Below the pieces are notes generated by a model that saw nothing but the letters and a program-made list of their open reading frames with translations, was not told where the DNA came from and ran no database searches. Positions 1 through 64,000 of a stretch of DNA of 64,000 nucleotides are shown piece after piece (position 1 is the first letter of the stretch; each line of letters begins with the position of its first letter). The position numbers and the translations under genes were made by a program. This stretch comes from Sphaerobacter thermophilus DSM 20745. Lineage in GTDB: Bacteria; Chloroflexota; Chloroflexia; Thermomicrobiales; Thermomicrobiaceae. The stretch covers positions 124,001-188,000 of the forward strand of contig NC_013524.1 of NCBI RefSeq assembly GCF_000024985.1, given 5' to 3'.

Positions 1-636
1 CGCCTCGTAGTCCTCGCCGGCAAAGCCACTATCCGCCAGATAGGTCGCCACCGGCGTGCCGACACTGGGCAGGCGGGGATCGGGGTGGGCCCGACAGGCA
101 ATCAGGGTCTCGGCGAGGGACCGCTCATTGGTGCTGGCCGGGGCCACGCCCCAGCCGGTGATCGCCCCCTCCAGGCTGACGGCGGTCAGCACGCGGAAGC
201 CGGCAAACCAGCCCAGGCGCAAGCTGAAGCCGATGTTGGCCTCGCCGGCCAGCCAGCCCCGCCCGCGGCGCTTGGCGTTGCGCACCGGAGCCGGCGCCAC
301 ATCGAGCACATCCACCGCCACTGGCCCCCGGCCAAGTTGGTCTGCCAGGTAGAGGGCGAACTGGGCCAGGGCGACCTGATGCCGCCGCAGCAGCCGGTTG
401 TATTGGCTGCGGTGGGGCAGGGTCGGGAAGTAGGGGCGCAGGTGGCGCTCGGCGTAGCGGTAGAAGTCCTGCTCACTGGAGAACCTCATCCACTGCCCGA
501 AGATGGCCAGGGTCAAGACCTCGCTGCGGCTCAGGGCCGGCGCGGGGCCGGGGCGGTGGGGCTCCGGGGGCAGGTGGGTCTGGCAGAAGGTGTCGACCAG
601 GACATAGACTGTAATCAGGAAGGTGTCCACATCCAT
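1..636 (-). CDS. IS982/IS4-like DDE transposase, 5' part (runs off left edge)
   Basis: An uninterrupted reading frame of 212 codons begins with ATG at 636 and continues past base 1 without a stop. It begins MDVDTFLITVYVLVD and has an N-terminal segment of the IS982/IS4 kind (LSRSEVLTLAIFGQWM, then FPTLPHRSQYNRLLR). A probable first catalytic Asp lies in VAVDVLDVAPAPV at about residue 114, and a probable second in YLADSGFAGEDYEA near the cut end. The last catalytic Glu would lie outside the window. The gene should cut and join the ends of its own insertion sequence. Terminal inverted repeats cannot be assigned because only one end is visible. IS982 is the closest match by eye, but IS4 or another DDE family is possible. 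Confidence 0.8.
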   Translation of the reverse strand, partial: MDVDTFLITVYVLVDTFCQTHLPPEPHRPGPAPALSRSEVLTLAIFGQWMRFSSEQDFYRYAERHLRPYFPTLPHRSQYNRLLRRHQVALAQFALYLADQLGRGPVAVDVLDVAPAPVRNAKRRGRGWLAGEANIGFSLRLGWFAGFRVLTAVSLEGAITGWGVAPASTNERSLAETLIACRAHPDPRLPSVGTPVATYLADSGFAGEDYEA

Positions 637-772
637 CGGGTGCTCCTTTCGTGGGAGACGGATACGAGCTATCTCCCGTATGGAAGTGGGCACCTTCCTG
701 TGTCAAGAGGGCACAGCATGCCCCGGCTAACTCACACCAAGCGTTCAAGCCGCCGGGCTGAATAGTTGGGTC

Positions 773-893
773 AGCCCACTGAAGGGGCTGTGATGGCCAC
801 ACGTCGGCGGAGCCTATCCAGCACTCGTTAGTCTCAGCGTCCCCAGCCCGCTTTAGCGGGCTTCTCTTGTGAGCCCGGGGGTTTACCCCCGGG
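773..893. repeat. Composite palindromic (REP-like) repeat
   Basis: Three hairpins lie in non-coding DNA between the transposase and the XRE gene. They are an imperfect AGCCC...GGGCT palindrome at 773-789, AGCCCGCT-TT-AGCGGGCT at 845-862, and CCCGGGGGTTTACCCCCGGG at 874-893. The last two are joined by an 11-nt spacer, TCTCTTGTGAG. The same hairpin-spacer-hairpin design recurs at 19.1-19.3 kb and 29.1-29.5 kb. The rest of 637-985 shows no gene. Confidence 0.8.
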
Positions 894-985
894 TCCTCAG
901 CACGGCGCGGGACTCCTCGCGCCATCTTGTCCCGGATCTCATTGCCCGGCGGGCGTCGCACCGACGCCAACCCGGCCTGCCACCG

Positions 986-1243
986 CTACCCCGGCTGGTG
1001 CTCAACGCCGCCTGCGGCGGGGGGCACCGGGGGCGGATTCGGGGTGAGGAGGAGATCTTCGGCGTCGGTGATGGCGCTGGGGGAGACGCCGAAGAGGCGG
1101 GCAAGGCTGAGCACCTGCCCCTCGTTGGGTGAACTGACGCCCGATTCCCACTGTTCGATGACTTCGGGGAGCGTGCCGAGGCGCCGTGCCAGATCCTCGC
1201 GGCTCAGCCTGTGGTGCTCTCGGAGTGTCGTGATCGTGCTCAT
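986..1243 (-). CDS. Small XRE-family helix-turn-helix regulator
   Basis: This 85-residue protein is almost entirely one Cro/C1-type HTH domain (residues 1-60). It has LREHHRLSREDLARRLGT as helices 1-2, the recognition region EVIEQWESGVSSPNEGQV, and the closing LARLFGVSPSAI. The C-terminus is proline-rich, with no recognisable sensor or toxin domain. It is expected to bind DNA as a dimer and to regulate itself or a neighbour. It is divergent from the phenylacetate-type operon, with about 450 bp between them, so control of that operon is possible but only inferred. A role as an orphan antitoxin is an alternative, but no toxin gene is adjacent. Confidence 0.75.
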   Translation of the reverse strand: MSTITTLREHHRLSREDLARRLGTLPEVIEQWESGVSSPNEGQVLSLARLFGVSPSAITDAEDLLLTPNPPPVPPAAGGVEHQPG

Positions 1244-1689
1244 GGGTCGTGCCTCCGATCGTGTGCGCCTGCGGAGGTGCGGCGCAGGGTGCGTGCCCTG
1301 GCGCGGTCATTGCCGGTGGAACAGGGCGGGGCCCGGCGGGCCAGCCATGTGGAGCGGATGACGTCGGCGGCACCAGTGCCAGCGTGGAGGATTTCCCGCT
1401 CCACTCCCTCCTCCTCGCCCACGCTGACCCGGCGCAGCCGACGATCCGCACTGGCACGCTAGCGCATCGAGGTGGTCTTGTCTTTGCGCACGAGCAAGTA
1501 CGGGCGTGCTGTGTGGCGCGTGCGGGCAACAGGGCTTATGATGGTTGCCAGTTCCAAAGTACGCACGTGGCGCCTGCGTGACAGTCCCTCCGGGTGGTTC
1601 CTTGCCGCCCGACCAGCGATCTCTCCCCGCCTGTCGACGCTCTGACGGGCGGTCGGTGCACACCGTCTCACGACGAAGGAGGGAGAGCC
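1244..1689. other. Intergenic region between divergent genes
   Basis: About 446 bp separate the XRE gene from paaK. Short open frames here are typical high-G+C chance frames with no recognisable motif. The only firm element is the paaK ribosome-binding site (GAAGGAGGGAG, about 1676-1686). A divergent promoter region is expected, but I cannot assign -35/-10 boxes with confidence. Confidence 0.5.
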
Positions 1690-3033
1690 ATGCCGATGTT
1701 CCAACCCGAGATCGAGACCCTCCCCAGGGACCGCCTGCGCGCATTGCAGGACGAGCGGCTGCGCGCTATCGTGGCCTACGTCTACGACCGCGTACCCTTC
1801 TACCGCGAGTCGTTCGACGAGGCGGGGATTCGGCCGGCCAACATCCGCTCGGTCGACGACCTGACGCGCCTGCCCTTCACCCGGAAGGAGCACCTGCGCG
1901 ATCACTACCCCTTCGGCCTGCTCGCCGTGCCGCGCGAGCGTCTGGCACGCGTCCACGCCTCGAGCGGCACCACCGGGAAGCCCACGGTCGTCTCCTACAC
2001 CAAGCACGACCTGGACGTCTTCGCCGAGGTGAACGCCCGCTCGCTGGCCGCTGCCGGGGGAGAGCCGGGGATGGTGCTGCACAACGCCTATGGCTACGGC
2101 CTCTTCACCGGAGGGCTCGGCCTGCACTTCGGTGGTGAACGGCTCGGCATGGTCGTCGTTCCTGTCTCGGGCGGCGTGACCGAGCGGCAGGTCACGCTCA
2201 TCCGCGACTTCCAGCCGGACATGATTGCGTCCACTCCGTCCTACGCCCAGACGTTGGCCGGGGAGTTCGAGAAGCGCGGCATTGACCCGGAGGAGATCAG
2301 CCTGCGCTTCGCCATCCTCGGGGCGGAGCCGTGGACCGACACGATCCGGGAGCATGTCGAGCGAGGACTGGGGTTGACCGCGGTGAACATCTACGGCCTG
2401 TCGGAGGTAATCGGGCCGGGCGTCAGCCAGGAATGCACCGAGGAGCGCGCCGGAAGCCACATCTGGGAGGACCACTTCCTGGCCGAGGTGGTCGACCCGG
2501 AGACAGGCGAGCCGCTGCCGGACGGCACGGTGGGTGAGCTGGTCTTTACCACCCTGACCAAAGAGGCGATGCCGGTCATCCGCTACCGCACCGGAGACCT
2601 GACCTACCTGACTCACGAGCCGTGCTCGTGCGGGCGCACCCACGTGCGCATGGGCCCGATCCGCGGCCGAACTGACGACATGCTGGTTATCCGCGGGCTC
2701 AACCTCTACCCGACGCAGATCGAGGAGATCCTGCAGGGGATACCCGATGTCGTGCCGCATTACCAGCTAGTCGTCACCCGTGACGGTGCGCTGGACGAGG
2801 TCGAAGTGAAGGTGGAGGTCACCGAGGCGCTGTTCCGGGAGGTCGGGCAGGATGTCCTCTCCTCGGAGGTGCTAGAGGCGGACCAGCGGTTGCGTACGCT
2901 GCGGGAGTCGATCCAGCGGAAGATCCGTAACACGATTGGCCTGCGGCTCAACGTGACGCTGATGGCGCCGGGCACAGTGCCGCGGAGCGAGGGCGGCAAG
3001 CTGCGGCGGGTGCTCGACCTGCGCCAACTGTAG
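1690..3033 (+). CDS. paaK: Phenylacetate-CoA ligase
   Basis: This cytoplasmic AMP-forming acyl-CoA ligase should activate phenylacetate, or a related aromatic acid, to its CoA thioester. The ATG at 1690 was chosen because a strong AGGAGG lies 9-10 nt upstream and the protein then starts at the family's usual N-terminus; it gives 447 residues, typical of PaaK. Visible signatures are the P-loop SSGTTGKPTVVSYT (residues 91-104), the adenylate-binding NIYGLSEVIGPG, the YRTGDLTYL motif and the hinge region GRTDDMLVIRGLNLYPTQIE. CxCGRTH also precedes the hinge, as in PaaK-type ligases. It heads a five-gene set with an acyl-CoA thioesterase, an EthD protein and two crotonases. Its exact aromatic substrate is not fixed by sequence. 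Confidence 0.92.
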   Translation: MPMFQPEIETLPRDRLRALQDERLRAIVAYVYDRVPFYRESFDEAGIRPANIRSVDDLTRLPFTRKEHLRDHYPFGLLAVPRERLARVHASSGTTGKPTVVSYTKHDLDVFAEVNARSLAAAGGEPGMVLHNAYGYGLFTGGLGLHFGGERLGMVVVPVSGGVTERQVTLIRDFQPDMIASTPSYAQTLAGEFEKRGIDPEEISLRFAILGAEPWTDTIREHVERGLGLTAVNIYGLSEVIGPGVSQECTEERAGSHIWEDHFLAEVVDPETGEPLPDGTVGELVFTTLTKEAMPVIRYRTGDLTYLTHEPCSCGRTHVRMGPIRGRTDDMLVIRGLNLYPTQIEEILQGIPDVVPHYQLVVTRDGALDEVEVKVEVTEALFREVGQDVLSSEVLEADQRLRTLRESIQRKIRNTIGLRLNVTLMAPGTVPRSEGGKLRRVLDLRQL

Positions 3034-3042
3034 GAGGGACCG

Positions 3043-3474
3043 GTGCGGACCATTCCGATCGGGCATGCGGCGACCTTCACCTTCGTGGTGACGCCGGAGA
3101 TGACGGTTGACTTCGAGGAGCTAGGCCGGGTCCACCCCGTCTATGCCACCTACTGGATGGCCAAGCACATGGAGCTGGTGGGGCGGAAGATCCTGATCCC
3201 CTTCCTGGAGCCGGGCGAGGAGGGGATCGGGGCGGCGGTGAGCGTGCGCCACCTGGCTCCGGCGCTGCCGGGCGAGCGGCTGACCGTTGAAGGGGTCCAC
3301 GATCGGACCGAGGGCAACCGGCTCTACGTCCGCTGCCGCGTCGTCAACCAGTGGGGTGAGGTGATCGGCGAGGGTGAGACGACGCAGGTCGTTCTGCCGG
3401 CGGCCGAGATCGAAGCGCGCTTCGCCCGGCAGCGGGGGCGGCTGGACGCGACACGAGAGGAGATGCGAGCATGA
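3043..3474 (+). CDS. Hotdog-fold acyl-CoA thioesterase
   Basis: This 143-residue protein uses a GTG start with GGAGGG just upstream, 9 nt after paaK. The sequence resembles the fluoroacetyl-CoA/PaaI-type hotdog thioesterases. It has ATFTFVVTPEMTVDFEELGRVH at the N-terminus, the helix HPVYATYWMAKHMELVGRKIL, and strands GIGAAVSVRHLAPALPGERL and LYVRCRVVNQWGEVIGEGE. It would hydrolyse stalled or dead-end acyl-CoA esters, freeing CoA as PaaI does in phenylacetate catabolism. Its end overlaps the start of the EthD gene by 4 nt, supporting an operon. The substrate is inferred from context. Confidence 0.8.
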   Translation: MRTIPIGHAATFTFVVTPEMTVDFEELGRVHPVYATYWMAKHMELVGRKILIPFLEPGEEGIGAAVSVRHLAPALPGERLTVEGVHDRTEGNRLYVRCRVVNQWGEVIGEGETTQVVLPAAEIEARFARQRGRLDATREEMRA

Positions 3475-3776
3475 TCCGGGTCGTGGCGCTCTACAAGCAG
3501 CCGGAGGACGTCGACGGCTTCATGCGGCACTACGAGGAAGTCCATACGCCGCTGGTGCGCAAGGTCCCGGGTCTGGCCGGGCTCGAAGTCACCCGGATCA
3601 CGGCCGACGCCTTCGGCGGGGAGGCGCCCTACTTCCTCATGGCGGTGATGACGTACCCGAACCGGGAGACGTTCGACGCCGCCATGCGCTCCGAGGAGAA
3701 CCGCGCGGTGGCCAAGGACCTGATGAGCTTCGCGCGCGGGCTGGTGACGGTGATGGTCGGCGAGGACGTGGAGTGA
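3471..3776 (+). CDS. EthD family protein
   Basis: This 101-residue protein is a single ferredoxin-like alpha/beta barrel domain of the EthD type. It begins with VVALYKQPEDVDGFMRHYEE, carries the HTPLVRKVPGL segment and ends in LVTVMVGEDVE. EthD proteins accompany oxygenase or acyl-CoA degradation genes, and some members act as small isomerases, decarboxylases or accessory proteins. The start ATG overlaps the thioesterase stop (ATGA-type, 4 nt), so translation is probably coupled. No epoxidase subunits (PaaABCE) are visible beside it, so its partner reaction is unclear. Confidence 0.75.
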   Translation: MIRVVALYKQPEDVDGFMRHYEEVHTPLVRKVPGLAGLEVTRITADAFGGEAPYFLMAVMTYPNRETFDAAMRSEENRAVAKDLMSFARGLVTVMVGEDVE

Positions 3777-3783
3777 GCGGGGG

Positions 3784-4566
3784 ATGGGCGTGACCTACGA
3801 GACCCTGATCGTCGAGAAGCTGGATGGCCGGGTGGGCCTGATCCGGCTCAACCGCCCGGAGCGGCTCAACGCGCTCAACCAGGCGCTGATGCGCGAGCTG
3901 GTGCAGGCGGTTGCGGCGTTCGACCAGGACGACGAGGTCGGCGTCATCGTGCTCACCGGTAATGAGGCGGCCTTTGCCGCCGGGGCCGACGTGACCGAGA
4001 TGGACGGCGCGGGCGTGGCCGACATGCTGAGCGGCTACTGCTTCGACGAGTGGGAACAGCTCCGCCGGACCCGCAAGCCGATGATCGCGGCTGTATCCGG
4101 CTGGGCGCTAGGTGGTGGCTGCGAGCTGGCGATGCTGTGCGACATGATCGTCGCCTCGGAGACGGCCCGGTTCGGCCAGCCGGAGATCAACCTCGGGATC
4201 ATGCCGGGCGCGGGCGGAACCCAGCGGTTGACGCGCCAGGTCGGCAAGTACCTGGCGATGGAGATGGTGCTGGCCGGGCGGCAGCTCACCGCTGCCGAGG
4301 CGGAACGCTTCGGGCTGGTCAACCGGGTGGTGCCGGTCGAGGTCTACCTGGACGCCGCGATCGAGCTGGCCCGCACAGTGGCGGCAAAGGCGCCGCTGGC
4401 GGTACAGCTCGCCAAGGAGGCGATCCTCCGTGGGCAGGACGTGCCGCTGGAGGCGGGGCTGGCCCACGAGCGCCACAACTTCTACCTGCTCTTCGGCACC
4501 GCGGACAAGCAGGAGGGGATTCGGGCCTTCTTGGAGAAGCGTCGCGCCGAATGGCAGGGACGATAG
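3784..4566 (+). CDS. Enoyl-CoA hydratase (PaaF-like)
   Basis: This 260-residue crotonase starts 8 nt after the EthD gene. The oxyanion-hole strands are FAAGADVTEM (about residues 63-72) and SGWALGGGCELAML. Both catalytic glutamates of true hydratases are present, one in GGCELA and one in GQPEINLGIMPGAGGTQRL. It therefore should add water across 2-enoyl-CoA bonds, probably in breakdown of the ring-opened phenylacetyl-CoA product or in general beta-oxidation. Fatty-acid enoyl-CoA hydratase is the alternative. Confidence 0.88.
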   Translation: MGVTYETLIVEKLDGRVGLIRLNRPERLNALNQALMRELVQAVAAFDQDDEVGVIVLTGNEAAFAAGADVTEMDGAGVADMLSGYCFDEWEQLRRTRKPMIAAVSGWALGGGCELAMLCDMIVASETARFGQPEINLGIMPGAGGTQRLTRQVGKYLAMEMVLAGRQLTAAEAERFGLVNRVVPVEVYLDAAIELARTVAAKAPLAVQLAKEAILRGQDVPLEAGLAHERHNFYLLFGTADKQEGIRAFLEKRRAEWQGR

Positions 4567-4618
4567 CGTAAGTCCGCGGCTAAAGGCCCCCATTTCTCCG
4601 AGCCGTCTCTCGGCTGCT

Positions 4619-4685
4619 CGGAGCACCTTATCACGCATTCCCCCTTTCCCAAGGTTGGGAGAAGGGGCCAGGGGGTGAGGGCCGT
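4619..4685. repeat. Interspersed CCCCTTTCCC-type foldback repeat
   Basis: The gap between the two crotonase genes contains a C-rich/G-rich imperfect inverted repeat: CCCCCTTTCCC, then AAGGTTGGGAG, then AAGGGGCCAGGGGGTGAGGG. It resembles the cores of the elements at 27.7, 47.3 and 49.2 kb, but lacks their iterated flanks. It could form a strong hairpin that separates expression of the upstream four genes from the last one. Confidence 0.55.
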
Positions 4686-4706
4686 TCACGTCAACGAGGA
4701 GGCACG

Positions 4707-5477
4707 ATGGGCGTACTGGAGCGCGAGCAGGCGGGTGGGGTCTTGACTCTGACCCTGAACCGGCCAGAGGCGCTGAACGCCTTCACACGCGAGATGCTGC
4801 GGGAGCTGGGCGCCGCCCTGCGTGACGCCGCCAAGGACCCGGCGGTGCGGGTCGTGGTCATCACCGGTGCCGGGCGCGGCTTCTCTCCAGGCCAGGATCT
4901 CAACGAGCTGGAGGACGGGGAGACGTCGTTCCGCGCCGTGCTCGACAACTACAACCCCGTCATCCAGCGGATCGCCGAGCTGGAGAAGCCAGTGATCGCC
5001 GCGGTCAACGGCGCCGCGGCGGGGGCGGGTTTCGCCCTGGCGCTGGCCTGCGACCTCCGCATCGCCTCCGAGGCCGCCGTCTTCGTCACGTCGTTCAGCC
5101 GGATCGGCCTGACAGCCGACTCGGGCATGAGCTACTTCTTGCCCCGTCTCGTCGGCTGGGGTAAGGCGTTCGAACTGCTTGCCCTCTCGCCCAGGCTGAC
5201 CGCGCAGGAGGCGCTAGACCTGGGGCTGGTCAACCGGGTCGTGCCGGCCGAGCGGTTCGCTGAGGAGGTGCAGGCGCTCGCATCCCAGCTCGCCGACGGT
5301 CCGACAAAGGCGTACGGCCTCATCAAGCGGGCGCTGCGCAAGGCGGCGACGGCCACCCTCGACGAGGTGCTGGAGTACGAGGCCTACCTGCAAGAGATCG
5401 CCGGGAACACCCGCGACTACCGTGAGGGGGTCTCGGCGTTCAAGGAGAAGCGCCCACCGGTTTTCACCGGGGAGTAG
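4707..5477 (+). CDS. paaG: PaaG-like enoyl-CoA isomerase/hydratase
   Basis: This 256-residue crotonase has a good GAGGAGG ribosome-binding site before ATG 4707. The oxyanion-hole elements are RGFSPGQDLNEL and NGAAAGAGFALALACDL. Unlike the hydratase upstream, the two catalytic-glutamate positions are not glutamate. Instead it has SRIGLTADSGMSYFLPRLVG, with the Asp-containing loop typical of PaaG (ring 1,2-epoxyphenylacetyl-CoA isomerase, formerly called PaaB in some species). That points to isomerase activity in phenylacetate catabolism. It is separated from the other four genes by a repeat element, so it may have reduced co-expression. A delta-3,delta-2 enoyl-CoA isomerase is the alternative. 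Confidence 0.82.
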   Translation: MGVLEREQAGGVLTLTLNRPEALNAFTREMLRELGAALRDAAKDPAVRVVVITGAGRGFSPGQDLNELEDGETSFRAVLDNYNPVIQRIAELEKPVIAAVNGAAAGAGFALALACDLRIASEAAVFVTSFSRIGLTADSGMSYFLPRLVGWGKAFELLALSPRLTAQEALDLGLVNRVVPAERFAEEVQALASQLADGPTKAYGLIKRALRKAATATLDEVLEYEAYLQEIAGNTRDYREGVSAFKEKRPPVFTGE

Positions 5478-5642
5478 CAACCTGCCGAGTTAAGGCACGC
5501 CCCACCCGGCGTGCTCATCGCGGCACGCCCGGCGGGTGACAACTGACAACTCGGTCCTATTCGCAGTTGACAGAATGTCCGCTGTGCCGCAGACTGTGAC
5601 GCACGTGGTGGGCAGCGGCTTCAGGTGCTGGGGAGCACCACC

Positions 5643-8600
5643 ATGGAGTCACCGGCGCTCCGTATCCGGCTCCTGGGCGATCTCGAAATCCGCCGCGGTG
5701 GCGAGGTTCTTCCGCCCCTGGAGTCTGCACGCGCCGCGTCGTTGCTCGCGTACCTTCTCCTGCACCGGGACACGCCTCAACCCCGGCAGCGCCTCGCCTT
5801 TCTCCTCTGGCCTGACTCGACCGAGGCGCAGGCGCGGACCAACCTGCGCCATCTGCTCCACCTGCTGCGCCGGGCGCTCCCCGATGCTGACCGGTGGCTC
5901 GACGTCACGCCGCGGACGCTCCAGTGGCGGCCGGAGGCGCCCGTCTGGCTCGACCTCGACACTTTCGAGGAGGCGATCACGCGCCGTGCGCGAGGAGGGC
6001 GACATCGCCCTCGCGTCGCTGCGGGAGGCCGTGGATGTGTACCGCGGTGACCTGCTCGCGGGGCACGACGACGAGTGGCTGTTGGGAGAGTGCGAGCGGC
6101 TCCGCCTGCTGTATCTCGATGCCCTGGAAGGGCTCGCCAGGCTGCTAGAGGCCCGCGGTGAACTTGCCGAGGGGGTCGCCTACGCGGAGCGTCTGCTGCG
6201 GATCGAGCCGCTACGGGAGGAGACCTATCGGCTCCTGATGCGGCTGCACGACGCGCGTGGTGATCGCGCGCGGGCGCTACGGGTGTATCACCTCTGCGAG
6301 GCGACGCTCGAGCGCGAGCTGGGCGTCGGACCGTCGAAGCCGACGCGCGAGGCGTATGAGGCGCTGTTGCAGGCGCGCGAGGCGCTCGCAGCGCCACCTG
6401 CCGGACGGGTCACCGGCCCGCCGCTGGTCGGCCGGGCACGGGAGCGGGCGCGCCTCGCGGATCTGTGGCGGACAACGGAGCGGGGTCGGGCCCACCTCGT
6501 GCTCGTCACGGGCGAGCCGGGCGTGGGGAAGACGCGTCTCATCGAGGATCTGTGTGCTCGGTGTGCGCATCGGGGCGCGATGATCGCGGACGCGCGCTGC
6601 TACGCGGCGGAGGGCTCGCTGGCGTACGGGGCGCTGGTCAGTTGGCTACGGGCACCGCCGGTGCGCGCGCTCTTCGGGCGACAGGAACAGGCCCACCTCA
6701 CGGAGCTGGCTCGTCTCCTTCCCGAGTTGTTGAACGAGGTGCCCGGCCTGCCGCCCCCGGAGCCCCTGGCTGAGCGGGATCAGCGCCACCGTTTGGCCGA
6801 GGCGGCCACTCGCGCACTCCTCGCGGTGGGCCGTCCGACCCTCCTGGTCATCGACGATCTCCAGTGGTGCGATGAAGAGACGCTTCAGGTCCTGCACTAC
6901 CTGCTGCGTGTCCAGCCGGAGGCGCAGCTCATGGTAGCGGCCACGGCGCGGCGGGAGGAGATCGACGAGCAGCATCCCGTGAGCGGCATCCTCGCCGCAC
7001 TGCACGCCCGGGAGCGCGTCGTGGAGATCCCGCTCGGGCGGCTCAGCCGGTCCGAGGCCGCGATGTTGGCCGCCACGCTCACGGCGCGCCCGCTCGTGGA
7101 GGCGGACGCGGACCGGCTCTACGCCGAGACGGAGGGCAATCCGCTCTTCGTGGTCGAGACTTTGCGCGCCGGGTGGGGGCGTGGACCGGTTCCCGAGGGG
7201 ACGCTCAGTCCGAAGGTCCAGGCCGTCATCGAGTCGCGCCTGACACAGTTGTCCGAAGCGGCGCGGGAGTTGACGGGGGTCGCGGCGACGATCGGTCGCG
7301 AGTTCACTGCCGAGGTGCTGGCGGACGCGAGCCAGTTCGCCGAGGGCACGTTCGTCCGGGCCCTGGACGAACTCTGGCGGCGGCGCATCGTCCGCGAGCA
7401 GGGGGCGGTGGCTTACGACTTCAGCCACGACAAGATTCGTGAGGTCGTGTACCAGCGGCTGAGCCCCGCGCGGCGGCGTTATTACCACGTGCGGGTGGCC
7501 GAAGCACTGGTGAGATGCCGTGCTGACGACCCGGAGGCGCTGAGCGGCCGGATCGCTTTCCATTTCGATCGCGGCGGGCGCGCGGACGAGGCTGTGGAGT
7601 GGTACCAGCGCGCGGCGGGAGCGGCGATGCGGCTGCACGTGAATACCGAGGTGGTCCGCCTGCTCGACCGCGCGCTCGACCTGCTCAGCGCGCTGCCGCG
7701 CACAGCGGAGCGTGACGCGCGCGAACTGGCGCTCCTCACCGCGCTTGCGACGCCGCTCGGGACCGTCGAGGGCTACTCGTCTGAGTGGCTGTCTGTCGTG
7801 CAGCAGCGTGCGCTGGCACTGGCGGAGTCCCTCGCCACCCCGCCCGATGGCCCGCTGCTGCGCTCGATAGGGATCGCCAGCCTCGCCCGGGGCGATTTCG
7901 CGGCGGCCCAGCGGGCCGGGGCGCAACTTCGGGCGCAGGCCGACGCGGTGGACGACGACGGGATCCGTGCCGAGGCGGCGTACGTGCTGGGAATTGCCGC
8001 GTTCTGGCAGGGCGCGTTCGTGGCGGCACGCTCTCACTTCGAAGCGGCCGTGGCCTGCTACCGGCCAGAGCACCGGGCGATCCATCTCCTCCGCTACAGG
8101 CTCGATCCTCAGGTCGTGTGCCTGAGTCGCCTGGGCAACACGCTGTGGTTCCTCGGCTACCCGGACGCCGCGGTTCGCGCCTGCGACGCCGCCCTCGCCC
8201 TGGCGGAGAAGGTCGGGCACCCGTCGAGCCGTGGGACGGCGCTCGTATTCGCCGCGCTGCTGGCGGTGGATCTCCGCGATGAGGCGCGCCTCCGCCACTC
8301 GGCTTCCGCGCTGGTGGCCGGGCGCAGGGAGGACGAGATGCGTCCAAACCACGTCGTCACCCCCGCGCTGGAGGGGTACGTCGAGGTACTCGATGGGCAC
8401 GCACGATCCGGCATTCCCCGCATCCAGCACGCGCTTGCGTAGTCCGGCGGGACGGACCACGCACCCGGTATGCGCGCAGGGGTGGTCCGCGTGCTGCTGG
8501 AAGCCTGCAGCGTGGCCGGCGATACCGGGGCGGGGCTGGCAGCCACCGAGCAGGCGCTCGCGCTGGGCGGCGCGGCGCGTGTCTGGGAGGCTGAGATACA

Positions 8601-8865
8601 TCGGAAGCGCGCGGAGTTCCTGGCCGCGCTCGGCGCTCCCCGCGACGAGATCGACGCCGAGCTGACGCGAGCCCTGCTGATCGCCCGGCGTCAGGCGGCG
8701 CGGACGCTCGAACTCCGGGCCGCGACCAGCCTGCTCCGGCACCGGTCGTCGCGCGGCGGTGCTGTCTCCCGCGAGGCGCGCGCCCTGCTGGCCGCGATCG
8801 TCGATCGGTTCACCGAGGGCTGGGACACGCCCGACCTGCGTGCCGCCACTGCGCTGCTCTCCTGA
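5643..8865 (+). pseudogene. BTAD/AAA ATPase/TPR transcriptional regulator, broken by frameshift and amber stop
   Basis: The intact gene would encode about 1,070 residues. ATG 5643 starts a SARP-type domain (SPALRIRLLGDLEI, then a winged-helix segment ending LLHLLRRALPDADRW) in one frame. Near 5975-6000 the similarity moves by +1 into a second frame that carries the BTAD repeats (LREAVDVYRGDLLAGHDDEW onward). An AAA domain follows with Walker A TGEPGVGKTR and Walker B LLVIDDLQWCDE, then TPR-like repeats. At 8440-8442 an in-frame TAG interrupts the TPR region, and the same frame continues to 8865 with an uninterrupted TPR/C-terminal region. CAG to TAG is the simplest explanation for the stop. 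Such proteins are usually regulators sensing metabolic state. Either it is a recent pseudogene or the assembly has two errors here. Confidence 0.82.
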
Positions 8866-9102
8866 CACGCCCGACGCGCACCGCGGCCCACTCGGACGCT
8901 GGTCGCCCACGGGATCACCAGCCCCACCCGGCCGGGGCGCGTGACGTGTTGATCGTTCAGCCGAATGTCCAGAAACGCGCCGTGGAACGCTTCTGGAACG
9001 CACGGTACGCGATGCTGGAACCGGAGATCGGGACACCGGCCGAGCTCCGGAGATGGCGGAATACGTGGCGGCCCGCGCCGCACCCACGGAACGAGGGACA
9101 TC
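8866..9102 (+). other. Short spacer without a supported gene
   Basis: This 237-bp stretch follows the end of the broken regulator and precedes the FAD oxidoreductase. A short open frame starting at 8946 has no recognisable family feature and runs into the next gene in another frame. ACGAGGGAC at 9090-9098 is the probable ribosome-binding site for the next gene. Confidence 0.4.
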
Positions 9103-10524
9103 ATGGCGACGAACTTGGCGACGATCGACGCGTCGGATATCGCCGGGCTGCGCGCACGGTTCCGTGGCGCGCTGCTCCAGCCGGGAGAGGAGGGGTACGA
9201 CGAGTCCCGCCGGGTCTGGAACGGCGCGATCGACCGGCGGCCGGGCCTCATCGCGCGCTGTGCCGGAGCCGATGACGTGGTGGCGGCGGTTCGGTTCGCG
9301 CGGGAGCGTGACCTGCTCGTCTCGGTGCGCGGTGGGGGGCATGCAGTCGCCGGTCACGGCGTCTGCGACGGCGGGCTTATGATCGACCTCTCGCTGATGA
9401 AGGCCGTCCGGGTCGATCCGGCGAGCCGCACGGCGCGGGCGGCGGGCGGTGTCCTGTGGTCCGAGTTGGACCGGGCAACGCAGGCGTTCGGCCTCGCCAC
9501 TACGGGCGGCATCATCAGCCACACCGGCATCGGCGGCCTGACCCTCGGTGGCGGGCTGGGACACCTCATGCGGAACTTCGGGCTGACGGTCGACAACCTG
9601 CTGGCGGTCGACCTGGTGACCGCCGATGGCCAGCGGCTGCGCGTCGACGCCGAGACCGAGCCCGACCTGCTCTGGGGCCTGCGCGGCGGTGGCGGGAACT
9701 TCGGGGTGGCCACCGCGCCGGAGTACCGGCTGCACCCGGTCGGGCCGATCGTCCTGGGTGGACCGATCTTCTGGGCGATGGCGGACGCGCTCGAAGTCTT
9801 GCGCTTCGTGCGCGACTTCATCCGGGAGTCACCGGACGCCCTCGGGATCAGCCTGGTTCTGCGCCGGGCGCCACCGACACCGTTTCTCGCGCCGGAACAC
9901 TATGGCCAGCCCGTGATCGGACTGGTTCCCGTCTGGGCAGGGGATATCGCGGAAGGCGAGCGGGTGATAGCGCCGCTCCGCCGGATCGGCACGCCGCTCG
10001 CCGACGTCGTCCGCCCGGTGCCGTACCTCTTCGTGCAGTCGATGTTCGACGGGGGCGCGCCGCACGGGATGCACTACTACTGGAAGGCACACCGGATCCC
10101 GACGTTCTCCGATCCGGTCATCGACGTGCTGGTCGAGCGCATCGCCAGGATCCCGACGCCGTTCTCGCAGATCGGCGGCTGGGCGGTCGGCGGTGCGGTG
10201 AGCCGGATTGACCCGGCGGCTACCGCGGTGGGAGAGCGCGACCCCGGTTTCGAGATCAATGTCGTCGCGGCATGGCAACCATCCGACCCGAATGGTGCCC
10301 AGCACACGGCGTGGGTACGCGAGGGTTGGGAGGCGCTACGACCGCACAGCGCCGGGGTGTATGCGAACTTCCTCTCGGACGAGGGTGCGGCGGGCATCGC
10401 GAACGCCTACGGCCAGCGGCTGCAACGGCTCACCGCGCTCAAGGACCGCTACGACCCAACGAACTTCTTCCGGCTGAACGCGAACATCCCGCCGAGCCGG
10501 GTACCGGCCAGAGGGAGTGCCTGA
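9103..10524 (+). CDS. FAD-linked oxidase, berberine-bridge-enzyme (BBE) type
   Basis: This 473-residue cytoplasmic flavoprotein was started at ATG 9103, preceded by GAGGGA. An FAD_binding_4 (PP-loop) domain spans about residues 40-215. It contains [14 protein letters not shown], whose first His is the usual covalent 8-alpha-histidyl-FAD site. It then has [20 protein letters not shown] and the glycine-rich [20 protein letters not shown]. The C-terminus ends with the BBE motif [13 protein letters not shown]. In bicovalent members a Cys precedes the VGG/IGG motif; here that region reads SHTGIGG with no Cys, so single histidyl linkage is predicted. The family oxidises sugars, alcohols or secondary metabolites. 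The substrate is unknown. It probably shares a transcript with the NmrA-like gene downstream. Confidence 0.88.
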
Positions 10525-10543
10525 GAAGGGTGGAGGGACACCG

Positions 10544-11455
10544 ATGAGCACCATCCTGGTCACGGGTGCAACCGGGAACGTCGGGTCGCAGGTGGTGCGC
10601 GAGCTGCGCAGCCGCGACGCTCCGACCCGCGCCTTCGTGCGCGACCCGGAGAAGGCCGGCGTCGTGCTCGGCGCGGATGTGGATTTGGCGGTTGGCGACT
10701 TCGCCGATGCGACATCCATCCGGCGTGCGCTGGACGGGGTCGAGACCGTCTTTCTTACCTCAGGGGATGGTCCGCAGAAGGTTGAGCATGAGACGGCGGT
10801 GATTGACGCCGCGGCCGCGGCAGGCGTCTCGCGGATCGTGAAGCTCACGACGGTGGGCGCGCGAGCCGGGTCGCCGCTGCCGCCGTTCGACTGGCACGGC
10901 CGGATCGAGGAGCACCTGGCGCGGTCCGGCGTTCCTGCGGTCATCCTTCGGTCGAACTTCTACATGTCGAACCTGCTGCTGTCGGCGGAACCGATCCGGC
11001 ACGAGGAGCGGCTCTTTGCGCCCGCCGGCAGGGGTCAGATCGGGATGATCGACCCGCGCGACGTCGCGGTCGCCGCCGCGGTGCTGCTGACCACGCCGGG
11101 GCACGAGGGGAACGAGTACGTCGTGACCGGACCGGCGGCGATCAGCTACCAGGAGGTCGCCGATGACCTCACGGCGGCGACGGGGCGGCCGGTGACGTAT
11201 GTGGATGTACCACCGGAAGCGGCGCGGGCGGCTCTGGTCGCGTCCGGAATGCCCGACTGGCTCGTGCAGCACCTGCACGCGATCTTCGGCGTCATCCGGG
11301 AGGACGGGCTGGCCGTCACGACGGGCACGGTGCGGGAGCTCACCGGCCGCGAGCCCCGGCGCTTCGCGGACTTCGCGCGCGACCACGCCGCTGCCTTCGG
11401 CGCGGTTGCACCCGCCCCGGCTGAGGGAGATCCGGCGCAGGCGGTGGATCGCTGA
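10544..11455 (+). CDS. NmrA-like NAD(P)-binding protein (atypical SDR)
   Basis: This 303-residue protein starts at ATG 10544 with GGTGGAGGGACACCG upstream. The Rossmann motif STILVTGATGNVGSQVVREL (residues 2-21) contains the TGATGxxG of atypical short-chain dehydrogenases. Further family features are FVRDPEKAGVVLGADVDLAVGDF, VETVFLTSGDGPQ, KLTTVGA and a FYMSNLL segment. No canonical YxxxK catalytic pair is obvious. That fits NmrA/azoreductase-like proteins, which sense NAD(P) or act as quinone or azo reductases. It lies 19 nt after the BBE oxidase, so the two likely form an operon that ends at the hairpin at 11481. Confidence 0.85.
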   Translation: MSTILVTGATGNVGSQVVRELRSRDAPTRAFVRDPEKAGVVLGADVDLAVGDFADATSIRRALDGVETVFLTSGDGPQKVEHETAVIDAAAAAGVSRIVKLTTVGARAGSPLPPFDWHGRIEEHLARSGVPAVILRSNFYMSNLLLSAEPIRHEERLFAPAGRGQIGMIDPRDVAVAAAVLLTTPGHEGNEYVVTGPAAISYQEVADDLTAATGRPVTYVDVPPEAARAALVASGMPDWLVQHLHAIFGVIREDGLAVTTGTVRELTGREPRRFADFARDHAAAFGAVAPAPAEGDPAQAVDR

Positions 11456-11480
11456 GGCGGACGCTGTCGCCGGTCAAGCA

Positions 11481-11510
11481 TTGGGTGCGAGCCGTTAGGC
11501 TCGCACCCAA
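11481..11510. terminator. Bidirectional intrinsic-type terminator hairpin
   Basis: TTGGGTGCGAGCC and its exact reverse complement GGCTCGCACCCAA form a 13-bp stem around GTTA. It sits between the convergent NmrA-like gene and the iron operon and can serve both strands. There is no long T-run. Confidence 0.75.
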
Positions 11511-11589
11511 CTCATGGTCCCGCGGTGTTGTCGGAAGGAGAACCGCGCAACACGGGCCGTGCGGGCGTGTGAGTGATTCCCGGGACGGG

Positions 11590-12720
11590 CTAGACAATGT
11601 CGTCCCGCGAGTTCCGGATGATCTCCGCCAGCTCCCGCATAATGGGCGCGAACCGGTGGTGGCTGTAGGGCGCGCCAGCGTACCAGGGGCCGACCTGGCC
11701 GGCCTGCACCGCCGGGAGACTCGTCCAGGTCGGGATCGCGTTGAGCTGCTCCTGGGTGAGCAAGCCGGGCCGCTGGTCGACCAGGATCAGGTCCGCCGGG
11801 TACTTGTTCGCCTGTTCCCAGCTCAGCGACTCGAAGAAGTCCTCGGTTTCGTGGGTGACGATGTCGAGCCCCAGGTCGGCGAAGTGGCGGAGATCGGTCA
11901 TCCACTCGGGCGAGGCGATGTAGATCTGGTCGAGCGAGTTGGAGATGACCAGGACGCGCAGGTCGGGCTTTTCTTCGATGGCGGCCTTCAGGTCCGCCTC
12001 CGCAGCGGCGAACTCCTCCTTGGCCTCGACCACCTCGGGGGCGGAGAGGTCGGCGCCGAGCAGGCCAGCCAACTCCTCAAACCGCTCGATTGATTGGAGA
12101 ATCGACACCCCCTGCATCGAGATGCCGATCGTGGGCACGATCTCTTTCACGCGGGGCTCGGTGTCGCCGAGGTACCAAAGCTGGTCGTCGTACAGCGCGA
12201 AGTCGACGTAGACATCAGCCTGGAGGGCGACCAGCTTCTCCAGGTCCATCTCGCCGTAATCGCCGAGGTACTCGACCGCGTCGAGGTCGATGTTGCCGGC
12301 CTGGAAGTCGGGTGAACCGTCTTCCATGCGATACGGCCCGAAGATGCCGACGGGGCGGATACCGTAGTCCCACAGCGCAGCCGCTGCGGCGGTCTGAGCG
12401 ACTATGCGCTCCGGTCGCGATGGCAGGGTGACGGTGATCCCGCGGTCGTCGGTGAAGGTCCATTCGCCGCCGGACGCCTCGGGGTTGGCGGCTGCCGTGG
12501 GTGACGCAGTGCCCGGAGTCGCTGCGGAACCCGTCTCGTTCCCGGCAGGTTCGGTCGCCGTGGTGGTGGCGGCTCCGCCGTTGTCCTCCCCGCCGCAGGC
12601 CGCGAGCAGGGCGGCGAGCGGCATAGCGGCGGTCAGTGCCCCGGCGCCGCGCAGGAGCCGGCGGCGTGTCATCCGGCGGCGGAGTCCTGCTGGGTCGCCG
12701 GCGCTCAAGTCAAGCGGCAT
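11590..12720 (-). CDS. Ferric-siderophore ABC transporter substrate-binding lipoprotein (second binding protein)
   Basis: This 376-residue extracytoplasmic binding protein has a Tat-like/lipoprotein leader: MTRRRLLRGAGALTAA followed by the lipobox LLAAC at about residue 42. A Thr/Ala/Pro-rich linker follows. The mature part begins TFTDDRGITVTLPSRPERIVAQ, the usual start of FecB/FhuD (peripla_BP_2) proteins. The long helix linking the lobes is at AKEEFAAAEADLKAAIEEKP, and a second lobe starts at RVLVISN. AGAGGAG precedes ATG 12720. It is the last gene of the operon and differs clearly from the first binding protein at 17481-18674. The two may bind different siderophores. Confidence 0.9.
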   Translation of the reverse strand: MPLDLSAGDPAGLRRRMTRRRLLRGAGALTAAMPLAALLAACGGEDNGGAATTTATEPAGNETGSAATPGTASPTAAANPEASGGEWTFTDDRGITVTLPSRPERIVAQTAAAAALWDYGIRPVGIFGPYRMEDGSPDFQAGNIDLDAVEYLGDYGEMDLEKLVALQADVYVDFALYDDQLWYLGDTEPRVKEIVPTIGISMQGVSILQSIERFEELAGLLGADLSAPEVVEAKEEFAAAEADLKAAIEEKPDLRVLVISNSLDQIYIASPEWMTDLRHFADLGLDIVTHETEDFFESLSWEQANKYPADLILVDQRPGLLTQEQLNAIPTWTSLPAVQAGQVGPWYAGAPYSHHRFAPIMRELAEIIRNSRDDIV

Positions 12721-12842
12721 CGTTGCGCTCCTCTCTCATCCTCTCGATGAGGAAACCTCCCAAACCGTCCGATCCAGCACTTGGTCTTGGCCGGGCGTTC
12801 ATGGCGGTCGCCCGGCAGTCGGGGAGAGCCAGGGCGGGTGGG

Positions 12843-13691
12843 CTAGTGAATCTGGCCGTTACCCTCCAGGTAGGCGCGGCAGAGCGCGATCCGCTCCTCC
12901 AGCGGGCGCAGGCAGCAGGTGTCGCACTTCTCCCGGCCGGGCAATCGGTAGTTCAGGCAGCAGCCGCCACGGTTCAGGAACACGCCGCTGCGCCCGGCGT
13001 GCTCGACCTCCAGGATGCCGGTCCGTGCGTTCGGCCGTGCCAGGGCCACGAGCGGGGGAACCTCTCGGCGCGCCAGGTCGAGGTCGCCCACCTGCTCGGC
13101 AATCCAGATGACGGCGCTGGCGAGCCGATCGACGTAGTTGGCACGCATCCCGTTCAGGCCGTAGGGCGCGACGGAGCGGAGGGCGGCGAAGAGGGGTGCT
13201 GCATGCTCCTCGAACTGGGAGGTCAAGCGCTCGCGTAGCTCCTGTTGGTTCGCAACAACGGTGACGGTGGGGTGCTGCGCATCGGGATCACCCGGCAGCG
13301 CCCAACAATGGGGCGAGAGGAACGTGACGCCGCCCCGCAGGTCGAGCGCAACGGAGCCGGTAGAGAGGTCGGGGACGCGGTTCTCCAGCAGGTAGCAGGC
13401 GGTGGCCCCGGCCATGATGTGCCAGAAATAGCCCAGGACGAGGAAGGCAGCCGCCACCTGCCGGTTGTCCATCTGGTATAGCTGGCAGACCTCGTCCAGC
13501 AGGTCCTTCACGGCGTCCGGGTTGTCCACGATGTCGGCCGCGCGGCGCCACGAATCCGGCTCGGACCCGACGTGCACGCTCACACCGGGAATCTGGGCGG
13601 CCACCCGCTCGATCGTGGCCTGAATCGGGACCGTCGCTCGCGGCGTTGCCCCCTCGGCCACGATGCCCGTCATGCGCTCTGCTCGGTCCAT
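12843..13691 (-). CDS. FhuF-like ferric-siderophore reductase
   Basis: This 282-residue protein has a C-terminal cysteine motif exactly of FhuF form: CC, ten residues, C, two residues, C (in GGCCLNYRLPGREKCDTCC). In FhuF this motif binds a [2Fe-2S] cluster that reduces siderophore-bound Fe(III) in the cytosol. The upstream helical region (AAAFLVLGYFWHIMAGATACYL) also fits the family. Its ATG overlaps the stop of the ATPase gene (TGATG), so translation is coupled. This supports iron-siderophore, rather than cobalamin, as the operon's cargo. FhuF-type proteins are usually about 250-280 residues, so this one is full length. Confidence 0.85.
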   Translation of the reverse strand: MDRAERMTGIVAEGATPRATVPIQATIERVAAQIPGVSVHVGSEPDSWRRAADIVDNPDAVKDLLDEVCQLYQMDNRQVAAAFLVLGYFWHIMAGATACYLLENRVPDLSTGSVALDLRGGVTFLSPHCWALPGDPDAQHPTVTVVANQQELRERLTSQFEEHAAPLFAALRSVAPYGLNGMRANYVDRLASAVIWIAEQVGDLDLARREVPPLVALARPNARTGILEVEHAGRSGVFLNRGGCCLNYRLPGREKCDTCCLRPLEERIALCRAYLEGNGQIH

Positions 13692-15349
13692 CACACGCTC
13701 CTCTGTGAGGCTGCGACCGCACCACCGTGCTGCGCGACGGTCGGGTCGTCGGCCACCGCCTGTTCGGGGATGATGAGCGGCCTGCCGGTCATGGGATCTT
13801 CGACCACACTGCTTTCGACGCCGAACACATCGCGCACCAGTTCCGGCGTCAGCACGGTCGCCGGGGCACCGGTGGCCACGATCTGCCCGTTCTTCATGAC
13901 CACGATGTGGTCGGCGTAGCGGCACGCCTGGCTGAGGTCGTGCATGACCATGACGATCGTCCGGCCTTCGCGCCGGTTCAGGGTCCAGACCAGGTCCAGC
14001 ATCTCGACCTGATGGGCGATGTCGAGGAAGGTGGTCGGCTCATCCAGCAGCAAGACCTTCGTCTGCTGGGCCAGCGCCATCGCCAGCCACGCGCGCTGCC
14101 GCTGCCCACCGGAGATGGCGTCTACCGGCTTCCAGCGCAGGTGCTCCACACCGGTTGCAGCCAATGCCTCATCGACCGCCTTCTGGTCGTCGTGGCTCCA
14201 CTGCCGGTACCACCGCTGGTAGGGGTAGCGTCCCACGGCCACGAGGTCTTCCACCGTAACCCCGTCGGGGACCGCTGCGTCTTGGGAGAGCAGCGCGACC
14301 CGCTGAGCGAATTTCCGGTGTGACCAGGTGACGACCGACCGGTCGTCGAGAAGGGCCGTCCCCGACATCGGCTTCAGCAGCCGAGCGAACGTGCGCAGCA
14401 GGGTCGACTTCCCGCTCGCGTTGGGCCCGACGATGGCCGTCATCCGGCCGGCGGGGATCGTCAGGCGTGCCTGGTCCACGATGCAGCGCTGCCCGTAGCC
14501 GCAGCAAAGCCGGTCGCACCGCAGCCGGCCGATTGGCGGGGCGGGCAGCGGTTCGGCCGTGAGCGCTGCCGAGCTGCGGGGCATCGACACGAGGCGGTTC
14601 GTCTCCGGCACGAAGACGATGTCGCAGGCGATCCCGAAGACCGTCTCCATCATCTCGGGTGTGAGGACGCGCTCGGGCGGGCCTTCGGCGACGATCCCGC
14701 CGTCGCGCATGGCCACGACGTGGTCGCTCACCTGGGCGGCGGCATTGACGTCGTGCAAGACCATCACGATCGTCCGGCCTTCGGTGCGGTTCAGGCGGCG
14801 CAGGAGCGACAGGATCTCTTGCTGGTGGGCGATGTCCAGGTAGGTCGTCGGCTCGTCCAGGAGCAGTAGGGGTGTCTCCTGCGCCAGTGCCATGGCGATC
14901 CAGGCCCGTTGGCGCTGTCCGCCCGACAGCTCATCCACCGGGTAGCGGCGAAGGTCCGTCATGCCGGTCACTTCGAGCGCGCGCTCGACGGCGGCGCGAT
15001 CTTCCCGGCTCATCGGCTGCAGAAGCGACTGGTGCGGGTAGCGCCCGCGCCGCACCAGGTCTTCGACGGTGATCGCATCGGGTGCCGTCGGCTGCTGTGG
15101 CAGGAGCCCGAGCTGGCGGGCCACCTCCTTCGTCGACTGCCGGTGGATCGCATGGCCGTCGAGCAGCACGGCGCCGCGCTGCGGGGCCATGAGCCGCCCC
15201 AAGGCCCGGAGCAGCGTGCTCTTGCCGCACCCGTTGGGGCCGATGATCGCCGTGACCGCGCCATCTGGGATCTTGAGCGTCAGATCCTGAATCACGGCCT
15301 CGGGGCCACCGTAGCTCAGGGTGATCTCGTTTGCCTGCAGTCTCGTCAT
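13691..15349 (-). CDS. Tandem-fused FecE/FhuC-type ABC ATPase (two ATPase domains)
   Basis: This 552-residue protein contains two complete ATPase domains. Domain 1 (about 1-250) has Walker A GPNGCGKST, signature LSGGQRQRAW, Walker B LLLLDEPTT and switch His in MVLHD. Domain 2 (about 275-525) has GPNASGKST, ISGGQRQRAW, LLLLDEPTT and MVMHD. Both also keep the FecE-type region after the signature (TTYLDIAHQ and TTFLDIAHQ). Ordinary iron-siderophore importers use a homodimer of one-domain ATPases of about 260 residues, so this is a duplicated and fused form. It should power the two adjacent permeases. Spacing to the permease gene is about 9 nt. All key ATP-site residues look intact in both halves. 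Confidence 0.92.
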   Translation of the reverse strand: MTRLQANEITLSYGGPEAVIQDLTLKIPDGAVTAIIGPNGCGKSTLLRALGRLMAPQRGAVLLDGHAIHRQSTKEVARQLGLLPQQPTAPDAITVEDLVRRGRYPHQSLLQPMSREDRAAVERALEVTGMTDLRRYPVDELSGGQRQRAWIAMALAQETPLLLLDEPTTYLDIAHQQEILSLLRRLNRTEGRTIVMVLHDVNAAAQVSDHVVAMRDGGIVAEGPPERVLTPEMMETVFGIACDIVFVPETNRLVSMPRSSAALTAEPLPAPPIGRLRCDRLCCGYGQRCIVDQARLTIPAGRMTAIVGPNASGKSTLLRTFARLLKPMSGTALLDDRSVVTWSHRKFAQRVALLSQDAAVPDGVTVEDLVAVGRYPYQRWYRQWSHDDQKAVDEALAATGVEHLRWKPVDAISGGQRQRAWLAMALAQQTKVLLLDEPTTFLDIAHQVEMLDLVWTLNRREGRTIVMVMHDLSQACRYADHIVVMKNGQIVATGAPATVLTPELVRDVFGVESSVVEDPMTGRPLIIPEQAVADDPTVAQHGGAVAASQRSV

Positions 15350-15358
15350 CCGCCGCCC

Positions 15359-16423
15359 CTATACCCGTGTATTCGCCCGGTACATGAGGAAGAGGAAGTA
15401 CGGTGCGCCGACCGCGCCGGTGACGACGCCGACGGGGACGCCCACAGGGAGGGCATGCTGTCCCACCATGTCGGCCCCCAGCACCAGGAGGGCGCCGAGC
15501 ACACCTGTGACGATGAAGACGCTGCCCGACATCGGGCCGGCGATCATCCGCGCGATATGCGGCACCATCAGCGCGACGAAGCCGATTGGTCCAGCCACCG
15601 CGACGGCGCCCGCGCTCAGGGCGCATCCGACCAGGACTAGCGCGAGCCGTGTCCGTTCCAGCGGCAGCCCGACGCTGCGGGCTGTGGTGTCGCCGACCTG
15701 GATCACCCGCAGCGCCCACATCAGCGCCACGCCCACCGGCACCAGGACCGCCAGCACCGCGGCGACTACGCGCACGTCGCCCCAGGTGGCGGCGTACACG
15801 CTGCCGGTGGTCCAGTGGAGCGCACGGCTGGCTTCGTAGATATTGGCGCGGACGACTAACCCCGTGGTGAGCGCGGTCAGGATGGCGTTGACGCCGATGC
15901 CCACCAGGATCAAGCGGGGACCGGCGATGTTCCCGCGCCAGCTCAGGAGGTAGATCGCCGCCGTCGTGGCCACGGCCCCGGTGAAGGCAATCACTGGGAG
16001 CAACGGCGACGGTTGCCCGGTGACGATCCAGAACACCGCCGCGAAGGACGCTCCGGCGTTCACGCCGATGATGTCCGGCGACACGAGCGGGTTGCGCACG
16101 AGCCCCTGGAAGATCGCGCCGGACATGGCCAGCGCAGCGCCGACGAATGCGGCGGTCAGCACCCGCGGCAGGCGCAGGTCACGGACGATGAACCGGGCGT
16201 CGCCCGCCTCGGCACCGGTGAGCGCATCGATGACTGCCTGCAGGGGCAAGCGGAAGCTGCCGAGCGTCAGGGCCCACGCGCCCAGCGCCACCAGGACCAC
16301 CAGCGCCAGCCCGATCATGCCCAGGACCCGAGTGTTGACCCGGAAGGCGACGCCGCCGAGCTGCACGAAACGCACGGACGGCGGCGTGGTCTCTGGCGAC
16401 GGGATGGCAGAACGGGCCATCAT
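15359..16423 (-). CDS. Iron-siderophore ABC permease (FecCD family), second subunit
   Basis: This 354-residue polytopic membrane protein has about ten hydrophobic segments. The FecCD signatures are LPRVLTAAFVGAALAMSGAIFQ near residue 80, RNPLVSPDIIGVNAGASFAAV, and VAVAGPIGFVALMVPHIARM before the last helices. The latter is the cytoplasmic coupling loop that contacts the ATPase. It starts with ATGATG at 16423, 2 nt after the upstream permease stop. With the 16426-17484 subunit it should form a heterodimeric channel, matching the asymmetric fused ATPase. Confidence 0.93.
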   Translation of the reverse strand: MMARSAIPSPETTPPSVRFVQLGGVAFRVNTRVLGMIGLALVVLVALGAWALTLGSFRLPLQAVIDALTGAEAGDARFIVRDLRLPRVLTAAFVGAALAMSGAIFQGLVRNPLVSPDIIGVNAGASFAAVFWIVTGQPSPLLPVIAFTGAVATTAAIYLLSWRGNIAGPRLILVGIGVNAILTALTTGLVVRANIYEASRALHWTTGSVYAATWGDVRVVAAVLAVLVPVGVALMWALRVIQVGDTTARSVGLPLERTRLALVLVGCALSAGAVAVAGPIGFVALMVPHIARMIAGPMSGSVFIVTGVLGALLVLGADMVGQHALPVGVPVGVVTGAVGAPYFLFLMYRANTRV

Positions 16424-16425
16424 CG

Positions 16426-17484
16426 CTACAACTCCGCGACGCGGCGCTGGCGTGCCAGCGCGATCAGCAACGGTGCCCCAAGCACGGCGGTGACGATCCC
16501 GACCTGCACCTCGCCCGGCCGGGCCACTACGCGCCCCAGGATGTCGGCGCTCAGCAACAGGAGCGGGCCGACGACAAGGCAGTACGCGAGTGTCCAGCGG
16601 TAATCGGGACCGGTGATGAGGCGGACGATGTGCGGGACCGCCAGCCCAAGGAAGCCGATCGGCCCTGCCGCGGCCACCGCAGCCCCCGCGAGCAGGACCA
16701 CCAGCGCTGTGACCACCGCGCGAACCCGGCCCGTACGCATCCCGAGTGAGCGCGCGGTGTCTTCACCCATGCTGAGGATGTCGAGCTGGTTCCCCATCAG
16801 CAGCATGCCGATTAGCCCGACCATGAGGAACGGCAGGACGGAGGTGAATGTCGCGAGGTCCCGGCCGGCGAGCGACCCGGCGAGCCAGAAGCGCACGACC
16901 TCGAGCGTCTGTTGATCCAGCAGGAGCAGCGCGGTGAGCCAGGAACTCAGCAGCGACGACACGACCACGCCGGCGAGCGCGAGCTTCACTGGTGTGGCAC
17001 CACCCGTCCCGGCCGACCCGATGGCGTAGGTGGCCGCTGCGGCCGCCAGGCCACCCGCGAACGCGAACCAGACGAACTGGAGCGGGTGGGTCAGGTGGCC
17101 GTAATAGACGGCCGTGACGATGCCGAAGGCCGCGCCGCTGTTGACGCCCAGCAGGTCGGGACCGGCCAGCGGATTTCGCGTGGTCGCCTGCATCGCTGCG
17201 CCCGCCATGGCCAGCGCGGCGCCGACACCCAGGCCGATGATCGTCCGCGGCAACCGCAGCGTGCGGACGACCGTCTGCTCGTAGGACTCAGGGTTGAAAT
17301 GGAATAGAGCATCCCATGCGTCTGAGTTCGAGATCCCGATTGAGCCGACGCGCAGGCTCAGCAGCGACACGACCGCGAGCGCTACGACGCAGAGCAGGAG
17401 CGTCACCCCCAGCTTCGCCGCCGGGAGTGCGCCCCGGTGCGACACGGTTGATGGAGCCGGTGCCGCACTGGTGACTCTGCTCAC
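16426..17484 (-). CDS. Iron-siderophore ABC permease (FecCD family), first subunit
   Basis: This 352-residue FecCD permease has the family hallmarks LPRTIIGLGVGAALAMAGAAMQ, TRNPLAGPDLLGVNSGAAFG and AAAGPIGFLGLAVPHIVRLI. Multiple hydrophobic helices lie between them. It starts at GTG 17484, overlapping the stop of the upstream binding-protein gene (GTGA), so the two are translationally coupled. It is a paralogue of the next permease, and both keep the coupling loop, so a heterodimer is expected. Confidence 0.93.
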   Translation of the reverse strand: MSRVTSAAPAPSTVSHRGALPAAKLGVTLLLCVVALAVVSLLSLRVGSIGISNSDAWDALFHFNPESYEQTVVRTLRLPRTIIGLGVGAALAMAGAAMQATTRNPLAGPDLLGVNSGAAFGIVTAVYYGHLTHPLQFVWFAFAGGLAAAAATYAIGSAGTGGATPVKLALAGVVVSSLLSSWLTALLLLDQQTLEVVRFWLAGSLAGRDLATFTSVLPFLMVGLIGMLLMGNQLDILSMGEDTARSLGMRTGRVRAVVTALVVLLAGAAVAAAGPIGFLGLAVPHIVRLITGPDYRWTLAYCLVVGPLLLLSADILGRVVARPGEVQVGIVTAVLGAPLLIALARQRRVAEL

Positions 17485-18674
17485 GAGGTTGCCTCGGTGC
17501 TGGGATCGCCGTCGACTGCAGCGGCGAGCCGAGGAACCAGTTCCTCGACCAGGTACGGCAGGCTCAGCACGGTGCTGAAGCTCAACGCTCCGTAGATCGG
17601 GTCGTCGCTGCTCTCGAAGAAGATCGTGCGACCCTCGCGCGACACCCGGAGTTGCTGGTAGAGGGGATCTTGCTCAATAACGGACCGCTGCTCGGGCGAG
17701 TCCACCTGCATGATGAGGACATCGGTGTCGAGGAGGTGGACTTGCTCGTGGCTGATCTGTGCCGAGTCCAGATCCCCGATGACCTCCGCGAGGTCTTCCG
17801 GCACTTCGAAGCCGAGCGAGGTCAGGAAGCGCATCGGCGGTGTGTTTGGCCCGACCGCCCAGAACTGACCGTCATCACTGGGCGACGCCCACGCGATGGT
17901 CGCCCCGGCGAACGCGGGATGGGCCGACGCGGCCTCGGCGATGGCTGCCTCGACCTCGGCAATCCGCTCCTCTGCCACAGACTCACGCCCGAGCGCGCGG
18001 CCGATCAGCCGGGTCTGCTCCTGCCACGGCATGCCGAAGTCGGGGTAATCGCCCGACTGCGCCACCGTGGGGGCGATCTGCGACAGCGTCGCGTACTCCT
18101 CTGCCGTGATACCGGAGTGCGTCGCGATGATCACGTCGGGCCGGAGCGCTGCGATCGTCTCGAAGTCCAGCTCACCGTACGGCATCACCAGAACCTGGGG
18201 CTCGGCATCGCCGAGTTCGTCCAGCGCCCACGGCCAGACGGCGTACGGGTGGTTCCCGAACCATTCGCGCACGGCCACCGGCTTGACGCCGAGCGCGAGG
18301 ACCGGGTCCTGTTCGCTGAAGCCGATCGTGACCACCCGCTCCGGCTCTTCCGGGATCTCCGTGGTCCCGAACTTGTGCTCGACCGTGACCGGGAAGACGC
18401 CGGACGTACCCGTGGCCTCCGCGGTCGCCGTGGTTCCGGCGGTGGTCGGAGTCGCCGCGGCTTCTTGCGTGGTTCCCGGCGATGCCGTCGCTGCGCTCGT
18501 GGGCGAGGTGGTGCTCGCCGGTTCGTCCTCACCGCCGCAGGCCGCCAGAGCCGCTGCCAGCGGCAACACGGCGCCCGCACTCGCCAGCGCGCGCAGGAAT
18601 CGCCGCCGCGTCAGTACTTTGAGGTCTAGTCCCTGATGGTTCCCCGCCGTCGTCCCGGGTCGTACGGATCCCAT
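17481..18674 (-). CDS. Ferric-siderophore ABC transporter substrate-binding lipoprotein (first binding protein)
   Basis: ATG 18674 was chosen because GGGAGAGGG lies just upstream and the twin-arginine leader LTRRRFLRALASAG then sits near the N-terminus; the protein has 397 residues. The lipobox is LAAC, followed by a Thr/Ala-rich linker. The mature part begins FPVTVEHKFGTTEIPEEPERVV and includes LALGVKPVAV and LRPDVIIATHSGI, which are peripla_BP_2/FepB-like features. It heads the six-gene iron operon. The palindrome at 19001-19027 upstream is a candidate control site. Length is normal for the family once the leader and linker are counted. Confidence 0.9.
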   Translation of the reverse strand: MGSVRPGTTAGNHQGLDLKVLTRRRFLRALASAGAVLPLAAALAACGGEDEPASTTSPTSAATASPGTTQEAAATPTTAGTTATAEATGTSGVFPVTVEHKFGTTEIPEEPERVVTIGFSEQDPVLALGVKPVAVREWFGNHPYAVWPWALDELGDAEPQVLVMPYGELDFETIAALRPDVIIATHSGITAEEYATLSQIAPTVAQSGDYPDFGMPWQEQTRLIGRALGRESVAEERIAEVEAAIAEAASAHPAFAGATIAWASPSDDGQFWAVGPNTPPMRFLTSLGFEVPEDLAEVIGDLDSAQISHEQVHLLDTDVLIMQVDSPEQRSVIEQDPLYQQLRVSREGRTIFFESSDDPIYGALSFSTVLSLPYLVEELVPRLAAAVDGDPSTEATS

Positions 18675-19000
18675 CCCTCTCCCTGTCCCTATCACGTGCC
18701 GTGGCAGTCCCCGCATCGAAGGAGCGGTTCCCCGTCCGCTCCACGGATCGTCGCCCCGGCTTATCGCCACCCAGACGCCGGTCCAGTCCCGATCACCACC
18801 CGCGTCAGTGCGTCACCATGTCGCGCCCCGTGCCTGGATCCGAACATTCCGTCCACGACCAGTTACGGGTCACGATCGCACCTGCTATACTCACCACGAA
18901 GGACAGCGCGACGCTCGTCGTCTGTCTTTCTACCGGCGCCGGTCTAGTCGGGCTCGGTTCCCCACCGCGTCCCCAACTCGAGCGATTGCCGGAGCCGGGG

Positions 19001-19027
19001 CAATCCCGACTAAATTAGTCGGGATTG
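19001..19027. promoter_or_regulatory. 27-bp perfect palindrome, candidate operator of the iron operon
   Basis: CAATCCCGACTAA, a central A, then TTAGTCGGGATTG form a perfect inverted repeat. Related half-sites (CTAGTCGGG at 18944-18952 and GGTCTAGT at 18941 and 19026) lie nearby. The site is about 330 bp upstream of the first binding-protein gene. A dimeric iron-dependent repressor is a reasonable reader, but the sequence is not a classic Fur or DtxR/IdeR box. A small hairpin is the alternative. Confidence 0.5.
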
Positions 19028-19135
19028 GTCTAGTGATCCCCCTGTGCCCTGTCAAGAGGAACTTTGCCGTTGGCGTAGTTCTGCGACGGCTGCCGCTCAG
19101 CCTGCCGATGACGGCTCTGCCGGGCTGACAATGAA

Positions 19136-19328
19136 AGCCGGCTGCAGCCGGCTGGGAACCTTGAATTCACATCTGGCTGGTGCGGTGTCCACCGTCTGAT
19201 TCGTGCCCGGGGGTAAACCCCCGGCACGCGCCGGGATGGTGGGAACCTGATATCGGGGTGTGAGTCCTGTCCCACTTAGCCCGCTAGAGCGGGCTTCCGT
19301 TGTGAGCCCCGGGGCTTAATCCCGGGCA
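19136..19328. repeat. Composite palindromic (REP-like) repeat cluster
   Basis: Hairpins here are AGCCGGCTGCAGCCGGCT (19136-19153), CCGGGGGTAAACCCCCGG (19207-19224), AGCCCGCT-AG-AGCGGGCT (19278-19295) and a CCCCGGGGCTTAATCCCGGG-type hairpin (about 19306-19325). The spacer TCCGTTGTGAG links the last two, as at 29.4 kb. A CTGACAAT-containing spacer links to the first, as at 29.1 kb in the reverse orientation. Confidence 0.8.
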
Positions 19329-19378
19329 CGTTCCGCGACCCTAGGCGCTCCCAAGACGGAATCCTCATCCTGAGCGAA

Positions 19379-19426
19379 GCGAAGGATCTCGCGCGGGAGC
19401 GGTGATCTCACCCCGAGATCCTTCGC
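19379..19426. repeat. Inverted repeat with 13-bp arms
   Basis: GCGAAGGATCTCG (19379-19391) and CGAGATCCTTCGC (19414-19426) are exact reverse complements with a 22-nt loop. CTGAGCGAAGC directly precedes the left arm. This is a dispersed-repeat type unrelated to the neighbouring GC-rich REP hairpins. It may also act as a terminator for the ThDP enzyme gene. Confidence 0.6.
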
Positions 19427-19504
19427 CTCCACCAAACCCGGCTCGCCGCCGGGCCCGGTTCCGCTCACCATGACATAAACTGGCACATCCGCTCCAGACC
19501 CGCG

Positions 19505-21157
19505 CTATTCACACGGCCAGCTCCACGGCGCGGCCTTGAGCCCGCGGATCAGGAGCGGGAAGGGGCTCGGCATCTCGCCGACCGGTACCTCAATCAGGAC
19601 CGGGCGGTCGTGCTTGAGCGCCTCGCGCAGGGCGACGCGGAGCCCCTCGGGCCCCTCAGCACGCCGACCCTCGACGCCGAAGAGTTCGGCCAGCTTGACG
19701 AAGTCCGGGTTTCGCAGTTCCGTGGCGATGTATCGGCCGTGGAAGAACTGCTTCTGGAACGCGCGCACGTTGCCGTAGGCGTTGTCGTTGAAGACGATGG
19801 TGATCACGGGGATGTTATGCAGGGCCATCGTCGAGAGTTCCTGGACGTTGAACATGAAGCCGCCGTCACCGTTGATCGAGATCACCCGTCTGTCGGGGTT
19901 ACCGACCTGTGCGCCGAGAGCCGTGGCGAAGCCGTAGCCGAGCGTGCCCTGGTAGCCTGGAGCGATAAAGGTTCGCGGCTCGTAAACCGGGAAGCCGACC
20001 CAGTTCCAGTAGCCGACCTGGGTGCTCTCATTGACGACGATCGCGTCGTCCGGGATCTCCTCGCGGATCGCCAGTGCGTAGGAGGCCTGCGGCTGGAGCT
20101 CAAACAGCAGGTCGTCGATCCGCTCCTTGACTGCGGTCAGCTCGTCTTCCCGCGACGGGCGCTTACGGTTGTGGCGCGGGACGCGGTCGACGAGTTCCGC
20201 GAGCCCCGCGCGGGCGTCGGCTACGATGCCGAGTCGACGGCCGCGGCGGCCGTTCACGCTTGGCTCCGCGTCGAGGTGGATGACTGTTTGGTTGCCGTTC
20301 GGGCCCCACTCGGTGACTTGCGGCAGCGCGAAGCGTGTGCCGACGGCCAGGATCACGTCGGCGGCCGGCATGAGCTCACGCGCCGCGATCATGTTCTGCG
20401 CCAGGTAGTGGCGAGCCGAGATCGCACCTTTCCCGTTGACCGTCATCACGACCGGCGCCTGCAGCATCTCCGCCAGCTCTCGCAGCTCTTCCCAGGCTTC
20501 AGCGGCGTGGATGCCACCTCCAGCGAAGATGAGGGGGCTCTTGGCCCGGCCGAGCTTCTTGGCTGCGGCCTCTAACAGATCGGGGTCGCCGGGCGGTTGC
20601 GAAGAGCGCCGGACCGCGTCGGGCACGGCGACGTCCTCCGTCGCCGCCAGCACGTCCGGCGGCAATTCGATCAGGACCGGGCGCGGTCGCCCGCTCGCCA
20701 TCTGCTCGAAGGCCGTCGCCACCAACCCCGGCACCTCCCCCGGTGCCAGCGCCCGCGCCGCCCACTTGGTGAACGACCCCGCCAGCTCCAGCTGCCGCGG
20801 CACCTCATGCAGCACTCCCCGCCCCCGGTCGATCAGGTCACTGGCGATCTGCCCCGCCAGGCACAGCACCGGGCTGGAGCAGGCATAGGCCGTGGCCAGC
20901 CCGCTGGCCGCATTGAGCAGCCCCGGTCCCGGCACCACCAGGCACACCCCCGGCCGCCCGGTGGTGCGCGCATAGCCGTCGGCCATGTAGGAGGTGGCCT
21001 GCTCGTGGCGGGTGTGGATGACCCGGATGCGGTCCTGGACCGCATACAGGGCGTCGAAGGCCCAGTCGAGCTGCACGCCCGGCAGGCCGAAGACGACCGC
21101 CACCTCGTGCGCCACCAACGCGGCTGCCAGCGCCTCCCCACCCGTCATCTGTGCCAT
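19505..21157 (-). CDS. Thiamine-diphosphate enzyme, acetolactate synthase large-subunit-like
   Basis: This 550-residue protein starts at ATG 21157 behind AGAGGGGG. It has the three-domain fold of the acetolactate synthase/benzoylformate decarboxylase family. The N-terminal pyrimidine domain carries the essential Glu52 in HTRHEQATSYM. A central domain follows, with LIFAGGGIHAAEAWEELREL. The C-terminal domain holds the ThDP/Mg motif: GDG in INGDGGFMF, then FNDNAYG about 28 residues later. No regulatory subunit gene is adjacent, so a catabolic role or another 2-oxoacid or acyl-CoA decarboxylation is as likely as branched-chain amino acid synthesis. The substrate cannot be set by eye. Confidence 0.85.
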   Translation of the reverse strand: MAQMTGGEALAAALVAHEVAVVFGLPGVQLDWAFDALYAVQDRIRVIHTRHEQATSYMADGYARTTGRPGVCLVVPGPGLLNAASGLATAYACSSPVLCLAGQIASDLIDRGRGVLHEVPRQLELAGSFTKWAARALAPGEVPGLVATAFEQMASGRPRPVLIELPPDVLAATEDVAVPDAVRRSSQPPGDPDLLEAAAKKLGRAKSPLIFAGGGIHAAEAWEELRELAEMLQAPVVMTVNGKGAISARHYLAQNMIAARELMPAADVILAVGTRFALPQVTEWGPNGNQTVIHLDAEPSVNGRRGRRLGIVADARAGLAELVDRVPRHNRKRPSREDELTAVKERIDDLLFELQPQASYALAIREEIPDDAIVVNESTQVGYWNWVGFPVYEPRTFIAPGYQGTLGYGFATALGAQVGNPDRRVISINGDGGFMFNVQELSTMALHNIPVITIVFNDNAYGNVRAFQKQFFHGRYIATELRNPDFVKLAELFGVEGRRAEGPEGLRVALREALKHDRPVLIEVPVGEMPSPFPLLIRGLKAAPWSWPCE

Positions 21158-21668
21158 CACTGCACCCCCTCTCGCCGTCGAGATGTACTGGTGGGTCACC
21201 TGAGTCGGTGCGTACACCCCATCGTGTCGCACCCGCTGTCCCAGGCTGGTCGTTGATGCGATTGTATGACGGTTCTCCGCGAATGTATAGGATGCGCAAG
21301 TCGTGGGCCGGTGCGCCGCGCATCACATCAGTATCCCGCTTGTGGAATGGCGCGAATGAGTGCGCGCGGGTTGCCCCATGAGTGAAGAATCCGCCCCCGA
21401 GAGGCAGTGAACGGCTTGTGGCTTGTGTCGCTCGGCGGGTGCGTTCGGGCCGGCTCCAGAGCGGTGTGTCGCTGCTGGCAGCGGCCGGGATGGGTACCGA
21501 ATCACCCCGTTTCCCACGTCGCGCCCGGCATGATGGTGCGAATCATGCGCCGAAAACGTTGGTGGCAGAAGGTCATGTGCGGGGATGGGGTGCTGGTGGT
21601 GCGGCCTGCATCGTGCGGCGTTCCGGCCCGGCTGCTGGCAGCACCCATGCCTCGGAGAAGGAGTTGTG
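21158..21668. other. Divergent intergenic region
   Basis: These 511 bp separate the ThDP enzyme gene (minus) from an unknown gene (plus). A TACAAT-like -10 on the minus strand near 21260 is plausible, but its -35 box is poor. The plus-strand gene has GGAGAAGGAG just before its start. No gene, repeat or RNA structure was recognised here. Confidence 0.4.
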
Positions 21669-22688
21669 ATGGGTTCGACGCAGGAGACTCAGGGCGCGCG
21701 CGACCTGCCTCACACCCTGACCGGGTCACGGCTCGAGGGTGACGGCAATGGGCGCCGTGAGGAGCCCGTGCCGTCGCAAGGGGGCCCGCCTGTCCGATGG
21801 TATCCCGAGGAGACGCCGGATAGCGACATCCCCGGAGACCCGCCGGATCACGCAGCCGTGACTCGGTCAGACCTCGGCGCGTGGTTGCGCCGCCTGGCGG
21901 AGCGCAGCGATGAGGTCGTCCTGGCACTGGGGCGAGCCGGCATCCGTGCCTGGAACGCGGCGCGGGGCGCCGCGACGACCTTCGGCGACGATCTATCGTC
22001 CTGGAGCGCGTCGGTCACCCCTCGGATGCCGCGACTTCCAACGCTGCCCAGCCTTGCGCGCGGCTCCCGCTCGCGACCACGTGAGGAGCAGCCGGCGAAG
22101 GAGGAGGGCAGGAAGAGGTCCAACGCCCCAGCGGCGCCGGCGCGGCTCCCACCACCCGAGCTTCGGCTGCGCGAGATCGCCGTGGATGCCTTCCGGGCGC
22201 GCCAGCTCCGCGAAGACCTGCACCGGAACGAGGAACAGCGCCGGGAGCGCATGCGCGCTGCGGTCGCGCTGCGGCAGCTACTCGCGCGGCGGCTCGGGGT
22301 GCAGGTGGAGCCGGTTTCCGGCCAGATCGAAGTCGACGGGGTCCGCTTCGCCGCGCTGAGGGATTCGGAGTCGGGCGCGTTCGATCTCGTTGTACTGGGT
22401 TCGTGCCCCGGGTGCGGTGCGCCGGTTGCCAGCAGCGGGATCCACGACCTCGCCGATCTCGGTCAGGCCCTTGAGGAGATGCAGCTCCAGCGGAACCACT
22501 GCGACGAGTGCCGCTCCCACCTCCCCGATGAGACGCCGCCTGTCCCGCTCCCGCCTCCGGCGGCGGGGCCGGGCAGTGAATTGCCATCCGCCGCCGGTGA
22601 TGGGGGAACCGGGGAGTCGAGGCGTTCCACTACGCAGCGCTCGGAGCGGGCCGACCCCGGTCCGTCGAGCGCACTCCCGCCGGGCTAG
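21669..22688 (+). CDS. Unknown protein with CxxC...CxxC pair
   Basis: I do not recognise this 339-residue protein. The start ATG 21669 follows AAGGAGTTGTG. The N-terminal 180 residues are charged and proline-rich, probably disordered. Residues 180-260 form an amphipathic, Arg/Glu-rich helix (LRLREIAVDAFRARQLRED, then RRERMRAAVALRQLLARRLG). A small beta-rich unit with a likely zinc ribbon follows (CPGC, about 39 residues, CDEC). The tail is proline/serine-rich. It converges on the yhaN-like gene, and the two stop codons share the tetramer CTAG. Function is unknown; DNA or nucleoprotein binding is possible from the Cys pairs and charge. Confidence 0.65.
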   Translation: MGSTQETQGARDLPHTLTGSRLEGDGNGRREEPVPSQGGPPVRWYPEETPDSDIPGDPPDHAAVTRSDLGAWLRRLAERSDEVVLALGRAGIRAWNAARGAATTFGDDLSSWSASVTPRMPRLPTLPSLARGSRSRPREEQPAKEEGRKRSNAPAAPARLPPPELRLREIAVDAFRARQLREDLHRNEEQRRERMRAAVALRQLLARRLGVQVEPVSGQIEVDGVRFAALRDSESGAFDLVVLGSCPGCGAPVASSGIHDLADLGQALEEMQLQRNHCDECRSHLPDETPPVPLPPPAAGPGSELPSAAGDGGTGESRRSTTQRSERADPGPSSALPPG

Positions 22689-25600
22689 TCCGCTCCAACG
22701 AGTACGTGGCCCAGGAGGTCGTCGATGTCTGCCGGAGTGAGGTTACCGGCCTGGAGGTCGGGCCCCCCGGCGGCCAGGGCCTCCGTGCGAATCTGTTCGG
22801 GCGATAGGCGCTCCCGCTCGTCGAGGTAACCCTGCTCAACAAGGTGCGTGTGCAGCTCATCGAGTTTGCGCTGCTGGAAGCCCGGGATGACCCGGTCACG
22901 TAGCGCGGTGACGAGCGCCTTGGCGTCTCCGCCCTTTTCCCGGGCGAGATCGGTGACACGATCGATGAACGTCGCGCTGATCGCGCCGGAGTCGAGCAGG
23001 ACCGCGCGGTCGACCGGCTTGCCGCGACCGATACGGACGGCGTCGAGCACGGCGGCGAGGACGCGGGCGCGCGCCGCCGCGCGCTGATAGACCACGGGGT
23101 TGTCCAGGAGGCTGTCGAGCACACCCCGAGCGGCGAGGTTCTCGGCCTGGCCCCAGGTGGCGATACCGTGTTCGAGGAGCCGGTGGAGGGTATCGAGGTC
23201 CGTCACCAGATACCAGAGGTGGACGCCGCCGATATGGGAGGTGAGTGGGTCGATCCCGGGCACGCGCAGGGCACGGCCGTACTCCTCGCGCGTCATATCC
23301 CCTGGAGCTGGCACCGGGGTACGCAGCGGAACCGGATCGGCCAGCGGCAGGCGCTCGTAGTCGGCCAGACCGCGGATCTCGGTCAGGTCGTGGACGGCGT
23401 GCGGCAGGTCGGGGTGCTCGCGCAGGATCGCCCGCCACTTGCTGACCTCGTCGTGCTGGGCGGTGAAGTAGAAGACCTGGCGGCCCGCGCGGCAGATCTC
23501 AATCGTGGCGTCGATGATGGCCCGGGCACGTTGCTCGTCGCTGTTGCCCAGCGTCTCGTCGAGCAGGAGGGGCAGGCGCGGGCCGTGCTCGGCCTCCTCG
23601 ATAAAGGCGAGGCGCACAGCCATCAGGAGTTGCAGCCGGGTTGCGCTGGAGAGCTCCTCCAGGCTCTGCCCGATGCCGGTGCCGGTGTCGGTCGCGCGGA
23701 ACGCGGGCGGGGACTCGTCCTGGAACTCCAGGTGGTAGCGGCCGCGGGTGATGCCGGCGAAAATCTCACGGGCGCGGTGGAAGACGCGAGGCCGGGTGCC
23801 GTCGCGGGTGCGCTCCTGCACGAACTCGCCCAGTACCGCGCCGGCGGCCAGGGCGTAGTCCCGCTCACGCGCCGCGCGCAGGGCGGCCATCGCGTCGTCC
23901 TGCTCGGCCAGGGCGCGTTCCAGGTCCTGCTGCCGCCGCGCCTCGCTGATGCGCCGCTCGATGCCACCGATCTCCCGTGTGATGGACTCCAGTTCGGCAG
24001 CAAGTAGCTGCTGCTCGTGCAGCTCCTGCCTCAGCGCCTCCGCGGTGGCGTCGAGGAGGTCGGGGTGCTCTGCGAGAGCAGACGCGCTCACGCTCACTAC
24101 CGCCTCAGCGTCGGTGACGGCGCGGACGGCGTTCCGGTAGTCGTCCAGGACGCGCAGCCACTCGTACAGGGCGCGAGGATCGTCTTCCGAGAGGCCCAGT
24201 GGTTCGAGCAGTGCCCTGCGCTCGTCCTCCAGCCGGGCGATCTCGTGTGAAGCGTCCTCCAACGCCTGACGGGCACGTGCCGCCTGATCGGTCGCTTGGC
24301 GCAGGCGCTCTACCCGCGCGGCGAGATCTTCCAGGTACCCGGCCGCGGACGGGAGGTCGACCGCTTCGGAGTAACCGAATCGCTCGAATTCGCCGTTCAG
24401 GCGTGCCAGCGCGTCCCGGAACCGAGTGCGCGCCAGATCCCGCGCGCTCTCCTGGGTGACGACCTCGTCATTGGCTCGCTGCCAGGCAGCAACGTTGCTG
24501 GCCAGGAGCGCCAACCGGGCCACGTCCCCGTCCACGATGAGGCCGTACCGCTGGCGGATTCCCTCCCGCCGTGCTTCGGCCTGGAGTCGTGCGGCTGCAA
24601 GCTCCGCGACGCGCGGAGCTAGACCAGCCCAGCGCTGTGCGCGCTCGTGCTCCAGCGCCGCGGCCTGGAGCCGCGCAATCAACTGGTCGAAGAGCTTCTC
24701 GACTTCCTCGGTCTCCCAGGCTGCCGGGCGGCCGAGCTCCAGCCGCAGGAACTCCCGCTGGATGTTCTCCCTGACGGCCGCCGCATCGGAGTCGACCGGG
24801 CGGCGTCGAATGACGATGAGCAGACCGATGCCGACAACGGCCAGCACCCACAGTGCCGGGTGTACCAGAAGCCCAAGCAGCGCTCCCTCGGCCGTGACGA
24901 GGAGTGCCGCCGCGACCCCGGCGCGGATCGCCCCCGTCTGTTCCCCTTCGTCGTGCGGAGCAGGTGTCCTGAGCCACTGGCTCAGCAGCCCGATCCCCTG
25001 TTGGAGCCGCCGCAGGTCCTCGACGGCTTTGCCGGACCCGACCCAGGCCTGGAGCTGACGTTCGGCGTCCTCCGCGGCCATCACCCGCGCCAGTTCGTTG
25101 GTCGCCTGCACGAAGGCGTCAAGCCCGTCCCGGTCGAGCGCTGCGATCTGCTCGTCGGTCAACCCCGGGTCGATCCGGCGCCGTGCTTCCGTCCGCTGGG
25201 TGAGTGCTTCCTGGTACGCGGCTTCGGCCCGGCGGATCTCGCTCGCGAGGTCCTGCAGTTCCGCGTAGAGCCCGCGGAGACGCTCAATGAAGCCGGGGGG
25301 CAGCTCGTGGCCCATCAGACCGGTCTCTCTCGCGTCTGCCTCGGCGCGTTGCAGTGCCTGCTCCGCCTCAGTGCGGCGCTGGCGAGCGCTCGTGAGGTTC
25401 GCTTCGATCCGCTCCAGTCGCTGGTCTTCGTCCCCGTGCAGGCGGGCCAGCACCTCCGGGAACGTGGCGAGCCGCTCGCGCGCCTCATCCAACGTCCGGC
25501 GCGCCGCGGCGTACGCCAGCGCCTGTTCGAGCAGCGCCGCGCGGTCTCGTGCTTCCATCGCGCGCTGCGCCCGCTCACGCAGCTCATCGAGCCGCGCCTC

Positions 25601-26182
25601 CTCGCGCCGCAGGTGCTCGTAGCCCTCGCGCGTGACCCGCACGGCCTGCTGCGCGGCCCGCACGCGCTCGACGACCTCCGGGGGGCGCCCACCGCGGGGC
25701 GGGGATGCGCGATAGCCGAGCGTCGCGATCGCCCGGGGCACGTCGTAGCCCCCGGCCGACTCCCGGACGATCACCTCGGCCAGTGGTCCACCGGCATCCT
25801 CCTCGCGGAGCAGGTCATGGAGCGAGAGGAGATAGCGGTCCCGGTGGTCATCGGGTACGGCGACACGAAGCGGGTCGGCGTTGACCCCATTACGCTGGTA
25901 GGTCGCATGGCCGGCGTCGTAGTCAATGCGCCACTGCTCGTTCCCGAGGTGCAGCACCCCGCTGAACGCCGCGCGCGACCAGCCGTCCGGCAGTACGTCC
26001 GGCCAGAGGAGCCCGTGGATGACCCGCGCGGTCGTGGTCTTCCCTGAGGCGTTCGGGCCGTAGACGAGGTTCAGCCCGGGACTGAGCCCCGTGATGCGGA
26101 AGCCGCTCGGCATCCCCGGTGTGCGCCGGACTTCGATCTCGGCGACGCGCAGGGCGTCGCGGCCGTCACCCCCGCGCATCAC
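22685..26182 (-). CDS. YhaN-like SMC/Rad50-type ATPase with C-terminal extension
   Basis: This 1,165-residue protein starts with an ABC/SMC head: LNLVYGPNASGKTTTARVIHGL (Walker A, about residues 38-49). Long coiled-coil arms follow. A hydrophobic stretch between the arms (VAALLVTAEGALLGLLV, then ALWVLAVVGIGLLIVI, about 420-460) occupies the place where Rad50 has its zinc hook. It probably anchors the protein in the membrane. The second half-head has the signature LEELSSATRLQLLMAVRLAF and Walker B PLLLDETLGN, with ARAII after it. About 250 residues then follow that are not part of the ATPase. It overlaps yhaO by 4 nt (ATGA). By analogy with Rad50/Mre11 and SbcCD it should act on DNA ends. Confidence 0.85.
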   Translation of the reverse strand: MMRGGDGRDALRVAEIEVRRTPGMPSGFRITGLSPGLNLVYGPNASGKTTTARVIHGLLWPDVLPDGWSRAAFSGVLHLGNEQWRIDYDAGHATYQRNGVNADPLRVAVPDDHRDRYLLSLHDLLREEDAGGPLAEVIVRESAGGYDVPRAIATLGYRASPPRGGRPPEVVERVRAAQQAVRVTREGYEHLRREEARLDELRERAQRAMEARDRAALLEQALAYAAARRTLDEARERLATFPEVLARLHGDEDQRLERIEANLTSARQRRTEAEQALQRAEADARETGLMGHELPPGFIERLRGLYAELQDLASEIRRAEAAYQEALTQRTEARRRIDPGLTDEQIAALDRDGLDAFVQATNELARVMAAEDAERQLQAWVGSGKAVEDLRRLQQGIGLLSQWLRTPAPHDEGEQTGAIRAGVAAALLVTAEGALLGLLVHPALWVLAVVGIGLLIVIRRRPVDSDAAAVRENIQREFLRLELGRPAAWETEEVEKLFDQLIARLQAAALEHERAQRWAGLAPRVAELAAARLQAEARREGIRQRYGLIVDGDVARLALLASNVAAWQRANDEVVTQESARDLARTRFRDALARLNGEFERFGYSEAVDLPSAAGYLEDLAARVERLRQATDQAARARQALEDASHEIARLEDERRALLEPLGLSEDDPRALYEWLRVLDDYRNAVRAVTDAEAVVSVSASALAEHPDLLDATAEALRQELHEQQLLAAELESITREIGGIERRISEARRQQDLERALAEQDDAMAALRAARERDYALAAGAVLGEFVQERTRDGTRPRVFHRAREIFAGITRGRYHLEFQDESPPAFRATDTGTGIGQSLEELSSATRLQLLMAVRLAFIEEAEHGPRLPLLLDETLGNSDEQRARAIIDATIEICRAGRQVFYFTAQHDEVSKWRAILREHPDLPHAVHDLTEIRGLADYERLPLADPVPLRTPVPAPGDMTREEYGRALRVPGIDPLTSHIGGVHLWYLVTDLDTLHRLLEHGIATWGQAENLAARGVLDSLLDNPVVYQRAAARARVLAAVLDAVRIGRGKPVDRAVLLDSGAISATFIDRVTDLAREKGGDAKALVTALRDRVIPGFQQRKLDELHTHLVEQGYLDERERLSPEQIRTEALAAGGPDLQAGNLTPADIDDLLGHVLVGAD

Positions 26183-27471
26183 GCCTCACCTCGCTCCTGG
26201 AGCAGGGTATCCAGCAGGCGCCAGCCTTCCTGCACGAGATAGCGGCGAGCGACCGAGGCGTCCGGGGCGGGATCACCGGCGACATCCCGATACCAGCGGT
26301 GGTCTGCCACGGCGCGCAGCGCAGCAACGGTTCGGTCAATCAACGGCCGGTATTCGGGCGGCGGATCGGTATTACCATCGAGCGCCTGCAGCATCCGGGC
26401 GACCTCCCCCGCCGGGTGAGGCGCCGCGGCGAGCGCCTGCAGGTCGATCGCCGGGCGGGTATCGATCGTCACTCGCTCCACCAGAGCGGTGACGCGCCCG
26501 CTCATGTCCGGGAGGCTGAACTCTTCCTCGAACCCGCGAGCAATACCCGTGAGGGAGCGGTGCAGGTGCGTCCGGCCTGTCAGCCGTACCCGGCAACAAA
26601 GATAGGTCAGCGGCCCCGCGTCGGTCGCTGCCTCCTGCAGAGCGGCGCGGATGGCTGCGACCACGCGGGATCGAGCCTCGTCCTCGTCCGTCACACCCGT
26701 CAGGTCGACCTCGAGCGCCTCGTAGCGAACGGTGGAGAGCGGGATGCAGCGCGGGGCAGGCCGGGCGCCTGCGGCAACCGTGACAATCCACGCGCCGTGC
26801 ATACCGGTCTCGCCCGGGTCCATCGCCTGGACCGAGCCGGGGTAGAGCACCAACGGGCAGCCTGGCCGTTCACGCAGCGCAGGTGCGTGGATATGCCCGA
26901 GGAGCCAGATGTCCACCGGGATCTGGTGCAGGTCAGCCAGTGCTACCGGGCAGTAGCGGCTCCCCGGCTGGTCGAGATCGGCGTGCAGCAATCCCAGTAC
27001 CGGGACTCCGTCGTGTGGGTGGCGTGGATAGTCGGGCAACGGGCTGGCGGTCACGCGCTCGGCCGGGAAGGACCAGCCGTCGATGTGCAGCAGCGGGCGA
27101 CCCTCGCGCACGACAGTTGCCCGCTCCCAGGTCCCGCCCTCGCCGAGCAGGCGGAAGTTCCCGGCGTCGATCGTGCGGGCCAGGTGGGGGAGGGTGTCGT
27201 AGTCGTGGTTGCCTGCGACGGCGTAGACCGGGATCCCGGCGTCCGCAAGGCGCTTCAGGCCCCGCTCCAGCGGGCCGAATGCTTCGAACCATCGGTTGTC
27301 GTGGTCGACGAGGTCACCACTCAGCGCGACGAGGTCCACTCGCTCACGGATGGCGCACTCGACGAGCCTCATCCAGGCTTCGGCGCACGACCCGGCGGCG
27401 CCGTCGCCGTCCCACGGCACTCGACTGGAACGACGCCCGAGGTGCAGATCCCCGGCGCAGAGGATACGCAC
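26179..27471 (-). CDS. YhaO-like metallophosphoesterase (Mre11/SbcD family nuclease)
   Basis: GTG 27471 was chosen because GGGGGAC lies just upstream and the calcineurin-like phosphoesterase motif I (VRILCAGDLHLGRR) then begins the protein, giving 430 residues. Later metal motifs are VDLVALSGDLVDHDN, VYAVAGNHDYDT, and VPVLGLLHADLDQPG followed by VDIWLLGHIHAPAL. All canonical metal-binding Asp, Asn and His residues are present, so it should be an active Mn-dependent nuclease. The C-terminal ~200 residues would bind the ATPase partner. It is co-transcribed with the yhaN-like gene (4-nt overlap). YhaO/YhaM/YhaN proteins of Firmicutes are the closest analogues. Confidence 0.88.
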   Translation of the reverse strand: MRILCAGDLHLGRRSSRVPWDGDGAAGSCAEAWMRLVECAIRERVDLVALSGDLVDHDNRWFEAFGPLERGLKRLADAGIPVYAVAGNHDYDTLPHLARTIDAGNFRLLGEGGTWERATVVREGRPLLHIDGWSFPAERVTASPLPDYPRHPHDGVPVLGLLHADLDQPGSRYCPVALADLHQIPVDIWLLGHIHAPALRERPGCPLVLYPGSVQAMDPGETGMHGAWIVTVAAGARPAPRCIPLSTVRYEALEVDLTGVTDEDEARSRVVAAIRAALQEAATDAGPLTYLCCRVRLTGRTHLHRSLTGIARGFEEEFSLPDMSGRVTALVERVTIDTRPAIDLQALAAAPHPAGEVARMLQALDGNTDPPPEYRPLIDRTVAALRAVADHRWYRDVAGDPAPDASVARRYLVQEGWRLLDTLLQERGEA

Positions 27472-27654
27472 GTGTCCCCCAAACCCAAGAAACGCATCCC
27501 GGCCGCCCCCGACGTTGGCCGGCGGGTCCCAGGCGGATCGTAGCACCATTGACAAAAAGGCTGCAAGGAGTGTCAAAGTTGCCCGTCGGTCCTGAGATCC
27601 CATCTTGACCACGGCTCGCCGCTGGGGTACCAAGACGACGCAGCGGCGGCAAGG

Positions 27655-27815
27655 CGTGATGCGTCATACGTCATGCGTCACCCGTACTGCGTATTGCGTA
27701 TTCCGTACTTCTCCCCTCTCTCTTGGTGGGCTCCATCCGAGCGGGGCTGAGGGTGACGGGGAGGCAAGACGCATCACGTATGGCGCACGACGTATGACGC
27801 ATCACGTATCTCTGA
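27655..27815. repeat. Foldback element with iterated CGTATGACGCAT-type flanks
   Basis: The left flank repeats ATGCGTC/ATACGTC/ATGCGTC/TGCGTATTGCG-like units (27657-27712). The right flank carries their complements (GACGCATCACGTATGG, CGTATGACGCATCACG, about 27767-27807). A CCCCTCTC...GGGGCTGAGGGTGACGGGGAGG core lies between. Two similar elements lie at 47.3 and 49.2 kb. The rest of 27472-27829 has no gene. Confidence 0.75.
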
Positions 27816-27829
27816 GAGGAGCATCCCTG

Positions 27830-29014
27830 ATGGAGACAGCGGACGTCGTTGTGGTGGGCGCGGGTGCTAATGGCACCAGCATCGCTTACCACCTGGCGCG
27901 CGCCGGGGTGAAGCGCGTTGTGGTGGTCGAGCGGCGCCACCTGGCGGCCGGGGCGACCGGTAAGAGCGGAGCGCTGGTGCGCACCCACTACACGAACGAG
28001 CCGGAGACGCGGCTCGCGGTCGAGAGCCTGAAGTACTTCGCCAACTGGTCCGACATGGTGGGCGGCGAGTGTGGGTTCCAGAAGGTGGGGCTGATGGTCT
28101 TCGTGCCGCCGGAGTACGACCACCACCTGGAGGCCAACGTCGCCATGCACCGCGAGCTGGGCGCCAACGCCCACCTGCTGACGCCGGACCAGGCGCGGGA
28201 GCTCGATCCGTCGCTGCGCCTCGACGACGTGGTGCGCGTGGCCTACGAGCCGGACTCGGGCTTCGCCGATCCGAACGCGACGACCTACAGCTTCGCCCGC
28301 GCGGCGATGGATCTCGGAGTCACCTTCAAGCTGGACACGCGGGTGACGCGCGTGCTCACCGAGGGCAATCGCGTCGCCGGGGTCGAGACGACGGCGGGCA
28401 CCATCGCGGCGCCGGTGGTCGTGGTGGCCGCCGGGGCGTGGGCCAACCAGCTCTTCGAGCCGCTGGGGATCGACCTCCCGCTGGTGCCGAGCTACGCGCG
28501 GGTGACGGTCTTCCGCTGGGCGCTGGAGCGCTCGCCGCGGCACATGACCTACATCGACCGGATCAACCACACCTGGGCACGGCCGGTCGACGGCAACTGC
28601 ACGCTTATTGGCGGGGAGCAGGGCGTCCGGCCCGCGGCCGACCCGGAGGCGTACAGTGAGGCGGTGTCGCAGGACTTCGTCGACTACTGCCGCGAGCGGC
28701 TGATCGCGCGCTGGCCGGTCATGCGCCACAGCACCATGCGGGGCAACTGGGCGGGCATCCTGATGCGCAGCGCCGACTCCCGGCCGATCATCGACCACCT
28801 GCCGCAGTACGAGGGGCTCTACTGCATGACCGGGGACAGCGGCACCTCGTTCAAGACCGCCCCGGCCATCGGCAAGTGCCTGGCCGAGTGGATCACCGAG
28901 GGCCAGCCCAAGACGGTGGATCTGACGCCGTTCCGCTCCACCCGCTTCGCCGAGGGCAAGCCCTGGATCGACGAGAACGACTACGGCGAGAGCCAGGCGA
29001 CGATCTCGCGGTAG
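27830..29014 (+). CDS. FAD-dependent amino-acid oxidase (DAO/sarcosine oxidase beta type)
   Basis: This 394-residue flavoprotein starts at ATG 27830 behind GAGAGGAGCATCCCTG. It opens with the dinucleotide-binding fold VVVVGAGANGTSIAYHLARAGV ending in the acidic VVVVER, and carries the flavin-contact region GATGKSGALVRTHYTN. The C-terminal DAO motif GLYCMTGDSGTSFKTAPAIGKCLAEWI matches the sarcosine oxidase beta-subunit or dimethylglycine oxidase type. It would oxidise a secondary or D-amino acid to an imine, with release of ammonia or amine. The neighbouring hydrolases for amide and guanidino compounds suggest a role in catabolism of N-substituted amino acids. The precise substrate is not predictable. 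Confidence 0.87.
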   Translation: METADVVVVGAGANGTSIAYHLARAGVKRVVVVERRHLAAGATGKSGALVRTHYTNEPETRLAVESLKYFANWSDMVGGECGFQKVGLMVFVPPEYDHHLEANVAMHRELGANAHLLTPDQARELDPSLRLDDVVRVAYEPDSGFADPNATTYSFARAAMDLGVTFKLDTRVTRVLTEGNRVAGVETTAGTIAAPVVVVAAGAWANQLFEPLGIDLPLVPSYARVTVFRWALERSPRHMTYIDRINHTWARPVDGNCTLIGGEQGVRPAADPEAYSEAVSQDFVDYCRERLIARWPVMRHSTMRGNWAGILMRSADSRPIIDHLPQYEGLYCMTGDSGTSFKTAPAIGKCLAEWITEGQPKTVDLTPFRSTRFAEGKPWIDENDYGESQATISR

Positions 29015-29092
29015 GGGCCGGGTGGCAGAAGAACGCAGCATACCGCCCTTGCCTAAGTTGGGTGGTGTGAGGATGAGCACGTCGTGGCCTGT

Positions 29093-29463
29093 GCCCGGGG
29101 GTAAACCCCCGGGCTGACAATATGAAGCCCGCTAAAGCGGGCTAAGAAAGGGCAGTGAGCGCATCGCGTGTAATGAGGAGTCGCCAGATTGTGGTTTCGT
29201 GCCGGGGCTGAAGCTGCCAGGCTAGGAATCGAAGCCCACTTCAGGGGCAGGAGACGCCGCGCTCGGCAGGCTGCCAAGTCGGGGACGCATGCATGTAGCC
29301 ATCACAGCCCCTTCAGTGGGCTTACCCGCCACTCAGCCCGGGGGTTTACCCCCGGGCACGCGCCGACGCCGATACACCCCTCATCACTCCCGCTTCTCTC
29401 ACCACCAATCCCAGCCGGCTTCAGCCGGCTTCCGTTGTGAGCCCGGCGGCTTTAGCCCCGGGC
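29093..29463. repeat. Composite palindromic (REP-like) repeat cluster
   Basis: The non-coding gap 29015-29503 is largely built of hairpins. They are GCCCGGGGGTAAACCCCCGGGC (29093-29114), AGCCCGCTAAAGCGGGCT (29126-29143), AGCCC...GGGCT (29306-29322), GCCCGGGGGTTTACCCCCGGGC (29336-29357), AGCCGGCTTCAGCCGGCT (29413-29430) and a CCCGGCGGCTTTAGCCCCGGG variant (about 29441-29462). The segment GCCATCACAGCCCCTTCAGT (from 29298) is the reverse complement of DNA near 778-797. Units occur in both orientations. Confidence 0.85.
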
Positions 29464-29503
29464 TCACACCACAGCGCGGGATCCCCGTGCGTGTCCTCCG
29501 CCC

Positions 29504-31096
29504 CTACAGCCGCTCGCCGAAGCCGGCGGGGCCGGGGGTGGGCACCCACCACTCCTCGCCGCGCTCGGTACGGATGTACTCGGGCCAGCGCAGGTCGACC
29601 GGCGGATGGAAGTCGCGCGGCAGCAGGGGCGCGACCCACTTGTCGCCGCCGACGCCGCCCCCGGTGCGTTCGACGAACTCTGCCTTCGCACGGGCCAGCT
29701 CGTCAGGTTGGGTGAGTAGGTCCAGCAGCGTCGCCGCGATCGTCTTCCCGGCGACGAACATGCCAGGGTCGACCGCCGCTGGCAGTCCACCCAGCGCGTT
29801 GTATGCCCACGCCGGGTACTCATAGGACGGGTCGTGTGGTCGCAGGCGCGGCCGGCCGGTAAAGAGGCGGACCGTCGGGGCGTGCCAGGTGTACTCGACG
29901 TAATCGTCCGAAGTGAAGTTGCGCTGCCAGTCGGGGAGGACCCGACGCAGGCGTGCCTCGTACTCCTCGGGTGAAACCAGTTGCTCGCAGGCCGGGTCGA
30001 ACGGGTTCTCCATCGGCGGGATGCCGAGGTTGCGCTGGATCTCGCGGCCGAACGCGCGCGCTTCCTCGCTGAGGACTGGCGCCCCGACCGCCTCCAGATT
30101 GCGGTAGGTGAGCGCGGCCAAGGCGTTGTTCGGCAGCCCGACGCGCGTCTTGGTGACCCAACGCACGGAGACGACGCAGCCAGTCGCTGCCGCGGCGTGG
30201 CGGGCGTTCTGGACCAGCACGTTGTAGATCTGCTGCTGGATGCCGAGCGTGGGGCTGCGCCAGGAGTACTGGATCTGGCTCAACCGCGGCGGGAGATTGT
30301 CAGACGTCGCGTCTCCCCCGACCAGGATGAACTCGTTGAGTGTCCAGGTCCCGGTGTGGGGGAACATGGCCTCCTTGGTGTACTTGGTGGTCGTGTACAT
30401 GAGGCAGAGCGCGTCGATCGCGCCCGGGCAGCGGGCGACGGCGTGGGGGCTGCTCGGTTGGGGCAGGAGCGTCTTGTCGATCCAGGTCTCCGGCTCCAGG
30501 CACTCGAAGGTGAAGACCGCGCTCCAGTAGGAGCCGCACTGCGTCTCCCAGGCGACGGTGTTCGTCGCGTGCGGGTGGTAGGCGATGAAGGCGTCGAAGC
30601 CGTCGTAGTAGCCCTTGGCGGCGTGGACCGGCTTGGAGCCGCAGACCTTCTCCGCCGGCTCGCCGAAGAACTTCAGCGTCCCCCGGATGCCGTAGCGCTC
30701 CATGGCGGCCTTGGCGGCAAGGACCCCGGTCAGCGCGGCGGTGCCGAGCATCGAGTGGGGGTCGGTGTGTCCGGCGGCCCACGGGCTCAGCCCCTCGCGC
30801 GGCGCCCGGTAGGGTACTACCTGCTGGGAGTTGCCGGGAACCGCGTCGTACTCGGCGTAGGCGCCGAGCACCGGGCCGCCGTCGCCCCAGGTGGCGACGA
30901 AGGCGGTCGGCATCTCGCCGGAGCCTTCCTCGACATGGAACCCCTCGGAGCGCAGCAGCTCGACGTAGGCCCGAGCCGAGCGGTACTCGCGCCAGGCCGG
31001 TTCGGCGTAGCGCCAGATTTCCTCATTGAACGCGGAGAGTCGCGCGGATTGCTGGTCGATCCAGTCCATCGCGTGCTGCTTCGCCGGGTAGCGCAT
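29504..31096 (-). CDS. M20-family amidohydrolase (AbgB-like)
   Basis: This 530-residue enzyme was started at ATG 31096, preceded by GGGTGGGGGTGAT. It resembles AbgB/PM20D-type amidohydrolases: GAYAEYDAVPGNSQQ (metal Asp region), SPWAAGHTDPHSMLGTAAL, and FFGEPAEKVCGSKP. The usual HxCGHD/N motif of M20D enzymes reads HTDPHS here, so the Cys that binds metal in that subfamily is Asp. A lid or dimerisation segment follows (about 190-330). It should cleave amide bonds of N-acyl amino acids or short peptides. It is about 50-100 residues longer than typical AbgB. A hairpin at 31203 separates it from the upstream gene, so it may have its own promoter. Confidence 0.85.
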   Translation of the reverse strand: MRYPAKQHAMDWIDQQSARLSAFNEEIWRYAEPAWREYRSARAYVELLRSEGFHVEEGSGEMPTAFVATWGDGGPVLGAYAEYDAVPGNSQQVVPYRAPREGLSPWAAGHTDPHSMLGTAALTGVLAAKAAMERYGIRGTLKFFGEPAEKVCGSKPVHAAKGYYDGFDAFIAYHPHATNTVAWETQCGSYWSAVFTFECLEPETWIDKTLLPQPSSPHAVARCPGAIDALCLMYTTTKYTKEAMFPHTGTWTLNEFILVGGDATSDNLPPRLSQIQYSWRSPTLGIQQQIYNVLVQNARHAAAATGCVVSVRWVTKTRVGLPNNALAALTYRNLEAVGAPVLSEEARAFGREIQRNLGIPPMENPFDPACEQLVSPEEYEARLRRVLPDWQRNFTSDDYVEYTWHAPTVRLFTGRPRLRPHDPSYEYPAWAYNALGGLPAAVDPGMFVAGKTIAATLLDLLTQPDELARAKAEFVERTGGGVGGDKWVAPLLPRDFHPPVDLRWPEYIRTERGEEWWVPTPGPAGFGERL

Positions 31097-31202
31097 AGCG
31101 ATCACCCCCACCCTTCTCTGCCGGCTACGGCCGGTTCGTTCTGGTGCGACTGTGACGGCGGCACGGTAGCCGGGGACGCGGCGGGGTGTCAAGCGGCAAA
31201 GC

Positions 31203-31231
31203 AGGAGCGCCGGCATCGTGCCGGCGCTCCT
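31203..31231. terminator. Terminator-like hairpin
   Basis: AGGAGCGCCGGCA and TGCCGGCGCTCCT form a 13-bp perfect stem around TCG. It lies just past the stop of the amidinotransferase-fold gene (minus strand) and upstream of the M20 gene. Confidence 0.75.
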
Positions 31232-31242
31232 CGGTGGCGTGC

Positions 31243-32127
31243 TTACAGCGGGTCGCGCAGGAGGGGACGGGTGAGGCAGGTCGGGCCACCCGTCCGGTTG
31301 TGGGAGATCTCCCGGCCCTGGTACAGGATCACCTCGCAGCCGGCTGCTTCGAGGCGGCGGGCGGTCTCGCGGTTTTCTTCCAGCAACAGGCAGCGGCGCG
31401 GGCCGAGCGCTAGGACGTTCGGACCCTGGGTCGGGAACTCCTCGTCAGGCACCTCCACCAGTTGAATACCCCGCTCCTGGAGGCGCTGGACGAACTCGGC
31501 GGCGAGCAGCGGCAGGTATACGACCGCCAGGTCGCGGTCGAGCATGCTGATGAGCGAGAGCAGATGCAGGCACTCGCCGGGCCCGCGCCAGTGCGGGAGG
31601 TCCACGGTGATGACCTCGACCCCCTGCGCCGCCATGATCTCCGCCATCTGCCGGATGCCCTCGGTGTTGGTCCGGTAGCCGCGGCCGATGGCGAGCGTCT
31701 GGGCATCGAGCCAGAGGCAGTCGCCCCCTTCGAGCGTGCCCGGTTCGACGATGCGCCCGGCAATGGGGATTCCCAGGTCGCGCATCGTCTCCTCGGCCAG
31801 GGCGACCTCGGGCGCGCGGAGCGGCTTCCCCATGCGGCACAGGACGGCTCCGGCGTCGGTCATGAAGACCGGGTCGAAGGGGAAGATAGCGTCCGGCAGC
31901 CCTGGGTCATCGACCTCCCCGACGACGAGGTCCACTCCGGCGTCGGTCAGGATCTGGCGCAGCGCGGCGTGCTCACGCACTGCCAGGTCGTGATCGATCG
32001 GCCGCAGGTAGCCGAACGCCTCCCAGGAGACGTCGGGTCCGGGCGGGACGGGCGGGAAGACCAGCGCCCGCCGCAGTGTCCCCGCCATCGTGTTGCCGCC
32101 CCAGTGCCGTTCGCGCTCGGTTGCCAT
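31243..32127 (-). CDS. Amidinotransferase-fold hydrolase (DDAH/arginine deiminase-like)
   Basis: This 294-residue protein has the pentein motifs of dimethylarginine dimethylaminohydrolases. They are PDAIFPFDPVFMTDAG (substrate Asp), GTLEGGDCLWL, GPGECLHLLSLIS (catalytic His region) and the terminal GGPTCLTRPLLRDPL, which carries the nucleophilic Cys. All expected catalytic residues are visible. It should hydrolyse the guanidinium group of arginine or an N-methylated arginine to citrulline plus an amine or ammonia. ATG 32127 has GGGGGAGGGG upstream; an in-frame ATG at 32088 is the alternative. A second, divergent family member lies at 60054-61058. Confidence 0.87.
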   Translation of the reverse strand: MATERERHWGGNTMAGTLRRALVFPPVPPGPDVSWEAFGYLRPIDHDLAVREHAALRQILTDAGVDLVVGEVDDPGLPDAIFPFDPVFMTDAGAVLCRMGKPLRAPEVALAEETMRDLGIPIAGRIVEPGTLEGGDCLWLDAQTLAIGRGYRTNTEGIRQMAEIMAAQGVEVITVDLPHWRGPGECLHLLSLISMLDRDLAVVYLPLLAAEFVQRLQERGIQLVEVPDEEFPTQGPNVLALGPRRCLLLEENRETARRLEAAGCEVILYQGREISHNRTGGPTCLTRPLLRDPL

Positions 32128-32189
32128 GCGCCCCTCCCCCCGTTTTCACCAGACGTACGGTCGCATGGTAGCAGCCGCCGTGGCCGGCG

Positions 32190-33419
32190 TCACGACCTGC
32201 CGGACGCCTCCAGCAGCGTGCCGTAGAGGTCCAGCGTCTGCCGCGCGATGGCGTCCCAGCTAAAGCGCTCCTCGACCCGGCGTCGGCCGGCGCGGCCCAT
32301 GCGTGCCTGCATGTCCGGGTCACGCGTGACCCGGTTGACGGCCGCGGCGAGGTCGGACGAGAACTGTGCCGGGTCGACCGGCTCGAAGGTGCCCGGCTTG
32401 AGGGAGAGCGGCACCAACACGCCGGTTTCCCCGTCGACCACCACCTCCGGGATACCGCCGACCGCCGAGGCAACCACGGCTGTCTCGCAGGCCATGGCCT
32501 CGAGGTTGATGATGCCGAACGGCTCGTAGACCGACGGGCAGACGAAGACGCTGGCGTGGGAGTAGAACTGGATCACGTCCGGGCGTGGCAGCATCTCGGG
32601 GATCCAGAAGACCCCGTCGCGCTTCGCGCTGACGGCTGCCACGCGCTCCTGCATCTCCCGCCCGATCTCGGGTGTATCGGGAGCGCCGGCCAGGAGCACC
32701 ACCTGCAGCTCCGGATCCAGCTCCGGGATGGCGTTGACCAGGTGGATGATCCCCTTCTGGCGCGTGATGCGGCCGACGAAGAGGACGTAGGGCCGGTCGG
32801 GATCGACGCCGTAGCGGCGGATGGCGTCGGTGTTGGGCGTGGGCTGGTACTCGTTCAGGTCGATGCCGTTGTGGATGACGTGCACGCGCTCGGGCGGCAC
32901 GTTGAAGTGCGCCAGCACGTCGTTCCGCGTCTCCTTGGAGACGGCGATCACCGCGTCGGCCCCCTCGATCCCGGTGCGCTCCATCCAACTGCTGAGGTGG
33001 TAGGCGTTGCCGAGCTGCTCCACCTTCCACGGCCGCAGCGGCTCCAAAGAGTGGATCGACACCACGAGCGGCACGCCCCAGAGCTGCTTGGCCCAGAATC
33101 CGGCCAACTGCGTGTACCAGGTGTGGGCGTGGACGATGTCGGCGTCGAAGTTGTCCTTCGCCATCAGGAGGTCGCGAGAGAGGGCGTCCAGTGCGCCGGT
33201 GAAGCGCGCGTCGGTGTTCTGCTTAACCTCGTCCCATCCCAGGTACCCCTTGACGCGGAGGTTGCCCTCATCGATGTCCTGCGTGCCGAAGCAGCGCACC
33301 TCGACCGGGATGATCCTGGCGAGCGCCTGACTCAGGTACTCCACGTGGACGCCCGCGCCGCCATAGATGTTAGGCGGGTACTCGTTGGTGAAGATCGCGA
33401 CTTTGCTCGGCTGAACCAC
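32190..33419 (-). CDS. glgA: GT4 glycosyltransferase, glycogen-synthase type (GlgA/GlgM-like)
   Basis: GTG 33419 was chosen (SD-like GCGAGGAC just upstream); earlier in-frame residues are low-complexity. The protein has 409 residues, the length of actinobacterial-type GlgA/GlgM. Features are KVAIFTNEYPPNIYGGAGVHV with the donor-loop glycines, VVSIHSLEPLRPW, and the Rossmann segment YVLFVGRITRQKGI. The GT4 E-x7-E motif is in VYEPFGIINLEAMACE. It should transfer glucose from a nucleotide sugar onto an alpha-glucan or maltose-1-phosphate-type acceptor in storage polysaccharide synthesis. No other glg gene is adjacent, so the pathway cannot be read from context. It lies 62 nt upstream of the amidinotransferase-fold gene on the same strand. 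Confidence 0.87.
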   Translation of the reverse strand: MVQPSKVAIFTNEYPPNIYGGAGVHVEYLSQALARIIPVEVRCFGTQDIDEGNLRVKGYLGWDEVKQNTDARFTGALDALSRDLLMAKDNFDADIVHAHTWYTQLAGFWAKQLWGVPLVVSIHSLEPLRPWKVEQLGNAYHLSSWMERTGIEGADAVIAVSKETRNDVLAHFNVPPERVHVIHNGIDLNEYQPTPNTDAIRRYGVDPDRPYVLFVGRITRQKGIIHLVNAIPELDPELQVVLLAGAPDTPEIGREMQERVAAVSAKRDGVFWIPEMLPRPDVIQFYSHASVFVCPSVYEPFGIINLEAMACETAVVASAVGGIPEVVVDGETGVLVPLSLKPGTFEPVDPAQFSSDLAAAVNRVTRDPDMQARMGRAGRRRVEERFSWDAIARQTLDLYGTLLEASGRS

Positions 33420-33539
33420 TGATGTGTCCTCGCTCCCGTCGTCGTTATTGCGCCTTATCGCAGTCTGCCTCCGCTTCGCTCGCTGGGCTGGCGAAGCGGA
33501 CACGAGGGCCAAGTCAACAATAACATTAACGATGACGCA

Positions 33540-33569
33540 ACCGGCCGCCCCGGACACGGGGCGGCCGGT
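33540..33569. terminator. Terminator-like hairpin
   Basis: CCGGCCGCCCC, loop GGACAC, GGGGCGGCCGG form an 11-bp perfect GC stem, extended by one A-T pair. It lies 26 bp past the stop of the M28 gene and probably ends the peptide-use operon on the minus strand. Confidence 0.8.
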
Positions 33570-33595
33570 CAGTGCGTGTCGGCTGGGTCGGCGCG

Positions 33596-35368
33596 TCAGC
33601 TCTCAGCGAGCGAGTTGGCCAGGGCGGTGGCCTGCATCAATGCGTCCTCGATGCGGTTGCGCTGGCGCAGGAGCTGGGTCCGCAGGAAGCGATAGTCGTC
33701 GCTCTCCGGATCGAGAGTCGCCAGCTCCTGAACCGGCGCCAGGCCGGGCAGGACCGGCAACTGCAGCGCCGGGTCGAACTCGTACGCACCGGCAATGGTG
33801 AAGAGCGCCGGGTTCAGGATCCGGGAGAGGGCGCGCATGCCCGCGTTCAGGTGCGTCGGGTCGCTCCCCTCGGCCGCGACGCGAGCCGCCTTCTCCCGCA
33901 GCCGCAGGGCCGCTTCTCGGAAGAGGTCGGCCTGGTGCTGTGCCGGGGTGAGGTCGAGGTGAGCGCCTCCCACATCCTGGAAGTCGCGCAGGTGATTGAT
34001 GAAGTCGTTGGCCACCGGGACGAAGTCGTAAGGGTGCAGCGCCGGGACACACATGCGGGCCGTCATCGTGACGTAGAGCCGGGTGTCGTCGGCGAGGATC
34101 TCCGGGTCGGCCTTGTCGAGGGTGTCCTCGGGCGAGTGCCACCACCAGCCGCCACCGCAGCCGCCCACGGCCTTGCGGTCGGGGTGGTCGATCGGGAGCA
34201 TGCGGAAGGCTCCGAGTGAGGGGAGTCCGACGCCCAGGAACGACTGGTCGCCCGCCTTGAGCGGCCGGCGCACGTTCGGATCCTGCCCGGTCAGCTCCTT
34301 GACCGCAGCACGGGTCAGGTGCTCGATCTCGCCGCAGTTGTAGCGGCAGTCCCAGATCTCCGTCTCGCGGACGCCGGGGGAGTCGATGTTGAGGTAGCCC
34401 AGGCAGTACTTGCGCAGTTCCATGAAGTGGGTGTCGGCGTACCAGGTCGAGCCGGCGTAGCGACCGGTGGAGTGGCCCGGCCACCAGGCGAAACGAACGC
34501 CGTGGCGCAGGTGCTCCCGGTACTTGCTGAGCACGCGCGCCATCTCGATCAGCGCCGCGTCGCCGGTCGCGTTGTCGGTGATGCCCTCGTACCAGGAGTC
34601 GATGTGAGCACCGACGAGCAGGAAGGTGTTGGGCTCGCTCCCGGGGATATCGGCGACCACCAGCGGGAGGCGCATCCAGGCGGTGTGGACGTCGGAGGTG
34701 ATGCGTACCCGGACCGTGCCGGCCTCGCACATTTCCCGCAGTCGCTCCCCGTCGGCGTGCGTTACACCGAGGGCCGGGATGCGCGGGATGCGCGGCGCCG
34801 AGTCGCGCGTGGGCGTGCCCCAGATGCTGGTGGCGATCATCTCGTGGATGACCGGCTCGTCCGACGGCCAGATGTGGATGTGGGCGAGGGCGCCGCGCTC
34901 CTGGGCACGGCGGACGCCGTCCGGCCCGCCGTCGGCGGTGAGGACGATCTTGCCGCGCACGTCGCGTCCGGTATAGTCGCCGGCGACGGCTCGATGGCTA
35001 AAGATCATCTCGCCCTTGGCGGGCTTGTTGAACGGAATGAAGACCAGCTCGGCCTCGATGCCTTCTGGAGGGGTCGAGGCACCGAACGATCGGGTACGGA
35101 CGGGGATCTGCTGAGCGCCGCCCTTGTCGTCGAAGACCGTCAGCGTACCCTCACGGGGCCAGGAGATATAGCCGTCGAACTCCAGGATCTCGGTCGCCAC
35201 CCCGTACTCGCGCATGCGCTCGGCGATGTATTCCGCCGCGCGGCGCTCATCCTCGGTGCCGCTGTCCCGGAAGAGGCGGCTGAACACTTCCAGATGGGCT
35301 TTGAGCCTTTCGGCCGATATCTCGTCGCGGAGCGCCTGCTCCAGCGTGGTCAATGTCGCGTCAACCAT
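33596..35368 (-). CDS. M28-family metallopeptidase-like protein with PA domain (paralogue 1)
   Basis: This 590-residue protein has an N-terminal M28 part, an inserted protease-associated domain (about 110-235, DVRGKIVLTADGG) and the metallopeptidase core. Zinc-site residues are visible in VGAHIDSWYEGITDNATGDA (His, Asp, Asp), in LNIDSPG and in the late WWWHSPEDTLDKAD (His). The place normally occupied by the catalytic Glu-Glu pair reads WWPGHSTGRYAGSTWYAD, so the pair is Gly-His. There is no signal peptide, so it is cytoplasmic as read. The tail after residue 440 is helical. It is the last gene of a locus with a paralogue, CapA and a peptide ABC importer, suggesting cleavage of imported peptides. 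The altered active site makes the activity uncertain. Confidence 0.83.
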   Translation of the reverse strand: MVDATLTTLEQALRDEISAERLKAHLEVFSRLFRDSGTEDERRAAEYIAERMREYGVATEILEFDGYISWPREGTLTVFDDKGGAQQIPVRTRSFGASTPPEGIEAELVFIPFNKPAKGEMIFSHRAVAGDYTGRDVRGKIVLTADGGPDGVRRAQERGALAHIHIWPSDEPVIHEMIATSIWGTPTRDSAPRIPRIPALGVTHADGERLREMCEAGTVRVRITSDVHTAWMRLPLVVADIPGSEPNTFLLVGAHIDSWYEGITDNATGDAALIEMARVLSKYREHLRHGVRFAWWPGHSTGRYAGSTWYADTHFMELRKYCLGYLNIDSPGVRETEIWDCRYNCGEIEHLTRAAVKELTGQDPNVRRPLKAGDQSFLGVGLPSLGAFRMLPIDHPDRKAVGGCGGGWWWHSPEDTLDKADPEILADDTRLYVTMTARMCVPALHPYDFVPVANDFINHLRDFQDVGGAHLDLTPAQHQADLFREAALRLREKAARVAAEGSDPTHLNAGMRALSRILNPALFTIAGAYEFDPALQLPVLPGLAPVQELATLDPESDDYRFLRTQLLRQRNRIEDALMQATALANSLAES

Positions 35369-35502
35369 GTCTTCGAACCCTCCGCTCGTCGCGACTGTTC
35401 TTCACTGCGCGACTGGCACAGTACAGTCTTTCGGTTCCGCATGATCCCACATCGTGTCACATGTGCGGTCATGCGCGTTCGGTGTCCCAGCGGGCAAAGG
35501 AA

Positions 35503-35530
35503 CGGCGCCGCGGGGTGTCCGGCGGCGCCG
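35503..35530. terminator. Terminator-like hairpin
   Basis: CGGCGCCGC and GCGGCGCCG form a 9-bp GC stem with a 10-nt loop. It lies just past the stop of the 35549-37333 peptidase gene on the minus strand and separates the two paralogues. Confidence 0.65.
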
Positions 35531-35548
35531 TGATCAGGCTGGGAGCGA

Positions 35549-37333
35549 TCAGTTCGCCGTGGCGGCCTCGACGGTCTCGCGGGCCAGCTCCAGGGTCCAG
35601 ACCAGGCGGTTCTGCCCGCGGGTCAGATGCGCGCGCAGCACCCCCCGCCGGTGCGGGTCGCTCGCCTGTGCCAGCGCCCCCGCCGGGGCCAGGTCCGGCA
35701 GCGGCGGCACGTTCAGCGCCGGGTCATGCCAGAAGGGCGCCTGCCGACTGTAGTTGACCGGGATCAGCAGCCGCCCCAGCCGCACCTGCGCCGCGTTGAA
35801 GCGCCGCGCCGCCGGCTCGGCCGGATCGTCGACGGCCGGGGCCGCCGCATAGAAGCGGGTTAGCGCCGCCTCCAGGGCGTCCACCGCCGCCTGGGCCGGG
35901 CCGAAGTCGAAGCCGCTGCCCGCGGCCTCCTGGTAGCGCGCCAGGGTGGCGCGGAACTCGGCCGTGGTGCGCGTCCAGTCGAAGGGCAGCAGGGGGGCAG
36001 TGAGCACCCGCAGCACCGAGGCGGCATACATGCGCATATCGCGCAGCAGGATGTCGCGGTCGGCGATCGCGAGGGTGTCGCCCTCGGTGTGCCACTCGAT
36101 GTTGGCCCCGCAGCCGCCCACGGCGTAGTAGCCCTTGGCGAGGCGGTCCTCCTCGGCCATGGTGGAGCTGAGCATGTAGAAGCTGGAGAGGCCGATGCTG
36201 TTGAAGGAGTAGTCGCCGGCCCGCGGTGGGCGCTCGGGCTGGGGGGTGATGCCGGTGGTGGCACGGATGACGGCGTCGACGAAGGGCTCGGTCTCGCTCA
36301 TGGCGGTCAGGTTGTTGTAGGTGGTGGCCCAGCGGCAGCCGGGGGAGTCGCAGTTGACCTGGGCCACGCAGTGGCGCGCCAGCTCCAGGGCGAAGGTGTC
36401 GGCATACCAGGTGGAGCCGGCATAGCGGCCATGGGAGTGGCCGCTCCACCAGGCGATGCGCAGCGAGCGCGCCAGGCGGTCGCGGTGGGCCCAGAAGACG
36501 CGGGCCAGCTCCAGCAGGGTGGCATCGCCGGTGGCGTTGTCGCCGATGCCGACGTGCCAGGAGTCGAGGTGGCCGTGGAGCAGGACGAACTCCTCGGGGA
36601 CGCGGGCACCGGGGATCTCGGCGACGAGCACGGGGATGGGGCGCCAGCGGGTGTCGAGGCGGGTGGCCAGGGCCACCTGGGCACCGGCCTGGGCGGCGGC
36701 GATGAGGGCCTGGCCGTCGGGGTGATTGACGGCCACGACGGGGATGGTGGGCTGGCGGCCCATCGAGTCGAGGTCGGGAGTGCCCCAGATGGTGGTGCAG
36801 ATGCCCTCGTGGATGGCCTCGCCGGGGTTGATGAAGATCCCGGCCTTGGCGCCGGCGGCCATCACGTCGGCAACCTTGCCCGGGGACGCCATGCCCTCGG
36901 TCAGCACGATCTTGCCGGCCACGTCCTGGCCGCCCAGGTCCACACCCGTGGAGAAGACGTCACCCGAGTTGGCCCCGGCCCCGCTCGGCACGTAGACAAG
37001 CTCCCCGACGATCTCCTCGCCGTCGGTGGAGACCGACATCGCCGGGGTCTTGGCGCGGAACGAGCGGCCGTCCGGTCCGAGGGTGCGGACGCTGGCCTCG
37101 AGGGGGATGGAGATGAAGCACTCGGGCTCGTAGAGGGTGTAGGGGATGCCCGCTTCCTTCAGTTGCTCGATGATGAGCTCGATGGCGCGCCGCTCGTCCT
37201 CCGAGCCGGAGAGCCGGTGCAGCGTCGAGAAGTCCTCGATCAGCTTCCAGGGCACGTCGAGCGAGATGGCGTCGACGATCTCCCGCTCCAACTCCGGGTC
37301 GGTCCACTGTGTGATCGTGGTCAAACGATCCAT
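35549..37333 (-). CDS. M28-family metallopeptidase-like protein with PA domain (paralogue 2)
   Basis: This 594-residue protein aligns by eye along its length with the next gene downstream. Shared blocks are LLHGHLDSWHVGIGDNATGDATLLELARV, WWSGHSHGRYAGSTWYADTF, VNCDSPGCRW and the late EWHTEGDTLAIADRDILL. As in the other paralogue, Gly-His replaces the canonical M28 Glu-Glu. A PA-like segment (DVAGKIVLTEGMASPGKVADV) is inserted in the first third. No signal peptide is present. Codon use is even more G/C-biased than in its neighbour. The pair probably arose by tandem duplication and may differ in peptide preference. Confidence 0.83.
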   Translation of the reverse strand: MDRLTTITQWTDPELEREIVDAISLDVPWKLIEDFSTLHRLSGSEDERRAIELIIEQLKEAGIPYTLYEPECFISIPLEASVRTLGPDGRSFRAKTPAMSVSTDGEEIVGELVYVPSGAGANSGDVFSTGVDLGGQDVAGKIVLTEGMASPGKVADVMAAGAKAGIFINPGEAIHEGICTTIWGTPDLDSMGRQPTIPVVAVNHPDGQALIAAAQAGAQVALATRLDTRWRPIPVLVAEIPGARVPEEFVLLHGHLDSWHVGIGDNATGDATLLELARVFWAHRDRLARSLRIAWWSGHSHGRYAGSTWYADTFALELARHCVAQVNCDSPGCRWATTYNNLTAMSETEPFVDAVIRATTGITPQPERPPRAGDYSFNSIGLSSFYMLSSTMAEEDRLAKGYYAVGGCGANIEWHTEGDTLAIADRDILLRDMRMYAASVLRVLTAPLLPFDWTRTTAEFRATLARYQEAAGSGFDFGPAQAAVDALEAALTRFYAAAPAVDDPAEPAARRFNAAQVRLGRLLIPVNYSRQAPFWHDPALNVPPLPDLAPAGALAQASDPHRRGVLRAHLTRGQNRLVWTLELARETVEAATAN

Positions 37334-37378
37334 ACCGCCATTTCCTTCCTTGGGGAGCGGAGCGGCTCCCCGTCCTCC

Positions 37379-38437
37379 CTACCCGACGACGACCTGCGCG
37401 CGGTCGCCACTAATCTCCAGTTGTGTCCCGAAGGGCTGCGAGAGCCGGTTGAGCAGCGCGAACACCCGCTCGGCGTCGGCGCCACTGACGAGCTGCGGGA
37501 AGCCCGCCTCGTCCAGGATCAACGGCACCAGCTCGACTGATGGCTCCGGCCCGAACGTAACGCGGGCGATGACTGACTCCGGCTCCATGAAGCCGCGCGG
37601 CTGCTCGAAGATGAAGTTCCCGAGGCTGTAGAAGATGGGCTTGTTCTGGTAGATCTCGATCGGATGCAGCGAGTGCGAGTGGTGGCCGCATACGACATCG
37701 GCGCCCGCGTCGATCAGGGCGTGCCCGAGCGGCTGCTGGTACTCCGCCAGCAGACCCTGGTACGGCGACAGCCAGTAGGACGGGACGCCCCAGTGGATGC
37801 CGACGATGACCGCGTCGGCTTCCTTCTTCAGCGCGGCGATCTGCTCGCAGACGCGCTCCTGATCGGTGGGGTCGACCCAACTGCGCACGATCGGCATGGT
37901 GCCGGGCTGCTCGACCAACAGGTTCGCGTCAACCTCGAAGGAGAAGCCGACGCGGATGGGCGCGATTCCCGGCTTGCCCGGTCCGGCGTCGGACTCGACC
38001 GGGAGCGTGGAGGCGACGCTCAGGAGCGCGATGCGGGCGCCGTCGTGGGTCAGCCAGGCCGGCTGGCTGGCCGCGTCCAGGTCGGCCCCGGCGCCGCAGT
38101 GCAGGATGCCGGCCCGCTCGCAGGCCTCCAGCGTGTCGAAGAGCGCCGGGTGACCGTAGTCCATCATGTGGTTGTTGGCGAGCGTCACGGCGTGGACACC
38201 CATGCCCTTGACGTCGTCGATGATCGCCGGATCGGAGCGGAGATTGGAGTGCTTGGGGACGCGGTAGCCGCGGTTCGACAGCGGCATCTCCAGGTTGGCG
38301 ACCACCAGGTCGGCGCTACGCATCTCAGCGACGGCGGCGGCAAAGGCGGGATCCTGTGCGGCCGGCTGCTGCGCGAACGGCGTGCGGATCATAACGTCTC
38401 CGACCAGGCTGACCGTGGTCGGGCGACGACTCTGCAT
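37379..38437 (-). CDS. CapA-family metallophosphatase-like protein
   Basis: This 352-residue protein starts at ATG 38437 behind GGAGGGAAGGA. It is of the CapA/PgsA family (poly-gamma-glutamate capsule protein fold). Motifs are VSLVGDVMIRTPF, VVANLEMPLSNRGYRVPKH, HAVTLANNHMMDYG, VIVGIHWGVPSYW and ADVVCGHHSHSLHPIEIY, all expected metal-site segments. It lacks the N-terminal membrane helix of PgsA and is therefore probably soluble. No pgsB/C genes are nearby. Between peptidases and a peptide importer, it may hydrolyse or sense a gamma-glutamyl or peptidoglycan-like substrate rather than build a capsule; that is inference. Confidence 0.85.
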   Translation of the reverse strand: MQSRRPTTVSLVGDVMIRTPFAQQPAAQDPAFAAAVAEMRSADLVVANLEMPLSNRGYRVPKHSNLRSDPAIIDDVKGMGVHAVTLANNHMMDYGHPALFDTLEACERAGILHCGAGADLDAASQPAWLTHDGARIALLSVASTLPVESDAGPGKPGIAPIRVGFSFEVDANLLVEQPGTMPIVRSWVDPTDQERVCEQIAALKKEADAVIVGIHWGVPSYWLSPYQGLLAEYQQPLGHALIDAGADVVCGHHSHSLHPIEIYQNKPIFYSLGNFIFEQPRGFMEPESVIARVTFGPEPSVELVPLILDEAGFPQLVSGADAERVFALLNRLSQPFGTQLEISGDRAQVVVG

Positions 38438-38471
38438 GGCTGTCCTTCCCTCCAAACTCACCACTGGTGAC

Positions 38472-39374
38472 CTACAGGTTCCCTTCGCGGTACTGCGGGT
38501 CCAGGGCGTCGCGCAGCGCGTCGCCGAGGAAGTTGTAGGCGAGCACGGTGAAGAGGATGAGCAGGCCGGGGTAGACCGGCAGGATCGGGTTCTCCCACAG
38601 GTATGCCTGGGAGTTGCTCAGCATGTTGCCCCAACTGGCCTGCGGTGGCTGGATGCCCAGCCCGAGATAGCTCAGCGCCGACTCCAGCAGGATGGCGTTG
38701 GCCACGCCCAGGGTCGCCGCGACGATGATCGACGGGACGGTATGGGGCACGATATGGCGGAACAGGATGCGGGCGTTCGTTGCCCCGAGTGCCCGCGCTG
38801 CCTGGACGAATTCCAGGTTCCGGTAGCGCAGCACCTCACTCCGCACGATGCGGGCGACCACCATCCAACTGGTCACGCCGATGACGATGACGATATTTCG
38901 GAAGCTCGACCCGAAGACGGCCACCACGATGAGGACGAGGAAGAAATACGGGATTGCCATCATCCCGTCGGTCAGCCGCATCAGGACGCTGTCCACCGCC
39001 CGGCCGAGGTAGCCGCTCGCGGCGCCGATGAGCGAGCCGATGGCGATCGAGATCACCATGGCGATGAGACCGACGCTCATCGACGCCCGCGAACCAACGA
39101 TCAGGCGCGAGAGGACATCCCGGCCGCTCTCGTCGGTCCCCAGCAGGTGCTCGCGGGACGGCCGGGCGTGGGTATAGAGGATGTCGACCTCGTTCGGGTC
39201 GTACGGCGCCAGGACCGGTGCGAACAGCGCGACCAGGTACATCACGATCAGGAACAGGGCCGACAGCACCGCCACGCGGTTCCGCACGAAGCGCTGCCAG
39301 GCGATCCGTCCCCACGAGCGGGGTGCCCGCTGGGTTTCGATCTGTTCTCTGCTCAGGGTCTGTGCTTGTGCCAT
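38472..39374 (-). CDS. Peptide ABC transporter permease (DppC-like)
   Basis: This 300-residue membrane protein has the OppC/DppC N-terminal helix (FVRNRVAVLSALFLIVMYLVALFAPV), then HLLGTDESGRDVLSRLIVGSR and several further helices. The coupling EAA loop is FVQAARALGATNARILFRHIVPH. It ends with the typical FNFLGDALRDALDPQYR-like C-terminus. It pairs with the DppB-like gene 12 nt upstream to form the channel of a peptide or nickel-type importer (family 5). No ATPase gene accompanies the locus within the window. Confidence 0.93.
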   Translation of the reverse strand: MAQAQTLSREQIETQRAPRSWGRIAWQRFVRNRVAVLSALFLIVMYLVALFAPVLAPYDPNEVDILYTHARPSREHLLGTDESGRDVLSRLIVGSRASMSVGLIAMVISIAIGSLIGAASGYLGRAVDSVLMRLTDGMMAIPYFFLVLIVVAVFGSSFRNIVIVIGVTSWMVVARIVRSEVLRYRNLEFVQAARALGATNARILFRHIVPHTVPSIIVAATLGVANAILLESALSYLGLGIQPPQASWGNMLSNSQAYLWENPILPVYPGLLILFTVLAYNFLGDALRDALDPQYREGNL

Positions 39375-39386
39375 CCGCGCCGTCCC

Positions 39387-40334
39387 CTAGCCCACGCGGA
39401 TGCGCGGGTCGAGATAGCCGTACACCAGATCCGTCACGAGGCTGCTGATCAAGACGACGATCGCCACCGTGAGGGTCGCTCCCAGGACGACCGGGTAGTC
39501 ACGGGTGCTCGCTGCCTCGACTGCGAGCCGGCCCATGCCCGGCCAGGAGAACACCGTCTCGGTGATCGCTGCGCCGCCAACCGCGCGCGGCAGGAGGACG
39601 CCGATCACCGTCACCACCGGGATCAGCGCGTTGCGCAGCGCATGGCGGCTGACGACCACATTGCTGGGCAGCCCCTTTGCGCGGGCGGTGCGGATGTAGT
39701 CCTCACTGAGCACGCTGATCATGCCGGAGCGGGTGTAGCGCGTCAGCTCTGCCAGGTTGGCCGTGGCCAGCACGATGGTCGGCAGGATCAGGTGCTTGAT
39801 CCGGTCCACCAGGGAGAACTCCTCGCCCAGGGTGGCCATTCCGCCGGCTGGCAACCACCTCAGTTGGATCGAGAAGACGATGATCAAGATGATGCCGAGC
39901 CAGAAGACGGGGATCGAAACCCCGAAGAAGCTGACTCCCGCGACGATCCGGTCGAGCGCCGAGTTGCGCCGCAAGGCGCTGATCACCCCCAGGGGGATTG
40001 CCAGCCCGATGGAGAGGAGCAGAGCGATACCGGTCAACAGCAGGGTGTTGGGCAGCCGGTCCGCGATCAAGCTACCGACCGGCTCGATGGTGTTGTAGCT
40101 GCGACCGAGGTTCCCCTGGAGGACGTTCTTCAGCCAGCGGCCGTACTGGACTGGGAGCGGATCGTTCAGGCCCAGTTGCTCTCGCATCCGCTCGATGTCC
40201 TCGCGGCTCAGCTCCGGGTTGGAGAGCAGCGACGGCCCACCCGGTGCCGAATGGATCAGCATGAAGGTGACGATACTGACGATGAAGAGCAGCACGACCG
40301 CCTGAAACAATCGGCGGATGAGATAGGCGCCCAC
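39387..40334 (-). CDS. Peptide ABC transporter permease (DppB-like)
   Basis: GTG 40334 was chosen because GAGGAGA lies 5-6 nt upstream; it gives 315 residues and the usual YLIRRLFQAVVLLFIVSIVTF first helix. Further family features are the extracellular segment with GGPS (SAPGGPSLLSNPELS), LGLNDPLPVQYGRWL and LGRSYNT. The EAA coupling loop is YIRTARAKGLPSNVVVSRHALRNA, and the C-terminus is VYGYLDPRIRVG. It is the partner of the DppC-like permease. The spacing of about 230 bp to the upstream binding-protein gene includes a strong hairpin, so the binding protein may be made in excess, as is common. Confidence 0.93.
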   Translation of the reverse strand: MGAYLIRRLFQAVVLLFIVSIVTFMLIHSAPGGPSLLSNPELSREDIERMREQLGLNDPLPVQYGRWLKNVLQGNLGRSYNTIEPVGSLIADRLPNTLLLTGIALLLSIGLAIPLGVISALRRNSALDRIVAGVSFFGVSIPVFWLGIILIIVFSIQLRWLPAGGMATLGEEFSLVDRIKHLILPTIVLATANLAELTRYTRSGMISVLSEDYIRTARAKGLPSNVVVSRHALRNALIPVVTVIGVLLPRAVGGAAITETVFSWPGMGRLAVEAASTRDYPVVLGATLTVAIVVLISSLVTDLVYGYLDPRIRVG

Positions 40335-40474
40335 GATTCTCCTCAATCAGCGTCGGTCGACGGCTGTCAACGTCGGGCTTCCTGCGCTACCCTGCCCCTG
40401 ACCCGGCGGACGGCGAGCCGACCGGCGGTCCGTCATTCGGTGGCGGGAAGGTGAGGACCGGGTTGCCGCCCGCG

Positions 40475-40503
40475 CGGCGGCCGGGCACGTGGCCCGGCCG
40501 CCG
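40475..40503. terminator. Intercistronic hairpin after the binding-protein gene
   Basis: CGGCGGCCGGGC, loop ACGTG, GCCCGGCCGCCG form a 12-bp perfect GC stem. It sits between the DppA-like and DppB-like genes on the minus strand. It probably limits read-through or protects the binding-protein mRNA. Confidence 0.7.
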
Positions 40504-40564
40504 GGGACGGACGCCGGGTCGTGCGCCAGTAACGACCCGGCCGGTCCCCACCGCGAGGACCGCC

Positions 40565-42295
40565 CTACTCGACCCAGACCTTCTCCATCCAGGTCAGCGC
40601 GTCGCGGTAGCCCATCGCCGGGAGACCCTTCGTGCGCGTGCTCATCGCCTGGATCTCTTCCGGGTAGTAGAGATAGACGACGGGCACATCCTCGGCGAGC
40701 TTCCGCTGCAGCTCGTGGTACAGCTCGATGCGGGCCTGCTCGTCCGGCTCGCTCCGGGCCTGCACGATCAGCTCGTCGATCTCCGGGTTGTTGTACGCCC
40801 ACCAGTTCGAGGACGACTCGCTGTGGTAGTGGTCGTACAGGTCCGCGTCGGGCGGGGTGATCCACCACTGCATCAGCAGGTCGTACTCGAGGTTGTGATA
40901 CATGTCGAGGTGAACGGGCCAGTCGACGATCTCCAGGGTGACATCGATACCCAGCTTCTGGTACTCCTGCTGGGCGTAGGTGATCACCTGCTCCATGGCC
41001 GGGTAGCCCTTGGGGCCGTTGAACCGGAGGGTGAACCGCTCGCCCTGGGCGTTGGTCAGAACACCGTCCTGACCCTTGGTCCAGCCTGCTTCCTCCAGCA
41101 GAGCCGCCGCCCGCTCCGGGTCATAGTCATAGGTCGGGACGTCGGGATTGTAGTACGGGCCAAGCAACGGGTTGATCGGCCCGGTCGCCACCTGACCGCG
41201 ACCCTTGAGCACCTGCTCGACGATGGCCTGCCGGTTGATGGCATGGACCAGTGCCTGCCGCACGCGGACATCCTGCATCTTCGGGCTGGAGTGGTTGATG
41301 GCGAAGAAGTAGTAGTTGACCTGCGGCACGTAGCGGATCTCGACGTTGTCGACCCCGCTCAGGGCGTCGATCTGCGCTGGCTCGATGACGGTGAAGTCGA
41401 TCTCGCCGGAGCGCACCTGAGCCACCCGGGCGTTGCCATCGGGGATGACCTTGAAGATGATGCCGTCCAGCAGCGGGGCACCCTCGAAGTAGTCGGGGTT
41501 CGCCTCGACCGCCAGGTGGCTGCCCTGGACGAACTCCTGGAACTTGAATGGACCGGTCCCGATGGGCTTCCGCAGGAACTCGGCAGGCTCGTTGAGATCC
41601 TGACCCTCCAGGAGGTGCTTGGGCACGATCGGCTTGTTGTAGCCGAGCATGATCGGAAGCGACGCAAACGGGTACTTGAGGACGAACTTCACGGTCTGCT
41701 CGTCGACGACCTCGGTGCTGTCGATCGAGCTGACCACACCGCGGCCGGAGGCGTTCACGTTCGGGTCGAGGACTGCATCCATGGTGAACTTGACGTCCTC
41801 GGCCGTCAGCGGCTCACCGTCGTGCCAGGTCACACCCGACTTGAGCTTAAACGTGTATTCGGAGAGGTCGGCAGCCGCCTCCCAGGACTCAGCCAGGTCG
41901 GGGACCACCTCGATGGTGTCACCCTCAAGCTGGTACTGGACGAGGCTGTTGTAGATGGTCTTATTGACGAGAATGTCGGTCAGCGCACCCGGGGCCGTGA
42001 TCGGGTAGGCTGTCGGGTTCGCGGTGATCGCCATCCGCCAGATCCCACCCTGCTTCGCCTCGCCGCCACCACCACCGGGGGTACCTTCCGCCGAGGGCGT
42101 GCTGCTGGTGCCGCCCCCGCTGCCGCTCCCGCCGCTCGGCGCGGTCGTCGGGCTCTCGGACCCACCGCCGCAGGCGGCCAGGATGCCGGCTCCCGCGATG
42201 CCGAGACTGCCGAACGCGGCCAGTTGGAGGACACGGCGGCGCGAGACCGGAGTTCCCGCGCGCCGCAACTCATCGACCACCCGTTCGCTCTCCAT
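40565..42295 (-). CDS. Peptide ABC transporter substrate-binding lipoprotein (family 5, DppA-like)
   Basis: This 576-residue extracytoplasmic protein has a Tat-like leader (VSRRRVLQLAAFGSLGIAGAG) and lipobox ILAAC. A Ser/Gly/Thr-rich linker follows. The SBP_bac_5 body includes LAESWEAAADLSEYTFKLKSGVTWHDGEPLTAEDVKFT, the family's strongest signature, and AINHSSPKMQDVRVRQALVHAINR. Two ATG codons (42298 and 42295) follow GGGGGAG; spacing favours 42295. It delivers peptides or similar solutes to the DppB/C channel. The 15-bp tandem repeat at 42314-42343 lies in its immediate upstream region. Confidence 0.92.
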   Translation of the reverse strand: MESERVVDELRRAGTPVSRRRVLQLAAFGSLGIAGAGILAACGGGSESPTTAPSGGSGSGGGTSSTPSAEGTPGGGGGEAKQGGIWRMAITANPTAYPITAPGALTDILVNKTIYNSLVQYQLEGDTIEVVPDLAESWEAAADLSEYTFKLKSGVTWHDGEPLTAEDVKFTMDAVLDPNVNASGRGVVSSIDSTEVVDEQTVKFVLKYPFASLPIMLGYNKPIVPKHLLEGQDLNEPAEFLRKPIGTGPFKFQEFVQGSHLAVEANPDYFEGAPLLDGIIFKVIPDGNARVAQVRSGEIDFTVIEPAQIDALSGVDNVEIRYVPQVNYYFFAINHSSPKMQDVRVRQALVHAINRQAIVEQVLKGRGQVATGPINPLLGPYYNPDVPTYDYDPERAAALLEEAGWTKGQDGVLTNAQGERFTLRFNGPKGYPAMEQVITYAQQEYQKLGIDVTLEIVDWPVHLDMYHNLEYDLLMQWWITPPDADLYDHYHSESSSNWWAYNNPEIDELIVQARSEPDEQARIELYHELQRKLAEDVPVVYLYYPEEIQAMSTRTKGLPAMGYRDALTWMEKVWVE

Positions 42296-42313
42296 CATCT
42301 CCCCCTGTTCCTT

Positions 42314-42343
42314 ACTAGCCAAGGGACCACTAGCCAAGGGACC
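42314..42343. repeat. Perfect 15-bp tandem duplication
   Basis: ACTAGCCAAGGGACC occurs twice in immediate succession (42314-42328 and 42329-42343). It spans the IclR stop codon and the leader of the binding-protein gene. The duplication duplicates the CTA (TAG on minus) stop context without changing the IclR frame. It could be a recent slippage event or a double regulator site. Confidence 0.75.
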
Positions 42344-43154
42344 GCTCATTTCGTGGGGCGCCGAACTGACCGAGTGTGTACTCGGCGAGGCGCCGCGAGA
42401 TCTCTCGGCCGGCCCACAAGACCGCCTCGATCGTGGCCTGATGCTGCTCAGGTCCAAGACGAAACGTCGGGGCGGCGACGCTGATACCGGCAATTACCTG
42501 ACCGGTGTGATCGTGAATGGGCGCTGCGATGGAGCAGACGCCGGGGTCCAGTTCCTCATTGCTGATCACGTATCCCTGCTGACGGATTCGCTCCAGTTCG
42601 GCGCGGAGGACGTCGGGGTCCGTGATGGTCCGCTCGGTGAACCGCGTAAGCGGCGTGCACGCACGCAGATAGGCCTCGATGCTCTCCGGCGGTGAATACG
42701 CCAGGAGCAGCTTGGGCGACGACCCGACGTGCAGCGCGAACCGGGCCCCGACCCGCGCGGTGATGCGCAGCCGCTGCGCGCTCTCCCGCTTGTCGATGCA
42801 GATCGCCCAGCGGTTGTCCAGCCGCGTGACCAGGTTGACCGTCTCTCCGGTCCGCTCCGCCAACTGATCCAGCACCGGTGCGGCGATGTGCACCAGGCTT
42901 GTGCCATGCACAGCGACTGCCGCGAGATCGATCAGGCGTGGTCCGAGCCGGTACACCTTCGTCTCCGGATCCTGGACGACGAACCCGGAGGGCATGAGCG
43001 TCTGGAGGATGCGGAACACCTGATTCTTGGTCAGGCCCGTCATCGCGCTCAACTCCGTGACCCCGAAGCGATGGGGCGGCTGGAGGAAGACGCAGAGGAG
43101 ATCGGCGGCCCTGGCCACGCTCTCGATCCGGTACTTGGTGGCGGTTGTCTGCAT
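42330..43154 (-). CDS. IclR-family transcriptional regulator
   Basis: This 274-residue regulator has the winged HTH of IclR proteins at residues 10-70 (FGVTELSAMTGLTKNQVFRILQTL, then GFVVQDPETKVYRLGPRLIDLA). The effector-binding domain has VNLVTRLDNRWAICIDKRES, LHVGSSPKLLLAYSPPE and the conserved GVCSIAAPIHDHTGQVIAGISVAAP. It lies directly upstream of, and on the same strand as, the peptide-use genes, so it probably controls them. A sigma70-type promoter (43204-43233) and an inverted repeat between promoter and start codon suggest autoregulation. The effector is unknown; an imported amino acid or peptide product is likely. Confidence 0.92.
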   Translation of the reverse strand: MQTTATKYRIESVARAADLLCVFLQPPHRFGVTELSAMTGLTKNQVFRILQTLMPSGFVVQDPETKVYRLGPRLIDLAAVAVHGTSLVHIAAPVLDQLAERTGETVNLVTRLDNRWAICIDKRESAQRLRITARVGARFALHVGSSPKLLLAYSPPESIEAYLRACTPLTRFTERTITDPDVLRAELERIRQQGYVISNEELDPGVCSIAAPIHDHTGQVIAGISVAAPTFRLGPEQHQATIEAVLWAGREISRRLAEYTLGQFGAPRNERSLG

Positions 43155-43162
43155 CTATGACT

Positions 43163-43187
43163 CCGTGTTTTATTCTGCATAACACGG
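43163..43187. promoter_or_regulatory. Candidate IclR operator
   Basis: CCGTGTT, 11 nt, AACACGG is a perfect 7-bp inverted repeat lying between the promoter's expected start point and the iclR start codon. The centre contains a further TTAT...ATAA symmetry. A repressor bound here would block transcription, which fits autoregulation. Confidence 0.6.
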
Positions 43188-43203
43188 TTATAATTATGGG
43201 TGC

Positions 43204-43233
43204 AGTATAGAGAACGCTATGCCGGGCTGTCAA
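43204..43233 (-). promoter_or_regulatory. Sigma70-type promoter of the iclR gene
   Basis: On the minus strand a perfect -35 TTGACA (43233-43228), an 18-nt spacer and a -10 TATACT (43209-43204) stand about 50 bp upstream of the iclR ATG. This is the best promoter match in the window. The remainder of the 43188-43462 gap shows no gene, only an imperfect CCGGCTCCC/GGGAGCCGG hairpin at 43293-43336. Confidence 0.82.
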
Positions 43234-43462
43234 GTGCCAAGCCATGGATGGGAGACTATGCGGCCGAGACAAGTCGGGAATGCGGCCATCCGGCCGGCTC
43301 CCGTTGTCTCGTTGCGCAGAGAAACGAGGGAGCCGGTTGGACGCCGGCGGTTCCTTGGGTGGCGGTGCTCAGAGTGTCAGGTTGGTGACAGGTGGCGGGG
43401 AGCTAAGGCGCGGCTCTGCGGCGCCGTATCGTGCGTCCAGGCCCAGGTGATCCTCGGGGCGT

Positions 43463-44074
43463 CTACTGCGAATCCGGGCGGGGCGAGTCCGGCCGAAAGA
43501 TCTCGCTCAGCACCGGACTGGTGAACTCGTCGGCGACGCAGTCCATGTAGATCACGTCCCAGCGGCGCCCGGCAAACCGGCGCGCGCCGCGGCGCCGTCC
43601 GATCTCCTTGAAGCCCGCCTTCTGATAGGCCCGGATGCCTGCTCGGTTGAACTCATAGACCTTGAGCATGACATTGTGCAGCCCGAGTGCCGTAAAGGCG
43701 TAGTCGAGCGCGAGCCGGGTGGCCTCGGTGCCGAAGCCACGGCCGCGGTGGGTCGGCTCGCCGATGATGATGACGAACTCGGCGGTGCCGTTGCGGTGAT
43801 CGATGTCGATGAGCGCGCAGGTGCCGATCGGCTCCCAGGTGGCGCGCTCGTAGATCTGGAAGCCGACCCGGGTGGCCGACCCGGAGGCGATGGCCTCGTA
43901 CTGCGCGGTCTGCTCCTCCAGCGTCACGGGTCGCGGCATGTCGCATGGGGTGCAGAGGGTCTGAAACTCGTTGAACCAGCGCTGGTAGGTCTCCAGCAGG
44001 TCGCGCCGGAGCGGGCTGAGCGCGACGCGCTCTCCGACGATGTTCACGACCGGCCGCGCTTGCGCTTCGCGCAT
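43463..44074 (-). CDS. GNAT-family N-acetyltransferase (RimJ/RimL type)
   Basis: This 203-residue protein starts at ATG 44074 with GTGGGGGATC upstream. It is one GNAT fold. The N-terminal strand is VVNIVGERVALSPLRRDLLETYQRWFN. The central sheet is IGTCALIDIDHRNGTAEFVIIIG, and the acetyl-CoA pyrophosphate loop is THRGRGFGTEATRLALDYAF (R/Q-x-x-G-x-G/A form). The C-terminal part is AGIRAYQKAGFKEIGRRRGAR. It would acetylate an amine, such as a ribosomal-protein N-terminus, amino sugar or antibiotic. The substrate is unknown. Its neighbours show no clear functional link. Confidence 0.87.
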   Translation of the reverse strand: MREAQARPVVNIVGERVALSPLRRDLLETYQRWFNEFQTLCTPCDMPRPVTLEEQTAQYEAIASGSATRVGFQIYERATWEPIGTCALIDIDHRNGTAEFVIIIGEPTHRGRGFGTEATRLALDYAFTALGLHNVMLKVYEFNRAGIRAYQKAGFKEIGRRRGARRFAGRRWDVIYMDCVADEFTSPVLSEIFRPDSPRPDSQ

Positions 44075-44154
44075 CTCACGATCCCCCACCTTTTCAGCGC
44101 CGGGAAGCGACCCGGGCAGGATCGTCAGGTCGCCCCCGGTGATTCTGGCCCAGG

Positions 44155-44880
44155 CTACTCGTCGGCCCGCACGATACGGCCGCTGCCGAGGATTCGCTGG
44201 TTGATCGATGGGTTGCCGTAGTAGTGCACGTCGCCGCTCCCCGCGATCGAGACGTTGAGCGATTGGGCGACGCGGACCGTGGCGTCGCCAGAGCCTGCCA
44301 CGTCGACCGCCGCCGTCTCGCTGGCCAGATCGGCAGCGCTGTACTCGCCCGACCCTTCGATTTCCACGCGCTGGTCCGTCACGTCTCCGGCGATGGTGCA
44401 GGTGCCGGAGCCGCTGATGCGGACATTGAGCTGATCGCCGGCAAAGCGCTCGATGCGGGCATCCGCCGACCCGGCAAGGCTCAGCGTCAGGGCATCGGTC
44501 TGGATGCTGGCCGACTCGACGTCCGCGCTGCCCTCGACCTCGATCGCGTGGATGTCCCGCATGGTCAGGTGGTAGCGGATTTCCCGAGTGGGTTGGATCG
44601 ACGTGCCGGGGCGCATGCCGATCTCCAGGCGCCCGTTGCGGACCTCCGTGCGGATGCGTGGCAGGATGTTGTCCTCGGCCTCGATGGTCAGCGCCTCGCG
44701 GTTGCCTTGCTCGATCACCAGCGTGCCGATGCCGCTGAGGGAAACCTGATCGAAGCCGGACACGTCGCGCGACTCGGTGGCCATGTTGCCCGATCCTTTC
44801 TCCGGGATGAAGGGGACGTTGCAGGCTACCGCGATCGGGAGGGCCAGGAGCGCGAGCATCAGGCGGAGCGGATACCGCAT
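44155..44880 (-). CDS. DUF2807 (GIN domain) lipoprotein
   Basis: This 241-residue protein has a signal peptide ending in a lipobox-like VAC at residue 20 (LLALPIAVACNVPF). It then has the repetitive beta-helix typical of DUF2807/GIN domains. Alternating strands carry repeated SGSG/AGSGD turns (ISGSGTCTI, IEGSGEYS, VAGSGDATV, IAGSGDVHYYGNP). It should be anchored to the outer face of the membrane. The molecular role of this family is not known; adhesion or sensing has been suggested. It starts 33 nt upstream of the aminotransferase stop region on the same strand, and may be co-transcribed with it. Confidence 0.85.
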   Translation of the reverse strand: MRYPLRLMLALLALPIAVACNVPFIPEKGSGNMATESRDVSGFDQVSLSGIGTLVIEQGNREALTIEAEDNILPRIRTEVRNGRLEIGMRPGTSIQPTREIRYHLTMRDIHAIEVEGSADVESASIQTDALTLSLAGSADARIERFAGDQLNVRISGSGTCTIAGDVTDQRVEIEGSGEYSAADLASETAAVDVAGSGDATVRVAQSLNVSIAGSGDVHYYGNPSINQRILGSGRIVRADE

Positions 44881-44912
44881 ACGCTGGTACCTCCAGAACG
44901 GGCTGCCCGCGA

Positions 44913-46127
44913 TCAGGCGTTGCGGCGGCTGGGATAGGCGGCGAGCCCAGCCTCGAGGATACCGGCCGCGCGGGTCAGTGTCTCCGGATCGAAGACACAG
45001 GCGAGCCGGATCTCGTCCTGGCCGCGCCCCGGGGTGACGTAGAAATCGCTCATCGGCGTCACCATGACCGCTTCCCCGTCGACGTGGAAGTCGCGCAGGA
45101 GCCAGGCCGCGAATTGCTCGCTGTCGTCCACCGGGAGCTGCGCGATGACGTAGAAGCCCCCGCCGGGCCGGTGGCAGGTCACTCCCTCGATGCGGGACAG
45201 CGCGGTGACGAGCGCATCAACCCGCTGGCGATAGGTCTCGACGACCGTGCTGATGTACGGCTCCGGTGCGCTGAGTGCCTCTGCGATGGCCAACTGCTCG
45301 ATGACGGGGACGGCGAGGCGCAACTCCGCCAGATCGGCGACGGCGGTCATGACCGCCGGGTTGCGCGAGACGATCGTGCCGATACGCATGCCGCAGGCGT
45401 TGAAGCGCTTGGAGATGCTGTCGATGACGACCACGTGGTCATCGAGTCCGGGGATCGAGAGTGCGCTCGGGGCGGGTGGGCCGTCGAACACAATCTCGCG
45501 GTACGTCTCGTCGGAGAGCAGGAAGATCCCGGTTTCCCGCACGATCTCGCCCAGCGCCAGAAGATCCTCGCGGCTGTAGACCGTCCCGGTCGGGTTGTTG
45601 GGGCTACAGATGAGGATCGCGCGTGTCTTCGGCGTGATCGCCGCGCGGATGGCCTCCGGCGACGGCGGAGTGAAGCCCGGCCCGAGGGGGACGGTTCGCA
45701 ACTGGAGGCCGGCAACGGCGGTTGTGCCCTGGTACGGTGCGTAGAACGGCTCGGGTATCAGGATCTCGTCACCGGGGTCGCACGTCGCGATCATCGCAAG
45801 CGAGAGGGCCTCGCTGGCGCCGCTGGTGATCACGATGTCCCCCGGTTCAACTTCGATCCCGTGGTGGCGGTAGTAGGTCACCCAGGCGTCCAGTGCCTCG
45901 GGCAGCCCGCGCGAAGGAGCGTAGGCCAGGTGTCGGCCCGCCGCGCCGGCAATCGACTCGGCGACGCTCGGAGGTGCCTGAAGGTCGGGCTGGCCGATGT
46001 TGAGGTGGATGATTCGACGTCCACGCCGCTTCGCCTCGTCAGCAAGGGGAGCGAGCCGGCGGATCGGCGAAACGGGGAGCGCCCGGCACCTCCGCGAGAC
46101 CGCCAGCTCCGTATGACCCGCCGTCAT
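44913..46127 (-). CDS. Class I/II PLP-dependent aminotransferase
   Basis: This 404-residue protein starts at ATG 46127 behind a perfect AAGGAGG. It is a fold-type I aminotransferase of the aspartate/aromatic group. IIHLNIGQPDLQAPPSV is the N-terminal motif. TSGASEALSLAM is the phosphate-binding region, CSPNNPTGTVYSREDL holds the Asn that contacts PLP, and LSDETYREIVFD holds the Asp/Tyr pair. VIDSISKRFNACGMRIG carries the Schiff-base Lys. It transfers amino groups between amino acids and 2-oxo acids. Family members use aspartate, aromatic or alanine-type substrates; eye inspection cannot choose. It is the first gene of its minus-strand pair. Confidence 0.92.
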   Translation of the reverse strand: MTAGHTELAVSRRCRALPVSPIRRLAPLADEAKRRGRRIIHLNIGQPDLQAPPSVAESIAGAAGRHLAYAPSRGLPEALDAWVTYYRHHGIEVEPGDIVITSGASEALSLAMIATCDPGDEILIPEPFYAPYQGTTAVAGLQLRTVPLGPGFTPPSPEAIRAAITPKTRAILICSPNNPTGTVYSREDLLALGEIVRETGIFLLSDETYREIVFDGPPAPSALSIPGLDDHVVVIDSISKRFNACGMRIGTIVSRNPAVMTAVADLAELRLAVPVIEQLAIAEALSAPEPYISTVVETYRQRVDALVTALSRIEGVTCHRPGGGFYVIAQLPVDDSEQFAAWLLRDFHVDGEAVMVTPMSDFYVTPGRGQDEIRLACVFDPETLTRAAGILEAGLAAYPSRRNA

Positions 46128-46362
46128 TCGATGGTCCTCCTTGTGAACGCTCGTACCGTTTGGTGCCCTCCGGGCGTGCCCGGATGGTAGCACAGAACTG
46201 TTACTTCATGGCCAGACGGCGAGATGGCGACTGTTGCGGGATTGCGACATCATCTCGTCCGCGGCGTACACGCCTGCCACCTGGGCGCTGCTACGCTGGG
46301 TGCAAGAGATGAGCGCAGTGGGAGGGGATGGGTCCTCCCCGAGCTCGCAAGGAGGGGCATCA

Positions 46363-47256
46363 ATGGACGGTGTGCGCTACATGACGCTGGAGGGCTGGCT
46401 GCTGGCTGCCGGCCTGGCCGTCGTGCTGGGGCTGGGTGCCAGCTATCTGCTCGACCGCCGCCTCCCCGTGGGCCGCACCCTGGGGCTGATCGGGCTGGCC
46501 TTCCTCGGGGTCTTCGGCGGCTCGGAGCTGTTCGGCCCGCTTGAGGGCGAGCAGGCCCTGAGCGAGCTGGGGCCCGCGCTGGGCGACTTCTACCTGCTGA
46601 CCGGCCTGCTGGGAGGGCTGGTGCTCATGGCGCTGGCCGTGGCCACCGGGCGCCGCGCCGCCGCCGGGCAGCCGACCGATGTGGCTCAGCAGGGCATCAG
46701 CGACCCGCCGGTGGCCCGCTGGCTGTTTGCCGACCTGCGTTCGGCCCCGCTGTGGTTCGGGCTGCGGCTCTACCTGGGCTATGAGTGGCTGGCGGCCGGC
46801 TGGCACAAGGTGACCGATCCCGCCTGGATGGACGGGGGGACAGCCCTGGCGGCCTTCTGGGAGCGGGTGGTGGCCGTGCCCGAGCAGGGGCGCCCGCCGA
46901 TCACCTACGGCTGGTATCGGGACTTTCTGAGCTTCATGCTGGAGCATGAGTGGTATCCCTGGTTTGCCCCGCTGGTGGCGGTGGGCGAGACGCTGATCGG
47001 GCTGGGGCTGATCCTGGGGGCCTTCGTGGGGATTGCGGCCTTCTTCGGCACGCTGCTGAACTTCAACTTCATGCTGGCGGGGACGGCCAGCACCAACCCG
47101 GTGCTGTTTGGGCTGGGGGTGTTCCTGGTGCTGGCCTGGAAGGTGGCCGGCTGGTGGGGGCTGGACCGGGTGCTGCTGCCGGCGCTGGGGGCCCCCTGGC
47201 GGCCGGGGGCGCTGTTCCGGGCGGCGCGCGGGCCGAAGGCACCGACGCCGGCCTGA
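46363..47256 (+). CDS. DoxX-family membrane protein
   Basis: This 297-residue polytopic membrane protein starts at ATG 46363 behind AAGGAGGGG. It has three N-terminal hydrophobic segments (about 8-28, 40-58 and 78-100). A DoxX/DoxD-like four-helix domain begins LWFGLRLYLGYEWLAAGWHKVTDPAWMDGG, carrying the usual conserved HK. PWFAPLVAVGETLIGLGLILGAFVGIAAF follows, with the characteristic GExxxGxxL helix, and then NFNFMLAGTASTNPVL. Related proteins are DoxD-like subunits of thiosulfate:quinone oxidoreductase and other quinone-linked membrane proteins. The partner gene (DoxA) is not nearby. The codon use is extremely G/C-rich. Confidence 0.85.
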   Translation: MDGVRYMTLEGWLLAAGLAVVLGLGASYLLDRRLPVGRTLGLIGLAFLGVFGGSELFGPLEGEQALSELGPALGDFYLLTGLLGGLVLMALAVATGRRAAAGQPTDVAQQGISDPPVARWLFADLRSAPLWFGLRLYLGYEWLAAGWHKVTDPAWMDGGTALAAFWERVVAVPEQGRPPITYGWYRDFLSFMLEHEWYPWFAPLVAVGETLIGLGLILGAFVGIAAFFGTLLNFNFMLAGTASTNPVLFGLGVFLVLAWKVAGWWGLDRVLLPALGAPWRPGALFRAARGPKAPTPA

Positions 47257-47317
47257 GACGACGCTACCTCCTCCCCCTCTCCACCGGTGCAGGCCCTGGG
47301 AGTGCTCCCGGGGCCTG

Positions 47318-47466
47318 TTGCATGCGGTGCGTGGTGCGTGCTCCGTGCTGCACCCCTCACCCCCAGCCCCTCTCGAACGGAGCCCACCAGGGGAGACGGG
47401 AGCAGCACGCAGCACGGATCACGGATCACGGAACACGCAATACGCATGACGCACTACGGATGACGA
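47318..47466. repeat. Foldback element with iterated CACGGATCACGG-type flanks
   Basis: The left flank has GCATGCGGTGCGTGGTGCG-type iterations. A C-rich core follows (CCCCTCACCCCCAGCCCCTC, then GAACGGAGCCCACCAGGGGAG). The right flank has complementary iterations: AGCACGCAGCACGG, ATCACGGATCACGGAACACG, CAATACGCATGACGC. It is the same design as the elements at 27.7 and 49.2 kb. Confidence 0.75.
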
Positions 47467-47523
47467 ACGGCCTGCTATGATCGTCGCGCAGTGTCCGGCG
47501 TGTCAGTACGGGAGGAGCTGGCG

Positions 47524-49227
47524 ATGGTGTGGGGTGAGCGAACCGCGAGCGGCGTGAAGGGGAACCGTCGGCCGACGGTGAAGCAGGAGGCGGTTGCCTC
47601 GCGGGGCATGGTGACCTCCAACCACCCGCTGGCCTCCCTGACTGGCACCGAGATGCTGCTGCTCGGGGGTAACGCGGTCGATGCGGCCATCGCCACCATG
47701 TTCGCGTTGTCGGTCGTCGAGCCGATGATGACGACGATCTTCGGCGCGGGGTTCATCACCATGCGCCTGGCGGACGGCACCGTTACCACGATCGACAACT
47801 ACGCCACGGTGCCGCTCGCAGCCCGCGAGGACATGTTCACGCCGATTCCCGGCTCGCTCGACAACGACGTCGAGGGTCGGCTGAACGACGTCGGCTACCT
47901 GGCCGTGGCCACGGGTGGCACGCTCCTGGGCTGGGCCACAGCGATTGAGCGCTACGGCAGGCTGCCGCTGGCGACGGTCGTGGCACCCGCCGTCCGCTTC
48001 GCGCGTCACGGCTTCCGGGTCAGCCCCTACCTGCACGAGATGATCCGCACCTGCGCGGAGGATCTGGCTCGCTTCCCCGCCAGCGCCGAGGTCTTCCTCC
48101 CCGGCGGGGATCCTCCGCCGGTTGGCGCTATCCTGCGCCGGGCCGACTACGCCGAGACGCTGGAGCGGGTCGGCGCCGAGGGGCCGGATTACCTCTACCG
48201 CGGCCCGCTTGGCGAAGCGATCGCGGCCGACATGGCGCGCAACGGCGGGCTGATCACGATGGAGGACCTGGCCGCCTACCGGGTCTACGAGCGTGCACCG
48301 GTGCGCGGCACCTACCGGGGCTACGAGATCGTGTCGATGGGGCCGGCCTCCTCCGGCGGCACGCACATCATTCAGATGCTCAACATCCTGGAGGGGTTCG
48401 ACCTGCGCGCGATGGGCTTCGGGACGCCCGACACCGTGCACCTTATCGCCGAGGTGATGAAGATCGCCTTCGCCGACCGCTTCCGCTACATGGCCGACCC
48501 GGAGCGCGTCCGCATCCCGCTCGACTGGCTGACCTCGAAGGAATATGCGGCGCAGCGCCGCGCGGAGATCGACATGAGCCGCGCTCAGCAGTACGTAGCC
48601 GCTCCCGCGCCCGAGGGTGAGGGCGACTGCACCACGCACTGCTGCGCGGTCGACGCCGAAGGGAACGTCGTCTCAACCACGCAGACGCTCAACAATGCCT
48701 TCGGGTCCAAGGTGACCGTGCCGGGCACCGGGATGTTGCTCAACAACTGCATGCACCTGATGGACCCGACGCCGGGCCGGACCAACTCGATCGAACCGGG
48801 CAAGCGGATTCTCTCCTCGATGTCGCCCACCATCGTGCTGAAAGACGGGAAGCCCCTGATGGCCCTCGGCACCCCCGGTGGGGTACGCATCTTCGGCTCC
48901 GTTATGCAGGCGATCATCAACGTCATCGACCACGGAATGACGTTGCAAGAGGCAGTCGAAGCGCCGCGCCTGTGGGACCGCGGCCCGGTGCTGGAGCTGG
49001 AGCGTGGCTTTGACAACCTGCCCGATCTGGTGGCCGAAATGGAGCGGCGCGGTCACGTGGTGGAGACGCCGCTGAAGGTAGCGGGCGGCATGAACGGCAT
49101 CCTGATCGACCCGGAGACCGGCCTGCTGCACGGCGCCGCCTGCTGGCGTGCCGACGGCGCCCCGATGGGCTTTTCCGGCGGCGACGCCATCGTCGAGGGC
49201 GAGTTCGACGCAGGGATTCCGGTGTGA
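47524..49227 (+). CDS. ggt: Gamma-glutamyltranspeptidase
   Basis: ATG 47524 was chosen because GGGAGGAGC lies upstream; it gives 567 residues, normal for the family. Visible family motifs are ASLTGTEMLLLGGNAVDAAIA, FGAGFITMRLADG, the LNNAFGSKV region and SSMSPTIVLKDGKPLMALGTPGG. The self-processing and catalytic Thr is in the CTTHCCAVDAEGNVVS segment near residue 370, so the protein should cut itself into large and small subunits. No signal peptide is evident, so it is probably cytoplasmic here. It transfers or hydrolyses gamma-glutamyl groups, which fits the peptide- and amide-use theme of the surrounding DNA. An acylase-type relative such as cephalosporin acylase is the alternative. Confidence 0.92.
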   Translation: MVWGERTASGVKGNRRPTVKQEAVASRGMVTSNHPLASLTGTEMLLLGGNAVDAAIATMFALSVVEPMMTTIFGAGFITMRLADGTVTTIDNYATVPLAAREDMFTPIPGSLDNDVEGRLNDVGYLAVATGGTLLGWATAIERYGRLPLATVVAPAVRFARHGFRVSPYLHEMIRTCAEDLARFPASAEVFLPGGDPPPVGAILRRADYAETLERVGAEGPDYLYRGPLGEAIAADMARNGGLITMEDLAAYRVYERAPVRGTYRGYEIVSMGPASSGGTHIIQMLNILEGFDLRAMGFGTPDTVHLIAEVMKIAFADRFRYMADPERVRIPLDWLTSKEYAAQRRAEIDMSRAQQYVAAPAPEGEGDCTTHCCAVDAEGNVVSTTQTLNNAFGSKVTVPGTGMLLNNCMHLMDPTPGRTNSIEPGKRILSSMSPTIVLKDGKPLMALGTPGGVRIFGSVMQAIINVIDHGMTLQEAVEAPRLWDRGPVLELERGFDNLPDLVAEMERRGHVVETPLKVAGGMNGILIDPETGLLHGAACWRADGAPMGFSGGDAIVEGEFDAGIPV

Positions 49228-49228
49228 G

Positions 49229-49345
49229 CGTCATGCGTCAGCCGTGATGCGTCATGCTTCCCCTTCACCCCAAGCCCCTCTCCCACAAGGGGAGAGGGGT
49301 GCTGGACGGCACACGGCACACGGACCACACAATACGCGTCGCGTT
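49229..49345. repeat. Foldback element with iterated CACGGCACACGG-type flanks
   Basis: The left flank is GTCATGCGTCAGCCGTGATG-like. The core is CCCCTTCACCCC...CCCCTCTCCC-ACAA-GGGGAGAGGGG, with a near-perfect stem of 10 bp. The right flank is ACGGCACACGGCACACGGACC and CAATACGCGTCGCG. It is the third member of the family seen at 27.7 and 47.3 kb. It lies directly after the gamma-glutamyltranspeptidase stop and may end its transcript. Confidence 0.8.
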
Positions 49346-49427
49346 TGACGTCCCCACCCCGCTCCGATAGGCTTGAGCCATCGGCCGGCGGCCGCCACGT
49401 GCGCGGTGCCGGCGGAGGAGCGCGACG

Positions 49428-50909
49428 ATGTCGACTGCGACCCAGCAGAACGCAGGTGCCCGAGCACCGATTGGCGACCTCACCGCCCCCGGCGCCATCC
49501 TGCTCGTCTCGTGCTACGAACTTGGCCACCAGCCGTTGAACCTGGCCTTCCCGCTGGCCTACCTGACCCAAGCGGGCTATTCCCCGGTGGCCGTCGACAC
49601 GGCGGTCGAACCACTCGATGACGCGGCGATCGCGGCCGCGCGGGTGGTGGCGATTTCCGTCCCGATGCACACCGCGCTGCGGCTGGGCACACAGGTCGCC
49701 CGCCGGGTTCGCCAGATTAACCCGGACGCGGTCATCGGCTTCTACGGCCTCTACGCGTGGCTCAACGCCGACTACCTGCTCCGCGAGCACGGCGACTTCG
49801 TGATCGGCGGCGAGTATGAGCGCCCGCTGCTCGACTTCGTGCGCGCGCTTGCGGCCGGCAGCGACGAGCCGGTGGAGGGCGTCTCCACCCGCGATTACCG
49901 GGTGCCTCCGTCGCTCGCGCGCATCGACTTTCCCATGCCGGAGCGGGCCAGCCTTCCGGCGATGAAGCGCTATGCGCACCTCATGATCGACGGGACGGCG
50001 ATCCCGGCCGGGTACACCGAGACGACCCGCGGCTGCCACCACACCTGTCTGCACTGCCCGGTGGTGCCGATCTACCGCGGGCGGTTCTTCGCCATTCCGC
50101 GCGAGGTCGTGCTGGAGGACATCCGACGGCAGGTGCGCCAGGGCGCCGGGCATATCACCTTTGGCGACCCCGACTTTCTGAACGGCCCGACCCACGCACT
50201 GCGCATCTGCCGGGCGATGCATGCGGAGTTCCCGCACGTCACCTTCGACATGACCACGCGGATCGAGCACATCTTGAAGCATCGCGACCTCATCCCCGAG
50301 TTCGCGCAGCTCGGGTGCGTCTTCGTCGTCTCGGCGGTGGAGTCGGTCAGCGAGATGGTGCTCGACCGCATCGACAAGGGCCATACGAAGGCGGACGTCG
50401 TCGAGGCGCTGCGTATTCTGGAGAGCGCGGGCATCGCCATGCGCCCGTCGCTGCTCCCCTTCACGCCGTGGACCACGATGGAGGATTACCTCGAACTCCT
50501 GCGGTTCGTCGAGGAATACGACCTGATCGACAACATCGATCCGGTGCACTTCTCGATCCGCCTCCTGGTGCCGCCCGGATCCGCCCTGCTGGACCGTCCA
50601 GAAACCAAGGAGTGGCTCGGCCCACTCGATGAGGCGGCCTTCACCTACACCTGGCGCAGCCCCGATCCGCGGCTGGATGCCCTCCAGCAGGAGGTTGCCC
50701 GCATCGCGGAGGCAGGCGAGGCTGCCGGTCAGGACTACGAGGAGACCTTCGCCCAGATTAAGGCTGCTGCCTACGCCGCGGCCGGCCTGGAGGTGCCCCC
50801 GCCGGTGCGGCGTGACACCGGCGTGCGCCGCCGGCCACCCCGCCTCAGCGAATCCTGGTTCTGTTGAGCGGAGCCCACCGCGGACCAGTCTGGTCCGCTG
50901 AGTCGGTAG
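49428..50909 (+). CDS. Radical SAM selenoprotein with Cys-Sec-Ala-Glu-Pro tail (UGA read-through)
   Basis: ATG 49428 follows GCGGAGGAGCGCG. Residues 20-140 resemble a B12-binding-like alpha/beta domain without a clear cobalamin DxHxxG motif. The radical SAM core follows, with its [4Fe-4S] motif C-x3-C-x2-C (Cys203, Cys207, Cys210 in RGCHHTCLHC). The frame reaches TGA at 50865-50867 immediately after Cys479. It then continues GCG GAG CCC (Ala-Glu-Pro) and ten more codons to TAG at 50907-50909. A UGA-directed selenocysteine gives C-U-A-E-P, and a hairpin of bacterial SECIS geometry follows at the right distance. I recall a named family, CUAEP/CCAEP-tail radical SAM (seleno)protein, which fits exactly; its reaction is not known to me. 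The predicted length is 493 residues with Sec480. Confidence 0.85.
50880..50898 (+). promoter_or_regulatory. Candidate bacterial SECIS hairpin
   Basis: GCGGACCA, loop GTC, TGGTCCGC form a perfect 8-bp stem within the predicted C-terminal coding region. The loop starts 20 nt after the UGA and its first base is G followed by U. These are the spacing and loop features expected for SelB-dependent bacterial SECIS elements. Confidence 0.7.
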
Positions 50910-51122
50910 ACAAGGGCGTACGCAGCCAACTAGGCATCGTACCAGCAGACCTGGAGCGAGAAAAGCGCTACACGACCCCGCTGTCGCCTGCGTTTGACGT
51001 TGACGTCACGGCGTTCAGTCGGTGCATCAGTACATCTGGCGCGCATGTCGAAAGAGTCGTATCATGACGATGCCTCCACGAGTTCACGGCATTTTCCTTG
51101 CGCGGGCATTGGGAAGCGCGAG

Positions 51123-51359
51123 ATGCCTTATGCTGACGAGCGCTTCGCGAACCAGCTGGAGCGGCAACTGAATAGACACGGACCGAGAAGCGTGTTTAGG
51201 ACGCGCCGGTCGCTCAAGTCCTTGATCGCAGAGCATGAGGAAAAGCTCGAGCGAGCGCGGTATCGTGAACGCCTGATACGCGAGTTGGCTACGTTCTATC
51301 GCCAACTCGAGACCGTCGAGCAGTTTATTCGCGACCGCGACCTACACGAAGATGAATGA
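51123..51359 (+). CDS. Small helical unknown protein
   Basis: I do not recognise this 78-residue protein. The ATG at 51123 (MPYADERFANQLERQLN) is preferred because GGGAAGCGCGAG precedes it; an upstream in-frame ATG at 50994 would add 43 residues of poor coding character. The sequence is charged and probably fully helical (IAEHEEKLERARYRERLIRELATFYRQLETVEQF), suggesting a coiled coil. Its 3' end overlaps or abuts the next small gene. The stretch is less G/C-rich than its surroundings. It lies 214 bp after the selenoprotein gene on the same strand. Confidence 0.5.
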   Translation: MPYADERFANQLERQLNRHGPRSVFRTRRSLKSLIAEHEEKLERARYRERLIRELATFYRQLETVEQFIRDRDLHEDE

Positions 51360-51672
51360 GGGTTGGAGTCCTCCCATGACGGTGGCTGGCGACATAGCCA
51401 AGACGCTGCATAAAGTCCACGAAGACGGATGGCTCGCGGATCGACTCGAGCAGACCGACGTGCTGAGCCATTCCGAGGCAGATGCGCTGGCGCTCGCGCT
51501 CGCGGACATTGCTGAGTCCATGGAGACCGTGTATTCCCAGCTCGTCCCGCGCTTACTGAAAGCCCTCAAGGCTGAGCAGCGAGATGAGGTGCTTAACGCA
51601 CTCTGGGATCTGCGTGAGGCGTTCCGTCACGTCGACTACCACATTCACGATGCGAAGCTGACGGAGCTGTAG
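51352..51672 (+). CDS. Small acidic helical unknown protein
   Basis: This 106-residue protein is unfamiliar to me. ATG 51352 overlaps the stop of the preceding small gene; ATG 51376 (MTVAGDIAKTLHKVHEDGWL), with TTGGAG upstream, would give 98 residues. The sequence is acidic and helical, with a VLSHSEADALALALADIAESMETV segment and a second long helix (LLKALKAEQRDEVLNALWDLREAFRHVDYHI). The overlap suggests that the two proteins are made together. The pair has the shape of a small two-protein module, but no toxin, antitoxin or phage motif is visible. Confidence 0.5.
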   Translation: MNEGWSPPMTVAGDIAKTLHKVHEDGWLADRLEQTDVLSHSEADALALALADIAESMETVYSQLVPRLLKALKAEQRDEVLNALWDLREAFRHVDYHIHDAKLTEL

Positions 51673-52012
51673 GTTCCGAACGGCACCGCTTCTCAAGGAT
51701 TGGTTGCGCCAGACGACTCCCGTATCACGCCGGACGAATCGGCCGTTACGGGGGTGGTACTTCGTACGGTAGGGGCGGGTACTGGGGGAAGATCTCAGCG
51801 CGCTCTCAACGGCGCGACACGCCCACATCGCCACTGACGTTGCTCCCACACCGTCGTCGCTCCGGCCTTGCCGACGATCGTGGTCCGCGTGCACGTCGCA
51901 CTGCTGTGAATCTACCTCGGTGGAACGTGATCTGCATTTACCCGGGTAGCGACGGTCGCGGTGCGGCCGGGCGGCGCGGGACGGCCCGCGCGGATTGAAA
52001 GTGGATGGACCG
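51673..52012. other. Intergenic stretch without recognised features
   Basis: These 340 bp follow the two small unknown genes. I see no open frame with family features, no repeat shared with other parts of the window and no clear promoter. Confidence 0.4.
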
Positions 52013-52363
52013 ATGCCTGACGGTGACCCTCGCAATGCTGCTTTTCGTTACTGCGACGTGTGCGGGCGGGTCGTGCCGGCGGCCAGCACCCAGCGGCTGG
52101 CAACCCACAACCTGTGCCTGCGCTGCGCACTCGTCTTCCAGCAAAGCCAGGACGGAAACGGGACGCCGCCCGGGGACCCGCGGGACGACGCTCGCTGGCA
52201 GGTTGACCCGGGTGTAGCCTCCGAGGGGCGGTTCGCCAGCTACCAGCCCACCGAGCGCGAACTCCAATGGTGGTCCTTCATCTCCTGGCTCGTCGCCACC
52301 GGACGTATAAGCGCCGGCCAGGACGAAGGTGCCGAACTCCTCGAGGCCGCTGAGCAGAGCTGA
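52013..52363 (+). CDS. Small protein with CxxC...CxxC zinc-binding pattern
   Basis: This 116-residue protein starts at ATG 52013 (MPDGDPRNAAFRYCDVCG). Cys pairs in YCDVCG and LCLRCA, separated by about 18 residues, fit a small treble-clef or zinc-ribbon finger. Tail residues LQWWSFISWLVATGRI may form a hydrophobic helix. It converges on the nitroreductase gene, with only 6 bp between the stops. No family is recognised. The start lacks a strong ribosome-binding site, so the true start may differ. Confidence 0.5.
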   Translation: MPDGDPRNAAFRYCDVCGRVVPAASTQRLATHNLCLRCALVFQQSQDGNGTPPGDPRDDARWQVDPGVASEGRFASYQPTERELQWWSFISWLVATGRISAGQDEGAELLEAAEQS

Positions 52364-52369
52364 CGACGG

Positions 52370-53011
52370 TCACTCGTACTTGATGATGAGGTCGGCCAGC
52401 GGGCGGCGCTCCCGCCGTTTGGGGTCGGCGGCCGCGTAGCCGATGGTGAGCAGCGCGTGGGGGATGACCGTCTCCGGGAGTCCCAGCGCTTGCCGCGCGA
52501 CATCGGGGCAGAAGAGGGGTGCACACATCCACCCCCCATCGAGGCCCAGCCGGTACGCCATCAGCAACATGTTCTGCGCGGCGCAGCCGAGGCTCTGGAT
52601 CGCCATCGTCGTCTCGGCCGCCTGGCGCTCAGGGTCCGGGTAGCGGTCGAGGTCTTCCAGGTAGAGACAGAGAACAATCAGGACTGGTGCCTCCATGAGG
52701 CGGCGGCGGGAGCCGGCGAGCCGCTTGGCGATGATCTCCTCCGGCTGGCCGTCCATGGCCAGGTTGTGGAGCCAGGCGTCGCCCATCGCGTCGGCGAGCC
52801 GAGCCTTGACCTCCGGTTTGGTGAGGACCGCGAAGCGCCATGGCTGGGTCCCGTGCGGCGACGGCGCCCAGCGGCCGGCCTCCAGGATCTGCTCGACCAG
52901 CGCGCGGTCGATTGGGTCCGGCCGGAATCGCCGCACCGAGCGCCGGCCGCGAATCAGTTCCGGGAGATCGAGCGCCCGCTCACTCGGTTCCGGACGGTCA
53001 TCGGTCTCCAC
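52370..53011 (-). CDS. Nitroreductase-family protein (FbiB C-terminal type)
   Basis: GTG 53011 was chosen because a perfect AAGGAGG lies 6 nt upstream; it gives 213 residues. It has the nitroreductase FMN-binding start LIRGRRSVRRFRPDPIDRALVEQILEAGRWAPSPHGTQPWRF, then VLIVLCLYL and QSLGCAAQNMLLMAYRLGLDGGWM. The C-terminal phosphate-contact ALLTIGYAA block matches FbiB, the FMN-dependent domain used in coenzyme F420 work-up (dehydro-F420 reduction). Its place directly after cofC and cofD supports this. A generic nitroreductase is the alternative. Confidence 0.83.
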   Translation of the reverse strand: METDDRPEPSERALDLPELIRGRRSVRRFRPDPIDRALVEQILEAGRWAPSPHGTQPWRFAVLTKPEVKARLADAMGDAWLHNLAMDGQPEEIIAKRLAGSRRRLMEAPVLIVLCLYLEDLDRYPDPERQAAETTMAIQSLGCAAQNMLLMAYRLGLDGGWMCAPLFCPDVARQALGLPETVIPHALLTIGYAAADPKRRERRPLADLIIKYE

Positions 53012-53052
53012 CTGGCTCCTCCTTGCTCCGGCTCTGAACTTCGTCCATGCCC

Positions 53053-53676
53053 TCACGTTCCCGACTCGTCGCTGCTTGCACCGACAGGGGCATGGCCGGC
53101 CAGCTCCTCTAGATCCGCCGGGGTATCAATGTCGAACGCGAGGCCCTGCACCCGCAATTCCCGGAGCGGCAGGCCGCGCGACCGCGCCTGGGCCTGATGG
53201 CGGGCGAAGCTACCGGCACCGAACGCCGGCTCGATGGCATCCGGTGGGCGGAGCGCGGCGGCGTTGGTGCCGTGGTCGTGCCGGTCCGGAGCGAGTGCTA
53301 TGCCTCGCTCCGGTAGGGCCGCGACGAGAGCGTCGATCTCGTCAGCCGTGATCCAGGGGAGATCGGCGAGGACGATGAGCAGGGTGTCGGCGCCGCGCCG
53401 GAGTGCCTCATCCCGGCCGAGACGCAAACCCTCGTTCAACCCCACGCCGGGTTGCAGGAGCGCGATCGCGCCGCGCCGCGCTGCGTGCTCGAGCACCTCG
53501 GGGTCCGGCGACACGAGGATGACCGCATCGACCTGGCGCGCGGCATTCAGCGCGGTCAGGACGTGGTCGAGCAGGCTGAGGACCAGCGTACGCCGCTCGT
53601 CGGGGGCCAGGCGCGCGGCGAGTCGACTCTTGGCGGTGCTCAGCCGCTGGACGGGGACGACCGCGATGGTGGTCAT
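53053..53676 (-). CDS. cofC: 2-phospho-L-lactate guanylyltransferase (CofC/FbiD family)
   Basis: This 207-residue nucleotidyltransferase begins [38 protein letters not shown], the CofC version of the GT-A nucleotidyltransferase start with the GTP-binding Lys/Arg. VLADLPWITADEIDALV holds the metal-binding Asp. GTNAALRPPDAI-like and FGAGSFARHQAQA blocks also match the family. It joins GTP to 2-phospho-L-lactate (or phosphoenolpyruvate) to make the activated side-chain donor for F420. Its ATG overlaps the cofD stop by 4 nt, so they are translated together. Confidence 0.92.
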   Translation of the reverse strand: MTTIAVVPVQRLSTAKSRLAARLAPDERRTLVLSLLDHVLTALNAARQVDAVILVSPDPEVLEHAARRGAIALLQPGVGLNEGLRLGRDEALRRGADTLLIVLADLPWITADEIDALVAALPERGIALAPDRHDHGTNAAALRPPDAIEPAFGAGSFARHQAQARSRGLPLRELRVQGLAFDIDTPADLEELAGHAPVGASSDESGT

Positions 53677-54632
53677 GCGCGGGCCCGGCTCTCCAGGCGG
53701 GCAGCGAAGGAAAGCGTCTCGTCCGCCAGCGTGCGCCGGTGCGCCTCGTCGCGCATGACGGTGTCGGTCACGTGCACCGCGATCCCCATCTCTTCGATCC
53801 GCCCGGCGAGTTCCGCATCCACCTGATCGATCACGATGCCATCCAGGAAATCCCGGTAGAGTGCCGCCACCCCGGCCGCCGAGACCTCATGGCCGAGCGA
53901 GGCGAGCATGCGGTCGGCCGGGCCCTTGAGAGCCGCGCCACCGACGATCGGGCTGACGGCGACCACCGGGGCCGAGACATCGCGCAAGAGATCCCGGAAG
54001 CCGGGGACGGCGAGGATCGGGCCAATGCTCACAATCGGGTTGGAGGGACACAGGACGACCGCCGCGGCCTCCCGAAGCGCAGCCGCGACGCCCGGCGGTA
54101 TCGTCGCGGCCTCGATACCCTCGAAGCGCACGCCGCGGACCTCGTCGGCCTGCCGCCGGCGCACGAAGTAGTCCTGGAAGGCGAGGTCGCCGTCCGGCGT
54201 CTCGACGATGGTCGCCACCGGCTCGTCGCACATCGGCAGGATCGCAGCCCGGATACCGAGCGCGCCTGCCAGTTCCGCAGTGACTGTGGTCAGGCTGGCG
54301 CCGGCCCGCAGCCGCTCGGTGCGCAGGATGTGCGTGGCGAGATCCCGATCGCCCAGCCAGAACCAGGTCTCCCGACCGTAGCGGCCGATCATCTCCAGTG
54401 CGGCCGCGGTGTCCCCGGCGATCCCCCAGCCGGTTTGAGGGTTGGCGATGCCGCCCAGGGTGTACATCACGGTGTCGAGATCGGGGGAGATGTGCAGCCC
54501 GAAGAGGGAGAAGTCATCCGCCGTGTTGACGACGACCGTGAGGGCGGCCTCCGGCCGTGCCAATGCGAGCCCGTGCGCCAGCTTGGCGCCGCCGACGCCA
54601 CCCGCCAGCGCGACGATACGCTGCTCCGCCAT
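53673..54632 (-). CDS. cofD: 2-phospho-L-lactate transferase (CofD/FbiA family)
   Basis: This 319-residue enzyme starts at ATG 54632 ([24 protein letters not shown]); a GTG at 54650 is in frame but lies inside the direct repeat. Family features are the N-terminal glycine-rich [10 protein letters not shown] and [29 protein letters not shown], with the Asp residues for the metal and Fo. Further features are GWGIAGDT and [21 protein letters not shown]. It transfers 2-phospho-L-lactate (or phosphoenolpyruvate) to Fo, making F420-0. It heads the cofD-cofC-nitroreductase operon. The F420 gamma-glutamyl ligase (CofE) is not in the window. Confidence 0.93.
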
Positions 54633-54641
54633 GAACCCTGT

Positions 54642-54721
54642 CCGCGCCACGCCCCGCTACCTCCCACCTGATCGTCACGCTCGCTCGAATTCCGCCTCGA
54701 ATCGCTCCCGGTACATCCTAC
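54642..54721. repeat. Left copy of the ~80-bp direct repeat flanking the A/T-richer block
   Basis: This 80-bp segment matches 62672-62750 in the same orientation, with one 1-bp indel (GCCCCGCTAC versus GCCCGCTAC) and no other difference. It begins CCGCGCCACG and ends GTACATCCTAC. It overlaps the upstream region of cofD, which it leaves intact. Confidence 0.9.
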
Positions 54722-54892
54722 TACGCCAGCGAGCGCTGGGACGTTAGCGTGAGGATGCTATGCTCGCAGGTGGAGTCCGCCCTTGACCGGGATGGCTAAG
54801 TAAGTGCCGTCGCATATCGACTTCCCCCCATATCCGAACGAGGAGGAACGGCTTCTCGACATCAAGTGCCGACCTATAAGAGGTAAGGCCGC

Positions 54893-54927
54893 TTGACAGC
54901 ATGCGACCGGATCCATAGTATTGGATC
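54893..54927 (+). promoter_or_regulatory. Promoter with dyad operator at the -10 box
   Basis: TTGACA (54893-54898), a 17-nt spacer and TAGTAT (54916-54921) form a sigma70-type promoter. GATCCA and TGGATC (54910-54927) flank the -10 box as a perfect 6-bp inverted repeat. A repressor bound there would block RNA polymerase. It drives the transport operon starting at 55262. Confidence 0.65.
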
Positions 54928-55261
54928 GATCGTTTCCTGGGTGAGCCAAGAGGTGTACCGGCAGGACTGTTAGGCCCAGCCGCCAGTCAGTGACATTCTC
55001 CTCGGGAGAGTTCTATCTCCCAACAACCCTCTTCGACACATGGCGGTGCGCTTGTACTACCAGGGGCAGTGCACCTAAGAGAGTCTCACCTCCGAAACCA
55101 GGGATGTCCGTGCCGTTCACTGCGGCACTGTACATCTGTCTTGCCATTTTGCATGGCGCGATTGAGAGGTTTGTATCGTGTTACCGAGAGGGGGACGTTA
55201 GGTGTACGTACCGCGGGGTGGCCATGTTCCAGAAGATCTTGACAAGTTGGTCCGGCGTCCC
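54928..55261 (+). other. Long untranslated leader of the transport operon
   Basis: About 330 nt lie between the promoter and the first start codon, without a supported gene. Two overlapping hairpins exclude each other: TCTCC/GGAGA (54997-55009) and GGGAGA/TCTCCC (55004-55021). That arrangement is typical of leader control, though the arms are short. I could not match the leader to a known riboswitch, including guanidine classes. Confidence 0.4.
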
Positions 55262-56344
55262 ATGACACGCCGGTCGTTCATAGGGTCGGCAGCTCGGGCT
55301 GCCGTCGCTGCCGGTATCTTTGGCGCCGGAAACTGGATGTGGGCTGGATGCGGTACCAGTTCCGGTGGCAGATCATCCGGGCAGAAGGAACTCGTGATTG
55401 CCTCCTGGGGCGGTGCTTACCAGGAGGCGCAGCGAAAGGCTTTCTTTGATCCCTTCACGAAGGAAACGGGCATCAAGATCATTGAGGCGGGTCCTACCGA
55501 CAATGCCAAGATTGCCGCTATGGTGGAGAGCGGTAACGTCGAATGGGATCTCGTTGATAATGATATGGGAGGAATCCTAGAACTCAAGAAGAAGGATTTT
55601 CTTGAGCCTATCCCCTATGATGCAATCCCGCAAGACGTACTGGACCAGTTCGAAGACTCGGACAAAGATCCGTATGGCTTCGCCATTATGTGGTTCTCAA
55701 CGTGTATCGCCTACCGTACGGACGCTTTCGGTGGCGATTATCCGAAAGATTGGGCCGAGTTCTGGGACGTCGAACGATTTCCCGGCCCACGGTCGCTGCA
55801 GTATGCGAGTAACCTGGAGCAGGCCCTCGCGGCAGACGGGGTGCCGATCGATCAGATCTATCCGATTGATATTGACAGAGCCTTCAAGAAGTTCGACGAG
55901 ATCCGCGAGCACGTCGTGAAGTGGTGGGAGACCGGGGCGGTTCCAGCCCAGATGCTGAGCGACAATGAGATCGTGCTTGCCAGTGCTTATAATGGCCGTA
56001 TCGGTGCGATTAAAGAACAGGGTGCTCCCGTCGACGTCAACTTCAACCAGGGACTGCTGATCGGTGAGTATTGGATGATCCCGAAAGGGACGGAGAAGCT
56101 CGACCTCATCAAAGAGTTCCTAGCGTTTGCGGCCCAGGCAGAGCAGCACGTCGAGCTGTCCAAGCACATTCTCTATGGACCCGCTAACAAGAAGGCTTAC
56201 GAGCAGATACCGCCCGAACGCGCGGCACAGCTGCCTACCTCCCCCGAGAACAGAGCCAGGCAGATCATCTTCAATGCAGAGTGGCATGGAGAGCATAATG
56301 AGGAAGTCCGAGAACGTTTCACGTCTTGGCTGCTAGGGGGCTAG
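55262..56344 (+). CDS. Polyamine-type ABC transporter substrate-binding lipoprotein (PotD-like)
   Basis: ATG 55262 (MTRRSFIGSAARAAVAAG) gives a twin-arginine leader and a lipobox-like WAGC at about residue 30; the protein has 360 residues. The mature part starts ELVIASWGGAYQEAQRKAFF, the family signature of PotD/PotF-type proteins. GNVEWDLVDNDMG, an IMWFSTCIAYRTDAF block and GLLIGEYWMIPKGTEKLDLIKEFLAFA follow. It would bind a cationic or carboxylated small nitrogen compound. Genes downstream (amidohydrolase, amidinotransferase-fold enzyme) suggest a guanidino or amide cargo, but that is inference. A GTG at 55202 would extend it by 20 residues. Confidence 0.9.
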   Translation: MTRRSFIGSAARAAVAAGIFGAGNWMWAGCGTSSGGRSSGQKELVIASWGGAYQEAQRKAFFDPFTKETGIKIIEAGPTDNAKIAAMVESGNVEWDLVDNDMGGILELKKKDFLEPIPYDAIPQDVLDQFEDSDKDPYGFAIMWFSTCIAYRTDAFGGDYPKDWAEFWDVERFPGPRSLQYASNLEQALAADGVPIDQIYPIDIDRAFKKFDEIREHVVKWWETGAVPAQMLSDNEIVLASAYNGRIGAIKEQGAPVDVNFNQGLLIGEYWMIPKGTEKLDLIKEFLAFAAQAEQHVELSKHILYGPANKKAYEQIPPERAAQLPTSPENRARQIIFNAEWHGEHNEEVRERFTSWLLGG

Positions 56345-56443
56345 CCGGCAGGCCTCGGCGTGGAGCGATCGTCTCGGGCGTAGCCCCGCGGCGTTATCGC
56401 GTCGCAGCGTCGATCGCGTGAGGGGCATGGAGGGTGAGCTGCA

Positions 56444-57349
56444 GTGTCCAACGGTGGAGCTGTGTACGCAGCGCCTGGAGGAGCGCGGCGACTTGCCGCA
56501 CGGGTACGTCAACGATATCCCGAAGTGCAAAGCGTGCTGGTCTTAGCGCCAGCACTTGTGCTGCTCACCCTCCTGTACCTTCTTCCGTTGGCTCAGATGC
56601 TTCTCCGAAGCATTCTAGACCCGGAGTTTACGCTGGAGCATTATCAGCACTTCTTCACCGAAGCGGTATACCTCCGAGTCCTGGGCGTGACGTTCCGCAT
56701 GGCCCTGGCTGTAACCGTGCTCACATTGCTACTTGGGTTTCCTGTTGCGTACGTTCTGTCCACGGCTAGACCACGGTGGCGGAACATCATGCTTCTGGCC
56801 GTCATTCTGCCGTTCTGGATCAGCATTCTCGTTCGCACCTATGCATGGATGGTGTTACTCGGTCGCTCAGGAGTTGTGAACGAAACACTGCTTCGCCTCG
56901 GATTGGTCACGGAACCGATCAAAGTGATCAACACGCAGGCTGGCGTGCTGATAGGCATGACCCACATCTTGCTTCCGTACATGATCTTGCCGCTGTACAG
57001 CGTCATGCGCGGGATTGATCCCCGACTCATGCAGGCAGCATCGAGTCTTGGGGCGGGGACGTGGTCGGCGCTGAGGCATGTTTATTTGCCGTTAGCGATG
57101 CCGGGGATTGTTGCGGGATCGATTCTCGTCTTCATCATCTCGCTGGGCTTTTACATCACCCCGGCGCTTCTCGGCGGACCTCGCGACCAGATGGTGGCAA
57201 TGGTAATCGCTGGGCAGGTTCAGACGCTCTTGAACTGGGGCTTCGCGGCGGCAATCTCGGCTGTCCTCCTGGGAACTACCCTGGTCCTCTTCGCCGTCTG
57301 TAACCGTCTGGTCGGGCTCGACCAAATGTTTGGTGGGATCTCGCGATGA
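56444..57349 (+). CDS. Polyamine-type ABC transporter permease (PotB-like)
   Basis: This 301-residue permease has about six hydrophobic helices. It starts at GTG 56444 behind GAGGGTGAGCTGCA. The first helix is VLVLAPALVLLTLLYLLPLAQMLL. The EAA coupling loop is MQAASSLGAGTWSALRHVYLPLAMPGIVAGS. The later helix FIISLGFYITPALLGGPRDQMVAMVI is diagnostic of PotB/PotH. The 3' end overlaps the next permease by 4 nt (ATGA), showing translational coupling. With the PotC-like subunit it forms the inner-membrane channel. Confidence 0.92.
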   Translation: MSNGGAVYAAPGGARRLAARVRQRYPEVQSVLVLAPALVLLTLLYLLPLAQMLLRSILDPEFTLEHYQHFFTEAVYLRVLGVTFRMALAVTVLTLLLGFPVAYVLSTARPRWRNIMLLAVILPFWISILVRTYAWMVLLGRSGVVNETLLRLGLVTEPIKVINTQAGVLIGMTHILLPYMILPLYSVMRGIDPRLMQAASSLGAGTWSALRHVYLPLAMPGIVAGSILVFIISLGFYITPALLGGPRDQMVAMVIAGQVQTLLNWGFAAAISAVLLGTTLVLFAVCNRLVGLDQMFGGISR

Positions 57350-58212
57350 CAGGCTATCAGAGTGCGCGGCCCCAGGCTTCGGACATGAAAGTCGCACGTT
57401 CTGGGCGATCGCGTCGTCAGATGAGACTCGGGACACTCTTCTTACGGACGTACGTCGCGTTAGTGCTGTTCTTCCTCGTGGCACCCATCTCCATTATCGT
57501 GCCGGTTTCTTTCTCGTCGTCTCAGTTCCTCCAGTTCCCGCCACCTGGTTTCTCGTTACAGTGGTATCGAGAGATTTTCACAGGTCCAAACTGGACGGAC
57601 TCGATCATTACGAGCGTTCAGGTGGGAGTACTCACGTCGCTACTGGCGACGACGTTGGGAGTGCTTGCCTCATTCGGGATCGTACGCGGTGACTTTCGTG
57701 GTAAGCAGGCTTTGTACACTTTCCTTCTTTCTCCCATGATTGTCCCAACGATCATACTGGCCATATCGATTTACTTCCTCTACGCGCGTATGCGTTTAGT
57801 GGGGAGTCTGTTAGGTCTAACGCTGGCCCACACGGTGCTCGCTCTGCCTTTGGTCGTGGTCATAGTCAGTGCTGCGCTACGGGGTTTCGACGTGACGCTA
57901 GAGCGTGCCGCGAGAAGTCTAGGTGCTAACGAATGGACAACGTTCTTCCATGTTACCTTTCCGCTCCTGCGCCCTGCGATCGTCTCCGCTGCGTTTTTCG
58001 CGTTCCTGACGTCATTCGATGAGCTGATAATCGCTCTGTTCATCAGTGGAACGAGTGCCGTCACCTTGCCGAAGCGCATGTGGGATGGGATTCGCCTGGA
58101 GATAAGTCCAGCAATCTCGGCAGTCTCGGTGCTGCTGATCGCAATCGCGGTGGTGGCATTCGTTGCGATCGGGATCCTGCAGCGGAAGGGAGCGGGAGGC
58201 AGCGACGACTAG
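57346..58212 (+). CDS. Polyamine-type ABC transporter permease (PotC-like)
   Basis: This 288-residue permease has about six helices, beginning LFLRTYVALVLFFLVAPISIIVPVSFSSSQFLQFPPPGFS. The latter part is the usual periplasmic segment of PotC/PotI. The EAA loop is LERAARSLGANEWTTFFHVTFPLLRPAIVS, followed by AAFFAFLTSFDELIIALFISG. It overlaps the PotB-like gene by 4 nt and precedes the amidohydrolase. The ATPase for this pair is probably the 61150-62262 protein at the end of the block. Confidence 0.92.
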   Translation: MTGYQSARPQASDMKVARSGRSRRQMRLGTLFLRTYVALVLFFLVAPISIIVPVSFSSSQFLQFPPPGFSLQWYREIFTGPNWTDSIITSVQVGVLTSLLATTLGVLASFGIVRGDFRGKQALYTFLLSPMIVPTIILAISIYFLYARMRLVGSLLGLTLAHTVLALPLVVVIVSAALRGFDVTLERAARSLGANEWTTFFHVTFPLLRPAIVSAAFFAFLTSFDELIIALFISGTSAVTLPKRMWDGIRLEISPAISAVSVLLIAIAVVAFVAIGILQRKGAGGSDD

Positions 58213-58263
58213 TGACTCCTGTGGAATGAACGCTTGATATTTGCCGCTGGTTCAGGCGGTGAC

Positions 58264-59976
58264 ATGGCAAGGGGAAGTGGACGGATGGACTTCCACGGTG
58301 GTCGGCTGAGGATTGTTGACAATACTCCCGACCTCATCCTTTATCACGGCAACATCATTACCGTTGATCCAGACTCGCCACGAGCTGAGGCAGTAGCGAT
58401 CAAGGATGGCAAGTTCGTAGCCGTCGGCCCGAACGAGGCGATCCTCCGCCTTCGTGGGCCCGCTACCCGTGTCGTTGATCTCCAGGGGCGAACATGCATT
58501 CCTGGAATCAATGATCCGCACAATCACATGCTAATGAGCGGGCACGTTCTAACAGAGGTCCAATTGTTCCACGCCCGTTCAATCAGTGATATTCAGGAGG
58601 CAGTTGCGAAGGCCGTAGCCGATGCCCCTCCGGGGGCATGGATCTTGGGTCGCGGCTGGGATGAGAGCTTGTTGCGCGAAAAGCGATTCCCGACGCGGTG
58701 GGATCTCGATGAGGTCGCCCCAAACAACCCGGTCGTCCTCGAGCGGGTGTGGAACATGCTGGTCGCCAACTCAGCGGCACTTATGGCTGCGGATATTGGG
58801 CGACACACGCCCGACCCGGATCCGACTCAGCTCTACAGTGGGCGGATCGACCGGGACGATCTCGGGGAGCCCACTGGTGTACTACGCGATCGTGCCAAGC
58901 AGTTAGTTTACGACGCGATCCCACCAAGGACAGATGCGGAGCGCGAGGCCCACCTGCGCATCGCCTGTCGCGAATACAACCGGTGGGGTATCACGTCCAT
59001 TGCTGACCCGGGACTCCTTCCTGAAGGCATACACGCTTACCAAGCAGTCTGGCGCGACGGTGCACTGAGCGTGCGGTCATCCCTCTGTCTCGCTGGCTGG
59101 GGTTCAAGCATGGAGCCGCGAGAGGAGCTGCTCGAACGACGATTTTCCGACGTTGGTCTCTTTACTGGGTTCGGCAACACCGAACTGCGAATCGACACGA
59201 TCAAGATGATGCCGGATGGCGGGGTAGGCGATCGGACGGCCTACATGTTCGAACCCTATCGCGACGAGCCGGACAACTTCGGTCAATACATCGTGTCGCC
59301 TAGCGATCTCGTCGCCCGGGTGCAGTGGTGCCACGAGCACGGTTGGTCGATCGACGCACACACATGCGGCGACCGCATGCAGGAGATGGTTGTCGAGGCG
59401 TACGCCAACGCCTACCAGCAGATGCCATCCACGTCTATCCGTCACCGAGTGCATCACGCGTACTTCCCCACTGAGAAGGCGCTTGAGTTGATGCGTGAGT
59501 ACCGGATAGCGGCACTACCCACTATCCCGTTCCTGTACAACCTGGGGGAGAGCTTCGTGGCGTCAATCGGAGAGGAGCGGGCGGCCCGAGCGATGCCGCT
59601 CCTGACCTACTTGGAGGCCGGTGTCCCAATCGCCTGCGGCTCCGACTCGCCTGTTACCACGTACAATCCGTTCATCGGAATCTACTCCTGTGTTGCGCGC
59701 AAGACCGTCTTGGGGCGTGATCTAGGCCCGGAGGAACGTGTGTCCCGCGAGGAAGCGATCCGTCTGTACACCGCGGCTGGTGCCTGGGTCACGTTTGAGG
59801 AGGAGATCAAGGGAACAGTGACACCCGGTAAGCTCGCTGATCTGGTGGTGCTAGATCGGGATATCTTGACTGTCCCTGAGGAAGAGCTCAAGGAGATTCG
59901 ACCGGTTGCCACTTTCCTGGGTGGGCGTGCTGTGTACGTGAACGAGAAGGCGTGGGCTGACGGGGCACTTTCCTGA
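58264..59976 (+). CDS. YtcJ-like amidohydrolase
   Basis: This ~570-residue protein is an amidohydrolase_3/YtcJ-type member of the metal-dependent hydrolase superfamily. Metal-site motifs are CIPGINDPHNHMLMSGHV (HxH), WSIDAHTCGDRM, SIRHRVHHAYFP and CGSDSPVTTYNP (Asp). A beta-sandwich surrounds the barrel (LILYHGNIITVDPDSPRAEAVAIKDG at the start, VTPGKLADLVVLDRDIL at the end). The start is uncertain: ATG 58264 or 58285. Enzymes of this group hydrolyse amide-like bonds of small nitrogen compounds. Genes for the importer and the amidinotransferase-fold enzyme flank it, so it may act on the imported cargo. Confidence 0.85.
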   Translation: MARGSGRMDFHGGRLRIVDNTPDLILYHGNIITVDPDSPRAEAVAIKDGKFVAVGPNEAILRLRGPATRVVDLQGRTCIPGINDPHNHMLMSGHVLTEVQLFHARSISDIQEAVAKAVADAPPGAWILGRGWDESLLREKRFPTRWDLDEVAPNNPVVLERVWNMLVANSAALMAADIGRHTPDPDPTQLYSGRIDRDDLGEPTGVLRDRAKQLVYDAIPPRTDAEREAHLRIACREYNRWGITSIADPGLLPEGIHAYQAVWRDGALSVRSSLCLAGWGSSMEPREELLERRFSDVGLFTGFGNTELRIDTIKMMPDGGVGDRTAYMFEPYRDEPDNFGQYIVSPSDLVARVQWCHEHGWSIDAHTCGDRMQEMVVEAYANAYQQMPSTSIRHRVHHAYFPTEKALELMREYRIAALPTIPFLYNLGESFVASIGEERAARAMPLLTYLEAGVPIACGSDSPVTTYNPFIGIYSCVARKTVLGRDLGPEERVSREEAIRLYTAAGAWVTFEEEIKGTVTPGKLADLVVLDRDILTVPEEELKEIRPVATFLGGRAVYVNEKAWADGALS

Positions 59977-60053
59977 CGCCCACGAACCTCGTAGTTTCCG
60001 GGGGTGGTTCGCACCTGTCAGAGATGATGGACATCAGAAGGGATCGGCAAGGG

Positions 60054-61058
60054 ATGGCGCGTTCGACTAACAAGCACATCGTGTCGGAATCGTACTATCA
60101 GTCATTCACTCCTCCGGAGCCTGAACCGGGGTTCAATGACCCAGCGGAAATGGAAGCCGTGTGGGGCAGAGTTTGGGGTGCCAACTCAGAGGTCGGGCAG
60201 CTTCGCATGGTGCTGATGCGCCGGCCTGGAGAAGAGATGAACGTCATCCAAGGCGGACAGTACAGCGAAGAAGCCGAAGCGCTCGTGGATCCGCAGGGTC
60301 GTTGGTACTGGCGGGACAGGAACCCACCCGACCTCGCGAAGATGCAACACCAGCATGATGTACTGAGCGCCACTCTGCGCGATGAGGGTGTAACTGTTGT
60401 CTATGTTGAGGGGGTTGAGGGGCCGTTCGTCAAGTCAGTATTTACCCGTGATCCCCTCATCACGGTTCCAGGTGGGGCCATCATAGGTCGAATGGCACCT
60501 CGTATGCGCCGCGGGGAGGAAGCGTATGTTACCAAGACTGTAGCGGCGCTCGGTATGCCCATCCTCGGAACGATCGTCGGTACTGGCATGCTCGAGGGTG
60601 GAAGCTTTGTCAAGTTGACCCCCAAGGTGGCTGCCTTCGGCACGTCGATTCGCTGTAATGAAGAGGGCGCTCAACAACTCCGAGAGATCCTCGCGCGTTT
60701 GGGTATCGAGCTCATTGTAGTACCGATGGTCGGGTGGTCGATCCATCTCGACGGCTACCTCGGGATGGTGGATATTGACAAGGCGCTGATCGTGCCCGAT
60801 GGCCTCCCTTACTGGTTTATCGACCGGCTCCATTCCTTGGGAATTGAGACGATCCCCGTACATCCTGAGGAGCGTTGGGCGGTGAACAGCCTTTGTGTAC
60901 GTCCAGGTCGTATCATCATGAGTGAGGGGCACCCCTATACTCAGGAGCGTCTGGAGAAGCGTGGGGTTGAGGTCATCACGGTGCCCTACGATGAGATCCA
61001 GAAGAACGGCGGGGGCGTGCACTGCTCAACGATGGAGTTGGTTCGGGATCCTGTGTGA
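60054..61058 (+). CDS. Amidinotransferase-fold hydrolase (DDAH/arginine deiminase-like)
   Basis: This ~334-residue pentein-fold enzyme has GQLRMVLMRRPGEEM near the N-terminus, SVFTRDPLITVPGG (substrate Asp), GMLEGGSFVKLTPK, SIHLDGYLGMVDID (catalytic His) and GGGVHCSTMELVRDPV, whose Cys is the nucleophile. This pattern matches arginine deiminase/dimethylarginase and glycine amidinotransferase relatives. Glutamine-type or guanidino substrates are thus expected. It is clearly divergent from the protein at 31243-32127. An in-frame ATGATG at 60024 would add 10 residues; 60054 is preferred for AGAAGGGAT upstream. It is followed by a very strong hairpin. Confidence 0.87.
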   Translation: MARSTNKHIVSESYYQSFTPPEPEPGFNDPAEMEAVWGRVWGANSEVGQLRMVLMRRPGEEMNVIQGGQYSEEAEALVDPQGRWYWRDRNPPDLAKMQHQHDVLSATLRDEGVTVVYVEGVEGPFVKSVFTRDPLITVPGGAIIGRMAPRMRRGEEAYVTKTVAALGMPILGTIVGTGMLEGGSFVKLTPKVAAFGTSIRCNEEGAQQLREILARLGIELIVVPMVGWSIHLDGYLGMVDIDKALIVPDGLPYWFIDRLHSLGIETIPVHPEERWAVNSLCVRPGRIIMSEGHPYTQERLEKRGVEVITVPYDEIQKNGGGVHCSTMELVRDPV

Positions 61059-61067
61059 TCGCGGACT

Positions 61068-61107
61068 ACGCCCCGCCGCGCGCAACTCGTTGCGCGCGGC
61101 GGGGCGT
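61068..61107. terminator. 19-bp perfect hairpin within the operon
   Basis: ACGCCCCGCCGCGCGCAAC and its exact complement are separated by only TC. The hairpin lies 10 nt after the amidinotransferase-fold gene and 43 nt before the transporter ATPase gene. Its G/C content contrasts with the A/T-richer block around it. It should slow or end transcription, or protect the upstream mRNA. Confidence 0.8.
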
Positions 61108-61149
61108 GAAACTATCCGACGCGTTTAGAGCCCTGGGGAGGGGAGGCCG

Positions 61150-62262
61150 GTGGCGCTACTGGACAACAAGCGAGAGAGTCGATCAGCGGACGTTCGAGGT
61201 GCTCGTGTTCAACTGATCGACCTTGTGAAGATCTACGGTGATACTCCTGCTGTGGATCACGTCAGCATAGACATTGCTCCCGGGGAGTTCCTGACGCTGC
61301 TCGGTCCAAGCGGTTCGGGCAAGACAACGACATTGATGATGATTGCGGGCTTTGTCACGCCCTCAGGCGGTCAGATACTAGTCAATGGTGAGGACATCGC
61401 ATATCTGCCTCCGCACCAGCGGAATATCGGCGTCGTGTTTCAGAGCTACGCGCTCTTCCCGCACATGACTGTTGCAGATAATATCGCGTTTCCCTTGCGT
61501 ATGCGGAAATATCCCAAGGCGGATATCGCCCGGGCGGTGGCTGAGGCGTTGGAGTTAGTTCGCTTGACTGGTTTTGAGAATCGCAAACCGCGTCAGTTGT
61601 CTGGGGGTCAGCAGCAACGTGTGGCGCTTGCGCGTGCCATGGTGTTTCGGCCACCGGTCCTCCTAATGGATGAACCGCTTGGAGCTCTAGATAAGAAGCT
61701 CCGTGAGGAAATGCAGGTCGAAATCAAGCGCATTCAGGAGTCAACAGGGATCACCACGGTCTACGTTACGCATGATCAAGAGGAAGCTTTGACTCTATCG
61801 GATCGAATCGTGGTGATGCGTAACGGCCGGATCGAGCAGGTGGGGACGCCGAGGGAACTGTACGAGCAACCCGTCTCTACGTTCGTGGCTGACTTCATCG
61901 GAGAGTCGAACTTCATCGAAGGACAGTGTGAAAGAGATGGCAGTCGCCTTCTTCTCAGGACCTCCGACGGTATTACGCTCAGCCTCCCGGATGGCGCGGA
62001 TGTTCAGCCAGGATCCCGGGTGCGCATGGCTATCCGCCCCGAACGCATCGTGCTGGTGACCGAGACCCTCACTGATAACGTGCTTGACGGCACCGTGGAG
62101 GAAGTGATCTACGTCGGTGAGTCGACAAGACTGCGTGTTCGCATCACCGGAGAGTGGTCTCTGTCAGTGAAGCAGCAGAACCGAGCAGATGCGGCAGTCT
62201 GGAAGCGTGGTGATCGTGTCCGCGTGGGGTGGAAAGCGTCAGACGCAGTGCTGGTTTCGTAG
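61150..62262 (+). CDS. Polyamine-type ABC transporter ATPase (PotA-like)
   Basis: This 370-residue ATPase starts at GTG 61150 behind GGGGAGGGGAGGCCG. The ATP-binding motifs are LLGPSGSGKTTTLMMIAGF (Walker A), RQLSGGQQQRVALARAMVF (signature), VLLMDEPLGALDKKLREEM (Walker B and D-loop) and VYVTHDQEEALTLSDRIVVM (switch His). A TOBE-type domain follows (about 280-365, VRMAIRPERIVLV). It completes the importer encoded by 55262-58212. Placement at the end of the block, after two catabolic genes and a hairpin, is unusual for this family. Confidence 0.92.
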   Translation: MALLDNKRESRSADVRGARVQLIDLVKIYGDTPAVDHVSIDIAPGEFLTLLGPSGSGKTTTLMMIAGFVTPSGGQILVNGEDIAYLPPHQRNIGVVFQSYALFPHMTVADNIAFPLRMRKYPKADIARAVAEALELVRLTGFENRKPRQLSGGQQQRVALARAMVFRPPVLLMDEPLGALDKKLREEMQVEIKRIQESTGITTVYVTHDQEEALTLSDRIVVMRNGRIEQVGTPRELYEQPVSTFVADFIGESNFIEGQCERDGSRLLLRTSDGITLSLPDGADVQPGSRVRMAIRPERIVLVTETLTDNVLDGTVEEVIYVGESTRLRVRITGEWSLSVKQQNRADAAVWKRGDRVRVGWKASDAVLVS

Positions 62263-62671
62263 TCTGAGACTGCGCGCTCTCCTCAGTGATCAGTAGCTGG
62301 CGAACCACATCCTACGGAGTTACTGTCCCCGAGCCATGATTGGCTGCGATTTCGCAGCAACCCGAACACGGGGATCATCCGTCCTGCACGTGAGGCCCGT
62401 TGGGCCACGCTGTACTGTCGGGAGTCCGGTCTAACGGGTTCCCGAGCGGGCGATTTCATGCTTCACCTTGATGCCGAACCACCAGCGGGTGGCGCCTTGC
62501 CCGGGATCGGTTGACAGGAGGCCGCATCGCATTGCGCTGCCCGGTCGGTTCTCAATAGCCGGTCTTCCACCATGCGGCCTACTGCTCGGCCCTCTACTTC
62601 TTACTCCGACCGCAGTTCGACCCCGTTGCGTGCTGCCGCCAACTCCGCACGTCACTTACTCGTACCCATAC
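62263..62671. other. Right end of the A/T-richer block, no supported gene
   Basis: About 409 bp follow the ATPase gene. A short minus-strand frame ending near 62431 contains WWFGIKVKHEIARSG, faintly like a transposase tail, but it is too short and unsupported. No terminal inverted repeat is visible. Confidence 0.35.
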
Positions 62672-62750
62672 CCGCGCCACGCCCGCTACCTCCCACCTGA
62701 TCGTCACGCTCGCTCGAATTCCGCCTCGAATCGCTCCCGGTACATCCTAC
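62672..62750. repeat. Right copy of the ~80-bp direct repeat
   Basis: The segment repeats 54642-54721 with one base missing in a C-run. It ends GTACATCCTAC, after which the two flanks diverge (TACGCCAGC at the left copy, GCGAGGGTG here). Confidence 0.9.
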
Positions 62751-62828
62751 GCGAGGGTGAAGCAGGTGGCTAGGGCGGGAAAGAAGCGCGCGGATTGCGC
62801 AGATCATGCGTATCGGTTGGTCCTGAAC

Positions 62829-62857
62829 TTGCTATTGGCTCATGTCACGTGTAGGAT
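62829..62857 (+). promoter_or_regulatory. Candidate promoter
   Basis: TTGCTA, a 17-nt spacer and TAGGAT stand about 50 bp before the small gene at 62907. Each box matches the sigma70 consensus at four of six positions. Confidence 0.45.
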
Positions 62858-62906
62858 GGTTGCACGCTGACCTCCAATTCACTCTGGGAGTCATGGGGAG
62901 GGTGCC

Positions 62907-63137
62907 ATGACGTCGGATCAACGCTCAGTCGTCGACCAGGTGCTGACCCATCTCTGCCACAAGGGATTGTATGGGGACGTGGTCGAGTGGTGCGAGATGC
63001 GGAACGATTGCGTCTACGTGGTCACTTGCCCCGAGTGCCGCACCTCCTTCACCCTGCTCGATGAGGAGTACGAGGCACTGATCGAGCGCATCGAGCAGGC
63101 GGGGCTGGCCTGCGGGGTGCGCCCCGTCAGTGCGTGA
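62907..63137 (+). CDS. Small unknown protein with CxxC motif
   Basis: This 76-residue protein begins MTSDQRSVVDQVLTHLCHKG behind GGGAGGGTGCC, a good ribosome-binding site. It has Cys19, a YGDVVEWCEMRNDC segment and the VTCPECRTSF zinc-knuckle-like pair, followed by a helical LLDEEYEALIERIEQAG. No family is recognised. It overlaps the end of the next gene tail-to-tail by 11 bp. Zinc binding through the Cys residues is likely. Confidence 0.65.
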   Translation: MTSDQRSVVDQVLTHLCHKGLYGDVVEWCEMRNDCVYVVTCPECRTSFTLLDEEYEALIERIEQAGLACGVRPVSA

Positions 63138-63822
63138 CGGGGCCGGATTCCTCCATCCCCCTACCATGAGGCGCCGACGGCGTGGGTGAGGCCGCGCCGG
63201 AATCACCCTGGTCCAGTTCAGCGAGGATCTGGGCCACCAGGTGCTCGGCTGCGGGGAGCAGCGTCGCCGCCGCGCTGTCGTCGAAGCCTTCCGGGTCTGG
63301 GAGCGCGTCGAGCCTCCGCAACCGGTCGGACGGCACGGCGTTGTGCACTGCCGATGGCCCGGTGAAGATGCCGCTGAAGTTGCTCGGTTCCAGCACAGCA
63401 ATGTCCTGCGCAGTCTCCTGTCCGCTCCATCCGGTGTGGAGCAGATAGGTGCGCAGGTGCCGGCGCGTGAGGCGGCCGACCCAGGTGGCGAGTTGCTCGG
63501 GGGCGCCGGGTTGGACCAGCGCGACATCGGCGGTGGCCAGCGTGCGCGTGAGCCACTCCACCAGATCGGCTCCGGCACGCCGCTCGATCGTGCGGTAGAT
63601 GATATCGGGGTAGGCAGTGCGGAAGGCATCCAGCCCGCGCGCTCCCTCGTGACGGAGGAGTCGCTGCAGGGCCGGGTTTCCCCGCTCCTCGTAGAAGGTC
63701 ACCTCGTGTCCGTCCCGGACGAGCACACGCCCGAGGGCGCGCAGCAGGTAGGCGTCCGGGTTGCCGTCGGCGGAGATGACCGACGCCGCGAAGATGGCCC
63801 AGCGGGTACGACGCCGCTCCAT
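63127..63822 (-). CDS. Glycosyltransferase-like protein (GT-B N-terminal fold)
   Basis: This 231-residue protein starts at ATG 63822, which overlaps the stop of the BON-domain gene (TGATG); GTG 63825 is an alternative. MERRRTRWAIFAASVISADGNPDAYLLRALGRVLVRDGHEVTFYEERGN has the alternating strand-helix look of a GT-B N-terminal domain, and LQRLLRHEGARGLDAFRTAYPDIIYR follows. There is no obvious donor-binding C-terminal domain, so it is either a single-domain relative or a stand-alone acceptor-binding unit. The C-terminus is low-complexity (Ser/Pro/Gly). Function cannot be assigned further. Confidence 0.55.
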   Translation of the reverse strand: MERRRTRWAIFAASVISADGNPDAYLLRALGRVLVRDGHEVTFYEERGNPALQRLLRHEGARGLDAFRTAYPDIIYRTIERRAGADLVEWLTRTLATADVALVQPGAPEQLATWVGRLTRRHLRTYLLHTGWSGQETAQDIAVLEPSNFSGIFTGPSAVHNAVPSDRLRRLDALPDPEGFDDSAAATLLPAAEHLVAQILAELDQGDSGAASPTPSAPHGRGMEESGPVTH

Positions 63823-64000
63823 CACCGTCCTTCCTCGATACGGCGCGCTTCGGCCGCGCGCACATCGCTCGGATCGACCTCAGGGCGGTTGATCACGTTG
63901 ACGACGTCCCGCACCCCTTCAACCTGCCGCACCCGCGATTCGATCTCCTGCACCATGCGCGGGTCATCGACGGTGCCGCGCAGATAGACGACCCCGTCGA
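63822..64000 (-). CDS. BON-domain protein, C-terminal part (runs off right edge)
   Basis: The minus-strand frame from the window edge reads DGVVYLRGTVDDPRMVQEIE, then SRVRQVEGVRDVVNVINRPE, and ends in a polar tail before TGA at 63822-63824. This is the second half of a BON domain, with its typical L-x-G-x-V turn and V-x-x-V-x-N end. BON domains bind phospholipid or other membrane-linked ligands and occur in envelope proteins. The 5' part lies beyond the window. The stop overlaps the start of the next gene, so the two are coupled. Confidence 0.8.
   Translation of the reverse strand, partial: DGVVYLRGTVDDPRMVQEIESRVRQVEGVRDVVNVINRPEVDPSDVRAAEARRIEEGR

Follow-up and report, generated by a model that had tools for sequence, protein, structure and literature searches.

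A radical SAM gene of Sphaerobacter thermophilus with a probable selenocysteine near its C terminus, and the genes that accompany its family

The window analyzed here is a stretch of 64,000 nucleotides from Sphaerobacter thermophilus DSM 20745 (contig NC_013524.1, positions 124,001 to 188,000). On its plus strand lies a gene for a radical SAM enzyme whose reading frame, preceded by the purine-rich stretch GGAGGAG 5' of the ATG, contains a single in-frame TGA at codon 480 (positions 50865-50867) and closes at a TAG at 50907-50909. The features of this gene, in window coordinates, are as follows.

49428..50909, plus strand: CUAEP-tail radical SAM gene, a putative selenoprotein gene, ATG to TAG, 493 residues with the UGA taken as Sec; NF040546, 786.5 bits
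49503..49829, plus strand: N-terminal B12-binding-like domain, residues 26-134; PF02310, 27.9 bits
50019..50507, plus strand: radical SAM core, residues 198-360; PF04055, 57.8 bits (Pfam)
50034..50057, plus strand: CX3CX2C [4Fe-4S]/SAM motif, C203-HHT-C207-LH-C210, seen in the sequence; invariant in 57 homologues and kept in ArsL
50862..50864, plus strand: Cys479, partner of the Sec; invariant in the 57-homologue alignment
50865..50867, plus strand: UGA probably read as selenocysteine 480; C or U in all homologues
50868..50906, plus strand: post-UGA coding tail AEPTADQSGPLSR; AEP invariant, and the extended protein gains 22 bits against NF040546
50880..50898, plus strand: predicted SECIS hairpin GCGGACCA-GUC-UGGUCCGC, supported by covariation; apical loop starts 20 nt past the UGA

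Read through as U, the frame continues as SESWFC-U-AEPTADQSGPLSR up to the TAG, and the C terminus of the product is SESWFCUAEPTADQSGPLSR, in which CUAEP occupies residues 479-483. An earlier note on this DNA, made from the letters alone, had described the codons around the apparent stop as TGT TGA GCG GAG CCC and had counted 493 residues in all, 14 of them dropped by standard gene calling and 10 following CUAEP; on re-translation, the codons, the coordinates, and each of these counts proved correct. The note had also named an NCBI family of CUAEP/CCAEP-tail radical SAM (seleno)proteins. That family exists as NF040546, and our protein matches it over its whole length (hmmscan, NCBIfam) far above the curated cutoff of 500 bits. 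When truncated at the UGA, the protein scores 764.0 bits, 22 bits lower than the extended form, and thus the tail itself is recognized by the model. The second-best family was ArsL (NF040542) at 330.5 bits, which is below the ArsL cutoff of 450 bits, and the third reached only 52.7 bits. With a full-length match, an exact CUAEP tail in the C-terminal C-[U/C]-A-E-P position, and the radical SAM CX3CX2C motif, we found no difference between this protein and NF040546, and it is a clear member of the family. A search of the S. thermophilus genome for a second CUAEP copy returned only a distant 28% match.

We collected 80 homologues by scanning GTDB genomes; every one has W[FY] followed by C[CU]AEP, and its codon at the Sec position is either TGA or TGC/TGT. 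Because the motif is kept in all 80, the open frame beyond the UGA is not a product of chance. The Ala-Glu-Pro that follows the codon, which the earlier note had expected to be conserved if its reading was right, is invariant in an alignment of 57 homologues. TGA forms occur in Sphaerobacter, Thermomicrobium, other Thermomicrobia, Anaerolineae, some Acidobacteriota, and a Rokubacterium, and Cys forms (TGC/TGT) in Nitrospirota, Thermogemmatispora, Dictyobacter, Actinomycetota, and others. A tree from which the tail was left out shows at least five switches between Sec and Cys.

We then compared the 45 bases 3' of this codon in 22 UGA genes and 60 Cys genes. At one fixed position, which begins 12 nt downstream of the UGA, a mean of 6.45 out of 7 pairs formed in the UGA genes versus 2.97 in the Cys genes, and at least five pairs formed in 21 of the 22 UGA genes, compared to 8 of the 60 Cys genes (Fisher p 4.5e-12). 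This signal was lost when the pairing partner was shifted by 1 to 2 bases. Among 21 aligned sequences, we counted 28 cells with compensatory double changes versus 8.7 in shuffles (0 of 500 shuffles were as high), and the covariation score was 0.58, compared to 0.05 to 0.15 with slid partners. RNAalifold recovered the same helix unaided. The S. thermophilus hairpin has the apical loop GUC, with G at the first loop position; bacterial SECIS elements have a G at the start of the apical loop. Folding of the single sequence was only marginally better than that of shuffles (z -1.79), and at gathering scores no Rfam family matched in the window, hence no curated SECIS family. Judged from sequence comparison, the downstream hairpin is a bacterial SECIS element.

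The 3.99-Mb genome of S. thermophilus, in two contigs, encodes tRNA-Sec (74 bits, anticodon tca), selB (359 bits), selA (527 bits), and selD (380 bits), each above its cutoff, so that the Sec-insertion genes on which the earlier claim depended are all present. We also drew 301 Chloroflexota genomes, of which 34 have a CUAEP match holding one in-frame TGA, irrespective of the position of that TGA. selA was found in 32 of these 34, the remaining two being incomplete, and the Cys form of CUAEP is found in a 99%-complete genome that lacks selA. Given that 243 of the 301 Chloroflexota carry selA anyway, its presence is a weak predictor of the UGA form. The S. thermophilus selD gene (on the other contig, C1:928852-929787) has an in-frame TGA of its own near its start, which reads LASCAGUASKMG, and SelD is probably also a selenoprotein.

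Since tail conservation, Sec/Cys exchange, the covarying hairpin, and the Sec machinery agree, we infer that the UGA at 50865-50867 is decoded as selenocysteine, with a probability of roughly 96%. The proposal that the terminal UGA conceals a selenoprotein is thereby upheld, and "hidden" is only partly apt: NCBI already names the family, and the tail is still lost in the Thermomicrobium roseum RefSeq CDS in PLSDB (WP_012643191.1, locus positions 4983-6419), which carries the CUAEP/CCAEP-tail name and ends at the UGA. If the UGA were instead an ordinary stop, the protein would end in Cys479. That RefSeq call would fit, as would the lack of a curated Rfam SECIS family at this site; however, the residues after the UGA are invariant, homologues have Cys in its place, the covarying hairpin marks the UGA genes, and the Sec machinery is complete. 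We regard an ordinary stop as extremely improbable.

An AlphaFold2 model of the protein, made with 57 homologues, has a mean pLDDT of 92.9, with values in the tail of about 90 for residues 471-480 and 78 for residues 481-490. Its nearest solved folds are AprD4, MgmA, OxsB, CysS, and TsrM (Z 25-28 over 358-425 residues), and the predicted fold is a B12-type radical SAM architecture. This fold resembles cobalamin-binding and non-binding members alike. The PF02310 match, at 27.9 bits, lies below the Pfam gathering threshold of 32.1, and the N-terminal B12-type domain is probably degenerate. Thus the protein is like the AprD4/MgmA/OxsB/TsrM class in overall fold, yet identity is 13-20%, and cobalamin binding is unsupported in CUAEP; we know of no Cys-Sec tail in that class. 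When the model is aligned with viperin, HydE, and PylB, the match extends to residue 483-487, a hint that the CUAEP tail packs against the barrel. No solved CUAEP or ArsL structure was found among the phmmer matches to the PDB, which were AprD4 and MgmA only.

By sequence, the nearest relative family is ArsL, although our protein scores under the ArsL cutoff and lacks its RCCLKC tail. Identity between the two is about 37% across some 400 residues, and they have in common the CX3CX2C motif, many invariant residues, and a vicinal Cys pair near the C terminus. They differ in the tail, which in our protein consists of CUAEP followed by ten residues, in about 45 extra residues ahead of it, and in the existence of a Sec form. 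Membership in an arsenic operon was rejected, as neither arsM nor any other ars gene was seen among the recurrent CUAEP neighbors. ArsL has been proposed, from products in E. coli, to cleave SAM and place its 3-amino-3-carboxypropyl group on As(III) (PMC8552651).

To find partners of the family, we clustered neighboring reading frames of homologous loci and then searched profiles over the 301 Chloroflexota. An ATP-grasp enzyme with L-amino-acid-ligase domains lies within 3 kb in 35 homologous loci; other recurrent neighbors are YggX (19), an fmt-like formyltransferase (16), DUF169 (15, mostly Nitrospirota), and an NfuA-type protein (12). Among solved proteins, the L-amino acid ligase BL00235 is the best relative of the ATP-grasp profile (236 bits). 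This profile matches 96 of the 301 Chloroflexota, including 73 of the 75 CUAEP genomes (Fisher p 1.4e-46), and strong YggX matches occur in 50 of the 301, with CUAEP in 48 of those 50 (p 1.3e-33); shared ancestry inflates both p-values, and the linkage nonetheless recurs across several phyla. The two CUAEP genomes without the ATP-grasp gene are 84% complete. In 41 of the 73 genomes the ATP-grasp gene is within 1 kb of CUAEP, and YggX and the ATP-grasp gene flank CUAEP in Thermogemmatispora and others. We consider it very likely that CUAEP and the ATP-grasp enzyme act in one functional pathway. The ATP-grasp gene also occurs without CUAEP in 23 Chloroflexota genomes, and the ligase must therefore have a CUAEP-independent role as well; some of these loci have an NfuA-type neighbor, a hint that the ligase, independently of CUAEP, is connected with iron-sulfur metabolism. 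An ATP-grasp gene is present in two plasmid ArsL clusters, too, and is distant from the CUAEP partner (24% identity).

Inside the window, none of the recurrent partners lies near the CUAEP gene. They sit on the other contig (C1:1236166-1238842) in the order fmt-like (minus strand), YggX (plus), and ATP-grasp (minus), with a gap of 23 bases between YggX, which is single in the genome, and the ATP-grasp gene. Compared with other Chloroflexota, this cluster is missing only the CUAEP gene, and the usual CUAEP cluster is divided between two replicons in S. thermophilus. The window alone could not have revealed partners located on the other replicon. In four further members of Sphaerobacter's family in our draw, CUAEP and YggX are likewise on different contigs, and in T. 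roseum CUAEP is on a megaplasmid. SAM-metabolism genes (mtnA-like, ahcY, and metK) lie just upstream of the fmt-like/yggX/ATP-grasp cluster of S. thermophilus.

To our knowledge, no biochemistry has been described for any NF040546 member. In the mechanism that we propose, SelB, tRNA-Sec, and the SECIS hairpin at 50880-50898 would lead to decoding of the UGA and place a Cys479-Sec480-Ala-Glu-Pro tail on a radical SAM enzyme whose [4Fe-4S] center would cleave SAM. A SAM-derived group, most likely 3-amino-3-carboxypropyl, would be joined to a soft acceptor, which the Cys-Sec (or Cys-Cys) tail would bind or keep reduced. The amino-acid-like product would then be coupled by the ATP-grasp amino-acid-ligase-like partner, and YggX or the NfuA-type protein would support the iron-sulfur center. 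For this scheme as a whole (Sec, ArsL-like chemistry, and ATP-grasp coupling), of which we infer every step past Sec insertion, we would give slightly less than an even chance. The transfer of a SAM fragment is modeled on ArsL because of the reaction proposed for that enzyme, the common motif and residues, the Cys pairs of both families, and the ATP-grasp gene in ArsL clusters; resting as it does on kinship, this proposal is tentative, with the odds leaning against it. Given a score of 330 bits against the 450 of the ArsL cutoff and the missing RCCLKC tail, the substrate of CUAEP may differ entirely from that of ArsL. The association with YggX and NfuA suggests a role in iron-sulfur supply or thiol homeostasis, and broad conservation in Nitrospira and Chloroflexota suits a role in core metabolism better than one in an antibiotic pathway.

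The part played by the tail is where explanations diverge. That it binds the acceptor, rather than only donating electrons, is doubtful, and has a parallel in MerA, in which a C-terminal Cys pair passes a thiophilic substrate, Hg(II), to the buried active site (PMC4500099). MerA is an unrelated flavoprotein, and the likeness is one of principle, not descent. Alternatively, a Cys-Sec selenenylsulfide could feed electrons to the substrate or to the [4Fe-4S] cluster, or shield the cluster from oxygen, in a manner reminiscent of mammalian thioredoxin reductase with its Gly-Cys-Sec-Gly tail. In that case, the radical chemistry might be of the ordinary 5'-deoxyadenosyl type. Sec swaps with Cys in this family, as is typical of redox-active Sec, the partner proteins YggX and NfuA have to do with iron-sulfur centers or oxidative damage, and many CUAEP hosts are aerobic. 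However, the invariant Ala-Glu-Pro and Trp-Phe flanks look more like part of a docked element than of a free redox arm, the confident prediction of residues 471-480 (pLDDT about 90) argues in the same direction, and a vicinal Cys pair is found in ArsL too, whose substrate is a thiophilic element. We judge a purely redox tail unlikely on balance and nearly as likely as the ArsL-like loading model.

It is also conceivable that what the Cys-Sec pair coordinates is an auxiliary iron-sulfur cluster or a metal instead of a substrate, which would be in keeping with the invariance of the pair and with the iron-sulfur or iron-linked neighbors. The tail, however, offers only two candidate ligands, the 57-homologue alignment holds no other invariant Cys besides the CX3CX2C triad, and Sec is rare as a natural iron-sulfur ligand, making this quite improbable. 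A further reading, which we consider improbable, is that CUAEP and the ATP-grasp enzyme make an undescribed small molecule, a soft-element amino acid of the aminocarboxypropyl type that is joined to a second amino acid and has a connection to iron-sulfur or thiol homeostasis, with the Cys-Sec tail serving as a substrate-loading arm. We know of no description of such a Cys-Sec arm for radical SAM chemistry.

In the literature that we searched for CUAEP or NF040546, no paper mentions the family; two other radical SAM families (TIGR04167 and NF045646), but not the NF040546 accession, appear in a 2026 review of the prokaryotic selenoproteome. As far as we have checked, then, what was already known is the family as named by NCBI, and what appears to be new is the SECIS covariation and the partner genes. 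The covariation and Sec/Cys exchange confirm a family of radical SAM selenoproteins that we encountered only in the form of an NCBI model, and its nearly obligate partners, the ATP-grasp ligase and YggX, turn a "function unknown" into a testable pathway.

Two other groups of genes near the CUAEP gene deserve mention. Downstream, on the minus strand of the window at 52370-54650, are the F420 genes cofC (TIGR03552) and cofD (TIGR01819) and a nitroreductase-family gene; we rejected these as partners, as they are absent from the recurrent neighbor families examined. A PLP-dependent aminotransferase gene (NF005744) at 44913-46193 of the window has counterparts near CUAEP in about six Thermomicrobia-type loci, including one directly upstream of CUAEP in T. 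roseum, and it is possible that this gene is a partner or that its position reflects mere synteny.
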